A stretch of 49,148 nucleotides of DNA from Dehalococcoidia bacterium (GTDB lineage Bacteria; Chloroflexota; Dehalococcoidia; E44-bin15). Under the pieces are notes generated by a model. That model had not been told where the DNA came from, searched no databases, and saw only the letters and a list, made by a program, of their open reading frames with translations. The translations under genes and the position numbers were made by a program. Positions 1-49,148 of the stretch are shown here, piece by piece. Within the stretch, counting starts at the first letter, position 1. Each line of letters starts with the position of its first letter. The stretch covers positions 1 through 49,148 of the forward strand of contig DATKYK010000033.1 in assembly GCA_035528575.1 (NCBI GenBank). Reading direction: 5' to 3'.

Positions 1-633
1 ACCGTAGGATAAATCTAATATCTTCTTTACGGCGAAGGTCATCTCCTGAGGAAATACCTCGTCCTGTGGCCTGAGATAGCGAGAAATCGCAGTATCGTAA
101 GTGGCAACGTGCTGGAAGGCCTTCTCAGCTAATTTCCTTCGCTCCGATATGACTATTTCACCGGAACTCATTTTCTGCAGTATTGGGGCGTAGTCTGCAG
201 GGTCGACCACCACAAGGACGTGGGGGAAATTTTTGGCAGCGGCACGGATCATGGTTGGTCCGCCTATATCGATATTCTCCAGGGCTTCGGATAGGGTCAC
301 TCCATCTTTGGACACAGTCTGTACGAATGGGTATAGGTTGACCACTACCATGTCGATGGGGGTGATTCCTTTTTCCGATAGTTGTGTCATATGGCTCTCC
401 AGGTCTCTTCGAGCGAGGATGCCACCGTGTACCACGGGGTGAAGAGTCTTCACCCGGCCGTCGAGGATCTCAGGAAATCCGGTCATTTCACCCACGCCAC
501 GCACAGGCACTCCTGCTTCCTCCAGTGCTCTCTTGGTGCCGCCGGTGCTGAATATCTCCACACCCAAATCATTTAGCCCGCGGGCAAAATCTACCAGCCC
601 TGCTTTATCCCAGACACTTAAAATAGCGCGCAC
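1..633 (-). CDS. purH: PurH, N-terminal part (IMP cyclohydrolase / AICAR transformylase), cut by window edge
   Basis: This is the first 211 codons of bifunctional PurH, the last two steps of de novo IMP synthesis in the cytoplasm. The visible part is the MGS-like IMP cyclohydrolase domain. Family motifs can be read after the start: [29 protein letters not shown], the segment [18 protein letters not shown] and [16 protein letters not shown]. The start is GTG at 633 ([10 protein letters not shown]), with a GGGGTAA ribosome site just upstream. The AICAR transformylase domain lies beyond base 1. It follows purM by about 108 bases on the same strand, consistent with a purF-purM-purH transcription unit. 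Identification is by motif and is secure; only the C-terminal half is unseen. Confidence 0.95.
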
Positions 634-741
634 TGTTACCCCCTAATTATGATATAAAATTTCAATTGTCATCCTGCGATGTTAGTGAAATGTTTTTAGA
701 TTCTTCGCTTCGATCCGAGTTATCCAAGGGTATAAGATGCA

Positions 742-1761
742 CTATATGACTACCCGCTTCCCCTCCTTTTGCTTTATCACCTCGCCGATGAGCCTGGCGC
801 CCGGTATCTCTCTGATTAGCATGGCCGCGTCTCCGGGGGCAGTAACTACGGCCATGCCTATACCCATGTTGAACACGCGGTACATCTCTTGGTCATCGAT
901 GTCGCCCTTTTTTTGAATCAAAGAGAAGATAGGCGGGGCTTCCCAAGCCCCCCGCTCGATTATAGCCGCTAGGCCCTTTGGAAGGATACGGGGCAGGTTT
1001 CCCGGCATGCCACCTCCGGTGATATGGGCAAGCCCCTTGATTTGAGGAAGCAACGGGTTGAGCGATAGATAATAGCATCGATGGGGCTCCAGTAATTCCT
1101 CTCCCAGAGTACGATTGAGTTCGGGAAAGAACTGGTTCAGACATGAGGGGTTTTCATTAATCTGGAATATCTTCCGCACCAGGGAATAACCATTGGTGTG
1201 GAGGCCGCTCGAGGGTAGGCCGATAATGGTATCACCAGTATTTATCGAACTCCCATCGATGATGTTTCTTTTTTCTACCACACCAACGATGAACCCAACA
1301 AGGTCGTATTCCCCTTCGGGGTAGAGCCCCGGCATCTCGGCGGTCTCGCCGCCTATCAGAGCGCAACTCACCTCGGCCAATGCATGAGCCATCCCTTCGA
1401 TAATGCTTTTCAGGGTCTTAGGGATCAGCTTGGCCATGGCGACATAGTCCTGGAAGAAGAGGGGAGTAGCGCCGCAGGTCAGGATATCGTTTACGCAGTG
1501 GTTTACCAAGTCCATGCCTATAGTATCATGCTTATCCAGGGCACAGGCAATCTTCAGCTTTGTGCCCACCCCGTCGGTGCTGGAGACAATAACCGGCTCC
1601 TTATATCCCTTGAGCTCAAAGAGCCCACCAAAAAAACCGAGGTCACCTATGACCTCGGGAGTAATTGTGGCATGTGCCTGTTTGCGTGCAATCTTTACTA
1701 TTGTGTCTGCAGCATCGATGTCCACACCTGCGTCTCGATAGGTTCCTCTCTTGGCACCCAA
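742..1761 (-). CDS. purM: Phosphoribosylformylglycinamidine cyclo-ligase (AIR synthetase)
   Basis: PurM converts FGAM plus ATP to aminoimidazole ribonucleotide, step five of purine synthesis. The protein is 339 residues, normal for the family. Family landmarks are YRDAGVDIDA at the N-terminus, the SSTDGVGTKLKIA nucleotide loop near residue 60, LIGGETAEMPGLY near 137 and HITGGGMPGNLPRILP near 245. The start is TTG at 1761, preceded by AAGGAGTGA; that Shine-Dalgarno overlaps the purF stop codon, so translation of the two is probably coupled. It lies 3 bases after purF. Nothing is broken or missing. Confidence 0.97.
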   Translation of the reverse strand: MGAKRGTYRDAGVDIDAADTIVKIARKQAHATITPEVIGDLGFFGGLFELKGYKEPVIVSSTDGVGTKLKIACALDKHDTIGMDLVNHCVNDILTCGATPLFFQDYVAMAKLIPKTLKSIIEGMAHALAEVSCALIGGETAEMPGLYPEGEYDLVGFIVGVVEKRNIIDGSSINTGDTIIGLPSSGLHTNGYSLVRKIFQINENPSCLNQFFPELNRTLGEELLEPHRCYYLSLNPLLPQIKGLAHITGGGMPGNLPRILPKGLAAIIERGAWEAPPIFSLIQKKGDIDDQEMYRVFNMGIGMAVVTAPGDAAMLIREIPGARLIGEVIKQKEGKRVVI

Positions 1762-1764
1762 GAA

Positions 1765-3159
1765 TCACTCCTTGAGAGGCTCCAGAGCCAGCTTATCCAT
1801 ACCTAGCTGCACCGGCACCGGATAATCGCCGGTGAAACAGGCGAGACAGAATAGCTCCCTGGGAAGAGCAATCGATTCGATGAGCCCTTCCATGCTCAGG
1901 TAGCCAAGAGTGTCAGCGCCGATAAACTGGGCGATCTCGGGGACCTCTTTGTAGGCGGCAATTAGTTCCCAACTGCTAGCCATATCCACCCCAAGGAAGC
2001 AGGGGTGCCGAATTGGTGGTGCGCAGATGCGCATATGTACCTCCTTAACGCCACCTCGCCTGAGTAGAGAGATCACCCGCGGTGTAGTGGTGCCCCTGAC
2101 GATGCTATCATCAACCAGCACCACACTCTTTCCCTCCAGCCTCTCCGGCATTGGATTGAACTTGAGTTTAACGCCAAGCTCCCTGATTCGCTGATCGGGC
2201 TCGATGAAGGTGCGTCCGACGTAGCGATTTTTTAACAGCCCCTCCGTAAAGGGGATGCCCGACGCCTGGGAGTAGCCAATACCGGCGGTGGTGGCCGAGT
2301 CTGGGACTCCGATCACCATGTCGGCAGCTACCGGGTACTCTTGGGCAAGCTTTGCCCCCATTGCCTCCCTCGCCGAATAGACACGGCGCCCGGCGATCAG
2401 GCTATCGGGTCGGGCGAAGTAGATGTATTCGAAAATGCATAAGGCCCGCTTTGTGGTGTTTCTCCTGTCCTTGTAACTTCGTAGCCCTTTGGTATTAATG
2501 ACCACTATCTCACCTGGCTCGATATCACGTATGAATTGAGCCCCGATATGGTCCAGGGCACAGCTTTCCGAGGAGAGCACCCAACCACCATTGAGTTTAC
2601 CTAGGCAAAGGGGGCGAACCCCGAGCGGGTCGCGAACCCCGTATAGAGCATCCTCGGTCAGGAGAACAAGGGAATAGGCACCTACCAGCCTCTTCATAGC
2701 ATGTCGGATCCGCTCGGCCCATGTCTTTCTGGTAGAGGAGAGAATCAGGTAGGCGATAATCTCAGAGTCTGTGGTGGTGGTGAAGGTATAGCCCTGCTCC
2801 TCAAGCTGCTGGCGCAACTCTCTGACATTTACGATGTTGCCGTTGTGCCCCAGGGCGAGCCTGCCTGCTGGGCCCTCGACCACAATGGGCTGGGCGTTAC
2901 CGGCACGGCTGGAGCCAGTGGTAGAATACCGATTATGTCCGATGGCTATGTCGCCACCGAGTTGGCTCAGTACCCTCTCATCGAAAGCCTGAGCTACCAA
3001 ACCCATCTTGGTGTGCACATGAATCTGCTTCCCATCGGCGGTGGCGATGCCAGAGCTCTCCTGGCCACGGTGTTGGAGGGAGTATAGACCAAAGAAGGTG
3101 AGCCTGGCTACATCATCGCCCGGTGCATAGACCCCGAAAAGGGCGCAGCACTCTTTCAT
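1765..3159 (-). CDS. purF: Amidophosphoribosyltransferase (glutamine PRPP amidotransferase)
   Basis: PurF catalyses the committed step of purine synthesis, making phosphoribosylamine from PRPP and glutamine. The 464-residue protein has an N-terminal class II glutaminase domain (CALFGVY, GLYSLQHRGQESSGIA) and a C-terminal type I phosphoribosyltransferase domain with the PRPP loop VVLVDDSIVRGTT near residue 345. Cysteines in CIFEYIYFARPDS, CAPPIRHPC and FCLACF fit the four ligands of the 4Fe-4S cluster seen in Bacillus-type PurF. The catalytic Cys aligns with Cys5, so the propeptide would be only four residues (MKEC), shorter than the usual eleven or so. purM follows 3 bases downstream. Confidence 0.97.
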   Translation of the reverse strand: MKECCALFGVYAPGDDVARLTFFGLYSLQHRGQESSGIATADGKQIHVHTKMGLVAQAFDERVLSQLGGDIAIGHNRYSTTGSSRAGNAQPIVVEGPAGRLALGHNGNIVNVRELRQQLEEQGYTFTTTTDSEIIAYLILSSTRKTWAERIRHAMKRLVGAYSLVLLTEDALYGVRDPLGVRPLCLGKLNGGWVLSSESCALDHIGAQFIRDIEPGEIVVINTKGLRSYKDRRNTTKRALCIFEYIYFARPDSLIAGRRVYSAREAMGAKLAQEYPVAADMVIGVPDSATTAGIGYSQASGIPFTEGLLKNRYVGRTFIEPDQRIRELGVKLKFNPMPERLEGKSVVLVDDSIVRGTTTPRVISLLRRGGVKEVHMRICAPPIRHPCFLGVDMASSWELIAAYKEVPEIAQFIGADTLGYLSMEGLIESIALPRELFCLACFTGDYPVPVQLGMDKLALEPLKE

Positions 3160-3211
3160 GCGTCTTTTTATTGACCCCTATACTTATTATAGCCCCTTCT
3201 CTTAGACAGGG

Positions 3212-3985
3212 TCAATCTATAAAGTTTCGGGCGGTGAGCCAGTTTAGCGCGCAATCCATTGCCCGCTCCTCAAGGCGAAGCCGGTGCCCGGCCCCATCTA
3301 TCATCATGATCTGCTTGGGTTCACCCGCCCGCTCATAGAGTTCCCGGGCGCTCGAGGGGTACACTACGTCGTCCTGTGTACCATGGATAATAAGTAGCGG
3401 TCTCGGTGAAATATTTTCGATCCACTCAATGGGTTTCACCTTGTTAAAGCCAGCCATCCAATCAGCTACCGATGGCGGAAAACCACTGTCCTTGATGATA
3501 CCGGCATGGCGAAATTGCGCGATGGCGGAATCTGCGCTCTGGCTGTCGTCAGCGAAATGAAAATAGGTGGGGCAGGCACAGATTATGACGGAGCAAACCC
3601 TAAAGTCCTGGGAGGCAACATATACGGATACAGCAGCGCCAGCGCTAAAGCCCATGACGGAAATTCTGCCTATATCCACCTCACTCCTGTGGCAAAGATA
3701 ATCAAGCGCAGCCACCAGGTCCCGGGTCCACCCGGCAATATCGAAGTTGCCCTCGCTATCGCCTGTCCCCCTGAAGTTAAATATGGCAGTTAAAAACCCG
3801 TTCCGAGAGAACCTTTGGGCAAGAGCTGGATAGCCTGGATCGCCAAGGTCAGGGGGACCACCCCTAGGAATGCCGTGGCACAGGCATAGAGCGGGTACAG
3901 GTTTCGAATACTGCGGATATGGAATATAGACCTGGCCCCTAAGTTCAATGCCATCCGATTGGAAAGATATAAACTGGTGCTGCAT
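3212..3985 (-). CDS. Alpha/beta hydrolase (serine esterase/peptidase-like)
   Basis: A 257-residue single-domain alpha/beta hydrolase, probably cytoplasmic since no signal peptide is visible. The oxyanion region CHGIPRGGP is near residue 36, RGTGDSEG near 73 and the nucleophile elbow GFSAG near 114. The acid lies in IIHGTQDDVVYP near 200 and the catalytic His in DGAGHRLR near 230, so the triad is complete. The layout resembles the dienelactone hydrolase and S9-like esterase group, but the substrate cannot be read from sequence. The ATG at 3985 has GAAGGTG upstream and follows the tlyA stop by 2 bases, so the two are co-transcribed. A link to purine synthesis is not evident. Confidence 0.85.
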   Translation of the reverse strand: MQHQFISFQSDGIELRGQVYIPYPQYSKPVPALCLCHGIPRGGPPDLGDPGYPALAQRFSRNGFLTAIFNFRGTGDSEGNFDIAGWTRDLVAALDYLCHRSEVDIGRISVMGFSAGAAVSVYVASQDFRVCSVIICACPTYFHFADDSQSADSAIAQFRHAGIIKDSGFPPSVADWMAGFNKVKPIEWIENISPRPLLIIHGTQDDVVYPSSARELYERAGEPKQIMMIDGAGHRLRLEERAMDCALNWLTARNFID

Positions 3986-3987
3986 CG

Positions 3988-4761
3988 CTACACCTTCAAT
4001 AGAACGAAAAACTCGCGGTTTCCCGACGCCCCCGTGATGGGAGATGGGGTAAGCCCGATGAGCCTAAACCCTTTTTCGCATTCCCTGCTCATACTTTGTT
4101 CGCTCTCACCCACTTCCACCCCACACCATTCGATAGCCCAGGAGATAAATCTCCCCAGGGCGCGGGCGTGAAGCAAGGGATCCTTGACCAGTCCTCCCCT
4201 GCCCACTTGAGCCCGTCCTAACTCAAACTGGGGCTTCACCAGGCAGATTAAATTACCCTCTGGCTTTACCAATTTAGTAACATTGGGCACTACCTTCTCC
4301 AGGGAGATGAAGGATAGGTCTACGGTCGCCAGATCGACCGGTTCGGGCAGTGCGAAGGGATAGCGAGCGTTCAACCGTTCCATGATAACCACCCGGGGTT
4401 CTACCCTCAATCGGTAGTCTAGCTGTCCATAGCCAACATCGAGGGCATATACCCTGCTCGCCCCACGTTTCAGCAGACAGTCGGTGAATCCCCCGGTTGA
4501 TGCGCCGACATCGAGAGCCACCAGTGAACTGACATCTATGTGAAACAAATCCAGGGCATGGGCTAGCTTAATGCCCCCTCTGCTCACGAAGGGAGGCTTA
4601 TGGCGCAGGCGGATGAGGACATCCTCGCTCACCTGGGTGGCTGGTCTGTCGATTACCCTCTCATTGACCAGAACATCGCCTGCCATAATCAGGGCGTTTG
4701 CCTTGACCATGCTCTCTGTCAGTCCGCGTTCTACCAGAAGCAGATCGAGACGACGCTTCAT
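3988..4761 (-). CDS. tlyA: TlyA-family rRNA 2'-O-methyltransferase with S4 RNA-binding domain
   Basis: About 257 residues. The N-terminal S4 domain (RRLDLLLVERGL, ALIMAGDVLVNERV) is followed by an FtsJ-like methyltransferase fold with RGGIKLAHAL, the SAM-binding loop DVGASTGGFTDCLL and ATVDLSFISL, and ends in FFVLLKV. The family methylates ribose 2'-OH of cytidines in 16S and/or 23S rRNA; some members are called hemolysin A. The open frame extends upstream to 4815. Homology favours the ATG at 4761 (MKRRLDLLL); an ATG at 4773 sits 3 bases after a GAGG and is an alternative. It heads the minus-strand run that continues into the hydrolase and purF. Its upstream region is occupied by transposon remains. 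Confidence 0.92.
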   Translation of the reverse strand: MKRRLDLLLVERGLTESMVKANALIMAGDVLVNERVIDRPATQVSEDVLIRLRHKPPFVSRGGIKLAHALDLFHIDVSSLVALDVGASTGGFTDCLLKRGASRVYALDVGYGQLDYRLRVEPRVVIMERLNARYPFALPEPVDLATVDLSFISLEKVVPNVTKLVKPEGNLICLVKPQFELGRAQVGRGGLVKDPLLHARALGRFISWAIEWCGVEVGESEQSMSRECEKGFRLIGLTPSPITGASGNREFFVLLKV

Positions 4762-4819
4762 CAGGTTTAGCATAAGCCTCACTGGGGTAACAGTCAAGGA
4801 TTTGTGCCCTGGCAACGCT

Positions 4820-5129
4820 GGAATAGGGTCATAATTAGGTCTTCGCCATCGCTGTAAAAATGTCCATACTTAAGGCACCGCCAGCGCTTGCGCTGTTGCC
4901 CAAGATAGATCCTTTTACCATTGCTCTAGCTATTGAGCAACTTCCTTATTTTGCCCTTACAATGGCTAAAAACGTATATGCGTCCACAACAAGGGCAGGG
5001 CACTCTTTTGGGTCGCCCCTCTACCTCAACTACGATGTCTCCACCCCCCCACCTCACCTCCCTTGCATCATACTCTTTATCCCAAATTCGAATACTGATC
5101 TCGTTCAGATAGATAGGTGACACCACATG
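4820..5129 (-). pseudogene. Degraded ISL3-like transposase N-terminus (zinc-ribbon fragment)
   Basis: On the minus strand a reading frame matches the N-terminal zinc-ribbon layout of ISL3-type transposases. It runs from GDIVVEVEGRPKRVPCPCCG through a His/basic stretch (FSHCKGKIRKLL) to an in-frame TAG near 4926. The same frame continues past the stop with QRKRWRCLKYGHF, the second half of the ribbon. No helix-turn-helix or DDE catalytic domain follows, so only a fragment of about 100 codons survives. The 5' end of the frame abuts the IS481-type transposase, suggesting that one element landed beside or inside the other. The family assignment is by pattern recognition only. A small degraded zinc-finger gene of other origin is possible. 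Confidence 0.55.
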
Positions 5130-5133
5130 GATT

Positions 5134-6174
5134 ATGAAAGGGTTGTATAATGGCTGCACTATGAGCGTATATAGCAGCGTGATCCCCGGGGCCAGACGCC
5201 TGGCGGGTCTTGGGGTAGAGCTATCTAAACCAGCCAGGCAGAGACTCAAATGGTTTGACTACTATAACTCACATGGTCACAATGCTCGCCTCACCTGCCG
5301 GTATTTCGGGATCAGCCCCCAGACCTTCTACCGCTGGAAGAACCGCTACGATCCCCTTTACCTGCAAAGCTTAGGGGATCGCTCACGCCGGCCTAAGCAC
5401 CTGCGCCAGCCTACCTGGTCGATAGAGCTAGCCCAGGCAGTGCTAAGGTTAAGGGAGGAGTACCCCCGCTGGGGCAAGGATAAGCTGGTGATACTCCTGC
5501 GGGAGCAGGGCTGTCAGGTATCAACCTCCATGGTGGGAAGGATCATTCACCAACTCAAAGAGCGTGGAGTGCTCAGAGAACCTGTTAGGAACCATGTTTC
5601 TGCCCATAGGCGAGGGCTTAAGCGACCATATGCGGTGAGGAAGCCCAAAGACTATGAGGTTACTCAACCGGGGGGTCTGATCCAGCTGGATACCCTGGAT
5701 ATTCGGCCTCTGCCTGGGGTAGTGCTCAAACACCTTACTGCTCGGGATATAACCTCTCGCTGGGATGTAGTGGACGTCTATAGAAGGGCCACCGCCTCTA
5801 CTGCCGCCCACTTCTTGGACAAACTGGAAAGTAGAGCTCCCTTCCCGCTGAAGGCCATACAAGTGGATGGAGGTTCTGAGTTTGAGGCTGTCTTTGAGCA
5901 GGAGTGTCAAAGGAGAAATATCAAGCTCTTCGTATTGCCGCCACACTCACCTAAGCTCAACGGCCATGTGGAGCGGGCTCACCGTACACATGTAGAGGAG
6001 TTCTACGAGGTGACCGATAGTTCCTTCGATATTGCCGAACTGAGGGCTAAACTCCTAGAATGGGAGAGTATATATAATACTATAAGGCCACATCAATCCC
6101 TGGGCTACCTCACTCCGCTTAAGTTTATAGAACGCTGGAAAGAATCTCAAGGAAAGGAGGTCATGTGTCACTAA
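5134..6174 (+). mobile_element. IS481-family transposase (apparently intact)
   Basis: A 346-residue transposase. The N-terminal helix-turn-helix is LTCRYFGISPQTFYRWKNRY near residue 55, followed by a second winged region (WGKDKLVILLREQG). The rve/DDE integrase core carries first Asp in LIQLDTLDI, second Asp in IQVDGGSEFE and Glu in NGHVERAHRTHVEEFYE, and the C-terminal signature YNTIRPHQSLGYLTP is present. All three catalytic acids remain and no frameshift is seen, so it may be active. Starts at 5134 or 5161 (MSVYSS) are both possible, and neither has a good ribosome site. Clear terminal inverted repeats were not found. Only a 7-base inverted pair, GTGACAC at 5117 and GTGTCAC at 6165, flanks it. 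It separates tlyA from the str operon. Confidence 0.9.
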
Positions 6175-6196
6175 TGTACTGGACGAGTACAAATAC

Positions 6197-6225
6197 TTGA
6201 CACATCCATCAAATAGTGGTAAATT
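6197..6225 (+). promoter_or_regulatory. Sigma70-like promoter for the str operon
   Basis: TTGACA at 6197-6202, a 17-base spacer, then TAAATT at 6220-6225. The -35 is a perfect consensus match and the -10 matches at four of six positions. It lies 23 bases after the transposase stop and 116 bases before rpsL, in the only sizeable gap upstream of the ribosomal genes. It may have been brought or altered by the insertion sequence. Read from sequence only. Confidence 0.6.
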
Positions 6226-6340
6226 AATAAGCTAGTGCTCAGACGCTAGCCTGACAGAGGTCGAAAGGTCATGAGGGCCGGGTCAGTAAGGCAGCTCAGC
6301 TCTAAGGCTTTCGGCCTTTAACTATGATTTGGAGGTGCAT
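6226..6340 (+). other. 5' leader of the str operon
   Basis: About 115 untranslated bases between the predicted promoter and rpsL. Two short inverted repeats are visible: GCTAG/CTAGC at 6231-6250 and AAGGC/GCCTT around 6304-6318 with a TTTCG loop. The second is not followed by a T-run, so it does not look like a terminator. A structured leader that binds a ribosomal protein is possible but unproven. The GGAGG at 6331-6335 is the rpsL ribosome site. Confidence 0.35.
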
Positions 6341-6769
6341 GTGCCTACCGTTAACCAACTGGTTCGTAAGGGGCGTAAGAAGGCAGGAACTAAGACCAAG
6401 ACGCCGGCACTGCATTATACTTACAATGCGCTAAAGGGGCGGATGCTGCAAGTGGATGGATGTCCACAGAGGCGAGGTGTTTGCACCCAGGTCAAGACGG
6501 CAACACCAAAGAAACCCAACTCAGCATTGCGCAAGGTGGCACGCGTTCGGCTAACTAATGGGATGGAGGTGACTGCCTATATACCTGGTGAGGGTCATAC
6601 CCTTCAAGAGCACTCGGTAGTCCTACTTCGGGGTGGTCGTGTAAGGGATCTGCCTGGGGTGAGGTATCACATTATTAGGGGTGCTCTGGATACAGGTGGT
6701 GTGGAGAATAGGCAGCGGGGACGCAGCAAGTATGGGACGAAGCGGCCCAAGCGCTCCGGCGGAGAGTAA
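6341..6769 (+). CDS. rpsL: 30S ribosomal protein S12
   Basis: S12 sits at the decoding centre of the small subunit. The 142-residue protein has [10 protein letters not shown] at the N-terminus, [11 protein letters not shown], the universally conserved [19 protein letters not shown] (site of classic streptomycin-resistance changes) and [17 protein letters not shown], which contains the Asp that is methylthiolated in many bacteria. The start is GTG at 6341 (V-PTVNQ) with GGAGG five bases upstream; an upstream in-frame TTG at 6329 would overlap that ribosome site and is rejected. First gene of the long plus-strand ribosomal run, followed at once by rpsG. Confidence 0.97.
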
Positions 6770-6770
6770 A

Positions 6771-7241
6771 ATGCCTAGAAGAGCAAGGACTACAAAAAGG
6801 GATATACCCCCTGACCCGCGGTACCAGAATGTAATGGTGTCCAGACTTATTAATAGGGTGATGACCGGGGGAAAGAAGAATACCGCGGAGCGCATCGTAT
6901 ATGATGCCCTCAATATTATTGCAGAGCAGGTGAAAGAGCAACCTATGGATACCCTTGAGCGAGCGGTTAAAAATGCCACCCCACTTCTTAAGGTTAAGCC
7001 GCGTCGAGTTGGTGGTGCTACTTATCAGGTGCCCGTAGAGGTGAGGGCTGATCGTGGCCTGTCTCTGGCATTACGCTGGCTCATCGAAGCAGCTCGGGGT
7101 CGTGGGGGTAAGTCCATGGCAGAGAAGCTGGCAGCGGAGGTCTTGGATGCTGCCCAGCGGCAGGGGGCCACTATTAAAAAGCGCGATGACACCCATAGGA
7201 TGGCTGAGGCAAATCGGGCCTTTGTTCATTATCGATGGTGA
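6771..7241 (+). CDS. rpsG: 30S ribosomal protein S7
   Basis: S7 nucleates assembly of the 30S head and contacts the E-site tRNA. It is 156 residues, the standard length. Recognisable segments are [50 protein letters not shown] and the C-terminal [14 protein letters not shown]. The start is ATG at 6771, one base after the rpsL stop, with GGAGAGTAAA serving as ribosome site at the end of rpsL. Its last codons overlap the extended reading frame of fusA, so the three str genes are probably translationally coupled. Confidence 0.97.
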
Positions 7242-7246
7242 GAAAG

Positions 7247-9328
7247 ATGTCAAGAGTATTTAATCTGGAGCGTATCAGGAATATCGGTATCATTGCCCAT
7301 ATCGATGCGGGCAAAACGACACTTACCGAGAGGATACTTTACTATACCGGCCGCACCTATAAGCTGGGCGATGTGGACGATGGCACCACAGTGATGGACT
7401 GGATGGCACAGGAGAGAGAGCGGGGGATAACAATTACCGCTGCCGCTACCACCTGCCAGTGGCTGGACCATCGCATCAACATTATCGACACCCCTGGGCA
7501 TGTTGACTTTACCGCGGAGGTGGAACGAAGTCTTCGGGTGCTCGATGGGGGTATTGTCGTCTTCGATGCAGTAGCTGGCGTTGAGCCCCAGTCGGAGACG
7601 GTCTGGAGGCAAGCGGATCGCTACGGTGTTCCCCGGATTTGCTTCGTTAACAAGATGGACCGCGTAGGTGCCGATTTCCACCGTACCGTAGATATGATTA
7701 GGGAGCGGCTTTGTGCAAGTGCCCTACCAATACAATTGCCACTGGGAACTGAGGACTCCTTTAAGGGTGTTATCGATCTAGTGGCGCAAAGGGTCTGGGT
7801 TTTCTCAGATGATCCGAGTAGAAGCCCCGTGGCAGAAGATATTCCTCATGATTATGAGGAAATCTCAATTAGGTATAGGGATGAGATGATAGAGAGGCTC
7901 GCCGAAAGCGACGATCAGTTGATGACTCTCTATTTAGACGGGAGAGCAATAAATAACTCAGCTATTGAAGAAGCCCTCAGGCGTGCTACCATAGCAAATA
8001 GCGTGGTACCTGTTCTTTGTGGCAGTGCCCTGAGGAACAATGGCGTCCAGCCCATGCTGGATGCCGTTGTTTCATATCTTCCCTCACCTATTGATGTGCC
8101 ACCGGTGGTAGGCACTGACCCCAGGAATGGAAAAGAGCTTAAGCGCTCCCCTACCGATGGCCTTCCCTTAGCTGCCCTAGCATTTAAGGTAGTCTCCGAC
8201 CCATTTATCGGCAGGCTGGTCTATTTCAGGGTTTATTCAGGGAAGATAGAGCCTGGGGATCAGATCTATAACTCCATAAGGGAGCGTCGGGAGAGGATCG
8301 GAAGATTGCTGCAGATGCATGCCAATCGTCGTGAGGAGATCAAGCTGGTCGAGGCAGGTGATATCGCCGCCACCTCGGGTTTGAAAGGCACCTTCACCGG
8401 TGACACGCTGTGTCACAGTAGTGCACCCATCGTACTGGAGACGATTCGCTTTCCACAGCCGGTGCTATCCGTAACAATCGAGCCCAAATCAAGGGTAGAT
8501 CAGGATCGCCTAGACGATGCCCTGACTAAATTGGCCCAGGAGGATCCCACTTTCATTACACGATATGACGAAGAAACAGGGCAGACGATTATTTCAGGCA
8601 TGGGTGAGCTTCACCTCGAGGTCATCGTAGAACGGCTGCTACGTGAGTACCAGGTAGGAGCAAATGTTGGCAAGCCCCGGGTTTCCTATAGGGAGACTAT
8701 TACGGTGCCGGTAAAGGTGGAGGGCAGATTCATCAAACAGTCTGGGGGACGGGGGCAATACGGTCATGTATGGATAGAGCTTCACCCAAGAGAACGTGGG
8801 AGCGGCTTTGAGTTTGTGAACGGAATTAGAGGTGGTATTATTCCCAAGCAATACATACCGGCTGTTGAGAGAGGGATCAGTGGGGCTATGGAGGGTGGCG
8901 TTCTGGCTGGCTACCCCCTGGTAGATATCAGAGCTACACTATATGATGGGAGCTTTCATGAGGTTGATTCCTCTGAGATAGCCTTCAAGATAGCCGGTGC
9001 TATGGCGCTAAAGGAAGGGGTAAAGAAGGCCAAGCCAATGATTCTTGAGCCTGTTATGAAGGTGGAAGTGGTCACTCCGGAAGCGTTCATGGGCGATATC
9101 CTTGGAGACCTTAACTCGAGGAGGGGGCGGGTTACCAGTATCGACAGCCGTGGTGACACCAAGATAATCCGCTGCTTTGTCCCACTAGCAGAGACCTTCG
9201 GCTATGCTACCGACCTCAGGTCGATGAGCCAGGGGAGAGCAACCTTCGCCATGGAGTTACATCGCTATGAGGAGTTGTCCCAATCACTGGCTGATCAGCT
9301 TGCGGTCAAAGTGGGAGGAGTTGCCTGA
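7247..9328 (+). CDS. fusA: Elongation factor G
   Basis: EF-G is the GTPase that drives tRNA-mRNA translocation and, with RRF, ribosome recycling. The 693-residue protein carries G1 AHIDAGKTT, switch [12 protein letters not shown]4 NKMD and the effector segment [10 protein letters not shown], followed by domains II-V ([11 protein letters not shown] in domain [14 protein letters not shown] in domain V). I chose ATG at 7247 ([12 protein letters not shown]) because GGTGAGAAAG lies just before it; an in-frame ATG at 7235 overlaps rpsG. In many bacteria tuf follows fusA, but here rpsJ starts on the last base of the fusA stop and tuf is absent. Confidence 0.97.
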
Positions 9329-9636
9329 TGCCCAAGCAGAAAATCCGCATAAAACTTAAGGCATACGACCATCGCATATTGGATCAATCGGCAAGGCAGA
9401 TCGTGGAGTGCGCGGAGCAGACCGGGGCTAAGGTGGTGGGCCCAGTACCACTGCCTACACGTATTAAAAAATTCTGTGTAATACGCTCTCCCCATGTTGA
9501 CAAGGACTCCAGGGAGCAGTTTGAGATTCGCACCCACAAGCGTCTGATCGATATCCTTGAGCCCTCCTCCAGGACAGTCGATGTGCTGACACGGCTGGAT
9601 CTACCGGCAGGGGTCGATATAGAGATCAAGCTTTAG
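9328..9636 (+). CDS. rpsJ: 30S ribosomal protein S10
   Basis: S10 is a small-subunit head protein that also acts as NusE in transcription antitermination. The 102 residues are the normal length. Motifs are [44 protein letters not shown] and [13 protein letters not shown]. The ATG at 9328 overlaps the fusA TGA by one base. It opens the S10 gene order, but no separate S10 promoter or leader is evident, so it probably belongs to the same transcript as the str genes. A 92-base gap to rplC follows. Confidence 0.97.
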
Positions 9637-9728
9637 GAGTTCGATAGAGCGACTCAATAGAGAACAAGGCCATAAAAGTGTGTAAAAAGCGAGTGAATAG
9701 AAAGTAAGGGCACGGATAGCTCGAAAAG

Positions 9729-10364
9729 ATGATGCAAGGAATTATCGGGCGAAAGCTGGGGATGACCCAGGTTTTTATGGAGGATAGAACGGTAGCGCAG
9801 GTTACCGCCATCGCCGCCGGCCCGTGCCTGGTTACACAGATTAAACGGGTGGGGAAAGAGGGCTACGATGCCATTCAGCTTGGCTTTGGCGAGGCGAAAC
9901 GTCTCAACTCTCCAGAGAAGGGGCATCTCAAGAAGTTAGGTATGTTTAAGCACCTCAGGGAGTTTGAGGCTGAAGATATCGCTGCTATACAGCTAGGACA
10001 GGTTGTGGATGTGAGCATCTTCAAGCCCGGCGACCTTGTCGATGTCACCGGTATCTCCAAGGGGAAAGGCTTCGCCGGAGTGGTGAAGCGTTACCATTTC
10101 GCTGGTGGCCCCAAGACCCACGGTCAATCAGACCGTCATCGCGCCCCGGGCTCCATAGGGGCAACCACCAGCCCGGGCAGGGTGTTCAAGGGGAAAAAGA
10201 TGCCGGGTCATATGGGAAGTGAGCGGGTGACAGTGCGTCACCTCAAGGTGATCGAGGCGGATGCTGACCGCAACCTGCTCCTGGTTCGCGGTGGAGTGCC
10301 CGGTGCCAGAAACGGGCTGGTTACCGTCAGGAAATCGACAGGCCAAAGGGAAACCCTTGTTTAG
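9729..10364 (+). CDS. rplC: 50S ribosomal protein L3
   Basis: L3 is an early-assembling 23S rRNA-binding protein whose loop reaches toward the peptidyl-transferase centre. It is 211 residues (210 if the second Met is used). Motifs are GIIGRKLGMTQVF, KGKGFAGVVKRYHF, GGPKTHGQSDRHRAPGSIG and KKMPGHMGSERVTV, with the conserved Gln in the loop. The C-terminus, GARNGLVTVRKSTGQ, is normal. Its stop at 10362-10364 lies inside the first codons of the ABC permease, an arrangement not expected in an S10 operon, where rplD should follow. Confidence 0.97.
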   Translation: MMQGIIGRKLGMTQVFMEDRTVAQVTAIAAGPCLVTQIKRVGKEGYDAIQLGFGEAKRLNSPEKGHLKKLGMFKHLREFEAEDIAAIQLGQVVDVSIFKPGDLVDVTGISKGKGFAGVVKRYHFAGGPKTHGQSDRHRAPGSIGATTSPGRVFKGKKMPGHMGSERVTVRHLKVIEADADRNLLLVRGGVPGARNGLVTVRKSTGQRETLV

Positions 10365-11571
10365 ATTTGGCATTTCCAACGCCTTCAGGAGAAAGGGTAT
10401 CGCCATTTTCGCCATCCTGGGTACTGCCCTGGGCATTGCCCTGATGACGGTGTTACTCAGCATTTCAGCGGGCATGAATACGATGATAGATGACATGAAG
10501 GAGGATATGGCAACGGGCATCGCCGTATACCCAGCAGTCGACCCCCTCGGTTTCATGTTGCCCAGCAGTATAGGTATGCCCATTTCATATGCAGACGAAA
10601 TACGTAATATAGAAGTCGAGAACGAGCAGGCGGTAAGTAGAGTAATCCCCCGAGTGAATTACTTTGTTGCTACTACGGATTATGACTTTGGTGATCCCAT
10701 GGGTACGATTTTATATGGTGTGGACTTAGAAGAATATATGGAACCAGACGATCCATATAATCCAGACAATATTTTACCCGGTGGTCAACCCCTTACTCCT
10801 TTGAGTAGAAATGAGGTAATAATAGGTAAAGATGCCCAGAACGCTGCAACGGGAGACTATGCCCAAGTAGGTGGAACGATGGAGTTAGCCGTACGGGGCA
10901 GGGATGAGAGCATTTCTGTAATTGTAGTTGGTATATTCGAAACCGGTAATAACTTCTACGATTTCAGTCTTTTCACCGATATTAATACCGCCAGAAGTTT
11001 GATGCCAGAGGTTGTTAAGTTTTATCAAGATGGAGTAAATTTCATAGCGGTAGATGCTGTTGATGTATTTTATGTAAATGATGTCGCCGGTATCATAGTT
11101 GAACTGTTTAAGAATGAACCCGTTCAAGTCAGTACAACAGGAGCCTTGGATATACTGGATAACTTTGCAGAAATGATGGGCACCATGGAGAGCTTCCTGT
11201 GGATTATATCCCTGGTTGCGGCGATAGCCGGCGGTATCTCCATATTTATTGTCATGCTTATCTCTGTTATCGAGAGGACAAAGGAGTTCGGCATCCTCAA
11301 GGCATCGGGCTGGTCCAATAGGAACATCATCACCTCGGTGGTGGTTCAATCAGTCACCATTGGCCTGCTGGGCGCTCTGGTGGGGCTCGCCATCGGATAT
11401 GGAAGTGGGCAGGGCATCGATTCCTACGTTGGAATGGACATCGCTGTTATTACGTGGGAGTTGGTGGTTGAGATATGCGCCTTCGGTATACTTGTGGGTG
11501 TAGTAGGCGGGCTCTACCCGGCAGTGCGGGCGGCGCGGGTAAGCCCCATAGAAAGCCTGAGGGCTTTGTAG
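10357..11571 (+). CDS. FtsX/MacB-type ABC transporter permease embedded in the S10 operon
   Basis: A 404-residue membrane protein with type VII ABC exporter layout: one N-terminal membrane helix (IFAILGTALGIALMTVLL, residues about 15-32), a large extracytoplasmic domain (about 35-270), then three C-terminal helices and the family signature YPAVRAARVSPIESLRAL. The coupling segment ERTKEFGILKASGWS is typical of LolC/MacB permeases. The start is TTG at 10357 with AAAGGG just upstream; it overlaps the rplC stop by 8 bases. An upstream extension within rplC is unlikely. The extracytoplasmic part looks more AT-rich than its neighbours. Such pairs export lipoproteins, peptides or drugs, or drive periplasmic machines; the substrate here is unknown. 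It is paired with the ATPase that follows immediately. Confidence 0.9.
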   Translation: MFRFGISNAFRRKGIAIFAILGTALGIALMTVLLSISAGMNTMIDDMKEDMATGIAVYPAVDPLGFMLPSSIGMPISYADEIRNIEVENEQAVSRVIPRVNYFVATTDYDFGDPMGTILYGVDLEEYMEPDDPYNPDNILPGGQPLTPLSRNEVIIGKDAQNAATGDYAQVGGTMELAVRGRDESISVIVVGIFETGNNFYDFSLFTDINTARSLMPEVVKFYQDGVNFIAVDAVDVFYVNDVAGIIVELFKNEPVQVSTTGALDILDNFAEMMGTMESFLWIISLVAAIAGGISIFIVMLISVIERTKEFGILKASGWSNRNIITSVVVQSVTIGLLGALVGLAIGYGSGQGIDSYVGMDIAVITWELVVEICAFGILVGVVGGLYPAVRAARVSPIESLRAL

Positions 11572-12330
11572 GTGAGAGAATTGAGTGAGCATCGAACTGG
11601 GCAGGAGAACCACTTTGAAGTGGGGCCGGTTGAGGAGCAGCGGGCGAGCATTGTGGTTACCCAAAAGCTGACTAAAATATATGGCAGGGGGGCTACCAGG
11701 GTGACGGCGCTCAAGGGGGTGAACCTCAGGGTGAGGAGAGGGGAATTTATCGCTATACTGGGACCATCGGGAAGCGGCAAGACTACCCTCCTCAATATGC
11801 TGGGTGCTCTGGATCGCCCCACCGAGGGCAGGGTGATTATCGATCGGATGGTGACCAGCATGGTGCCGGAGCGGAGGCTTTATAAAATCCGCCGCGAGAA
11901 ACTGGGCTTCATTTTCCAGACCTATTATCTGGTGCCGACCATGAACGCCCTGCAAAACGTGCTCATGCCGGTGTTACCCATAAGGAGGAACAAGCGGTAT
12001 GAGAAAAGGGCTGAGAGGCTCTTGGATATGGTTGGACTTAAAGGCCGCATGCATCACAAGCCGGGCGAGCTATCTGGAGGCGAGCAGCAACGGGTGGCAA
12101 TAGCCCGTGCCCTGATCCTGAATCCCTCCGTTATCCTTGCCGATGAACCCACCGGTAATCTGGATTCCAAGACGGGTGCAGACATTATCGAGCTTATGCA
12201 ACGGCTAAACAGGGAGCGTGATAAAACCTTTATTATTGTGACCCATGACCGCCGCTTAGCCGATAACGCCGAAAGGGCACTGTACTTGGAGGATGGCAGG
12301 CTATCCGATATCCTCCCTGAGGAGTATTGA
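11572..12330 (+). CDS. ABC transporter ATPase, LolD/MacB type, partner of the preceding permease
   Basis: A 252-residue ATPase that energises the permease encoded directly upstream. It has Walker A GPSGSGKTT, the Q-loop FQTYYLVPTMNALQNV typical of LolD/MacB proteins, signature LSGGEQQRVAIARAL, Walker B VILADEPTGNLDSKTG and the switch His in IIVTHDRR. An N-terminal stretch of about 30 polar residues precedes the domain. GTG at 11572 directly follows the permease stop; TTG at 11581 with AGGTGAGAGAA upstream is an equally plausible start. Its stop is followed after one base by the rplD ATG, so the pair is translationally nested between two essential ribosomal genes. This context is unusual; function of the pair is unknown. 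Confidence 0.92.
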   Translation: MRELSEHRTGQENHFEVGPVEEQRASIVVTQKLTKIYGRGATRVTALKGVNLRVRRGEFIAILGPSGSGKTTLLNMLGALDRPTEGRVIIDRMVTSMVPERRLYKIRREKLGFIFQTYYLVPTMNALQNVLMPVLPIRRNKRYEKRAERLLDMVGLKGRMHHKPGELSGGEQQRVAIARALILNPSVILADEPTGNLDSKTGADIIELMQRLNRERDKTFIIVTHDRRLADNAERALYLEDGRLSDILPEEY

Positions 12331-12331
12331 A

Positions 12332-13000
12332 ATGGTGCAGGTTCCCGTTCATAATGTAAAAGGCGAGGTTGTCGACCACATCGAACTTGATGATGCCATC
12401 TTTGGGGTGTCCCAGAACGATGCGGTATTGCACCAGGCTCTAGTGATGCAGTTAGCCAATGCCCGTCAGGGCACAGCAAGTACCAAGACTCGAGCACAGG
12501 TTGCCGGCGGCGGGCGGAAGCCCTTCCGCCAGAAAGGAACCGGAAGAGCGAGGCGTGGTAGTGAAACATCACCGCTACTTCGTGGTGGGGGCATAATCTT
12601 CGGTCCCCATCCCAGGAGCTATCGTCAGGCGATGCCTAAAAAGATGCGCCGCCTCGCCCTTAGGTGCGCACTATCGGCAAAGGTGGTCAGTGGTGAAATG
12701 ATCGTAGTGGACGATCTCGCCTTGAGCGAGCCCAAGACAAGGGAAATGGCCAGTATCCTAGCGGCATTAGGAGTAGGCCCCTCGGCACTTATTGTCACCG
12801 CCGAGCCCGATCTAAATGTTTATAAATCGGCGCGGAATCTTGAACGGACGAAGACACTGCCCGCCGATATGCTAAATGTCGGCGATCTACTTTCCTACCA
12901 CACACTGGTGCTCACCCTGGCGGCAGTACAGCATGTGGAAGAGATGGGGACATCAAAGCTAAGGAAGCCGGTCAAGACCTCAGCACAAAATAGTGTATAG
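12332..13000 (+). CDS. rplD: 50S ribosomal protein L4
   Basis: L4 binds 23S rRNA domain I, lines the exit tunnel and in some bacteria autoregulates the S10 operon. It is 222 residues. Motifs are LHQALVMQLANARQGT, RAQVAGGGRKPFRQKGTGRARRG (tunnel loop), GGGIIFGPHPRSY and the Rossmann-like C-terminal half ending in LTLAAVQHVEEM. The start is ATG at 12332 (MVQVPVHN) with GAGGAG upstream, inside the end of the ATPase gene. It is separated from its normal neighbour rplC by the ABC transporter pair. Confidence 0.96.
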   Translation: MVQVPVHNVKGEVVDHIELDDAIFGVSQNDAVLHQALVMQLANARQGTASTKTRAQVAGGGRKPFRQKGTGRARRGSETSPLLRGGGIIFGPHPRSYRQAMPKKMRRLALRCALSAKVVSGEMIVVDDLALSEPKTREMASILAALGVGPSALIVTAEPDLNVYKSARNLERTKTLPADMLNVGDLLSYHTLVLTLAAVQHVEEMGTSKLRKPVKTSAQNSV

Positions 13001-13073
13001 ATAGTCCGCCGGGAGATGAATATGGATAGCGCGGTTATCTTTGAAGACTAGCTAAAGGGGAGTAAAAAGAAAA

Positions 13074-13358
13074 ATGCAGGTCCTGGAAATATTGCGACGC
13101 CCCATAGTCTCCGAGAAGAGCACCGCGCTTCAGCAGCGAGATAAATACACATTTGAGGTGGCTCCAAATGCCAGTAAGCAGCAGATCAAGCAGGCGGTGG
13201 AGCTTTCGTTTCAGGTCAAGGTAATACAGGTGAATGTGATAACAATGCCCCCCAAGTGGCGTGGGCCAGGCAGAAGACGTAGCCAGACATCTCCCTGGAA
13301 GAAGGCTGTGGTCACCCTCAAGCCGGGGCAGAAGATCGAGTTCTTCGAGGGGGGATAA
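13074..13358 (+). CDS. rplW: 50S ribosomal protein L23
   Basis: L23 sits at the polypeptide exit and is the docking site for trigger factor and SRP. The 94 residues are a normal length. Motifs are ILRRPIVSEKS, KYTFEVAPNASKQQIKQAVE and the VKVIQVNVITMPPK strand. The ATG at 13074 follows an AAAGGGGAG ribosome site. A 197-base gap to rplB follows; it holds a small hairpin, GCCC/GGGC near 13377-13389, but no terminator or gene that I can support. Confidence 0.96.
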   Translation: MQVLEILRRPIVSEKSTALQQRDKYTFEVAPNASKQQIKQAVELSFQVKVIQVNVITMPPKWRGPGRRRSQTSPWKKAVVTLKPGQKIEFFEGG

Positions 13359-13555
13359 GGATCTATTTTATAGACTGCCCATGTCGGGCGACAGATGTGA
13401 AATGAAGAGAAGCGATAACAGTCAGTCATACTCGGAGATAACAGGTGACAGAAAGATCTTTTCACTTGTATGCCCAATTAATAAAATAAAACCGCCAGGA
13501 TTACTACAAGTTAATAAATGCGATTCAGAAGCGAAATTCAAACAGGGGGAAAAGG

Positions 13556-14380
13556 GTGCCGCTTAAGGTATATAAACCCACATCGCCGGGGCGCAGGGGG
13601 ATGACCGGTGCCACCTTTGAGGAAATTACCAAAACCAAGCCGGAGAAATCGCTACTTAAACCCTTAAGAAAGAAGGGTGGGAGAAGCAACCAGGGACGGA
13701 TCACGGTACGCCATCGCGGCGGTGGTGCAAAGAGGATGTATCGCATTATCGACTTCAAGCGGGATAAGGTGGGTATCCGCGGCGAGGTGGCCTCTATCGA
13801 ATACGATCCCAACCGCTCAGCGCGAATCGCCCTCATTCACTACGCTGATGGGGAGAAGCGATACATAATCGCACCTCTCGGCCTTGAGGTGGGCAAAGCC
13901 GTTATGGCAGGTAGCGATGCCGAGATAAAGATAGGCAATGCGCTGCCCCTAAAAGCCATCCCCACAGGCACAGCGATCCATAATATCGAGCTTCACCGAG
14001 GTAAAGGAGGGCAGTTGGTAAGGGGCGCCGGTGGTAGTGCCCAGCTCATGGCTAAAGAGGATAGCCATGCATTGGTAAGAATGACCTCCGGTGAGATAAG
14101 GCGAATCCATATTGAGTGCTTTGCCACAATCGGTCAGGTGGGCAATGTTGACCATCAGCATATTAATCTGGGTAAGGCGGGTCGAAAGCGGCACCTGGGG
14201 ATTCGCCCCGGAGTGCGAGGCTCGGCGATGTCCCCCAATGCTCATCCCCATGGCGGGGGAGAGGGGAGATCCCCCATTGGTTTGCCCGGTCCCAAGACCC
14301 CTTGGGGAAAGCCGGCGCTGGGCTATGTAACCCGCAGAAACAAGCTCAGCAATCGCATGATAGTTAAGCGGAGGAAATGA
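13556..14380 (+). CDS. rplB: 50S ribosomal protein L2
   Basis: L2 helps form the peptidyl-transferase region and bridges the subunits. The 274-residue protein has [55 protein letters not shown] and the C-terminal [18 protein letters not shown], which contains the highly conserved His near residue 229. The start is GTG at 13556 (V-PLKVYKP) with AGGGGGAAAAGG upstream. The family usually starts near this point (MAIKKYKPTSPG). Confidence 0.97.
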
Positions 14381-14453
14381 GGTAGGCAGTTCAGGCTACC
14401 CTGTGCTATTATCGATATTTAACAGCTTGAGGTGCAGGTGAGAGGTATTAGAG

Positions 14454-14753
14454 ATGTCTAGATCTATTAAGAAGGGACCCTATGTAGACTCCAAACTGGT
14501 AAAAAGGGTGGAGGCGCTAAATGCGTCGGGACAGAAGGCAGTATTAAAGACATGGTCGCGTGCCTCGACCATCCTCCCTGATATGATAGGACATACTATT
14601 GGTGTTCACGATGGCAGGCGTCACGTACCTATATTTATTACCGAGAATATGGTGGGGCATAAGCTGGGCGAGTTTGCCCTCACCAGAACCTTCAGAGGAC
14701 ATTCGGCTAAATCGGAGCGGGTAGCCACATTTAAAAAGCGGACCAAGAAGTAG
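14454..14753 (+). CDS. rpsS: 30S ribosomal protein S19
   Basis: S19 is a 30S head protein that contacts S13 and the A-site finger bridge. It is 99 residues. The family signature is complete: [34 protein letters not shown] and [18 protein letters not shown]. The ATG at 14454 is preceded by GTGAGAGGT. rplV follows 13 bases later. Confidence 0.97.
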
Positions 14754-14766
14754 GTATTTAGGCATT

Positions 14767-15102
14767 ATGGAGGTAAAAGCTACCGCAAGATATATCAGGA
14801 AGTCGCCTCGTAAACTGCGTCCTATGGCGGATGCGATACGGGGTAGGAAGGTGGAGGATGCGTTGAATATTCTGAGATTTCTGCCTTCACCATCAGCGCG
14901 TACTGTAGCCAAGGTGGTGAAGGCGGCCGCTGACAATGCCGAGAACAACTTTGAGATGACGCCGTCGGACCTCAGGATTGTTAAAATCTTTATCGATGGG
15001 GGGCGTACTATGAAGCGCTTTCGCGCGGGACCGCGGGGACGAGCAAAACCGATCCTTAAACGCTCCAGCCATATAACCGTGGTAGTCAAAGAGGAGGAAT
15101 AA
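14767..15102 (+). CDS. rplV: 50S ribosomal protein L22
   Basis: L22 spans the large subunit with a beta-hairpin in the exit tunnel, a site of macrolide-resistance changes. The 111 residues match the family: EVKATARYIRKSPRKLRPMADAIRGRKV at the N-terminus, AKVVKAAADNAENNF in the middle, and the tunnel hairpin region GRTMKRFRAGPRGRAKPILKRSSHITVVV. The start is ATG at 14767. The stop (TAA, 15100-15102) is followed immediately by the rpsC TTG, and the GAGGAGGAA just before it is the rpsC ribosome site. Confidence 0.97.
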   Translation: MEVKATARYIRKSPRKLRPMADAIRGRKVEDALNILRFLPSPSARTVAKVVKAAADNAENNFEMTPSDLRIVKIFIDGGRTMKRFRAGPRGRAKPILKRSSHITVVVKEEE

Positions 15103-16221
15103 TTGGGGCAAAAGGTTCACCCGATAGGGTTTAGACTCGGTATAAGCAAGGATTGGCAGGCAAAGTGGTATGCCGATAAGCACTATACCGAGCTATTACA
15201 GGAGGATATCAAGATACGAAAAGCCATCGAGTCGAATTATGCTGCGGATGATATCTCGCGCGTTGAGATCGAGCGTGCTGCCAATCAGGTGACGGTAACC
15301 ATCTATACGGCAAGACCAGGGATCGTTATCGGCAGAGGAGGACAGCGGGTCGATGAGATGAGGCTTATCTTGGAGCGGGTCTCTGGAAAAAGAGTGCGAC
15401 TGAATATTCTAGAGATTGCGCGTCCCGAGCAGGATGCTTATCTGGTAGCAAGGGGCATCGTACAGCAGATTCTGCGGCGCATTTCACACAGGCGTGCCAT
15501 GAAGCAGGCGATCTCCCGGGCTATGGACGGTGGTGCACAAGGGATAAAGGTCAAATGCTCAGGTAGGCTTACTGGTTCTGAGTATTCCAGGAAGGAGACA
15601 CTGTATCGGGGGAGGGTGCCCCTTCATACCATACGGGCCGATATCGATTTTGCCATAGCTGTTGCGCATACAGCTCTGGGTTGTACCGGAGTCAAGGTAT
15701 GGATTTATAAGGGCGATATCATTCCCGAGCGTGAAAAGCTCCCCATTGAAGCCCCGATAGTGGCACCCCTAGCTGACAAAGAAGGGATTGAGGAGTCTAA
15801 GCTCGAGGAGGGGGAAGAGGCTAAGGTGGAGGTTAAGGAAGATATTGTGGAAGAGGCTAGGGTGGAGGTTAAGGAAGACATTGTGGAAGAGGCTAAGGTG
15901 GAGAAGAAGCCCGCAGCAGATGGTAAAGCTAGGGCAAAGAAGAAGACCATAGCAAAGCAGAAGCCCAAGGTGGGGGAAGAGGCTAAGGTAGAGAAAGAGG
16001 CCGGTGTAAAAGAGACTACCGAGGCGGAGATCGAGGCAAAGAAGAAGACCGTAGCAAAGCAGAAGCCCAAGATGGGGGAAGAGGCTAAGGTAGAGAAAGA
16101 GGCCGGTGTAAAAGAGACGCCCGAGGCGGAGACGAAAGCAAAGAAGAAGACCACGGCAAAGCAGAAGTCCAAGGCAGAGGAGCAGGACGATTTAGAGGAA
16201 CATGAGAAAAAAGAGGGATAG
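15103..16221 (+). CDS. rpsC: 30S ribosomal protein S3 with long repetitive charged C-terminal tail
   Basis: Residues 1 to about 220 are ordinary S3: [13 protein letters not shown], the KH-domain motif [34 protein letters not shown] and a C-terminal domain ending near [16 protein letters not shown]3 normally stops close to here, but this protein continues to residue 372. The extra stretch is rich in Lys, Glu, Ala and Val and has no hydrophobic core. It contains three copies of a 12-residue unit ([12 protein letters not shown]), then two and a half copies of a 34-residue unit starting [19 protein letters not shown]. The start is TTG at 15103 with GAGGAGGAA upstream. The reading frame is open without error, so the tail is probably translated. 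Its role is unknown; charged disordered tails can bind RNA or proteins. Confidence 0.93.
15814..15903 (+). repeat. 36-base tandem repeat in rpsC tail
   Basis: Two full copies (15814-15849, 15850-15885) and half a third (15886-15903) of a 36-base unit starting GAAGAGGCTAAGGTGGAG. The copies differ at only two or so positions, implying recent duplication. Each full copy encodes 12 residues, [12 protein letters not shown] or [12 protein letters not shown]. Confidence 0.85.
15934..16170 (+). repeat. 102-base tandem repeat in rpsC tail
   Basis: Units begin at 15934, 16036 and 16138 with GCAAAGAAGAAGACC; the spacing is exactly 102 bases and the third copy is partial. Each full unit encodes 34 residues that start AKKKT and include AKQKPK and [14 protein letters not shown]. 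The period is a multiple of three, so copy-number change keeps the S3 reading frame. Confidence 0.85.
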
Positions 16222-16244
16222 CAGGCTGATTAGAGGATAGGGTA

Positions 16245-16679
16245 ATGTTACAACCGAGCCGGGTAAAGTATCGAAAACAGCATCGCGGTCGTCGCCGGGG
16301 AATGGCACACGCTGGCAATACTCTATCATTTGGCGAGTATGGACTTCAAGCCCAGGGGGCTTGCTGGCTCACTTCACGGCAGATTGAGGCGGCAAGGCGC
16401 GCCATTATTCACCATGTAAAGCGTGGTGGCAAGGTTTGGATCAGAGTTTTTCCCGATAAACCGGTAACCTCAAAGCCTGCCGAGACCCGTATGGGTAGTG
16501 GCAAGGGCGCGGTGGATCATTGGGTTTGTGTAACTAAACGGGGGAGGATCCTCTTCGAGATCGCTGGCGTTAAGGAAGAAGAGGCCCGTGAAGCTATGCG
16601 ATTGGCCTCTCATAAGCTACCCATACCCACCAGGTTCTTGCGCAGGGATACCGATGTCCCGTACCAGGAGGGTTCGTAG
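16245..16679 (+). CDS. rplP: 50S ribosomal protein L16
   Basis: L16 organises the A-site region of the large subunit. It is 144 residues: [16 protein letters not shown] at the N-terminus, [56 protein letters not shown] and the C-terminal [12 protein letters not shown]. The start is ATG at 16245 after GAGGATAGGGTA. rpmC starts one base after its stop. Confidence 0.97.
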
Positions 16680-16680
16680 G

Positions 16681-16881
16681 TTGAAGATACAGGAGATACG
16701 CGCCCTTAGTTTAGAGGATCTTAAAAAGAGGCTCAATGAGTCTTATCGAGAGCTGTTTAATTTTAGGTTTCGCCTTGCCACCAGGCAACTGCTTAATTAT
16801 CATGAGATCCACAATGTAAGGAAGAGGATCGCCCGGATCAAGACCATTATGAGGGAAAAGGATCTCTCAATAGAGGAGTGA
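16681..16881 (+). CDS. rpmC: 50S ribosomal protein L29
   Basis: L29 lies near the exit tunnel next to L23. The protein is 66 residues: [34 protein letters not shown] and a C-terminal helix, [15 protein letters not shown]. The start is TTG at 16681, with AGGAGGG in the end of rplP as ribosome site; this gives the family length, whereas the longer open frame from 16588 lies inside rplP. rpsQ follows 7 bases downstream. Confidence 0.95.
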
Positions 16882-16888
16882 AAGCGCT

Positions 16889-17158
16889 TTGGTAGTGGAA
16901 GCTAACAGGAAAAGAAAAATCAGGATAGGACGCGTGGTCAGTAACAAGATGGACAAGACCGTCGTGGTGACAGTCGAATCCCATAGTGTGCATCCGCTAT
17001 ATAAGAAACGAGTAAGGCGAATCAATAGGTTCAAGGCTCACGATGAGCAGAATACCTGTCATATCGGTGATGTGGTGCGGATCGAGGAAACGCGCCCTCT
17101 ATCAAAGGATAAATGCTGGCGGGTGGTGGAGATATTACAAAAGGGTGAGTCGGCATGA
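16889..17158 (+). CDS. rpsQ: 30S ribosomal protein S17
   Basis: S17 binds 16S rRNA helices 7 and 11 early in assembly. It is 89 residues with the OB-fold signature [39 protein letters not shown] and [22 protein letters not shown]. The start is TTG at 16889, or GTG two codons later at 16895; GAGGAGTG upstream supports either. Its last bases overlap the rplN ATG (ATGA). Confidence 0.95.
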
Positions 17159-17523
17159 TTCAGCACATGACCAGAGTGAGGGTCGCCGATAACACCGGGG
17201 CCAAGAGCATTATGTGTATTAACGTTCCCGGTGGTACTCGAAAGAGGTATGCTCGAGTGGGGGATATCATCGTAGCCTCAGTAAAGGAGGCAACGCCAGG
17301 GGGGGCAGTAAAAAGGGGTGAAGTGGTGCGGGCAGTTATCGTGCGTACCGCCAAGCCCTACCGGCGCAACGACGGTTCTTATATCAGGTTTGATGAAAAC
17401 GCTGCCGTGATCCTCAGCGACAAGAACAATCCTAAAGGAACTCGCATATTCGGCCCGGTGGCTCATGAACTAAGGAATAAGAACTTCATGAAGATAATCT
17501 CACTGGCCCCCGAGGTATTATAG
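17155..17523 (+). CDS. rplN: 50S ribosomal protein L14
   Basis: L14 contributes to inter-subunit bridges and is the docking site of the silencing factor RsfS. The 122 residues are exactly the family length. Motifs are [58 protein letters not shown] and [13 protein letters not shown]. The ATG at 17155 overlaps the rpsQ stop, indicating coupling. Confidence 0.97.
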
Positions 17524-17524
17524 G

Positions 17525-17836
17525 ATGAAGATAAAAAAAGACGACACCGTGATCGTTATTGCCGGTAAGGACAAAGGTAAAAAGGGTAAGGTTCGCCAGT
17601 CATTTCACAAGGAGGGTCGTTTGGTGGTGGAGGGTATCAACATAGTGAAGCGTCACACCAAGCCGCGAGGTACAGTTAGGCAAGCAGGCATAATCGAGCA
17701 CGAGGCCAAGCTCCATGTTTCTAATGTAATGCTACTATGCCCCAAGTGTAATCATCCCGTACGCCTCGGTTCTCACATCCTGGAGGATGGCAACAGGGTG
17801 AGAGTGTGCCGCCGCTGCCAAGAGGTGATAGATTGA
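17525..17836 (+). CDS. rplX: 50S ribosomal protein L24
   Basis: L24 starts 50S assembly and lies at the tunnel exit. It is 103 residues with a KOW motif, [17 protein letters not shown], followed by [14 protein letters not shown]. The C-terminus carries two CxxC pairs, CPKC and CRRC, a zinc-ribbon form found in many bacteria. The ATG at 17525 follows the rplN stop by one base. The stop overlaps the rplE TTG start. Confidence 0.96.
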
Positions 17837-18378
17837 CAACCCGATTGAAAGAGAAATATCAAAAAGAGGTCATTCCCGCCTTGATGAGCGAGTATGGCTA
17901 TAAGAGCGTTATGCAGGTACCTCGCCTGGAGAAAGTAGTAATAAATATTGGACTGGGTGAGGCGACGCAACAAACCCACGCACTAGAGGCGGCGGAGAAG
18001 GACCTCGCTGCCATCACCGGTCAGCATGCCGTAATTACCAGGGCAAAGCGCTCTATTGCCGGTTTTAAGGTGCGTCAGGGAATGCCGGTTGGGATGATGG
18101 TAACATTGCGAGGAGCTCGGATGAATGATTTCCTTGATAAACTGGTAAATATCACACTGCCACGCATTCGCGACTTTCAGGGGATGCCTCGAAACTCCTT
18201 CGATGGCCGGGGTAATTACACCCTGGGATTGGTGGACCAGACTATCTTCCCTGAGATCGAATACGATAAGGTAGACAAGGTTCGGGGGCTGGAGATCTCG
18301 ATAGTAAACACAGCCTGCACTAATGAGGAAGGCCAGAGACTACTTGAGCTCCTGGGAATGCCGTTCTCGAGGGATTAA
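17833..18378 (+). CDS. rplE: 50S ribosomal protein L5
   Basis: L5 binds 5S rRNA and contacts the P-site tRNA. The protein is 181 residues: [64 protein letters not shown] and a short C-terminal tail. The start is TTG at 17833, overlapping the rplX stop as TTGA, with AGAGGTGA upstream. The longer open frame from 17806 runs inside rplX and does not match the family N-terminus. Confidence 0.96.
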
Positions 18379-18465
18379 AAGGGTAAAAAGAAGTTAGGGA
18401 CGAGATCAATCTAGTTGCCAGAGTTCGCATTACTGGCTGGCACTGAGGATGAGAAGAGCGAGAAA

Positions 18466-18651
18466 ATGGCAAAGTTATCGAAGGTTATAAAGGCACAACG
18501 AGAACCAAAGTATAAAGTGCAAAAAAGGAATCGCTGCAGCCGTTGTGGCAGACCGAGAGCATATATACGGCAGTTTGGGCTGTGCCGCATCTGCTTCAGG
18601 GAGCTGGCTCTCAAGGGACAGATCCCTGGGGTGAGAAAATCTAGCTGGTAA
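18466..18651 (+). CDS. rpsN: 30S ribosomal protein S14, zinc-binding short form
   Basis: The 61-residue C+ (zinc) form of S14, a 30S head protein. The four ligands are CSRC and CRIC in [28 protein letters not shown] chose ATG at 18466 ([11 protein letters not shown]), which gives the usual 61 residues and has GAGCGAGAAA upstream. An in-frame extension back to 18415 has no family match. rpsH follows after 11 bases. Confidence 0.95.
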
Positions 18652-18662
18652 GAGGTGAAGCG

Positions 18663-19058
18663 ATGGTTACAGACCCGATCGCCGATATGTTAACCAGGAT
18701 AAGGAATGCCCTTCTTGCCAGGCACGATTTTACTCTAGTGCCTTCCTCGAGGATGAAGCTCGCCATTGCCAAGATCCTGAGGGAGGAGGGTTTTATCCAT
18801 GATTATGAGGTATTGAAGGGCAAGCCGCAGCGGGTAATTAAGGTGCACCTTAAATATACGGAGAAGAAGGAGCCTGTGCTCACCGGTCTCAAGAGGGTCT
18901 CCAAGCCGGGGCTCAGGATATATGTTCAGCGGAAGGAGATCCCCCGGGTTTATGGTGGTCTTGGCATAGCCATTCTCTCTACACACAGGGGGGTGATGGT
19001 AGGGCAGAAGGCATGGCGAGAGGGGGTGGGTGGTGAGCTGCTCTGTTATATATGGTAA
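18663..19058 (+). CDS. rpsH: 30S ribosomal protein S8
   Basis: S8 is a primary 16S binder of the central domain and, in some bacteria, represses the spc operon. The protein is 131 residues: [30 protein letters not shown] and the C-terminal [18 protein letters not shown] with GGELLCYIW at the end. The conserved STHRGVM matches the family STxxGxM motif. The ATG at 18663 is preceded by AAGAGGTGAAGCG. Confidence 0.97.
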
Positions 19059-19070
19059 TGGAGGAAATTG

Positions 19071-19622
19071 ATGTCTCGCATCGGAAGGATGCCTATTCCA
19101 TTGCCTCAAGGGGTTGAGGCCGATATTAAAGGAAACGAAGTGCGGGTAAAGGGTCCCAATGGGGAGCTTTGCCGCTCTTTTGACTCCGCGATCGCTATTT
19201 CCTTGAACCAGGACACGCTAACAGTCTCTCGATCCAGTGACAATCGAATTCACCGCTCGCTTCATGGTCTAACCAGGAGCCTTTTGGCCAATATGGTAGA
19301 GGGGGTTAGTAAGGGGTTTAAGAAGGAACTGGAGATCGTGGGTATCGGCTATCGTGCCCAAAAGGTAGGGGAGAAGGTGGTGCTTCAGGTAGGTTACTCT
19401 CACAAGGTAGAGATTGTCCCTATCTCTGGGGTATCGGTGAATGTCCCGGAGCCACAGCGCATCAGTGTTCAGGGTATTGATAAGCAACTGGTGGGAGATG
19501 TTGCGGCAAAGATTCGCGCCGTAAGACCTCCAGATCGATATAAGGGTAAGGGAATAAGATATGCCGGTGAGCGGGTTCGCCTCAAGCCAGGAAAATCGGG
19601 CAAGGTTGGTGCAAAACGGTAA
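19071..19622 (+). CDS. rplF: 50S ribosomal protein L6
   Basis: L6 lies near the GTPase-associated region and the sarcin-ricin loop. It is 183 residues made of two similar domains: [38 protein letters not shown], and the C-terminal [12 protein letters not shown]-like segment, here [17 protein letters not shown] chose ATG at 19071, with GGAGGAAATTG upstream; an in-frame TTG sits one codon earlier. The stop overlaps the rplR ATG by one base. Confidence 0.97.
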
Positions 19623-19987
19623 TGAGTAAAAAGGATCCCCGAGCGGCGCGCCAACGAAAACATAGCAGGGTACGGAGAAAGGTTTCGGGTACCGCCGAGC
19701 ACCCTCGCCTATGTGTTTTCCGTAGCCTGAGCCATATTTATGCCCAGTTAATAGATGATAAGCTAGGTAATACCATTGTTTCGGCATCCACCCTGGACCC
19801 AGGGATAAGGTCTGAGTTAGAGGGGAAGCAGAAAGTGGCAGTCGCAGCTCTTGTAGGTAGACTGGTAGCCAGGCGGGCAGTGGAGCGGAAAATCACCGGT
19901 GTGGTGTTTGACCGTGGCGGATACAAGTATCATGGTAGGGTAAAGGCCTTGGCAGAGGCGGCTAGAGAAGGAGGCCTAGAATTTTGA
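19622..19987 (+). CDS. rplR: 50S ribosomal protein L18
   Basis: L18 binds 5S rRNA together with L5. It is 121 residues: [38 protein letters not shown], and the C-terminal [26 protein letters not shown]. The ATG at 19622 uses the last base of the rplF stop. An 83-base gap with no recognisable feature precedes rpsE. Confidence 0.97.
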
Positions 19988-20070
19988 AGCCGACGGATCT
20001 TGATGGAGTGTCGGTTTCGAGGCCTCAAGTAGCGGATCCTAATAGATCAGGTAGGAACGGAGTTTAGGTA

Positions 20071-20577
20071 ATGGAAGGGATAGATCGCAGCGAGTCAACG
20101 ATCAATGAGAAACTGGTTAATATAAAGCGCGTAGCTAAGGTAGTCAAGGGGGGTAGGCGATTCAGCTTTACCGCACTGGTAGTCGTAGGCGATGGCAATG
20201 GGCAGGTGGGTTCTGGATTGGGTAAAGCCAAGGAGATACCGGAAGCAATCCGAAAGGGGGGTGCTATTGCCCGGAAGCAAATGATCAGTGTACCGATGAA
20301 GGATGGAACCATTCCCTATCAGATAGTGGCCAGGTATGGGGCAGCGAGGGTACTGCTCAAGCCAGCGGCTCCGGGAACAGGGTTGATAGCTGGGGGTGGA
20401 GTACGCGCAGTGCTGGAGCTAGTCGGGATCACTGACATCCTTACCAAGTCACAAAGGAGCGCCAATAAGATAAACGTAGTGAGAGCCACTATACTGGGTC
20501 TCAGTCAGTTAAAGGATCCTCAACAGGAATTAGCGAAGCGGAAGTCGAAGGCCACCGAGGAGAAATCCAGTGGCTAA
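20071..20577 (+). CDS. rpsE: 30S ribosomal protein S5
   Basis: S5 shapes the mRNA entry and decoding accuracy. It is 168 residues: [71 protein letters not shown] and [17 protein letters not shown]-type signatures. The ATG at 20071 has GGAACGGAG upstream. Its 3' end overlaps rpmD by 8 bases. Confidence 0.97.
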
Positions 20578-20761
20578 GCTGAGAGTCACCTGGGTAAAAA
20601 GCGACATTGGGTACCCTGGGGATCAGAGACGGACACTCCAGGCTTTGGGGTTTCATCGTCTCAAACAGACCGTTGAGCACGATGATTCGCCATCGATTCG
20701 CGGCATGCTTATGAAGTTAAGACATCTGGTAACCGTGGAGGAGAGCGGTGATGCAGAATAA
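20570..20761 (+). CDS. rpmD: 50S ribosomal protein L30
   Basis: A 63-residue L30: [28 protein letters not shown], then [21 protein letters not shown]. The conserved LRxLGLxKL pattern is present as LQALGFHRL. The start is GTG at 20570 within the end of rpsE. It also overlaps rplO by 11 bases, so S5, L30 and L15 are translated as a chain. Confidence 0.95.
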
Positions 20762-21218
20762 ACTGGCACCGCACCCGGGGGCGAAACATAAGATAAAGAG
20801 AATCGGACGGGGCCTCAGCAGCGGGCATGGCAGGACCGCTGGGAAGGGCTCCAAAGGGCAGAAGGCGCGGTCAGGGTATAAAGTTCGCCCAGGCTTTGAG
20901 GGAGGACAAAATCCATTAACAAAGCGCCTGCCCGAGCTGCGGGGGTTTAACAATATCTTCAGGATAGAGTATTCCACCATCAACGTGTCTCACCTTAACC
21001 GCTTTGAGGCAGAGAGCGAGGTAACGCCACAGCGACTCGTGGCTGAAGGATTAATTAAGTCATTGAAGCAGCCTGTAAAGATTCTCGGCGATGGTGAAAT
21101 TAAAAAGCCCCTTACCATCCGGGCAAATAGGTTTACCCGACAGGCCAGGAGAAAGATAGAGTCTGCTGGAGGAAAGGCAGAGGAAATAGATAGTGACGCA
21201 AGAGCGAAGAGAAGGTAG
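20751..21218 (+). CDS. rplO: 50S ribosomal protein L15
   Basis: L15 is a late-assembling, tunnel-region protein. It is 155 residues: [33 protein letters not shown] in the extended N-terminus, [18 protein letters not shown], and a globular C-terminus with ADRFT-like [18 protein letters not shown] chose ATG at 20751 (MQNKLAP) with GAGGAGAG upstream; an in-frame GTG is one codon earlier. It overlaps secY by 26 bases. Confidence 0.96.
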
Positions 21219-22527
21219 ACCTAAGCTGCTTCAGGCAATGATCGATGCCTTTGGTCAGGCAGACCTGAGGAAGAAGATCCTGCTCACCATTGGCCTGCTG
21301 GTAATATTCCGCTTTATAGCCCATGTCCCCGTACCCGGAGCTGATGTCGAAGCCATGCGCAGCTTCCTGGAAGGGGGAGGCGGTATCGCGGGACTGGTGG
21401 GGATGATGGACCTGTTTAGCGGGGGGGCGATGAGGAACATGAGCATAGCGGCTCTGGGGGTTTATCCCTATATAACCGCGGTTATTATAATGCAGCTCAT
21501 GGTCCCGGTGATCCCTCGCCTTCAGGCAATTGCTAGAGAGGGGGACGCGGGGAGGGCCAAGATCAATCAGTACACCCACTGGCTAACCGTGCCGTTAGCA
21601 ATACTCCAAGGCTACGGTCAGCTAATAATGCTACAGGGACAAGGTATATTCCCTCCCGGTAGTGTTGGCCTCTCCGGGGATGCGCTTTTGCCCACTATTA
21701 CTATGGTGCTGGCATTTACCGCAGGAACCATGTTCCTCGTCTGGCTCGGGGAATTGATCACCGAATATGGAATCGGTAATGGCGTTTCCATGATAATCTT
21801 TGCTGGTATCGTTTGCACCCTGCCTGAGATGCTTGGGCGAGGCTACCTGGCTGGTGGAGAGCTGTGGGGGTTATTCATTTTCCTCGGTTTAGCTCTGGCC
21901 ATTCTGGTCACCATCGTTATTTTTAACGAGGCACACCGCCGCATTCCGGTGCAGTATGCCAGGAGCCTGTATCGCGGGGGACGGATGTATAGGCAGTCCG
22001 GCGGTACCCATATCCCGATCAGGGTAAACTCAGCAGGGATGATCCCTGTGATCTTCGCCATGGCGCTACTTATCTTCCCCGGGGTGGTCGCCAGCTTCTT
22101 CGCAGACCCCACTGGGGGTGGCTTCGCCAATACTATTGTAAATCTCTTCTCGCAGGATAGCGGATTTTATTGGGCAATGTACTTTTTCCTGGTTATGAGC
22201 TTCACCTTCTTCTATGCCATGATAGTATTTCAACAGCAAAACCTGGGGGAGACACTGCAGCGGCAGGGGGCTTTCGTGCCAGGAATTCGCCCCGGTAAAA
22301 CCACCCAGCAATACCTTAACCGGATTATCACCAGGATCACCTGGGCTGGCGCACTGTTTCTAGCCTTTGTAGCGATCTCGCCATTTATTCTTCAAAACAT
22401 AACTGGCGTTCAGGTCCTGGTATTGCCAAGCATCGGTATGCTAATCGTAGTGGGCGTGGCCCTGGATACCATGAGGCAACTGGAGGCCCAACTCATGATG
22501 CGTCGCTATGAGGGTTTCCTCAAGTAG
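21193..22527 (+). CDS. secY: Protein translocase subunit SecY
   Basis: SecY is the pore of the Sec translocon in the cytoplasmic membrane. The 444-residue protein has the ten-helix layout. The first helix is ILLTIGLLVIFRFIAHVPVPG, the plug-side segment GLVGMMDLFSGGAMRNMSIAALGVYPYI, and later motifs are GNGVSMIIFAGIV, RIPVQYA, IPIRVNSAGMIPVIFA and the C-terminal RYEGFLK. The start is GTG at 21193 with AGAGGAAATAG upstream, overlapping the end of rplO. An internal ATG at 21238 is less likely. adk follows closely, the classic spc arrangement. Confidence 0.97.
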   Translation: MTQERREGRPKLLQAMIDAFGQADLRKKILLTIGLLVIFRFIAHVPVPGADVEAMRSFLEGGGGIAGLVGMMDLFSGGAMRNMSIAALGVYPYITAVIIMQLMVPVIPRLQAIAREGDAGRAKINQYTHWLTVPLAILQGYGQLIMLQGQGIFPPGSVGLSGDALLPTITMVLAFTAGTMFLVWLGELITEYGIGNGVSMIIFAGIVCTLPEMLGRGYLAGGELWGLFIFLGLALAILVTIVIFNEAHRRIPVQYARSLYRGGRMYRQSGGTHIPIRVNSAGMIPVIFAMALLIFPGVVASFFADPTGGGFANTIVNLFSQDSGFYWAMYFFLVMSFTFFYAMIVFQQQNLGETLQRQGAFVPGIRPGKTTQQYLNRIITRITWAGALFLAFVAISPFILQNITGVQVLVLPSIGMLIVVGVALDTMRQLEAQLMMRRYEGFLK

Positions 22528-22539
22528 GTAGTGCACGGC

Positions 22540-23187
22540 ATGCGTTCTGTTCTTCTGGGTGCACCGGGATCGGGTAAAGGAACACAGGCGGGAATTATTT
22601 CTGATAGGCTGGGTATAGTCCATATTGCCTCTGGCGATTTGTTTCGTGAGGCAGCGAGCAGGGGTGATGAGATAGGGAGACAGGCAAAACACTACATGGA
22701 AAGAGGGCTCCTAGTCCCTGACGAGATAACGATCAGGATGATCCTGGAACGTATTTCAGCCGCTGATTGCGCCGAAGGCTTTATCCTCGATGGCTTCCCT
22801 AGAACCCTGGACCAGGCAAAGGCTCTGGATATGGCACTGAGAGAAAGGGGGGAGGCTATCGACAAGGTGTTATATATCAGGGTTGCTACGGATGAGTTGG
22901 TGAGGCGCTTGAGCGGCCGGTCTATCTGTAGAGGCTGTCAGACGCCTTATCACGAGGTGTCATCGCAGCCCAAGGTAGCGGGGATATGTGACCTTTGCGG
23001 GGGCGAACTCTATCAGCGCCCCGACGACTTGCCCCAGACGGTGAGAAAGCGAATTGAGGTCTATTTTACTGAGACGGCACCGCTCATTGACTATTATAGG
23101 AAAGCGGCTAAACTGGTTGAGATCGAGGGAGAGGGAGAGATCGAGGAGATCGGCGAGAGGCTCATTGACGCCCTCCCCCATGGTTGA
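22540..23187 (+). CDS. adk: Adenylate kinase, zinc-lid type
   Basis: Adk interconverts AMP, ADP and ATP. The 215-residue protein has the P-loop GAPGSGKGTQ, the AMP-binding GDLFREAASRG, GFILDGFPRTLDQA and the long LID form with four Cys (CRGCQTPYH and CDLCGG), so a structural zinc is expected. I chose ATG at 22540 (MRSVLLGAPG); an in-frame GTG at 22531 adds three residues. Its end overlaps the map start by 8 bases. Confidence 0.96.
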   Translation: MRSVLLGAPGSGKGTQAGIISDRLGIVHIASGDLFREAASRGDEIGRQAKHYMERGLLVPDEITIRMILERISAADCAEGFILDGFPRTLDQAKALDMALRERGEAIDKVLYIRVATDELVRRLSGRSICRGCQTPYHEVSSQPKVAGICDLCGGELYQRPDDLPQTVRKRIEVYFTETAPLIDYYRKAAKLVEIEGEGEIEEIGERLIDALPHG

Positions 23188-23941
23188 AATGGGAATAATC
23201 ATTAAGTCGTCACACGAAATCGACACCATGAGAAGGGCGGGGAGGATAGTGGCAAACATACTTGATGTATTGAAGAGGAAGATTGAACCTGGTATTATCA
23301 CTGAGGAATTGGATGCCATAACTGTACACGAACTGAGCCGGCATGGCGCCACAGCATCCTTCAAGGGGTATCGTGGCTTCCCTGCCAGCTTATGCGTCTC
23401 AGTTAATGATGAGCTTGTCCATGGCATCCCGGGAAAGCGCGTTCTTAAGGATGGGGACATCGTATCTCTGGACTTTGGCGCGATGTTTCAGGGCTTTCAA
23501 GGCGATGCTGCGATCACCGTGGGGGTAGGTCAGATCAGCCCACAGGCACAGAAGCTAATAGAGGTAACCGATGGAGCGCTGAGTGCAGGTATCGCCAATG
23601 CCCGAAGTGGAGCCCGTTTAGGGGATATATCGGCGGCCATCCAGTCATTTGCAGAGTCACGAGGGTTCTCGGTAGTGCGTGAATATGTGGGGCATGGTAT
23701 CGGCCGAAGTATGCACGAAGACCCTCAGATACCAAATTACGGTTCGCCGGGACAGGGACCGCTCCTCAGTAAAGGGATGACACTGGCTCTGGAACCGATG
23801 GTGAATGCTGGCGGATGGCGTACCAGTGTGGCTGGTGATGGGTGGACCGTTATCACCGCCGATGGTAGCCTCTGCGCGCATTTCGAGAATACTATTGCCA
23901 TAGCCGACGATGAGGCAGAGATACTCACCAGTCTTAATTAG
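23180..23941 (+). CDS. map: Methionine aminopeptidase, type I
   Basis: Map removes the initiator Met from nascent chains. It is 253 residues from ATG 23180 (MVEMG), or 250 from ATG 23189. The pita-bread metal ligands are all visible: Asp in [19 protein letters not shown] (two Asp), His in [13 protein letters not shown], Glu in LALEPMV and Glu in AHFENTIAI. It lacks the N-terminal SH3-binding zinc extension of longer forms. It is a standard neighbour between adk and infA. Confidence 0.96.
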
Positions 23942-23951
23942 GCATCAGGAT

Positions 23952-24170
23952 ATGGGTAAGAAGGAAGCTATCGAGGTCGAGGGGAAAGTGGTTGAGCCTC
24001 TGCCCAACACCATGTTCCGTGTTGAGCTCGCTAATGGGCATAAGGTGCTGGCCCATATATCGGGAAAAATGAGAATACACTACATCAAGATACTTCCCGG
24101 TGATAAGGTGCTGGTGGAGCTTTCTCCCTACGACCTGACCAGGGGGAGAATTACCTATCGTTTTAAATAG
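23952..24170 (+). CDS. infA: Translation initiation factor IF-1
   Basis: IF-1 occupies the A site during initiation. The 72-residue OB-fold protein reads [21 protein letters not shown], then [18 protein letters not shown] and [20 protein letters not shown]. All are family landmarks. The start is ATG at 23952, following the map stop by 10 bases; the open frame extending to 23910 overlaps map and is not used. rpmJ follows after 27 bases. Confidence 0.97.
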
Positions 24171-24197
24171 ATTGTTGTTTGGTGCAAGGAGAGAAGC

Positions 24198-24311
24198 ATG
24201 AAGGTGCAGGCTTCAGTTAAGCGGCGATGTGAGAAGTGCAAGGTCATCAAGCGAAAGGGAGTGGTGCGGGTTATCTGCGAGAACCCAAGGCATAAGCAGA
24301 GGCAGGGGTAG
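24198..24311 (+). CDS. rpmJ: 50S ribosomal protein L36
   Basis: A 37-residue L36: [21 protein letters not shown] followed by [16 protein letters not shown]. The zinc ligands are Cys11, Cys14, Cys27 and His32, the standard C-C-C-H set. The ATG at 24198 has AAGGAGAGAAGC upstream. Short but unmistakable, and in its canonical place between infA and rpsM. Confidence 0.96.
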
Positions 24312-24372
24312 TTGTCTTTTCGCGCAAGGTAACCGCTGGGGAAAATAGGGGCGAAACGAGAGGGATGAAAAG

Positions 24373-24756
24373 ATGGCAAGGATAGCAGGGATAGACCTTC
24401 CCAAGGACAAACGAATCGAGATTGGATTGTGCTCTATATACGGTATTGGGCTCTCCACTAGCCAGAGAATCCTGGCGCAAGCTGAGGTCGACCCTGATAC
24501 CAAAGCCAAGGATCTTAGCGAAGGGGACGCAAGCCGGATCAGGGAGGCCATCGATCGTGATTACGAAGTAGAAGGGGAACTGAGGCGGAAGGTCAATCTC
24601 AACATTAAGCGGCTTATCGAGATCGGTAGCTACCGTGGCATTAGGCATCGCCGTGGGTTGCCGGTTCATGGTCAGCGTACTCGGACCAATGCCCGAACCA
24701 AAAAGGGTGCACGCAAGACGGTTGCCGGACGTCGCCGCACCGTGACAAGGAAGTAA
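24373..24756 (+). CDS. rpsM: 30S ribosomal protein S13
   Basis: S13 is in the 30S head, contacting tRNA and L5. It is 127 residues: [31 protein letters not shown], the [32 protein letters not shown]-type core (here [14 protein letters not shown]) and a basic tail. ATG at 24373, preceded by GAGAGGGATGAAAAG. rpsK follows 9 bases later. Confidence 0.97.
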
Positions 24757-24765
24757 AGGAGCACT

Positions 24766-25161
24766 ATGGCAGATAAGAAGAAACCAACCCGGGTTAAAAG
24801 AAGGGAGAGAAAGGCCGTCCCCAAGGGTCTTGCCTATATCCAATCTACCTTCAACAATACCATCATTACACTTACCGACCCTTCGGGCAATGTCATCGCA
24901 TGGGGGAGTTCGGGCACCGCTGGTTTTAAAGGATCGCGCAAGGGAACTCCCTATGCCGCGCAGCTTGCTGCCGAACAGACGGCGAGGAAAGGGATGGAGC
25001 ATGGAATAAAACAGGTTGAGGTCTATGTGAAGGGACCGGGGAGTGGGCGTGAAGCGGCCATCCGCTCCCTGCAGTCGGCAGGCCTCACTATTACCGGGAT
25101 CAGGGATGTAACCCCCATCCCTCACAATGGCTGCCGCCCCAGAAATAGGAGGAGGGTATGA
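24766..25161 (+). CDS. rpsK: 30S ribosomal protein S11
   Basis: S11 is a platform protein near the mRNA exit. The 131 residues contain [44 protein letters not shown] and the C-terminal [19 protein letters not shown]. The N-terminal extension is Lys/Arg-rich. ATG at 24766 with AAAGGAGC upstream. A 73-base gap to rpsD follows. Confidence 0.97.
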
Positions 25162-25234
25162 GTAAAACAATTAACAGAATGCAGGGTGCCTATGTCCTCT
25201 AATACTATACTGAAAAAGGAGTGGAGTTAAAGAT

Positions 25235-25861
25235 ATGGCTCGCTATACCGGACCAGCTTGTCGGCTCTGCAGAAGGCAGGGTGAGAAGCTGATGCTAAAA
25301 GGGGAGCGTTGCACCAGCAGAAAGTGTGCTTTAGAGCGTCGTAGCCTGCCCCCAGGGCGGCAACGACCGCAACGTCGAAAAATATCTGACCGCGGCCTCC
25401 AACTGAGGGAGAAGCAGAAGGCAAAGCATATATATGGAATTTTAGAAAGGCAGTTTCGCAAGCATTTTGCTGAGGCTGAGAAGCGACCAGGGGTCACCGG
25501 CGAAAACCTGCTCCAGATTCTGGAGATGAGGCTTGACAATGTGGTATACCGCCTGGGTTTCGCTGACTCGCGAAGGCAGGCTCGCCAGATAGTTCGTCAC
25601 AGGCATATTAGCGTTAATGGACGTAGGGTGGATATCCCTTCTTACATGGTCAAGTCGGCGGATATGATCGCATGGAGGGAAAGTGGCATATCAACGGAGT
25701 ACTATAAGCGGATGGCCCAGCAGATTGGAGATAAGATAATACCCGAGTGGCTGAGCCTAGACCGAGAAAAGCTCTGCGGCCAAGTCCTGGCCCCGCCCAA
25801 CCGTAGCAATATCGACCTTAGCATCAACGAGAAGGTTATCGTTGAGTATTATTCCCGATAG
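25235..25861 (+). CDS. rpsD: 30S ribosomal protein S4, zinc form
   Basis: S4 initiates 30S assembly and, in some bacteria, represses its operon. The 208-residue protein has a zinc-knuckle N-terminus ([18 protein letters not shown] with a further Cys), the [15 protein letters not shown] helix, the S4 domain [27 protein letters not shown], and [20 protein letters not shown] at 25235, preceded by AAAAAGGAGTGGAG. rpoA follows after 17 bases. Confidence 0.97.
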
Positions 25862-25878
25862 TTATTGGAGGTAAACGC

Positions 25879-26904
25879 TTGTCCGAAATCGTGAATCCCC
25901 AAATAGAATGTGCCGAGATCTCTGATAAATATGGCCGCTTTATTACCGAGCCTCTTGAGAGAGGTTCTGGTATTACCATCGGAAATGCCATGCGCAGGGC
26001 ACTGCTAAGCTCACTACCTGGTGCCGCGATAACGCAGGTCAGTATCGAGGGGGTTCAGCATGAGTTCTCCACCGTACCACACGTGAAGGAGGACACTATA
26101 GAATTCATGTTGAATGTTAAGAAGATCAGGCTCCGTCCCCTCTCATCTGCTGGGGGAAAACTGAACCTGAGAGCCGAGGGCGAGGGTAACGTTTTAGCCG
26201 GTGATATCGAGCCCTCGGCCGAGTTCGAGGTGGTGAATCCCGATCTTCACCTGGCCACCCTGGATTTCCCCGAGGCTAAGCTGATCGTGGAATTCAATGT
26301 GGAACAGGGCAAAGGATATCGGCCGGCAAGCCAGGGCTACCAGCCTGGAGGCTATGGCGATGGTCTTCCCATCGGGGTACTTCCCCTGGATGCAATCTTC
26401 ACCCCCGTGCGCAAGGTTAATTACAATATCGAGACCATTAATATGGGGCAATTCAGCTACGAGAGATTGGTCCTCGATGTATGGACCGATGGCACTATAT
26501 CACCAGTTGAAGCGTTAAGCCGTAGCGCTCAGTTATTAATCGGACAGTTCCAGCTATTCTATGAACTCGATAAACTCCCGTTACGGGTCGGAGAAAAACA
26601 GCCTCGTCTCCCAATCCCTCTGGAGCAATATAATATGCCTATTGAGGAGCTTGGCCTTTCCGTGCGTACTTCTAACTGCCTGAAGCGGGCTGGTATCACA
26701 AAGGTAGGGGAGGTGTTTGATAAGAGCGAGCAAGAATTGCTTAACATAAATAATTTCGGAAAGAAGACGCTGGAGGAGTTGATGGAGCAACTCAGGGCGA
26801 AGGGTCTAGTTTCGGAGGATAGTGAGGAAGAGAAGTGGGACAAGGCAGAGGATGAGGCAGCGGAGGATGCGGCGATGCAAGACGAACCAGCGGAGGGTTT
26901 TTAG
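25879..26904 (+). CDS. rpoA: DNA-directed RNA polymerase subunit alpha
   Basis: RpoA dimerises to scaffold the polymerase core and contacts promoters and activators through its C-terminal domain. The 341-residue protein has the N-terminal GRFITEPLERGSGITIGNAMRRALLSSLPG, the DAIFTPVRKVNYNIE segment and a complete C-terminal domain (IEELGLSVRTSNCLKRAGI, NFGKKTLEELMEQL). An acidic tail of about 30 residues (rich in Glu, Asp and Ala) extends past the usual end. The start is TTG at 25879 with GGAGG upstream. rplQ follows after 3 bases. Confidence 0.97.
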   Translation: MSEIVNPQIECAEISDKYGRFITEPLERGSGITIGNAMRRALLSSLPGAAITQVSIEGVQHEFSTVPHVKEDTIEFMLNVKKIRLRPLSSAGGKLNLRAEGEGNVLAGDIEPSAEFEVVNPDLHLATLDFPEAKLIVEFNVEQGKGYRPASQGYQPGGYGDGLPIGVLPLDAIFTPVRKVNYNIETINMGQFSYERLVLDVWTDGTISPVEALSRSAQLLIGQFQLFYELDKLPLRVGEKQPRLPIPLEQYNMPIEELGLSVRTSNCLKRAGITKVGEVFDKSEQELLNINNFGKKTLEELMEQLRAKGLVSEDSEEEKWDKAEDEAAEDAAMQDEPAEGF

Positions 26905-26907
26905 CAA

Positions 26908-27261
26908 ATGAGGCACCACGTTGCCGGCAGAAGGCTATCCAGGCCAACAGGCCACCGGGTTACAATGTATCGAAACCTGGTAACCGACCTTTTGAAATAT
27001 GGAAGGATAGTGACCACCGAGGCCAAGGCGAAAGAGGTTCAGGGTATGTCAGACAGGATAATCACCTTGGGAAAGGGAGGCAGCCTGCATAACCGCCGTC
27101 AGGCTCTGGCCTTTGTAACCGATAAGGATGTGGTAGCAAAGGTGTTCAATGAACTTGCCCCTAGATATGCCCAGCGTCCGGGTGGCTATGCCCGGATAAC
27201 TAAACTTGGACCCCGTCTAGGAGATGGAGCACCAATGGTGCAACTGGAATTGGTGGAGTAA
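26908..27261 (+). CDS. rplQ: 50S ribosomal protein L17
   Basis: L17 lies on the solvent side near the exit tunnel. It is 117 residues: [43 protein letters not shown] at the N-terminus and [25 protein letters not shown] at the end. All are family signatures. ATG at 26908. truA starts two bases after its stop, so the alpha operon reads on into truA. Confidence 0.97.
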
Positions 27262-27263
27262 TC

Positions 27264-28010
27264 ATGAATATCGCCCTTGTCGTGGAATATGAAGGCACCA
27301 GATACCATGGCTCCCAGATTCAGCCAATTGTGCCCACCATCCAGGGTGAGCTTGAGCGCGCCCTAATGGTGGTTACCGGAGAGGAGATTCGCACTTCATA
27401 TGCTGGCCGTACCGACCAGGGGGTTCACGCCAAAGGGCAGGTAGTTGCCTTTCACACAGATTCCCCACTCCCCCCAAACACCATCGCCCGCGCGCTGAAC
27501 CATTATCTGCCAGATGATATTGCCATTAGAAATTCTTATATGGTAAACGATGATTTCGACCCGCGGAGAGATGCCTTGAGCCGGGAGTACTGCTACTACA
27601 TCTGGAATAGCCGGAACCCTTCCCCTCTCTTGAGGCGGAGTGCCCATTTTGTTCCCAAGCCCCTCGAGATTGCGGCGATGAACGAGGCTTGTCAGGCTAT
27701 TCTGGGGACACATGATTTCGCCCCTTTTGCCAGCTACCTCAACGGTAATAGAAATACGGTGCGTACCGTTCATAAGGCGATGGTAACGAGTGAGGGCGAT
27801 CTGGTTAGCTTCCACTTGGTGGCTAACTCCTTCTTACCCCATCAGGTGCGTAATACAACGGGTGCCCTGGTGAAGGTGGGGCTGGGAAAGAGCGATGTGG
27901 CAACCTTTTATGAGATTCTTAAGTCAAAAAAGCCAGCTACAGCGGGGCCTACTCTACCACCACATGGGTTGTGTCTTTTGAAGGTTAATTACCCTGGAGG
28001 GATAAAGTGA
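27264..28010 (+). CDS. truA: tRNA pseudouridine synthase A (positions 38-40)
   Basis: TruA isomerises uridines 38-40 in the anticodon arm. The 248-residue protein has [13 protein letters not shown], the catalytic Asp in [46 protein letters not shown] and [22 protein letters not shown] at 27264. The stop overlaps the rplM GTG (GTGA). The rplQ-truA-rplM-rpsI order is common in bacteria. Confidence 0.96.
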
Positions 28011-28468
28011 AGACCTATAGCACAAAATTATCAGATATCACGCACCAGTGGCATGTTTTCGATGCCACAGGAAAGACCCTGGGGCGACTGGCATCAGAGG
28101 TGGCCACTCTGCTCCAGGGCAAACATAAACCAATATATGCCCCTCACCTCAATACCGGCGACTTCGTCATCGTGGTAAATGCGGCCAAGGTCAGGGTGAC
28201 CGGTAAAAAAGCACAGCAGAAGCTCTATTACCGTCATTCCAATTATCCAGGCGGGCTTAGAAGCACCACCTTTGCCCATATGATAGAGACGCACCCCACC
28301 CGGGTAATCGAATCGGCCGTGAAGGGGATGATTCCCCACAATCGACTGGGACGTGATATGATGAAGAGGCTAAAGGTCTATCCGGGAGATGCACACCCCC
28401 ATCAAGCTCAGGTGGAGGGATCGAAGGTAAAGGACATTCAAGAGGAAATTACTAAAAAGGGGACGTAG
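28007..28468 (+). CDS. rplM: 50S ribosomal protein L13
   Basis: L13 is an early assembly protein. It is 153 residues: [45 protein letters not shown], then [18 protein letters not shown], and [31 protein letters not shown]. The start is GTG at 28007, overlapping the truA stop, with GGAGGGATAAA upstream. rpsI begins directly after its stop. Confidence 0.96.
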
Positions 28469-28864
28469 TTGAACGATAAAGGCTACTTTTACGCTACGGG
28501 AAGAAGGAAAAATGCAGTGGCTCGGGTGAGGCTGTTTTTCGGAGCGGGTGCCATCGTGGTAAATGGCCAGCCGTATGAGAAGATATTGCTTTCGGAGAGG
28601 TTTAGGAAAGCGATCCTGGAGCCGCTTTTGGTGACCGACAGCCTGGAAAGGTTCAGCGTTAGCGTTAAGGTGACCGGTGGTGGCTATGCCGGGCAGGCTG
28701 GAGCTATCCGGCACGGTATTGCTCGTGCCCTGGTGGTGGCTGATGAGAGCCTGCGTCCACTACTTCGCAGTTACGGACTGCTTACACGTGATGCTCGCGT
28801 CAAGGAACGAAAGAAACCTGGACTGGTCCGTGCCCGCAAAGCAAAGCAATACACCAAGCGATAA
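28469..28864 (+). CDS. rpsI: 30S ribosomal protein S9
   Basis: S9 is in the 30S head; its C-terminal Arg reaches the P-site tRNA anticodon. The 131 residues include YFYATGRRKNAVARVRLF, VKVTGGGYAGQAGAIRHGIARAL and the tail VKERKKPGLVRARKAKQYTKR, which ends in the expected Lys-Arg. The start is TTG at 28469, immediately after the rplM stop. It closes the plus-strand run. Only 4 bases separate its stop from the convergent acyl-CoA dehydrogenase, with no terminator between. Confidence 0.96.
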   Translation: MNDKGYFYATGRRKNAVARVRLFFGAGAIVVNGQPYEKILLSERFRKAILEPLLVTDSLERFSVSVKVTGGGYAGQAGAIRHGIARALVVADESLRPLLRSYGLLTRDARVKERKKPGLVRARKAKQYTKR

Positions 28865-28868
28865 TATC

Positions 28869-30068
28869 TCAGACGCTCCTGGGAAGCCCCAGTCCCCTCT
28901 CTGCAATGATGTTACGCAGGATCTCCGAGGTACCCGCAGCAATAAGCATGCCAGTTGAGTTCATATACATATCTGGCATCATGCCTCCAAGGGGAGCCCA
29001 TTTTGAGCCTATCCACAGCTGCCCATAGAGTCCCATTATCTGAGTTCCCACATTGGTAATCCGCTGAAGTGTTTCAGAGGCGAACACCTTAATCACAGGA
29101 GCTTCATAACCGGGTAACTCCCCTTTTATTTGTTGGCAAACGATGCTATAGCTAATCACGCGGGCAATCTCGACCTCAATGGCCAGCTCCGCGAGTTCCT
29201 GCCTTATTAAGGGGTCTTTCCCCAGGGGCTGCCCGTTAACCTTGATTTCCCTGGCAAAGCTCACCAGTTCCTCGATGAGCCGCCGGGCGACACCAGCGAA
29301 CATAACGCCCATGGTCCTCTCGAAAGCCATGGCAATCATAGTATGATACCAGCCGCGATTCTCCTCACCTATCAAATTACTTTTGGGGACATGTACATCA
29401 TCAAAAAAGACCTCGTTAAAAAAGCTATGCCCGGCCATGTTTAAAAGGGGGCGCACTGTGATGCCCCGGGTCTTCATATCGACAAGGAGGAGGCTGATGC
29501 CGTGGTGCTTTTTAGAGGCATCGGGATCTGTCTTAACCAGCAGCCAGCCCCAATCGGCAATGTGAGCAGCGCTGGTCCATACCTTCTGCCCATTGATGAC
29601 GTACTCATCCCCCTGCAGTACAGCACGGCACATCACATTGGCCATGTCCGAGCCAGCGCCGGGCTCACTATACATGGTGCACCACCATTTCTCCCCGGCG
29701 GCCAGTGGCGGCAGGTGTTCATTCTTCTGTTCCTCGGTTCCCATAAGAAGCAGGGTGGGGCCAACCCAGGTTATCCCGCCGACGCCCATATCTATGCCGG
29801 GCAATAGGTGATAGGCTGCCTCCTCTTTAAATATCATGTGCTTAATTGGAGAGACCTCCAGTCCGCCGTATTCTTTGGGCCAGTTCATGGCAAGCCATTT
29901 CTTTTCCCCCAGCCTCCTTGCTACCTGCCTGGTTAATTCAAAGTTCTGGGGATCAAACTCGGTCTCCAGATCTCCCCAATATCCTGATGGCAATGGAAGT
30001 TCCTGCTTGATAAAATGTTGCACCTCACGGCGAAATGCTTCTTCCTCTGGGGTAAATCTAAAATCCAC
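28869..30068 (-). CDS. Acyl-CoA dehydrogenase family protein
   Basis: A 399-residue FAD flavoprotein of the acyl-CoA dehydrogenase fold, cytoplasmic. The N-terminal helical domain begins DFRFTPEEEAFRREV; the middle beta-domain has CTMYSEPGAGSDMANV and YVINGQKVWTSAAHIADW; the C-terminal domain has the FAD-binding QIMGLYGQ and ends GTSEILRNIIAERGLGLPR. The position of the usual catalytic Glu (YEGT) is Ala here (IAAGT), and the isovaleryl-type alternative near FERTMG is Thr. It may use another base, act on an unusual acyl-CoA, or pair with a second subunit. The substrate is not predictable. It stands alone, 45 bases downstream of the isomerase gene. Confidence 0.9.
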   Translation of the reverse strand: MDFRFTPEEEAFRREVQHFIKQELPLPSGYWGDLETEFDPQNFELTRQVARRLGEKKWLAMNWPKEYGGLEVSPIKHMIFKEEAAYHLLPGIDMGVGGITWVGPTLLLMGTEEQKNEHLPPLAAGEKWWCTMYSEPGAGSDMANVMCRAVLQGDEYVINGQKVWTSAAHIADWGWLLVKTDPDASKKHHGISLLLVDMKTRGITVRPLLNMAGHSFFNEVFFDDVHVPKSNLIGEENRGWYHTMIAMAFERTMGVMFAGVARRLIEELVSFAREIKVNGQPLGKDPLIRQELAELAIEVEIARVISYSIVCQQIKGELPGYEAPVIKVFASETLQRITNVGTQIMGLYGQLWIGSKWAPLGGMMPDMYMNSTGMLIAAGTSEILRNIIAERGLGLPRSV

Positions 30069-30113
30069 AGCGGCACACCTTCCTGCAGAAACGCTTTCTA
30101 ATCGAATTAATGA

Positions 30114-31184
30114 CTATATCTCGGCCCTCGCAAGTCGTCCCTTAATGTAATCGATGGCAGCCACTGGGGAGGGATCAACCCCATTAAGTAGTGCCAAGTA
30201 GTAGCTTACGTAGTCGCCAAGCAGCACCGCGCTCATCATCTGGCTCAGTGGGCTCTCCCCTTTAGTCTCCACCACTTCATGGTCGACCCCGGCATCGTTG
30301 AGGAGATCAGCGGTGACCTCATAGCGGATTAGGATGCGGGGGTGAAATAGGGCAGAGCGCAGCATTATCACGAAGGCCTTCTGATTAATCCATGCGGGAT
30401 ATCTATAGCCGACTATAGCATTGTGGTTCAGCTCAGGAAAGTATTCAGCGAAAGCCCATACCTTGCTGCATTCGTTTAACTGGGTCTTCCAGCGAAAGGC
30501 TACCTTAGAGAGGATACCTGCCCCATAGATAGTCACCAAACGCCCCGAGAGCCTGACAGCTAGCTGCTTGGCACGGTTCGCCTCGAGCGGGATGCTCCTA
30601 TCAAGATTTAGTGCCAGCTCCTCTAGAACCCTTACAGTTTCATCTACATCGTGCGGCTCGATAGTGATAAGCCCCAGCTTCTTAAAAAAGGCCAGGAGCG
30701 AAAAGAAGCTGTAGCCGAAGGCAACGCGGGGCTCAGCTTTATAGTGGAAGGTAAATACAGGAATGCCCTTTTCTAAAGAGAGGGTCTTTAATCTGCCTCC
30801 GGTTGTGATCGCCAACTTCTTGGCGTTTGTCTGCAGAGCTTGGGAAAAGGCAGATAGCGTCTCCTCGGTGTCACCGGAATAGCTGGAGGCTATGACTAGG
30901 GTCCGCTCATCTACTAATTGTGGTAGATTGTAGTCCCGATGCACCAGAACGGTAGCTTTACCCTGCTGAGTCATAGTCAGGGTGCGTACCAAGTCACCGC
31001 CAATAGCGGAGCCCCCCACTCCGATAATGATCACCTTGTCCACATCGGCGTAATCGGGGGGCAGCGGGAGGTCGATAGCGCCCTGCCATGCCTTGAGACA
31101 CTGCTGCGGCAGTTTGCCGATTCGCCCTATCATATTAGAGGGGTCGAATCTCTGATAGATTTCAGGCGCATCCAGGTTTGCCAT
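30114..31184 (-). CDS. Bifunctional phosphoglucose/phosphomannose isomerase
   Basis: A 356-residue SIS-domain isomerase that interconverts fructose-6-P with glucose-6-P and mannose-6-P. Recognisable are VIIIGVGGSAIGGDLVRTL near residue 50, the phosphate-binding SSYSGDTEETLSAF near 96, ITTGGRL near 122 and the C-terminal ELNHNAIVGY with the conserved Glu and His. The short length and absence of classic PGI signatures fit the PGI/PMI subfamily of archaea, Chloroflexota and relatives. It is 3 bases downstream of the phosphohexomutase gene, which would take the product on to hexose-1-P for nucleotide-sugar synthesis. Confidence 0.9.
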   Translation of the reverse strand: MANLDAPEIYQRFDPSNMIGRIGKLPQQCLKAWQGAIDLPLPPDYADVDKVIIIGVGGSAIGGDLVRTLTMTQQGKATVLVHRDYNLPQLVDERTLVIASSYSGDTEETLSAFSQALQTNAKKLAITTGGRLKTLSLEKGIPVFTFHYKAEPRVAFGYSFFSLLAFFKKLGLITIEPHDVDETVRVLEELALNLDRSIPLEANRAKQLAVRLSGRLVTIYGAGILSKVAFRWKTQLNECSKVWAFAEYFPELNHNAIVGYRYPAWINQKAFVIMLRSALFHPRILIRYEVTADLLNDAGVDHEVVETKGESPLSQMMSAVLLGDYVSYYLALLNGVDPSPVAAIDYIKGRLARAEI

Positions 31185-31187
31185 AAC

Positions 31188-32612
31188 CTAAACCCCAGCC
31201 ATCTTTTTTCCCAAAGCGATGAGGCCCTTGACCCGTGCTGTGCTATCGCTCTCGGCATAGATTCGCAGAATAGGCTCGGTTCCTGAAAAGCGGATAAGCA
31301 GCCAGGTGCAATCTGCCAGCAGGAAACGAAAGCCGTCGTCGGTCTCGATTCCGGTGACCGCGATGTTATCGATATGGCTAGGCCTGCTCCTTAAGAGGCG
31401 ACGGGTGATTGACTCCCGTTCACCAGCAGGGAATTCGATGTCAGTACGCTCGAAGTAGTGGGGGCCAACCTTGCTAAAGAGGTATTCTACCAGTTGAGAG
31501 GGGCTCTTTTTCTCCCTGACCATCAGGTCCAGAAAGAGCAGGCCAGAGAGTATGCCATCGCGCTCTGGCATATTGCCACGAAAGGCAAAACCGCCGCTTT
31601 CCTCACCACCGATCAGCGCATCCTCGGCAAGCATCTTTGGGGCCACGTACTTAAAACCCACGGGGGTTTCATAGACTGGCACCCTATAAAGATCCCCCAG
31701 TCTATAGAGCATGCTGGTCGATGTTATCGTCTTGATGATTGCGCCACGCCTGTCGCAAACCTCGAGAAGATAGAGAGCAAGCAGGGCAAATACCTGAAGG
31801 GGGGTGAGAAATACCCCTCGCTCATCTATGATGCCGATGCGATCGGCATCGCCATCGGTGGCCAGGCCCGCGCTGGCCCCTTCTCCCTTCACCCTGGCGG
31901 AAAGCTCCCCCAGGTTTGATGCTATGGGCTCGGGCTGGAGGCCAGGGAATAACGGATTTCGCTCGCCGTGTATCTCGATAACCTCCGTAATGCCTCCGCT
32001 CAGAATGCGACGGAAGTATCCAATCCCCGCCCCATACATCGAATCCACCATCACCCTCAGTCCGCTGTTGCGCAGTCTCTCCAGGTCAACCAACTCCCCG
32101 ATATGATTAAAATAGGGAGTGGTGGGGTCGATCCTGGTCACCATTTCATTACTAATTGCCTGCTCCAACGGCATCCGCTTAACCACATCGCCAGCCTGGA
32201 TCCGGGATATATGCCTCTCTAACTCGGCGATAACCTCCGGAGAGGCACTGCAGGCGCTATCCACCTTGTACTTAAAGCCGTTCCAGGATGCTCCGTTGTG
32301 ACTGGCAGTGATTACGATGGCACCGCCAGCTTTTTTCACCAGGATGGAGTAGCTAATTACCGGGGTGGGGGCAGCGTCTTGGCAAAGGTAAACCCTGATA
32401 CCATTGGCGGCAACGACCTCTGAGGCAGCAGCAGCGAAGTCCTCGGAGGCAAACCTGGTATCATAGCCCACGACCAGGCCATAACGGGCGAGCCCCGCAC
32501 CATTAAGGTAATCGGCAACGCCCTGTGCACATACTCTCACGTTTTCAAATGTGAAATCATCGGCGATGATCCCCCGCCAACCATCGGTTCCAAATATAAT
32601 GGGTGTGGCCAA
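31188..32612 (-). CDS. Phosphoglucomutase/phosphomannomutase (alpha-D-phosphohexomutase)
   Basis: A 474-residue phosphohexomutase that moves phosphate between C6 and C1 of glucose or mannose. The four-domain pattern is complete: FGTDGWRGIIADDF at the N-terminus, phosphoserine loop TASHNG near residue 101, Mg site DGDADRIGIID near 245, sugar loop GGEESGGFAF near 331 and phosphate-binding RFSGTEPILRIY near 442. The phosphoserine loop usually reads TASHNP; the Gly here is a small oddity. ATG or equivalent at 32612. It is flanked by the PGI/PMI gene and, upstream, by a gmd remnant and an NDP-sugar pyrophosphorylase. Confidence 0.93.
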   Translation of the reverse strand: MATPIIFGTDGWRGIIADDFTFENVRVCAQGVADYLNGAGLARYGLVVGYDTRFASEDFAAAASEVVAANGIRVYLCQDAAPTPVISYSILVKKAGGAIVITASHNGASWNGFKYKVDSACSASPEVIAELERHISRIQAGDVVKRMPLEQAISNEMVTRIDPTTPYFNHIGELVDLERLRNSGLRVMVDSMYGAGIGYFRRILSGGITEVIEIHGERNPLFPGLQPEPIASNLGELSARVKGEGASAGLATDGDADRIGIIDERGVFLTPLQVFALLALYLLEVCDRRGAIIKTITSTSMLYRLGDLYRVPVYETPVGFKYVAPKMLAEDALIGGEESGGFAFRGNMPERDGILSGLLFLDLMVREKKSPSQLVEYLFSKVGPHYFERTDIEFPAGERESITRRLLRSRPSHIDNIAVTGIETDDGFRFLLADCTWLLIRFSGTEPILRIYAESDSTARVKGLIALGKKMAGV

Positions 32613-32613
32613 C

Positions 32614-32838
32614 TTAAACCCTTTCTCGCCAGTAGTCCAAGAGATCCTTTAGTGTCTTTTCGAAGGGGATTTGAGGCTGCCACCCGGTTAAGTTACGGAA
32701 CTTGGTGGCATCGCAGACAAGTACCTTCGCATCGTAGGGTCGAAGCCGAGCTGTATGTATCCTGACCTCGATGCCGGCATCAGTCATGCCAAGGAGCATA
32801 CCGAGCATCTCCCTCACCTCCCTGTCAGCTCTTGGCAA
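32614..32838 (-). pseudogene. C-terminal remnant of a GDP-mannose 4,6-dehydratase-type protein
   Basis: A 74-codon frame matching only the C-terminal end of Gmd/Rmd short-chain dehydratases: VREMLGMLLGM, IEVRIHTARLRPYDAKVLVCDATKF and the family ending TGWQPQIPFEKTLKDLLDYWRERV. The whole Rossmann domain (about 240 residues with GxxGxxG and YxxxK) is missing. The frame starts inside the last codons of the upstream NDP-sugar pyrophosphorylase gene. A run AGGGAGGTGAGG stands before an internal ATG at 32805, so a peptide of about 63 residues could still be made. I read it as the scar of a deletion that fused the two genes. A functional mini-protein is less likely. Confidence 0.7.
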
Positions 32839-33929
32839 GAATGCTTTTCCTCAGGCCAAACCTTGGTCCCCGGAAGCAATCTCTTATCGCTACCCACGAT
32901 CACATTACTACCCAAAACACAACCCTCCATAACCTCGGTTCGTTCTCCAATAGCTACACTTTCCGCTATCACACAATTCTTGAGCGATACCCTCTGTCCA
33001 AGTTGAGCGTTCTGCCAAACTACTGACCCCTCAATAAGGCTGTTTTCCCCAATTCTGCAATCTTGCCCGATGACTGAGGGTCCCTTTACCCGCGCCCCGG
33101 AACCAATAACGCAGTTTCTACCAATTACCACCGGCCCTTCAAGCTCAGCTCGAGGCTGTATGTCACAGCCTTCCTCAACCCATATCCCATTGCCAGATTG
33201 CTCCCCAGGGAATCTCCGGATAACCTGTCCCTTGAGCAGGTCATGGTGAAGCTTCAGATATTTCTCGGGGGTGCCGATGTCGATCCAATAATCACTGGAG
33301 TGGTAGCCGTACAATGGATCGCCGTGCTCCAAGAGCAGGGGAAAGAGACCTTGCTCGAAGCTGAAGATCGATCCTTCCGGGATGTCGCTTAGCACTTCAG
33401 GCTCAAGAATGTAAGCACCGGCGTTTATCATATTGGTGGTCACCTCATTCCGGCGCGGTTTTTCCAGGAAACGCCGCACCCTGCCCTCATCATTGGTCTC
33501 CACTACTCCATAGATGGTAGGGTCCTCTACGGGCGTTAGGGCGATTGTAGCCTTTGATCCCCGCTTTCGGTGAAACTCCATCATCGCGGTGAGGTCGATG
33601 TCGGTGAATATATCGCCGTTAAAAACAAAGAAGGTTTCATCGATATGCTCATCGACATTCTTAACTGCTCCCGCTGTGCCCAGTGGGGAATCCTCCAATG
33701 CATAGCTTAGCTTTATGCCAAAGTTGCTGCCATCGCCAAAGTGGCGCCGGGTACGATTGTGAAGGTAACATAGTGTCAGTATAATGTCATCGATGCCATG
33801 CCGCTTCAGGTACTCGATCATGTGCTCCAGGAATGGCCTGTTCGCAATAGGCACCATAGACTTAGGGGTATTTAAGGTAAGGGGACGAAGCCTTGTCCCC
33901 TCACCACCGACCAAGATCACCGCCTTCAC
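32814..33929 (-). CDS. NDP-sugar pyrophosphorylase with left-handed beta-helix domain (GMP/GDP-mannose type)
   Basis: A roughly 371-residue nucleotidyltransferase that would make an NDP-sugar (probably GDP-mannose or dTDP/UDP-glucose) from NTP and sugar-1-P. The N-terminal GT-A domain has MKAVILVGGEGTRLRPLT, FNGDIFTDIDL and YWIDIGTPEKYLKLH. The C-terminal half is a hexapeptide-repeat beta-helix (VVIGRNCVIGSGARV, SVIGQDCRIGENSLI, CVIAESVAIGERTEV). I chose GTG at 33929 with AAGGGTGAAAAT upstream; GTG at 33950 adds seven residues. The C-terminus ends in sequence unlike the family and overlaps the gmd remnant, so a few residues may have been lost there. Confidence 0.88.
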   Translation of the reverse strand: MKAVILVGGEGTRLRPLTLNTPKSMVPIANRPFLEHMIEYLKRHGIDDIILTLCYLHNRTRRHFGDGSNFGIKLSYALEDSPLGTAGAVKNVDEHIDETFFVFNGDIFTDIDLTAMMEFHRKRGSKATIALTPVEDPTIYGVVETNDEGRVRRFLEKPRRNEVTTNMINAGAYILEPEVLSDIPEGSIFSFEQGLFPLLLEHGDPLYGYHSSDYWIDIGTPEKYLKLHHDLLKGQVIRRFPGEQSGNGIWVEEGCDIQPRAELEGPVVIGRNCVIGSGARVKGPSVIGQDCRIGENSLIEGSVVWQNAQLGQRVSLKNCVIAESVAIGERTEVMEGCVLGSNVIVGSDKRLLPGTKVWPEEKHSCQELTGR

Positions 33930-33977
33930 ATTTTCACCCTTTTTCGCCACATACTACCAGGGTTTAGCATTATTCAT

Positions 33978-34006
33978 ACTTTAGCCATTTGTAGCGCCTG
34001 CGTCAA
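33978..34006 (-). promoter_or_regulatory. Sigma70-like promoter for the nucleotide-sugar genes
   Basis: On the minus strand TTGACG (34006-34001), a 17-base spacer, then TAAAGT (33983-33978). This is five of six at -35 and four of six at -10. It stands in the gap between metK and the NDP-sugar pyrophosphorylase, with the start codon about 40-50 bases downstream. No terminator for metK was seen in the same gap. Confidence 0.45.
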
Positions 34007-34019
34007 CGCTATGCTTTTC

Positions 34020-35228
34020 TTAATTAAGGCCGGCCTCAGCTTTGAGTATGGCCGCCTTATCGGTCTTCTCCCATGGGACATCTATATCGGTGCGACCAAA
34101 ATGACCATAGCTGGCGGTTTGCCTGTAGATTGGACGTCGTAACTTCATAGTCTCGATAATCGCACCAGGGCGAAGGTCGAAGTGCTTGTGGATCAGCTCA
34201 ACGATAACATCATCGGGGACCCTGCCGCTACAGAATGTCTCTATAGAGATGGAAAGGGGACGAGCCACTCCGATGGCATATGAGACCTGGAGTTCGAGGC
34301 GATCCGCTAGCCCCGCTGCTACCAGGTTCTTAGCCACATACCTGGCCGCATATGCCGCGGAGCGGTCCACCTTGGTAGGGTCCTTTCCCGAGAAGCTTCC
34401 GCCTCCATGTCTGGCGATGCCGCCATATGTATCAACCAGTATCTTGCGCCCAGTGAGGCCGGTATCTCCCATTGGTCCTCCAGTGACAAAGCGCCCCGTT
34501 GCATTGACATAATATTTGGTTCTTTCATTTAGTAGAGAAGCGGGGATCACGGCCTTGATCACCTGCTCAATAACATCGTGCTCAATGACATCGTGGCTGA
34601 TGGCAGGGTCATGCTGGGCGCCGATAACCACGCTATCGACTCGCTGGGGAACACCCCTGGAGTACTCCACCGTCACCTGCGACTTGCCATCGGGGCGCAG
34701 ATAACGCAGTGTGCCATCCTTTCTTACCTGGGCCAGTCTCTTGCATAACTTATGGGCTAGGGAAATGGTAAGGGGCATGAGCTCAGGGGTCTCGTTGCAG
34801 GCAAAGCCCACCATCATCCCCTGGTCACCAGCACCCAGGGTCTCTCTCTCGTTATTATCCTCACCGCTCCTTACCTCAAGCGATTTATCCACCCCCATAG
34901 CGATGTCCTTCGACTGCTCCTTGATGGAGACCATAACCCCGCAGGTCTCGCAGTCAAATCCGTACTTGGCACGGGTGTAGCCCACGTCTCGCAATACCTT
35001 GCGCACGATGTCCGGTATTTCTACATAGCAATCGGTGGTAATCTCCCCCATAACAAATACAAGCCCGGTTGTTGCTGCGGTCTCGCAGGCAACCCTAGCC
35101 ATAGGGTCACGTGCCAGAATGGTATCGAGGACGGCATCGGAGATTATGTCGCAGAGCTTATCAGGGTGGCCTTCGGTAACCGACTCGGAGGTAAGAAATA
35201 GCGAGGGTGCGCTCATAAAAGTTGTCAT
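34020..35228 (-). CDS. metK: S-adenosylmethionine synthetase
   Basis: MetK makes SAM from methionine and ATP. The 402-residue protein has [23 protein letters not shown] at the N-terminus, [22 protein letters not shown] near residue 133, and the phosphate-binding [23 protein letters not shown] near 275. The C-terminal [10 protein letters not shown] is short and normal. ATG at 35228 with GGAAGGAGAAAAAG upstream. It follows ahcY by 18 bases, so SAM synthesis and SAH recycling are in one operon. No SAM riboswitch is visible in the gap. Confidence 0.97.
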
Positions 35229-35246
35229 CTTTTTCTCCTTCCCTTT

Positions 35247-37417
<2,171 letters not shown>

Positions 37418-37473
37418 CCGGTTATCTCCCTCACTCCGCCTTCGCCTCCGCTTTTGTATTCTCGGTATTTATA

Positions 37474-38022
37474 TCAACTATCATTTATCGTCGAATCCAG
37501 CCATTGGATCACCTGCTCCAGAACCTTCCGATGATTCGTCCTGGTCACCGTTATGATAACCACGTTGGGGTTTTGCCTAATCTGGTTGGCCCAGGGATGG
37601 GAAGAAAGCATGATGGTACCCAGCACCCTCTTATCGCTATTTACCGACTCCAGCACAGCTTCCTTGAAATCGGGTGAGAAAAGCTCCATCTTCCCGATCT
37701 CGTCGATCACTACCACATCGCACTCACGAGCTGCCTCCCTTAGTGCAGCGACTCCCACCCTATCCAGTCCATCTATATCCACCCCGTACTTGCTAACCCG
37801 ATAGGGACTCTTGATACCTGTATGGGCCAGGATGGCGCTCTCCCCATCTAGGGTAACGAGCCTGAAGCCCTGCCTCGCCCTGCTCTCCCTTATCTCCTCG
37901 GTGAAAAATCCCCCCGCTTTTATGTGAGTCCTATCCAGAGCTTGCTTAATAATTGTGGTCTTGCCCACCCCGGGGCCGCCGGTTAGGAGACAGGCTGTCC
38001 TCTCGATATTACTCTTCTTCAT
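37474..38022 (-). CDS. THEP1-type nucleoside-triphosphatase
   Basis: A 182-residue P-loop NTPase of the THEP1 family. Walker A is LTGGPGVGKTTII near residue 13, a conserved AGGFFTEEIRE near 36, and Walker B VVVIDEIGKMELFSP near 102. The THEP1 order, length and IDEIGKMEL motif are diagnostic. Family members hydrolyse NTPs to NDPs in vitro; the biological role is unclear. ATG at 38022 with GCGAGAAA upstream. It lies 56 bases upstream of the PfkB kinase and about 210 bases downstream of the Cys-rich protein gene; that gap holds no gene I can support. Confidence 0.9.
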   Translation of the reverse strand: MKKSNIERTACLLTGGPGVGKTTIIKQALDRTHIKAGGFFTEEIRESRARQGFRLVTLDGESAILAHTGIKSPYRVSKYGVDIDGLDRVGVAALREAARECDVVVIDEIGKMELFSPDFKEAVLESVNSDKRVLGTIMLSSHPWANQIRQNPNVVIITVTRTNHRKVLEQVIQWLDSTINDS

Positions 38023-38234
38023 TTTCTCGCGGGGCTTTTACTGTGCGACCCTCCTCCTCTTAATCATAGCGGCTCCTAGAAACTGGGATTAACGTTTTGA
38101 ATCTAAAATCTCCACTTCCTCGATCTCGGACGGGTTATCACGCTGGCTAATAGAATACTCCATGCAGGAATCTCACTCATCAAACATTGCCGGCGGTGTC
38201 CCGTGGCTAAAGCGGTAAACGGTCTCTGCCTTTG

Positions 38235-38435
38235 CTATGTCCTTTGACCGAAAATCTCCACAAATTTGGCGATGGAGCGGTCGCAGGTTCTTTCGACATC
38301 CGGAGGGAAGAGGCAGCCCGGTAGCTCGCCAAGATTTCTATGATAGCGGATGCAATCGCAACACTTCCCCTTGCGCTCGCAGGGCTCGTAGGTGCAGGTG
38401 CACCCCTCTCTGTTGGCATCGATACTGCACTCCAA
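38235..38435 (-). CDS. Small Cys-rich protein (DUF6485-like)
   Basis: A 66-residue protein with eight Cys packed into its first half: [19 protein letters not shown] followed by [14 protein letters not shown] and [11 protein letters not shown], then a short helical tail ([11 protein letters not shown]). The CxCxYxxCxRKGxCCxCxxYHR pattern matches a small conserved family I know as DUF6485, of unknown function, common in anaerobes. The Cys spacing suggests a zinc or iron-sulfur site. The start is TTG at 38435 with GAGGGATGAGAGG upstream. It begins 4 bases after the core MetE stop, so the two are almost certainly co-translated. Confidence 0.75.
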
Positions 38436-38439
38436 CCTC

Positions 38440-39474
38440 TCATCCCTCTCTGATATATCTTTTTCTCAGTTCTTTTGATACCCCGGCAAGGCACTCCAAA
38501 GCCCACGCTGCCGCCTCCTCCGAGAGCGAGTCCAGGCCGCATGAAGGGGTAACCAGACATCGCTCTGTTAGCAGGCGAAAGCTGACCCCTTTTCGATCCA
38601 GTGCTCCCATTCCATCCTCCAGGCGGTCGATAAGGCTCTTTACCGTTTCTCCCTTCAGGGCTTGTTCATCGTTTGCTACGATGCCCCAGGCGATCACACC
38701 GCCACGCTCCAGAAATGATTTCACCTCCTGGGGATAAAGAGCAATGGTGTAACCATAATTATAGGCATCAAAGCTAAGAATGTCGAGGTTCGTGGCAAGC
38801 AGTATTGACCAATCCGTATTGCCACAGCAGTGTACTCCCTTGAGCCCGCTGATACCAGCGAAAACCTCCTCTAAAAGCCCTTTTACCTGCTCCTCAGCGA
38901 GTGAGACAAAGGCGGAACCCACCGATGCCATATAGGGCTCATCGACGAAGATGATGGTATTGGGTGAGATGGCCTTAAGCTCCCGCTCCTGCCAGGCAGC
39001 CTTCATGCGTAGGTGTTTGGCCAGGGCATCAGCAAGCGTATCGTCATAGAGGATGGGGCGACGGTTCTCATCGGTGACCGTTAGCCCCCAGGTAACAGGG
39101 CCGGTCACCTGTCCCTTGACGCCAAATGGCGACCTTAGCTCCACTTCAAGTAGTGTGTGAAGACCAGCGGCATAGTCCGGGCTTATAGCATATCTCTCGA
39201 CCCTGTTCTCTAGATAGGTATTGTAGAGCTGCTCCAGTGGCTCATCCAGATCTTTTGAACGATCGACATAAACTCGATCCCCTTCGATGACCACGCCGGG
39301 GAAACCATCGCTGAACTGGGCATACATGTTCTCCGAGAAGGAACGCTTGGGTAGTTGTGGCCAGGCGGGGATTTCGGGTAGGAACTTAGCCACCAGTGAG
39401 CAGGCCTCTCGCGGGTCGGTATGAGGCATGCTTCCCACTGCAGTAGCTAGTCCGCTTAACTCAAATCGGGGCAG
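38440..39474 (-). CDS. Core MetE-like methionine synthase (UROD/MetE barrel without the folate domain)
   Basis: A protein of about 344 residues that resembles only the C-terminal barrel of cobalamin-independent methionine synthase. The zinc ligands are visible as HxC in [10 protein letters not shown] and Cys in [15 protein letters not shown], aligning with the MetE pair HxC and NPDCGL. The entire N-terminal folate-binding half is absent. Stand-alone core enzymes of this kind in archaea and anaerobes remethylate homocysteine without methyl-folate, probably from a methyl-corrinoid. The conserved start region [21 protein letters not shown] needs a start upstream of GTG 39438. CTG at 39474 has AGGGAGGAG at good distance and is my choice. 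Methyl donor inferred, not seen. Confidence 0.82.
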
Positions 39475-39551
39475 TTTTCCGCTCCTCCCTAAGAGGTATC
39501 CCAGCAGCTCTACTCTTCACTATAGCAGCATTGAGTGGGCTATTCCTGAGA

Positions 39552-40415
39552 TCACCTAATATACTTACCAATTAAAAGGTCGAGTTCCTTTTTCATCCGC
39601 TCGGGAATCTTCTCCGAGTCGGTGATAATGGCGTTTTTAAGCGCCTCGGCACAGCCACATTCGCGTCCCTCTGGGATGCGTGCCGCCGCTATATTAATGA
39701 TCTTCTTGGCTATATCAGCACTACGCGCCAGGTTGGCAAGCGCCATTTCGATAGTTACCGACTCCTCGGTTTCATGCCAGGTATCGTAGTCGGTAATGCA
39801 GGCAAGTGTAGCATAGCATATCTCCGCCTCCCTTGCCAGCTTTGCTTCCGGTAATGCCGTCATACCTATGATGCTTGCTCCCCAGGAGCGATAGAGGTTC
39901 GATTCCGCCTTTGTGGAGAAGAGTGGCCCCTCCATCACGATATAGGTACCCTCCTGGTGAACATTGGCCCCCACATCGATGGATGCCTGATACAGTATAT
40001 TGCTGAGAACCGGGCAGAAGGGTTCGGCAAAGCTGGCATGGGCAACCAGCCCCCCACCGAAGAAGCTGTTCACCCGGCTTCTGGTGCGATCGATAAGCTG
40101 GTCGGGTATGACAATGTCCAGGGGATGGATACCCTCTTTCAGGCTTCCTACCGCATTGACGGAGATGATCCACTCCACGCCCAGTGACTTCAAGGCGTAG
40201 ATATTGGCGCGGGACGGTATATCCGAGGGGCTTACATAGTGCCCCCTGCCGTGGCGGGGGAGGAATGCGATGCTCTTCCCTTCCAGTTCGCCGATAATGA
40301 TAGCATCGCTGGGCTCGCCGAAGGGGGTCTTAGGCTTCACCTCTTTGACAACAGTCATCCCCTCTATTTGGTATAGTCCACTTCCCCCGATAACCCCTAT
40401 CTTGGCCTCAGGCAT
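39552..40415 (-). CDS. mtnP: S-methyl-5'-thioadenosine phosphorylase
   Basis: MtnP cleaves methylthioadenosine with phosphate to adenine and methylthioribose-1-P. The 287-residue protein has GVIGGSGLYQIEGM, phosphate-site LPRHGRGHYVSPSDI, VNAVGSLKEGIHPLDIVIPDQLIDRT, EGPLFSTKAES and IGMTALPEAKLAREAEICYATLACITDYDTWHE. The Asp residues in ITDYDTW are those expected for a 6-aminopurine (adenine) rather than a 6-oxopurine base. ATG at 40415 with GGAGG upstream. It is in the same orientation as mtnA but separated from it by an unrelated gene. Confidence 0.94.
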   Translation of the reverse strand: MPEAKIGVIGGSGLYQIEGMTVVKEVKPKTPFGEPSDAIIIGELEGKSIAFLPRHGRGHYVSPSDIPSRANIYALKSLGVEWIISVNAVGSLKEGIHPLDIVIPDQLIDRTRSRVNSFFGGGLVAHASFAEPFCPVLSNILYQASIDVGANVHQEGTYIVMEGPLFSTKAESNLYRSWGASIIGMTALPEAKLAREAEICYATLACITDYDTWHETEESVTIEMALANLARSADIAKKIINIAAARIPEGRECGCAEALKNAIITDSEKIPERMKKELDLLIGKYIR

Positions 40416-40455
40416 TAAGAAACCTCCACGTTTCTATGCACTTCCACCGGTCAGT

Positions 40456-41301
40456 TTATGATGCTTTGTTATCTTTTTCAAACATACGCCCTGTATAATC
40501 GAATGGTAAGGGCATTTTCATTATGGGGTCTACGGCTTTGTCGAGATTAGTTACTATTGAGTCGAATCTCTTTTGCCATGAGATTACGTTTGGTTTGTCA
40601 TAATCTAGCTCTCTAGCAAGGGCGAAACTCTCAATCGCTTCTACGACACGAAGTATTGTTACAGTTAATATGAAAGCTTTATTTGGCAAATCCTCTATTC
40701 TCGTATCTGGCGCAGCCATTATCATGTACTCATCCCCTGTTAAAGATACTGACAATGCATCATGAAGTGCACAAGGGAGCGTTGGATGTTTTACTTTGCA
40801 TAACCACTGGTACTGCGCGTATATCATTTCAGCTTGAGCATCGTATTCCTGATCAGATAAAACCTTTCCAGATTTTTCGTCTTCTTGTTTTGATTGGTAA
40901 GCATACATTTTGCACAGATTGGCTACAGACCAAGGAGAGCCGCCAGATGCATGATTCCACATTTTTTCTGCCCTTTGAACATTGCCTGCTAAACAATTGG
41001 TAATAAGAGCATTTTCAAATGCTGCAGCTGCTACTGAGCCAGCTTGAGATGTATAACCGAGCAGGAGTAAGTTCCAAGTGGCCCTTAGGTCGTTTAGCAA
41101 GCGTTTTAAGAATAGAGCAGCGATAGCAATATCCTTAGTTTTTTGGCACTTGCAACTCAAAGTTGGCACTTCCATTCCACATTCATAGCAATCTGTAATG
41201 GGTCGCGAAAAAGGTTTCAGCATTTTCGCTATCTTCGGGCTTTCAGCTACTTCTAATGGCGACAAAGCGTCCCAGAACCCATGTGAATCCTTAATGACCA
41301 T
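40456..41301 (-). CDS. Unrecognised helical protein with N-terminal Cys cluster
   Basis: I do not recognise this 281-residue protein. Near residue 38 a small Cys cluster ([15 protein letters not shown]) could bind zinc. The rest is mostly helical and rich in Ala, Leu and Lys, with segments such as [20 protein letters not shown] and [18 protein letters not shown]; no signal peptide or membrane span is clear. The overall look recalls HEPN-like or DUF5677-like helical proteins, but this is a weak impression. The region looks more AT-rich than mtnP and mtnA on either side, consistent with acquisition. It overlaps the mtnA stop by 11 bases, with GGGG before its ATG, so it is translated from the mtn transcript. 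Confidence 0.75.
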
Positions 41302-42334
41302 CGTTTACCCCAAGCTTCCTCAACCTCTCCACATAGGGCTCGCGCACTATACCACGCTCGGTAATTATAGCAGATATGTAGCGATGGGGGGTAACATCGA
41401 AAGCGGGGTTTGCTACCTTAACTCCCTCCGGGGCGATAGGAACCCCTCTAATGTGGGTAACCTCTGTAGCGCTTCTCTCCTCAATGGGTATATCATCACC
41501 CGATTCCAATGATATATCGATGGTGCTTGTGGGGGCGGCGACATAGAAAGGGATACCATTCTCCATCGCCGGCACCGCCAAGTTATAGGTGCCGATTTTA
41601 TTCGCGACATCGCCATTTGAGGCAATCCTATCAGCACCTACGATTACGCAATCGATGCCTCCTCTGGAAAGGAAATGACCCGTCATGGTGTCGGTTATTA
41701 GGGTGAAAGGGATGTTATACTTAATTAGCTCCCATGCGGTAAGACGCGCTCCCTGTAGCAGGGGACGAGTTTCGCTAGCGAAGACGTGTATTTTTTTACC
41801 TCTCTCCCATGCCGTCCTGATTACCCCCAGTGCGGTACCATAGCCCGCTGCCAACGCCCCGGTGTTGCAGTGAGTCAGTATAGTAAAGCCATCCTCTATA
41901 AGCTCGTCACCGTAGGAGCTCAGCTTTCGCTCTGCCGCCTCACCCTCGGCATCCAGCCTTTGGGCCTCAGAGATAAGTGCCACTTTTATCCGGGCAACGC
42001 TCTCGCCGGCTTCTGCCACGCGGTTCATCCTCTCCAGTGCCCAGAACAGGTTAACCGCAGTGGGTCTGGTGGCAGAAAGCGTCTCTGAGATGGGACGAAG
42101 TTTTTCCATAAATTCATTCTTCGATTTTGCCTCGATCCCCTGTGCCCCCAGTGCTATCCCGTAGGCAGCGGCGATGCCTATAGCTGGCGCGCCACGGATT
42201 CTCATCCCCTTGATTGATGATGCCACCTCGCGGTAGTCCGAAATCTCCAGGAAAACCTCCTCCCATGGAAGCTTAGTCTGGTCGATCATTATAACCTTCT
42301 TTGATACCCACTTTATGGCTTTAAACTCACTCAT
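41291..42334 (-). CDS. mtnA: Methylthioribose-1-phosphate isomerase
   Basis: MtnA converts methylthioribose-1-P to methylthioribulose-1-P, the step after MtnP in methionine salvage. The 347-residue protein has [37 protein letters not shown]-type N-terminal motifs, the catalytic Cys in [20 protein letters not shown] near residue 155 and the catalytic Asp in [21 protein letters not shown] near 235. I chose ATG at 42334 ([10 protein letters not shown]) with GAGAGGGTTAAA upstream; a longer frame to 42370 is less like the family. Genes for later salvage steps (mtnB, mtnC, mtnD) are not in the window. Confidence 0.94.
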
Positions 42335-42387
42335 TTTAACCCTCTCATCTACTCCTCCATATATTTTCAAATTTGCGCCTGCCCACT

Positions 42388-42858
42388 CTATACCTTAACC
42401 CTCCTTCTCCATATCAAAGCTACAACAATGACCGCGATGAAAGTTACCTCAACTGCAAGTCCCCAGGGCATCGAAAGCTGATCGAACAAGTCATGGATAG
42501 GGCTTCGCCCTATAGTAGGACGCAGGATAATCCAGTCAACGATATCTGGAGATAAGGCCCACAGCATTCCCCACCAGTAGTGGCGCATAAGGTAAGCCAA
42601 GGCGGGAGTCAACACAACTAGGCCAGCAAGAACGAAGGTGCTTAGCAAATCGCCAGGATAGGGAACGATTTGTAGGATAGCTGGTGTACCCGGTGGCCAA
42701 GGACTGTGTAAATGCTGTATAGGCTCAATTATCGAGTTACGAAGGAGCAAGTTGTCAAGGAGAGCGGCGCTTAGAAGAGCGATCCCTGCCGTAGGTACCC
42801 GTGTTTTCATGCCCTTCTCGGTGAGGGCACCAGCAGCTAGATGGTAAGGAGCATACAT
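42388..42858 (-). CDS. Small multi-pass membrane protein of unknown function
   Basis: A 156-residue hydrophobic protein with about four membrane segments: [55 protein letters not shown] and [15 protein letters not shown], then a basic C-terminus (RRRVKV) likely in the cytoplasm. The N-terminal [12 protein letters not shown] and the ALSPDIVDW segment loosely recall YdjM/DUF457-type membrane-bound hydrolase-like proteins, where a His and Asp are conserved. I cannot assign a function. ATG at 42858 with AAAGGAAATG upstream. It ends 53 bases before the chosen mtnA start and follows ade by 89 bases. Confidence 0.7.
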
Positions 42859-42947
42859 CTACACAAACTTTCATTTCCTTTAAAACTTCTCTCGTGTGAC
42901 AATAGGTTTTCCTGTTACATTGAATAATAACGATTTGTACTAACCTA

Positions 42948-44648
42948 TCATTTGAGTAGCTTGAATTCTACCACATCCACCAAGCCTTTATCAGTGAGCC
43001 TCAGCTCAGGTATCACGGGGAGGGCGAGAAAGGAGATGGTGGCAAAGGGAGAGGCAAGCTTCGCTCCCAGGTCTGCGGCGGTTTTTTCAAGCTTTTCCAG
43101 CTTATTGACCACGGTCTCGAGCGGCTCTTCTGATAATAAACCGGCGATAGGTAAAGGAAGCGCATCTAAAATCTTGCCATCTGCGGCGATGACCAGCCCA
43201 CCCTCCAGTCGCTCTATCTCCTTTACTGCTATAAATATATCGTTATCCTCCACACCCACAGCGATGATGTTGTGGGAATCATGGGCGATGGATGAGGCCA
43301 ACGCCCCACGCTTGAGCCCAACACCTTTCACCAGCCCCAGACCTATGTTCCCGGTAGCCTTATGCCTTTCCACCACCACCAGCTTGAGGATGTCACGCTC
43401 GGGATCGGGCACAACAAATCCACCCGCAACCTTAGACCTCTCCGCCAGCTTTTTAGTGATTATCTGGTTAGAGACAATCTCGATAATGGGATAATTCCGT
43501 TTCTCCGCAGGTATCCTCAACGCCTCTATATCGAATGGTTTAACCCTCATTGTATGGGTCATCGACTTGTCCCCCCGCAACACGGGCGAAAAAAGCGGCT
43601 TGCCGTCTCTGGCTACCAATTTTCCACGATAAAACACCATCTCTGCCTGATATTTAGCAAGGTCACCGGTTACCACGAGATTTGCAATATAGCCCGGTGC
43701 AATCGCTCCCCGGCCAGGGATTCTGAAGTAATCAGCGGTATTTATCGTGGCCAGTTGTATGGCGCGCACTGGATCCAGCCCCAGTTTAATTGCCTTCCTT
43801 ACCACTGCATCTATATCGCCATCTCGCAACAGGTCGGCACAGCTGCGGTCATCGACAACGAACAAACATCTTTTGTATGTCTTATCGGTCACCAGCGGAA
43901 GGAGTTCCTCTAGATTCTTCTCCGAGGAACCTTCCCGGATCATCACATACATGCCCCGCCTAAGCTTCTCCCTTGCCTCCTCAAGGGAGATGGATTCATG
44001 GTCGGAAAGGATGCCACAGGCGATGTAGGCGTTGAGGCCCTTCCCCCTAAGCCCTGGGGCATGCCCATCGACCACCCTGCCCTGCGATGCAGCTATCTTT
44101 GCCAAAACCTCCCCATCGGCAGCCAGCACGCCGGGGAAGTTCATTACCTCCCCCAGCCCAATGGTGTTCTCCCATGATAGGGCGGAGGCAATATCCTCTG
44201 CCGTAAGCCTGGTACCAGAGGTCTCAAGTGGGGTTGCGGGGACACAGGAGGGTACCATGAAGTAAAGGTCCAGGGGTATGTGCCTTGCCGAGTCGAGCAT
44301 GTATTTCGCACCCTCGAGCCCCTTAACATTGGTGATCTCATGGAGGTCAGTCACTATGGCTGAAACGCCGCGTGGAACCACTACCTCAGCATATCGGGCG
44401 ATGTGCAGCATGGAGCTTTCGGGATGTATGTGACCATCTATCAGACTGGGGGAGAGGTATTTACCCGCCAGGTCGATCACCTCTCCACCGAGCTGATAAT
44501 CGCCAATGCCGGCAATCCTCTCACCGTAAATGGCAACATTTCCCTCCTCGATCTCGCCACTCAGGGTGTTCACCACCCTGGCATTGGCTAGAATCAGGTC
44601 GGCAGAGGCCTCTCCTTTAGCTACCTGAATAAGCTTTTCTATACTCAT
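42948..44648 (-). CDS. ade: Adenine deaminase
   Basis: Ade converts adenine to hypoxanthine plus ammonia. The 566-residue amidohydrolase-fold protein has the metal motif LIDGHIHPESSMLHI near residue 72, VTDLHEITNVKGLEGAKYML near 98, GHAPGLRGKGLNAYIACGILSDHESISLEEA near 197 and DSHNIIAVGVEDNDI near 463. This order and length match the YerA/Ade family. Here the first motif reads HIHPESS where many members have HVHIESS. ATG at 44648 directly follows the hpt stop. Next to mtnP, it is well placed to deaminate the adenine released from MTA. Confidence 0.94.
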   Translation of the reverse strand: MSIEKLIQVAKGEASADLILANARVVNTLSGEIEEGNVAIYGERIAGIGDYQLGGEVIDLAGKYLSPSLIDGHIHPESSMLHIARYAEVVVPRGVSAIVTDLHEITNVKGLEGAKYMLDSARHIPLDLYFMVPSCVPATPLETSGTRLTAEDIASALSWENTIGLGEVMNFPGVLAADGEVLAKIAASQGRVVDGHAPGLRGKGLNAYIACGILSDHESISLEEAREKLRRGMYVMIREGSSEKNLEELLPLVTDKTYKRCLFVVDDRSCADLLRDGDIDAVVRKAIKLGLDPVRAIQLATINTADYFRIPGRGAIAPGYIANLVVTGDLAKYQAEMVFYRGKLVARDGKPLFSPVLRGDKSMTHTMRVKPFDIEALRIPAEKRNYPIIEIVSNQIITKKLAERSKVAGGFVVPDPERDILKLVVVERHKATGNIGLGLVKGVGLKRGALASSIAHDSHNIIAVGVEDNDIFIAVKEIERLEGGLVIAADGKILDALPLPIAGLLSEEPLETVVNKLEKLEKTAADLGAKLASPFATISFLALPVIPELRLTDKGLVDVVEFKLLK

Positions 44649-45176
44649 TCAATCCTCAACGGTGCAGATATCGGGTAAATTACGGAATTTCTCATCGAAG
44701 TCTAGTCCGTAGCCCACCACGAACCTATCGGGGATGGTGATGCCCAGGTAATCGATGGGAACTATGGTCTTTCGCCTATCGGGTTTGTCAAGCAGGGCAC
44801 AGAGCTTAACCGAGGCAGGCTTCCTCTTGTGCAAGTAACCCAATAAATGGCTTATGGAGAGGCCAGTATCTACGATGTCCTCCACAACCAGGACATCCCT
44901 CCCCTCAAGCGGGGAGCGCAGCCCTTTCACCACCCTGATTTTTCCCGAGCTTACCTTTGCCGAGCCATAGCTTGAGAGGCTGGCAAACTCTATCTCCACC
45001 GGGATTTCTAGAAGTCGGACAAGGTCGGCCATGAAAACGAAAGAGCCCTTGAGAATACCCAGGAGAAGGGGATTTTTGCCATGATAGTCTATGCTTATCT
45101 CTTGGGCCAGCCTAAAGACTTCCCTATGTATCTCCTCTTTAGTAATCAGTATTAACGGTTTCAATGGAATTGCCAT
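44649..45176 (-). CDS. hpt: Hypoxanthine phosphoribosyltransferase
   Basis: Hpt joins hypoxanthine (or guanine) to PRPP, giving IMP (or GMP). The 175-residue protein has the PRPP loop VLVVEDIVDTGLSISHL near residue 95, GILKGSFVFMADLVRLL near 39 and VVGYGLDFDEKFRNLPDI near 153; all are bacterial Hpt signatures. ATG at 45176 with GGAGGTGGAGCT upstream, overlapping the end of the CoA-transferase remnant by 16 bases. With Ade immediately downstream the pair routes adenine to hypoxanthine to IMP. Confidence 0.95.
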   Translation of the reverse strand: MAIPLKPLILITKEEIHREVFRLAQEISIDYHGKNPLLLGILKGSFVFMADLVRLLEIPVEIEFASLSSYGSAKVSSGKIRVVKGLRSPLEGRDVLVVEDIVDTGLSISHLLGYLHKRKPASVKLCALLDKPDRRKTIVPIDYLGITIPDRFVVGYGLDFDEKFRNLPDICTVED

Positions 45177-45556
45177 AGCTCCACCTCCTTGATGTCCCCG
45201 GCTACTGCCAACGTAGGCTCAGTTAAAGCCTGGATCTCCTCAACTGTCCAGCCGGGGGCTATCTCCCTTAGTAAAAGACCTTTCGGCGTGACCTCGATCA
45301 CAGCCAGATCGGTAACGATCAGGTCTACACACGCCTTGGCGGTGAGAGGATATATATATTCCTTTACAACCTTGGGCTTTCCATCCTTGGTAGTGTGCTC
45401 CATGGCAGTGAAAATCCTTTTCGCCCCCATGGCCAAATCCATTCCACCACCTATGGTGCCACCAAGGGTATCAGTGCCAGTGTTCCAATTGGCCAGATCA
45501 CCCTTCTCTGAAACCTCGAGTGCCCCGAGAATTGTGGTCAGACGACCGCTACTCAC
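45161..45556 (-). pseudogene. N-terminally truncated 3-oxoacid CoA-transferase subunit B
   Basis: The 131-codon frame matches the C-terminal 60% of ScoB/AtoA-type subunits: TILGALEVSEKGDLANWNTGTDTLGGTIGGGMDLA, then KVVKEYIYPLTAKACVDLIVTDLAVIEVTPKGLLL and WTVEEIQALTEP. A full subunit is about 215 residues and carries the catalytic Glu in its N-terminal half (ENG motif), which is missing here. The upstream 450 bases contain no frame that restores it, and no A subunit is nearby. The GTG at 45556 is only the first available codon. The frame stays open and hpt overlaps it, so it may persist as a translational leader for hpt. I read it as a remnant. Confidence 0.75.
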
Positions 45557-46008
45557 GGGCTCGACAGCACACTACTGCGCCATTATATTTCCGTGCCACT
45601 CCTTTGTCCAGCAGTTACAGTGAATCACCTTTCAGCAAGCTGAGGGGCATCCGTGGTGCGAATTCTTCCACCTTCATCGCTCTAATTCGCTTTGCGGTGC
45701 CTAAAGACGCTGCTTGCCACCCCCACCCTGCGATTCACCCCGCCAGCAAGCTCATGGATATCCTCGCTAAATTTTATAAAAATATGGTAGAGAGGTTTTT
45801 ACGAGCACATTCAGGGTAAGTATTGAAATGCGTTAGATATACCCGAGCACATTTTAAATAATCCAGTCAGGAAAGCGTTAGTACGAGAGAATGGAGAGTA
45901 TAAATAGTGCGATTGGATGACGGAAATTCAGCGTCGCGACAGGAGTCCCTACTCTCAGGAGGCTCGGTGTGCTGAGCAAAGGACAGATAATTGAGACAGT
46001 GACAGCCT
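45557..46008. other. 452-base gap without a supportable gene
   Basis: Lies between the CoA-transferase remnant and the btuD-like ATPase, both on the minus strand. Short open frames are present but none shows family motifs or a convincing ribosome site. A 10-base direct repeat CGAGCACATT occurs at 45802 and 45844. The TTAGTACGAGAG near 45879 recalls the sarcin-ricin loop of 23S rRNA, but the flanks do not match. Probably decayed sequence left by loss of the CoA-transferase genes. Confidence 0.5.
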
Positions 46009-46797
46009 TTATCTTGGCAGAGTCTGCCCGGGGACAACCACTACATGGGGCGTATTGGTAAAGGGGTGCCGTGTTACCTGAACCGAGGCAGAAAAGACCT
46101 CTTCTATAGTTTCGGCGGTGAGCACTTCTTCAGGGGTGCCATCAGCGAAGATGCTACCCTCTTTAAGCAGGATGAGCCTTTCGAAGTAGAGGGCAGCCAT
46201 GTTGAGGTCATGCATCACTCCTATAACGGTGACCCCCTGTTCGCGGTTGAGGCGCCGCACCAGGTCAAGGATCTCCACCTGATGGTTGATGTCCAGGTGC
46301 GCTGTAGGCTCGTCCAGAAGTAATATTCTAGGTTCTTGAGCCAGGGCCATGGCAAGGATCGCCTTTTGCCGCTCCCCGCCGCTTAGTTCATTGAAGAAAC
46401 GCTCCTTCAGGGATGCGATGCCGACATGCTCCATAGCTTGCTGCACCACGCTATGGTCCCGCTCCCCCTCATCGGAGAAGATGCTGTGAAAGGGGGTCCT
46501 GCCCAGAAGCACTACCTCCCTCAGGGTGAAGGCGAAGGGCATACTGAACTGCTGCGGCACTACAGCTACACGCTGTGCCACCTGCCTCCGTTTCATCCTG
46601 CCCAATATTGAACCGTTAAGATGTATATCTCCAGTTGCTGGTCTCAGTACACCGCTCACGAGCTTTATAAGAGTGGTCTTCCCCGAGCCATTTGGCCCCA
46701 GAAGAGCCACCACCTCTCCTTCCCCGACTGATAGGTTGATTTGACGTAAAACCGGGTTGTCACCATAGGAAAAAGAGACCTGCTTAATGCTAATCAT
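46009..46797 (-). CDS. ABC transporter ATPase, BtuD/FecE type
   Basis: A 262-residue ATPase powering the B12/siderophore-type importer. Walker A is LLGPNGSGKTTLIKL near residue 32, Q-loop VVPQQFSMPFAFTLREVVLLGR, signature LSGGERQKAILAMALAQ, Walker B ILLLDEPTAHLDINHQ and the switch His in VIGVMHDLNMAA. The pattern is that of type II importers. ATG at 46797 overlaps the permease stop (TGATG); an in-frame TTG lies one codon earlier. It is the last gene of the riboswitch-controlled unit, so cobalamin or another corrinoid is the likely cargo. Confidence 0.93.
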   Translation of the reverse strand: MISIKQVSFSYGDNPVLRQINLSVGEGEVVALLGPNGSGKTTLIKLVSGVLRPATGDIHLNGSILGRMKRRQVAQRVAVVPQQFSMPFAFTLREVVLLGRTPFHSIFSDEGERDHSVVQQAMEHVGIASLKERFFNELSGGERQKAILAMALAQEPRILLLDEPTAHLDINHQVEILDLVRRLNREQGVTVIGVMHDLNMAALYFERLILLKEGSIFADGTPEEVLTAETIEEVFSASVQVTRHPFTNTPHVVVVPGQTLPR

Positions 46798-47867
46798 CAA
46801 AAAGCATACTCCCTTCTGGTGTGCCTCAACAGGTAAATGAAGAACGGTGCCCCGATGATAGCAGTCAGGATCCCTATTGGTATCTCACTAGGGGCAAGCA
46901 CGGTGCGGGCAAAGAGGTCGGCGAGGACAAGGAAGGCACCGCCAGAAAGCGCTGCCGCTGGCAGGAGGAGGCGGTGGTCGGGGCCCAGCACCAGCCTAAC
47001 TGCATGGGGAACCACCAGCCCGACAAAGCCCACCAACCCGCTTATGGAGACTGCCGCTGCCGTTAATAAGGAGCCCAGGGCAAGGATAAGAATTTTTTCC
47101 CGCTCCACATCGATCCCCAGGTATGCAGCACCCTCCTCCCCCAATGAGAGGGCATTGAGACGAAAGGCAAGGAAGCGGGCAGCGATAATCCCTCCTATGA
47201 TCAGCGGGGCAATGAGGGCAATCTGTGTCCAGCCGGTTACCGAGATACTTCCCATGAGGAAAGAATAGACGTTCTGCAGAAACCCTTGCCTGCCGCTCAG
47301 GGTCACCATGAGGAAAACGACAGCGGTCAACATCGCGCTTACGGCAAACCCGGCGAGGAGCATGCTCACAATGGGTGTTTTACCTCCTACTTTGGCCAGG
47401 TTATACACCAGGAGTACAGCACCCAGCGCCCCAAAAAAGGCGGCGATGGGCACCAGTCCAAAGCTGAGGAAGGCAACACTTACCGGGAGCATCATGGCAA
47501 TGGTAGCTCCAAAGGCAGCGCCGGCCGAAGTGCCTATAATGTAGGGGTCAGCCATCGGGTTTCGCAGCATCCCCTGGAACAGCACCCCCGCCGATGCCAG
47601 AGCTGCCCCCACTAATGCCCCGGCAACGACCCGGGGTAGCCTGATTAGAAAAAGGATGGTCTCATCGCTTGGCTGCCAGGTGGCGGTGAAATGGAACAGC
47701 CCCGTCTTGTCCAGTACCATCTTTATTATATTTAGCGGAGAGATGGAAACTGCCCCGAGAGAAACGGCGATAAGCATGCACAGAAGCAGGAGCGCTCCCA
47801 GCGCCAGTAAGATCAGCAGCCGGCGATTTTGCCTTAATCTGGCGAACAAATCTAATCCTTTAAGCAC
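46797..47867 (-). CDS. ABC transporter permease, BtuC/FecCD type
   Basis: A 356-residue membrane protein with about ten helices, the type II importer permease. Motifs are the LIRLPRVVAGALVGAALASAGVLFQGMLRNPMADPYIIGTSAGAAFGA block near residue 72 and GLVGFVGLVVPHAVRLVLGPDHRLLLPAAALSGG near 268, both diagnostic of the FecCD family, and a C-terminal IGILTAIIGAPFFIYLL. The start is GTG at 47867. It works as a homodimer with the ATPase and receives substrate from the binding protein encoded 65 bases upstream. Confidence 0.94.
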   Translation of the reverse strand: MLKGLDLFARLRQNRRLLILLALGALLLLCMLIAVSLGAVSISPLNIIKMVLDKTGLFHFTATWQPSDETILFLIRLPRVVAGALVGAALASAGVLFQGMLRNPMADPYIIGTSAGAAFGATIAMMLPVSVAFLSFGLVPIAAFFGALGAVLLVYNLAKVGGKTPIVSMLLAGFAVSAMLTAVVFLMVTLSGRQGFLQNVYSFLMGSISVTGWTQIALIAPLIIGGIIAARFLAFRLNALSLGEEGAAYLGIDVEREKILILALGSLLTAAAVSISGLVGFVGLVVPHAVRLVLGPDHRLLLPAAALSGGAFLVLADLFARTVLAPSEIPIGILTAIIGAPFFIYLLRHTRREYAF

Positions 47868-47932
47868 ATATATGGTAATCCAGCGTTATTCACGCTAGAC
47901 ACCAGCGCCGCTGGAATGCAGCAGTCCTCAAG

Positions 47933-48889
47933 CTAGTCCTCAAAGAGCTCAGGGTGAATCAACGTTGCCAGTAGCTCCAACCCCTCGGCGATACGCGGTC
48001 CGGGGCGCACAAGCGTAGTATCATCAATAGCAAAGATCCTTTCATTCTTAATCGCATCCAGGTCTTCCCATACTGGTTTGCTCACTACATCCGCGGTGGA
48101 GACACCCCAAAGAGCGCCACCAAGCACTATAATGTCAGGATTGGTATCAACCAGATCCTCCAGGTTATAGGTGGGCCACCCCTCAAGATCTCCAGCGATA
48201 TTTACGCCGCCGGCCAGAGCAATAAGAGCATCTATGAAAGTGCCATTACCTGCGGTCCACAGTAAAGCTGGATTGCTAACATCGACTCCATAAAAAACGG
48301 CTCGTATCGAGACACCGGAAACCTTAGCTACAATCTCATCGATGTCGTCTCCTAAATCAGCAACTAACACCTCCGCTTCCTCTTCCTTACCGCTTACTTC
48401 TCCAACCAGCTCAATATCATGAAAAATACCATCGATGTCCTTTGCATTGAGGACGATCGCCGGAATTCCTAATTCATCTAGATCATAGACATAATCGGGA
48501 ACCGTCGCACCGATAGCGAAAACCACATCAGGCTTTAAATCCACGATGGTCTCCAAGTTGAATCCGGGAAAGGGCGCGCCAACTTTTTGTATTTCGCCGG
48601 TATCTATTTTCTCCACTAGCTCTTCCGGATAGTCGCAGTAATCGGTAACTCCGACCACCTTGTCTCCCACACCGAGGGCAAATAAGATCTCCGTAGCACT
48701 GGGAGCAAGGGAAATGACGCGCTCTGGGATATCTGCTATAGTGACCGTTCTCCCATGGTCATCGGTTATCTCCAGCGATTGTTTGGTATTTGAAGGTGAT
48801 GATGTAGAAGAAGCAGTAACCGGTAGGAGCGCGCCGGCCAAAATCAGCGCAGAGCCTAGAGCAATCAAAATCAAAGCTAACCTTTTCAC
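47933..48889 (-). CDS. ABC transporter substrate-binding protein, BtuF type
   Basis: A 318-residue extracytoplasmic binding protein of the BtuF/FhuD type. The N-terminal KRLALILIALGSALILAGALL is a signal peptide or anchor, then the TDDHGRTVTIADIPERVISLAPSATEILFALGVGDKVVGVTDYCDYP region typical of B12-binding proteins, VGAPFPGFNLETIVDLKPDVVFA, and a C-terminal lobe with WPTYNLEDLVDTNPDIIVLGG. I chose GTG at 48889 with AAAGGAGGG upstream; a longer frame to 48916 would begin inside the terminator T-run. There is no lipobox Cys, unusual if the cell has one membrane. It is the first gene of the riboswitch-controlled operon. Confidence 0.93.
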   Translation of the reverse strand: MKRLALILIALGSALILAGALLPVTASSTSSPSNTKQSLEITDDHGRTVTIADIPERVISLAPSATEILFALGVGDKVVGVTDYCDYPEELVEKIDTGEIQKVGAPFPGFNLETIVDLKPDVVFAIGATVPDYVYDLDELGIPAIVLNAKDIDGIFHDIELVGEVSGKEEEAEVLVADLGDDIDEIVAKVSGVSIRAVFYGVDVSNPALLWTAGNGTFIDALIALAGGVNIAGDLEGWPTYNLEDLVDTNPDIIVLGGALWGVSTADVVSKPVWEDLDAIKNERIFAIDDTTLVRPGPRIAEGLELLATLIHPELFED

Positions 48890-48913
48890 TAAACCCTCCT
48901 TTTTATGACAGAA

Positions 48914-48946
48914 CAAAAAAATCCCCTCGCTCTGCAGAACGAGGGG
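48914..48946 (-). terminator. Intrinsic terminator downstream of the cobalamin riboswitch
   Basis: On the minus strand a CCCCTCG arm (48946-48940), a 10-base loop and a CGAGGGG arm (48929-48923), followed by A and seven T. The seven-base GC-rich stem with T-run is a textbook terminator. It sits between the aptamer and the start codon of the binding-protein gene, where it would stop transcription when B12 is bound. Confidence 0.9.
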
Positions 48947-49004
48947 AACATTCAGGCTAACTGGCCATGCTTCCCACCCCCCTTTACTCCGCGGAGGCTT
49001 TAGG

Positions 49005-49130
49005 AAAACCAGAGGCGGGTGTTCTGACTCCCCCGAATTTCGGGGTCACAGTAGGCGGGACTGTGCCGGATTCTCACCGGTCTTGCATTCCCGTTAAGCC
49101 CTCGCTCACGCTCGGGCACCTCTAGGCTCT
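49005..49130 (-). promoter_or_regulatory. Cobalamin riboswitch aptamer
   Basis: Read on the minus strand, the core of a B12 aptamer is visible: P1 arms CCTAGAGG (49126-49119) and CCTCTGG (49015-49009), then GGGAATGC, ACCGGTGAGAATCCGG, CAGTCCCGCCTACTGTGA, a CCCCGAAATTCGGGG hairpin and GAGTCAGAACACC. The usual core reads CCCGC(C/T)ACTGTGA, so this copy has one extra base. It precedes the terminator and the BtuFCD-type operon and should switch that operon off when cobalamin is plentiful. The promoter lies near or beyond the right edge. Confidence 0.9.
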
Positions 49131-49148
49131 CTATTCAACTTTGCTCAG

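Follow-up and report, generated by a model that had tools for sequence, protein, structure and literature searches.

The 49,148-nucleotide contig analysed here (DATKYK010000033.1 of the Dehalococcoidia bacterium assembly GCA_035528575.1; hereafter the window) carries a gene that, as judged from its sequence, is an ortholog of the core-MetE/MesB gene of D. mccartyi. We assign a probability of roughly 0.9 to the product being a MesB-type core methionine synthase that is most likely fed by the methylated corrinoid iron-sulfur protein (methyl-CoFeSP). The original prediction of a candidate folate-independent methionine synthase holds as to the identity of the enzyme, with support from sequence, fold, neighbourhood and genome context. 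The D. mccartyi enzyme was, however, purified in 2020 (PMC7005905) and named MesB in 2021 (PMC7857596), and the window adds a member to this published type rather than a new kind. The results confirm that the folate-independent methionine synthase of D. mccartyi and its gene neighbourhood are kept across many uncultured Dehalococcoidia.

The mesB frame is free of stops over 344 codons. The default open reading frame call begins at GTG 39438 and yields 332 aa, a start that would remove the conserved TAVGS segment as far as Val13. CTG 39474 was preferred because AGGAG lies 7 nt ahead of it and because of the start codons of relatives, in which the homologous codon is ATG (18), TTG (3), GTG (1) or CTG (1); the count is limited to the 23 named mesB loci (of 80) with a match starting at residue 1. 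Thus, mesB probably starts at CTG 39474, in agreement with the coordinates given originally. Another CTG start of a mesB gene, with a GGAGGAG leader resembling that of the window, was seen at L045:720. The folate-binding N-terminal half of MetE is absent from the frame, consistent with the stand-alone core that had been described. The GVHCCGN and TPSCGL motifs are located at residues 213-219 and 309-314, respectively.

Table 1. Features of the window relevant to mesB, with positions counted from the first letter of the window.
Feature	Position	Strand	Basis or remark
metK, methionine adenosyltransferase	34020-35228	-	TIGR01034 above cut-off
ahcY, adenosylhomocysteinase	35247-36500	-	TIGR00936 above cut-off
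PfkB-family kinase	36497-37417	-	
NTPase_1 (PF03266) nucleoside-triphosphatase	37474-38022	-	
DUF6485 (PF20095), 66-aa Cys-rich protein	38235-38435	-	directly downstream of mesB
mesB (core-MetE), 344 aa	38440-39474	-	probable CTG start; homology, ligands, fold
Predicted zinc ligands of MesB	H215 38830-38832; C217 38824-38826; D236 38767-38769; C312 38539-38541	-	homology
Q122 of MesB	39109-39111	-	
AGGAG ribosome-binding site	39482-39486	-	7 nt ahead of CTG 39474; read from sequence
MTAP, S-methyl-5'-thioadenosine phosphorylase	39552-40415	-	TIGR01694 above cut-off
mtnA, S-methyl-5-thioribose-1-phosphate isomerase	41291-42370	-	TIGR00512 above cut-off
BtuF/BtuC/BtuD-type importer (FecCD/Peripla_BP_2/ABC genes: 47933-48916, 46797-47867, 46009-46800)	46009-48916	-	context only
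Cobalamin riboswitch (RF00174)	48997-49138	-	45.3 bits; context only

The window MesB aligned over 340 aa with the mesB product of genome G060, which we take to be D. mccartyi 195 and whose protein stands for that of the strain in this comparison, with 49.4% identity and a phmmer score of 370 bits. The family was delimited in PMC7857596 by a phmmer score against DET0516 of at least 130 bits (in its Results) or 173 bits (in its Methods), and the present score lies far above either value. The published D. mccartyi protein (cbdbA481, DET0516) likewise has no folate half, and the 49% identity runs from end to end. A MesB match was found in 36 of the 60 genomes compared (own genome counted), which argues against a chance match, and in all 11 genomes of Dehalococcoidaceae (1.4-2.1 Mb, ten of them single contigs) at 47-51% identity. 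No Pfam match of the window MesB was obtained at E 0.1, PF01717 (MetE) included, so that the protein, which has no N-terminal half either, falls outside canonical MetE; the scores with two NCBIfam 'methionine synthase' models were far below both cut-offs. Annotation libraries therefore overlook MesB, as seen with the window protein.

The residues expected of a zinc-dependent methionine synthase were evaluated in alignments. Alignment A1 comprised 18 of the 29 other relatives that had loci. Alignment A2 comprised the window protein and 75 of the 80 named loci (76 rows), leaving out L049, L053, L061, L070 and L097, which have a stop in the matched stretch or are out of frame. The Dehalococcoidaceae alignment A4 comprised 8 of the 11 genomes, with L125, L127 and L133 left out for a stop in the stretch. 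Every one of the 76 proteins of A2 has H215, C217, D236 and C312, which are numbered identically to the zinc ligands His215, Cys217, Asp236 and Cys312 of the D. mccartyi enzyme (Deobald et al., PMC7005905). The conservation of the HxC and TPSCGL cysteines noted originally was confirmed; the fourth ligand had been missed, and is Asp236 at the site where MetE, which also has the folate half, has Glu. Asp178 (76 of 76) and Ser15 (70 of 76) are the equivalents of E. coli MetE Asp599 and Ser433, for which roles in homocysteine binding are described (PMC7857596).

Alignment of the profile with MetE by hhalign gave an E value of 8.5e-6, with the H, C, D/E and C ligands and the VDEP motif aligned. The AlphaFold model of the window MesB has a pLDDT of 94.8. 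The best match in a structure search with the model was MesD of Shewanella (3rpd; Z 26.8, 285 residues, rmsd 3.1), also a stand-alone core, at 19% identity, followed by the C-terminal halves of MetE at Z ~26; residues 1-341 of the model correspond to 393-733 of T. maritima MetE (1xdj, Z 26.1), so that the match spans only the half of MetE with which the window MesB shares fold and zinc site. The link to this fold rests on the predicted model because a phmmer search of PDB sequences with the window MesB gave nothing at E 1 and a 19-row profile gave as sole match 2nq5 (MetE) at E 0.92. In a 28-row tree of MesB-like proteins and MetE, from which the short paralog fragments L177 and L178 were left out, the two MetE rows split off at 100/100; the tree check proposed originally thus separates MesB from MetE, but the base of the MesB side was not resolved.

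The gene order on the minus strand is mtnA, a 281-aa open reading frame, MTAP, mesB, DUF6485, NTPase, pfkB, ahcY and metK. The placement beside metK and ahcY claimed originally is correct as to strand, but the genes are not immediately adjacent, with DUF6485, NTPase and pfkB between. The neighbours mtnA, MTAP, DUF6485, ahcY and metK are common to the window and the D. mccartyi locus, whereas pfkB and NTPase, which separate DUF6485 from ahcY in the window, were not detected at the G060 locus. Deobald et al. located the D. mccartyi gene by inspecting the surroundings of metK and ahcY, with which it shares an operon (PMC7005905). Among the named loci with enough flank, MTAP is directly upstream of mesB in 48 of 68, the locus includes mtnA in 42 of 60, ahcY in 30 of 50 and metK in 24 of 50, and DUF6485 is directly downstream of mesB in 27 of 78; the counts derive from tblastn of the 80 loci and are lower bounds. 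DUF6485 was found in 15 of 36 genomes with MesB (directly downstream of mesB in 10 of the 15) and in 0 of 24 without. Since it is present in two controls as well, Thermotoga maritima and Methanocaldococcus jannaschii, DUF6485 is not specific to MesB; a literature search on DUF6485 found no paper. Between 33,900 and 46,100, sites resembling promoters or terminators occurred no more often than in shuffled sequence, and thus no transcript limits are claimed.

The genome of the window (96% complete) contains on contig C12 a cluster of acsB, acsD, acsC, an ATPase gene and an AcsE-like gene, and thereby has the AcsC/AcsD (CoFeSP) components expected of a MesB organism; the AcsE-like protein scored just below the NCBIfam cut-off (257.4 vs 259). 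An AcsE-like gene with 51% identity to the G000 copy also lies ~4.7 kb upstream of mesB at L106:404-1321, on a contig titled Anaerolineales. No match to PF02574 (the MetH/BHMT homocysteine domain) or PF01717 was found in the genome. The window MesB is most likely the methionine synthase of its genome and, with respect to the families searched (MetE and MetH/BHMT), we infer that it is the sole one. Among the 60 genomes, which are related, so that association p-values represent non-independent tests, a strong CdhD match was found in 30 of 36 genomes with MesB vs 5 of 24 without, PF02574 in 3 of 36 vs 14 of 24, and PF01717 in 2 of 36 vs 10 of 24. The six genomes with MesB and without a strong CdhD match are G009, G011, G016, G033, G036 and G059; four of the six are incomplete (54-82%), and the remaining two, G033 and G036, have more divergent MesB homologs together with MetH- and MetE-type matches.

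CoFeSP as methyl donor of MesB is a published proposal (PMC7857596, PMC7005905), with which the co-occurrence of CdhD and MesB agrees. The zinc predicted on H215, C217, D236 and C312 would activate homocysteine as the thiolate, which would form methionine by attacking the methyl carried on a corrinoid protein; the most likely such protein is the CoFeSP AcsCD of the acetyl-CoA pathway. MetK would then convert methionine to SAM and AhcY would give back homocysteine, while MTAP and MtnA would begin methylthioadenosine salvage. For the D. mccartyi enzyme, methylcobalamin-dependent methionine formation is reported, with zinc put in the site by a computed model (PMC7005905). MesD, by comparison, requires MesX and oxygen (PMC7857596); the genome of the window has acetyl-CoA pathway genes. 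It also has three MetF-family genes besides the AcsE-like gene, whereas D. mccartyi is reported to be without metF and acsE (PMC7857596, PMC7005905) and the known Dehalococcoidia genomes are stated in PMC7005905 to be without metF. PF02219 (MetF) matches were found in 53 of the 60 genomes, own included, and therefore methyl-THF could feed CoFeSP here; the MetF-family and AcsE-like genes together suggest such a route of methyl groups to CoFeSP.

A MesB-type enzyme could also take its methyl groups in vivo mainly from another corrinoid protein, such as the HgcAB-like fusion encoded on G000:C41 or a corrinoid protein of a methyltransferase system, an alternative we consider unlikely. The mesB cluster of G010 (JAUXBC010000064.1, L047) includes genes for an HgcAB-like fusion and for a CpaM-like methyltransferase, placed between mtnA and MTAP, and use of other corrinoid proteins by some MesB paralogs was suggested by Price et al. 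(PMC7857596). Neither acsC nor acsD was found in the 80 named mesB loci, the acsC hits at L047 and its duplicate L139 being the HgcAB-like protein, and no operon link of mesB to the donor was therefore seen. However, HgcAB-like proteins with at least 60% identity occur in only 4 of the 60 genomes (G000, G001, G003 and G010), compared with 36 for MesB. G040 and G058 have weaker relatives, nearly full length at 35% in the former and partial in the latter. CoFeSP tracks MesB far better. The corrinoid-ferredoxin fusions at G000:C41:40811-41887 (L140:2809-3888) and L139:2031-3116 both score above the NF043039 cut-off. The CpaM methyltransferase (NF043040) encoded beside the fusion is above cut-off for the G000 copy.

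PMC7005905 proposes that the lower cobalt ligand is His122, in an HxxG motif said to be conserved throughout the Dehalococcoidia; this is a side claim and not part of what defines the MesB family. The window has Gln122 in place of the D. mccartyi His122. Among the 76 aligned proteins (window included) the position is Gln in 68, His in 5, Cys in 2 and Glu in 1, and of the eight aligned Dehalococcoidaceae all 3 from the genus of G060 (g23) have His and all 5 from genus g55 have Gln; the MetE rows of the tree have Met. On these counts, a general His-on role of residue 122 is unlikely. The Gln122 finding leaves most of the MesB family without the residue proposed to bind the cofactor and favours a protein-bound corrinoid as donor. 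A more speculative extension, which we hold to be rather improbable, is that MesB needs no cobalt histidine of its own and docks a base-off, protein-bound corrinoid (CoFeSP), with DUF6485 as a dedicated partner for methyl hand-over. If true, all SAM in this lineage would hang on the corrinoid protein of the acetyl-CoA pathway, with methyl-THF as a possible methyl source via the AcsE-like protein.

It is very unlikely that the window MesB is a zinc thiol methyltransferase acting on a thiol other than homocysteine. Changes of acceptor seem to occur in the family, as a paralogous MesB-like clade of the same class has Ile in 10 of 10 tree rows for Ser15, which corresponds to the carboxylate-binding Ser433 of MetE. 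The window MesB retains both Ser15 and Asp178, its gene lies in the metK-ahcY-mtnA-MTAP cluster, and its genome has no match to the other methionine synthase families tested. Furthermore, the D. mccartyi enzyme formed methionine but showed no activity when offered cysteine, glutathione or dithiothreitol (PMC7005905). The Ile15 clade (L161-L165, L168, L173-L176) has HLCANVN-like and ARCC motifs with the zinc ligands kept, was not found in the genome of the window, and may methylate another thiol. Finally, a catalytically dead homolog, as reported for Chloroflexales proteins without zinc ligands (PMC7857596), or a URO-D family protein, of the same fold at Z 20.4, is scarcely credible for a protein with all zinc ligands, no PF01208 (URO-D) match and a model for which MetE and MesD structures outrank URO-D, in a genome whose URO-D matches lie elsewhere; the URO-D placement against which the original prediction was to be judged did not appear by sequence or fold.

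The riboswitch and BtuFCD-type importer, which had been claimed to fit a B12-dependent methyl supply, are real, but are taken here only as context of mesB. The riboswitch lies ~9.5 kb upstream of mesB, separated from it by the importer and seven further genes, and is for this reason not taken to control mesB. Both elements fit a corrinoid-using organism and reveal nothing specific to mesB; it is the acs cluster on contig C12, and not the B12 importer, that points to the methyl donor.

The 281-aa open reading frame at 40456-41301 on the minus strand, between MTAP and mtnA, had no Pfam or NCBIfam match. Its G+C content is 41%, compared with 52-56% in its neighbours, and a weak PADLOC match to AbiB was obtained (E 2.3e-5). 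The frame resembles an insertion and occupies the position taken by CpaM-HgcAB in G010.
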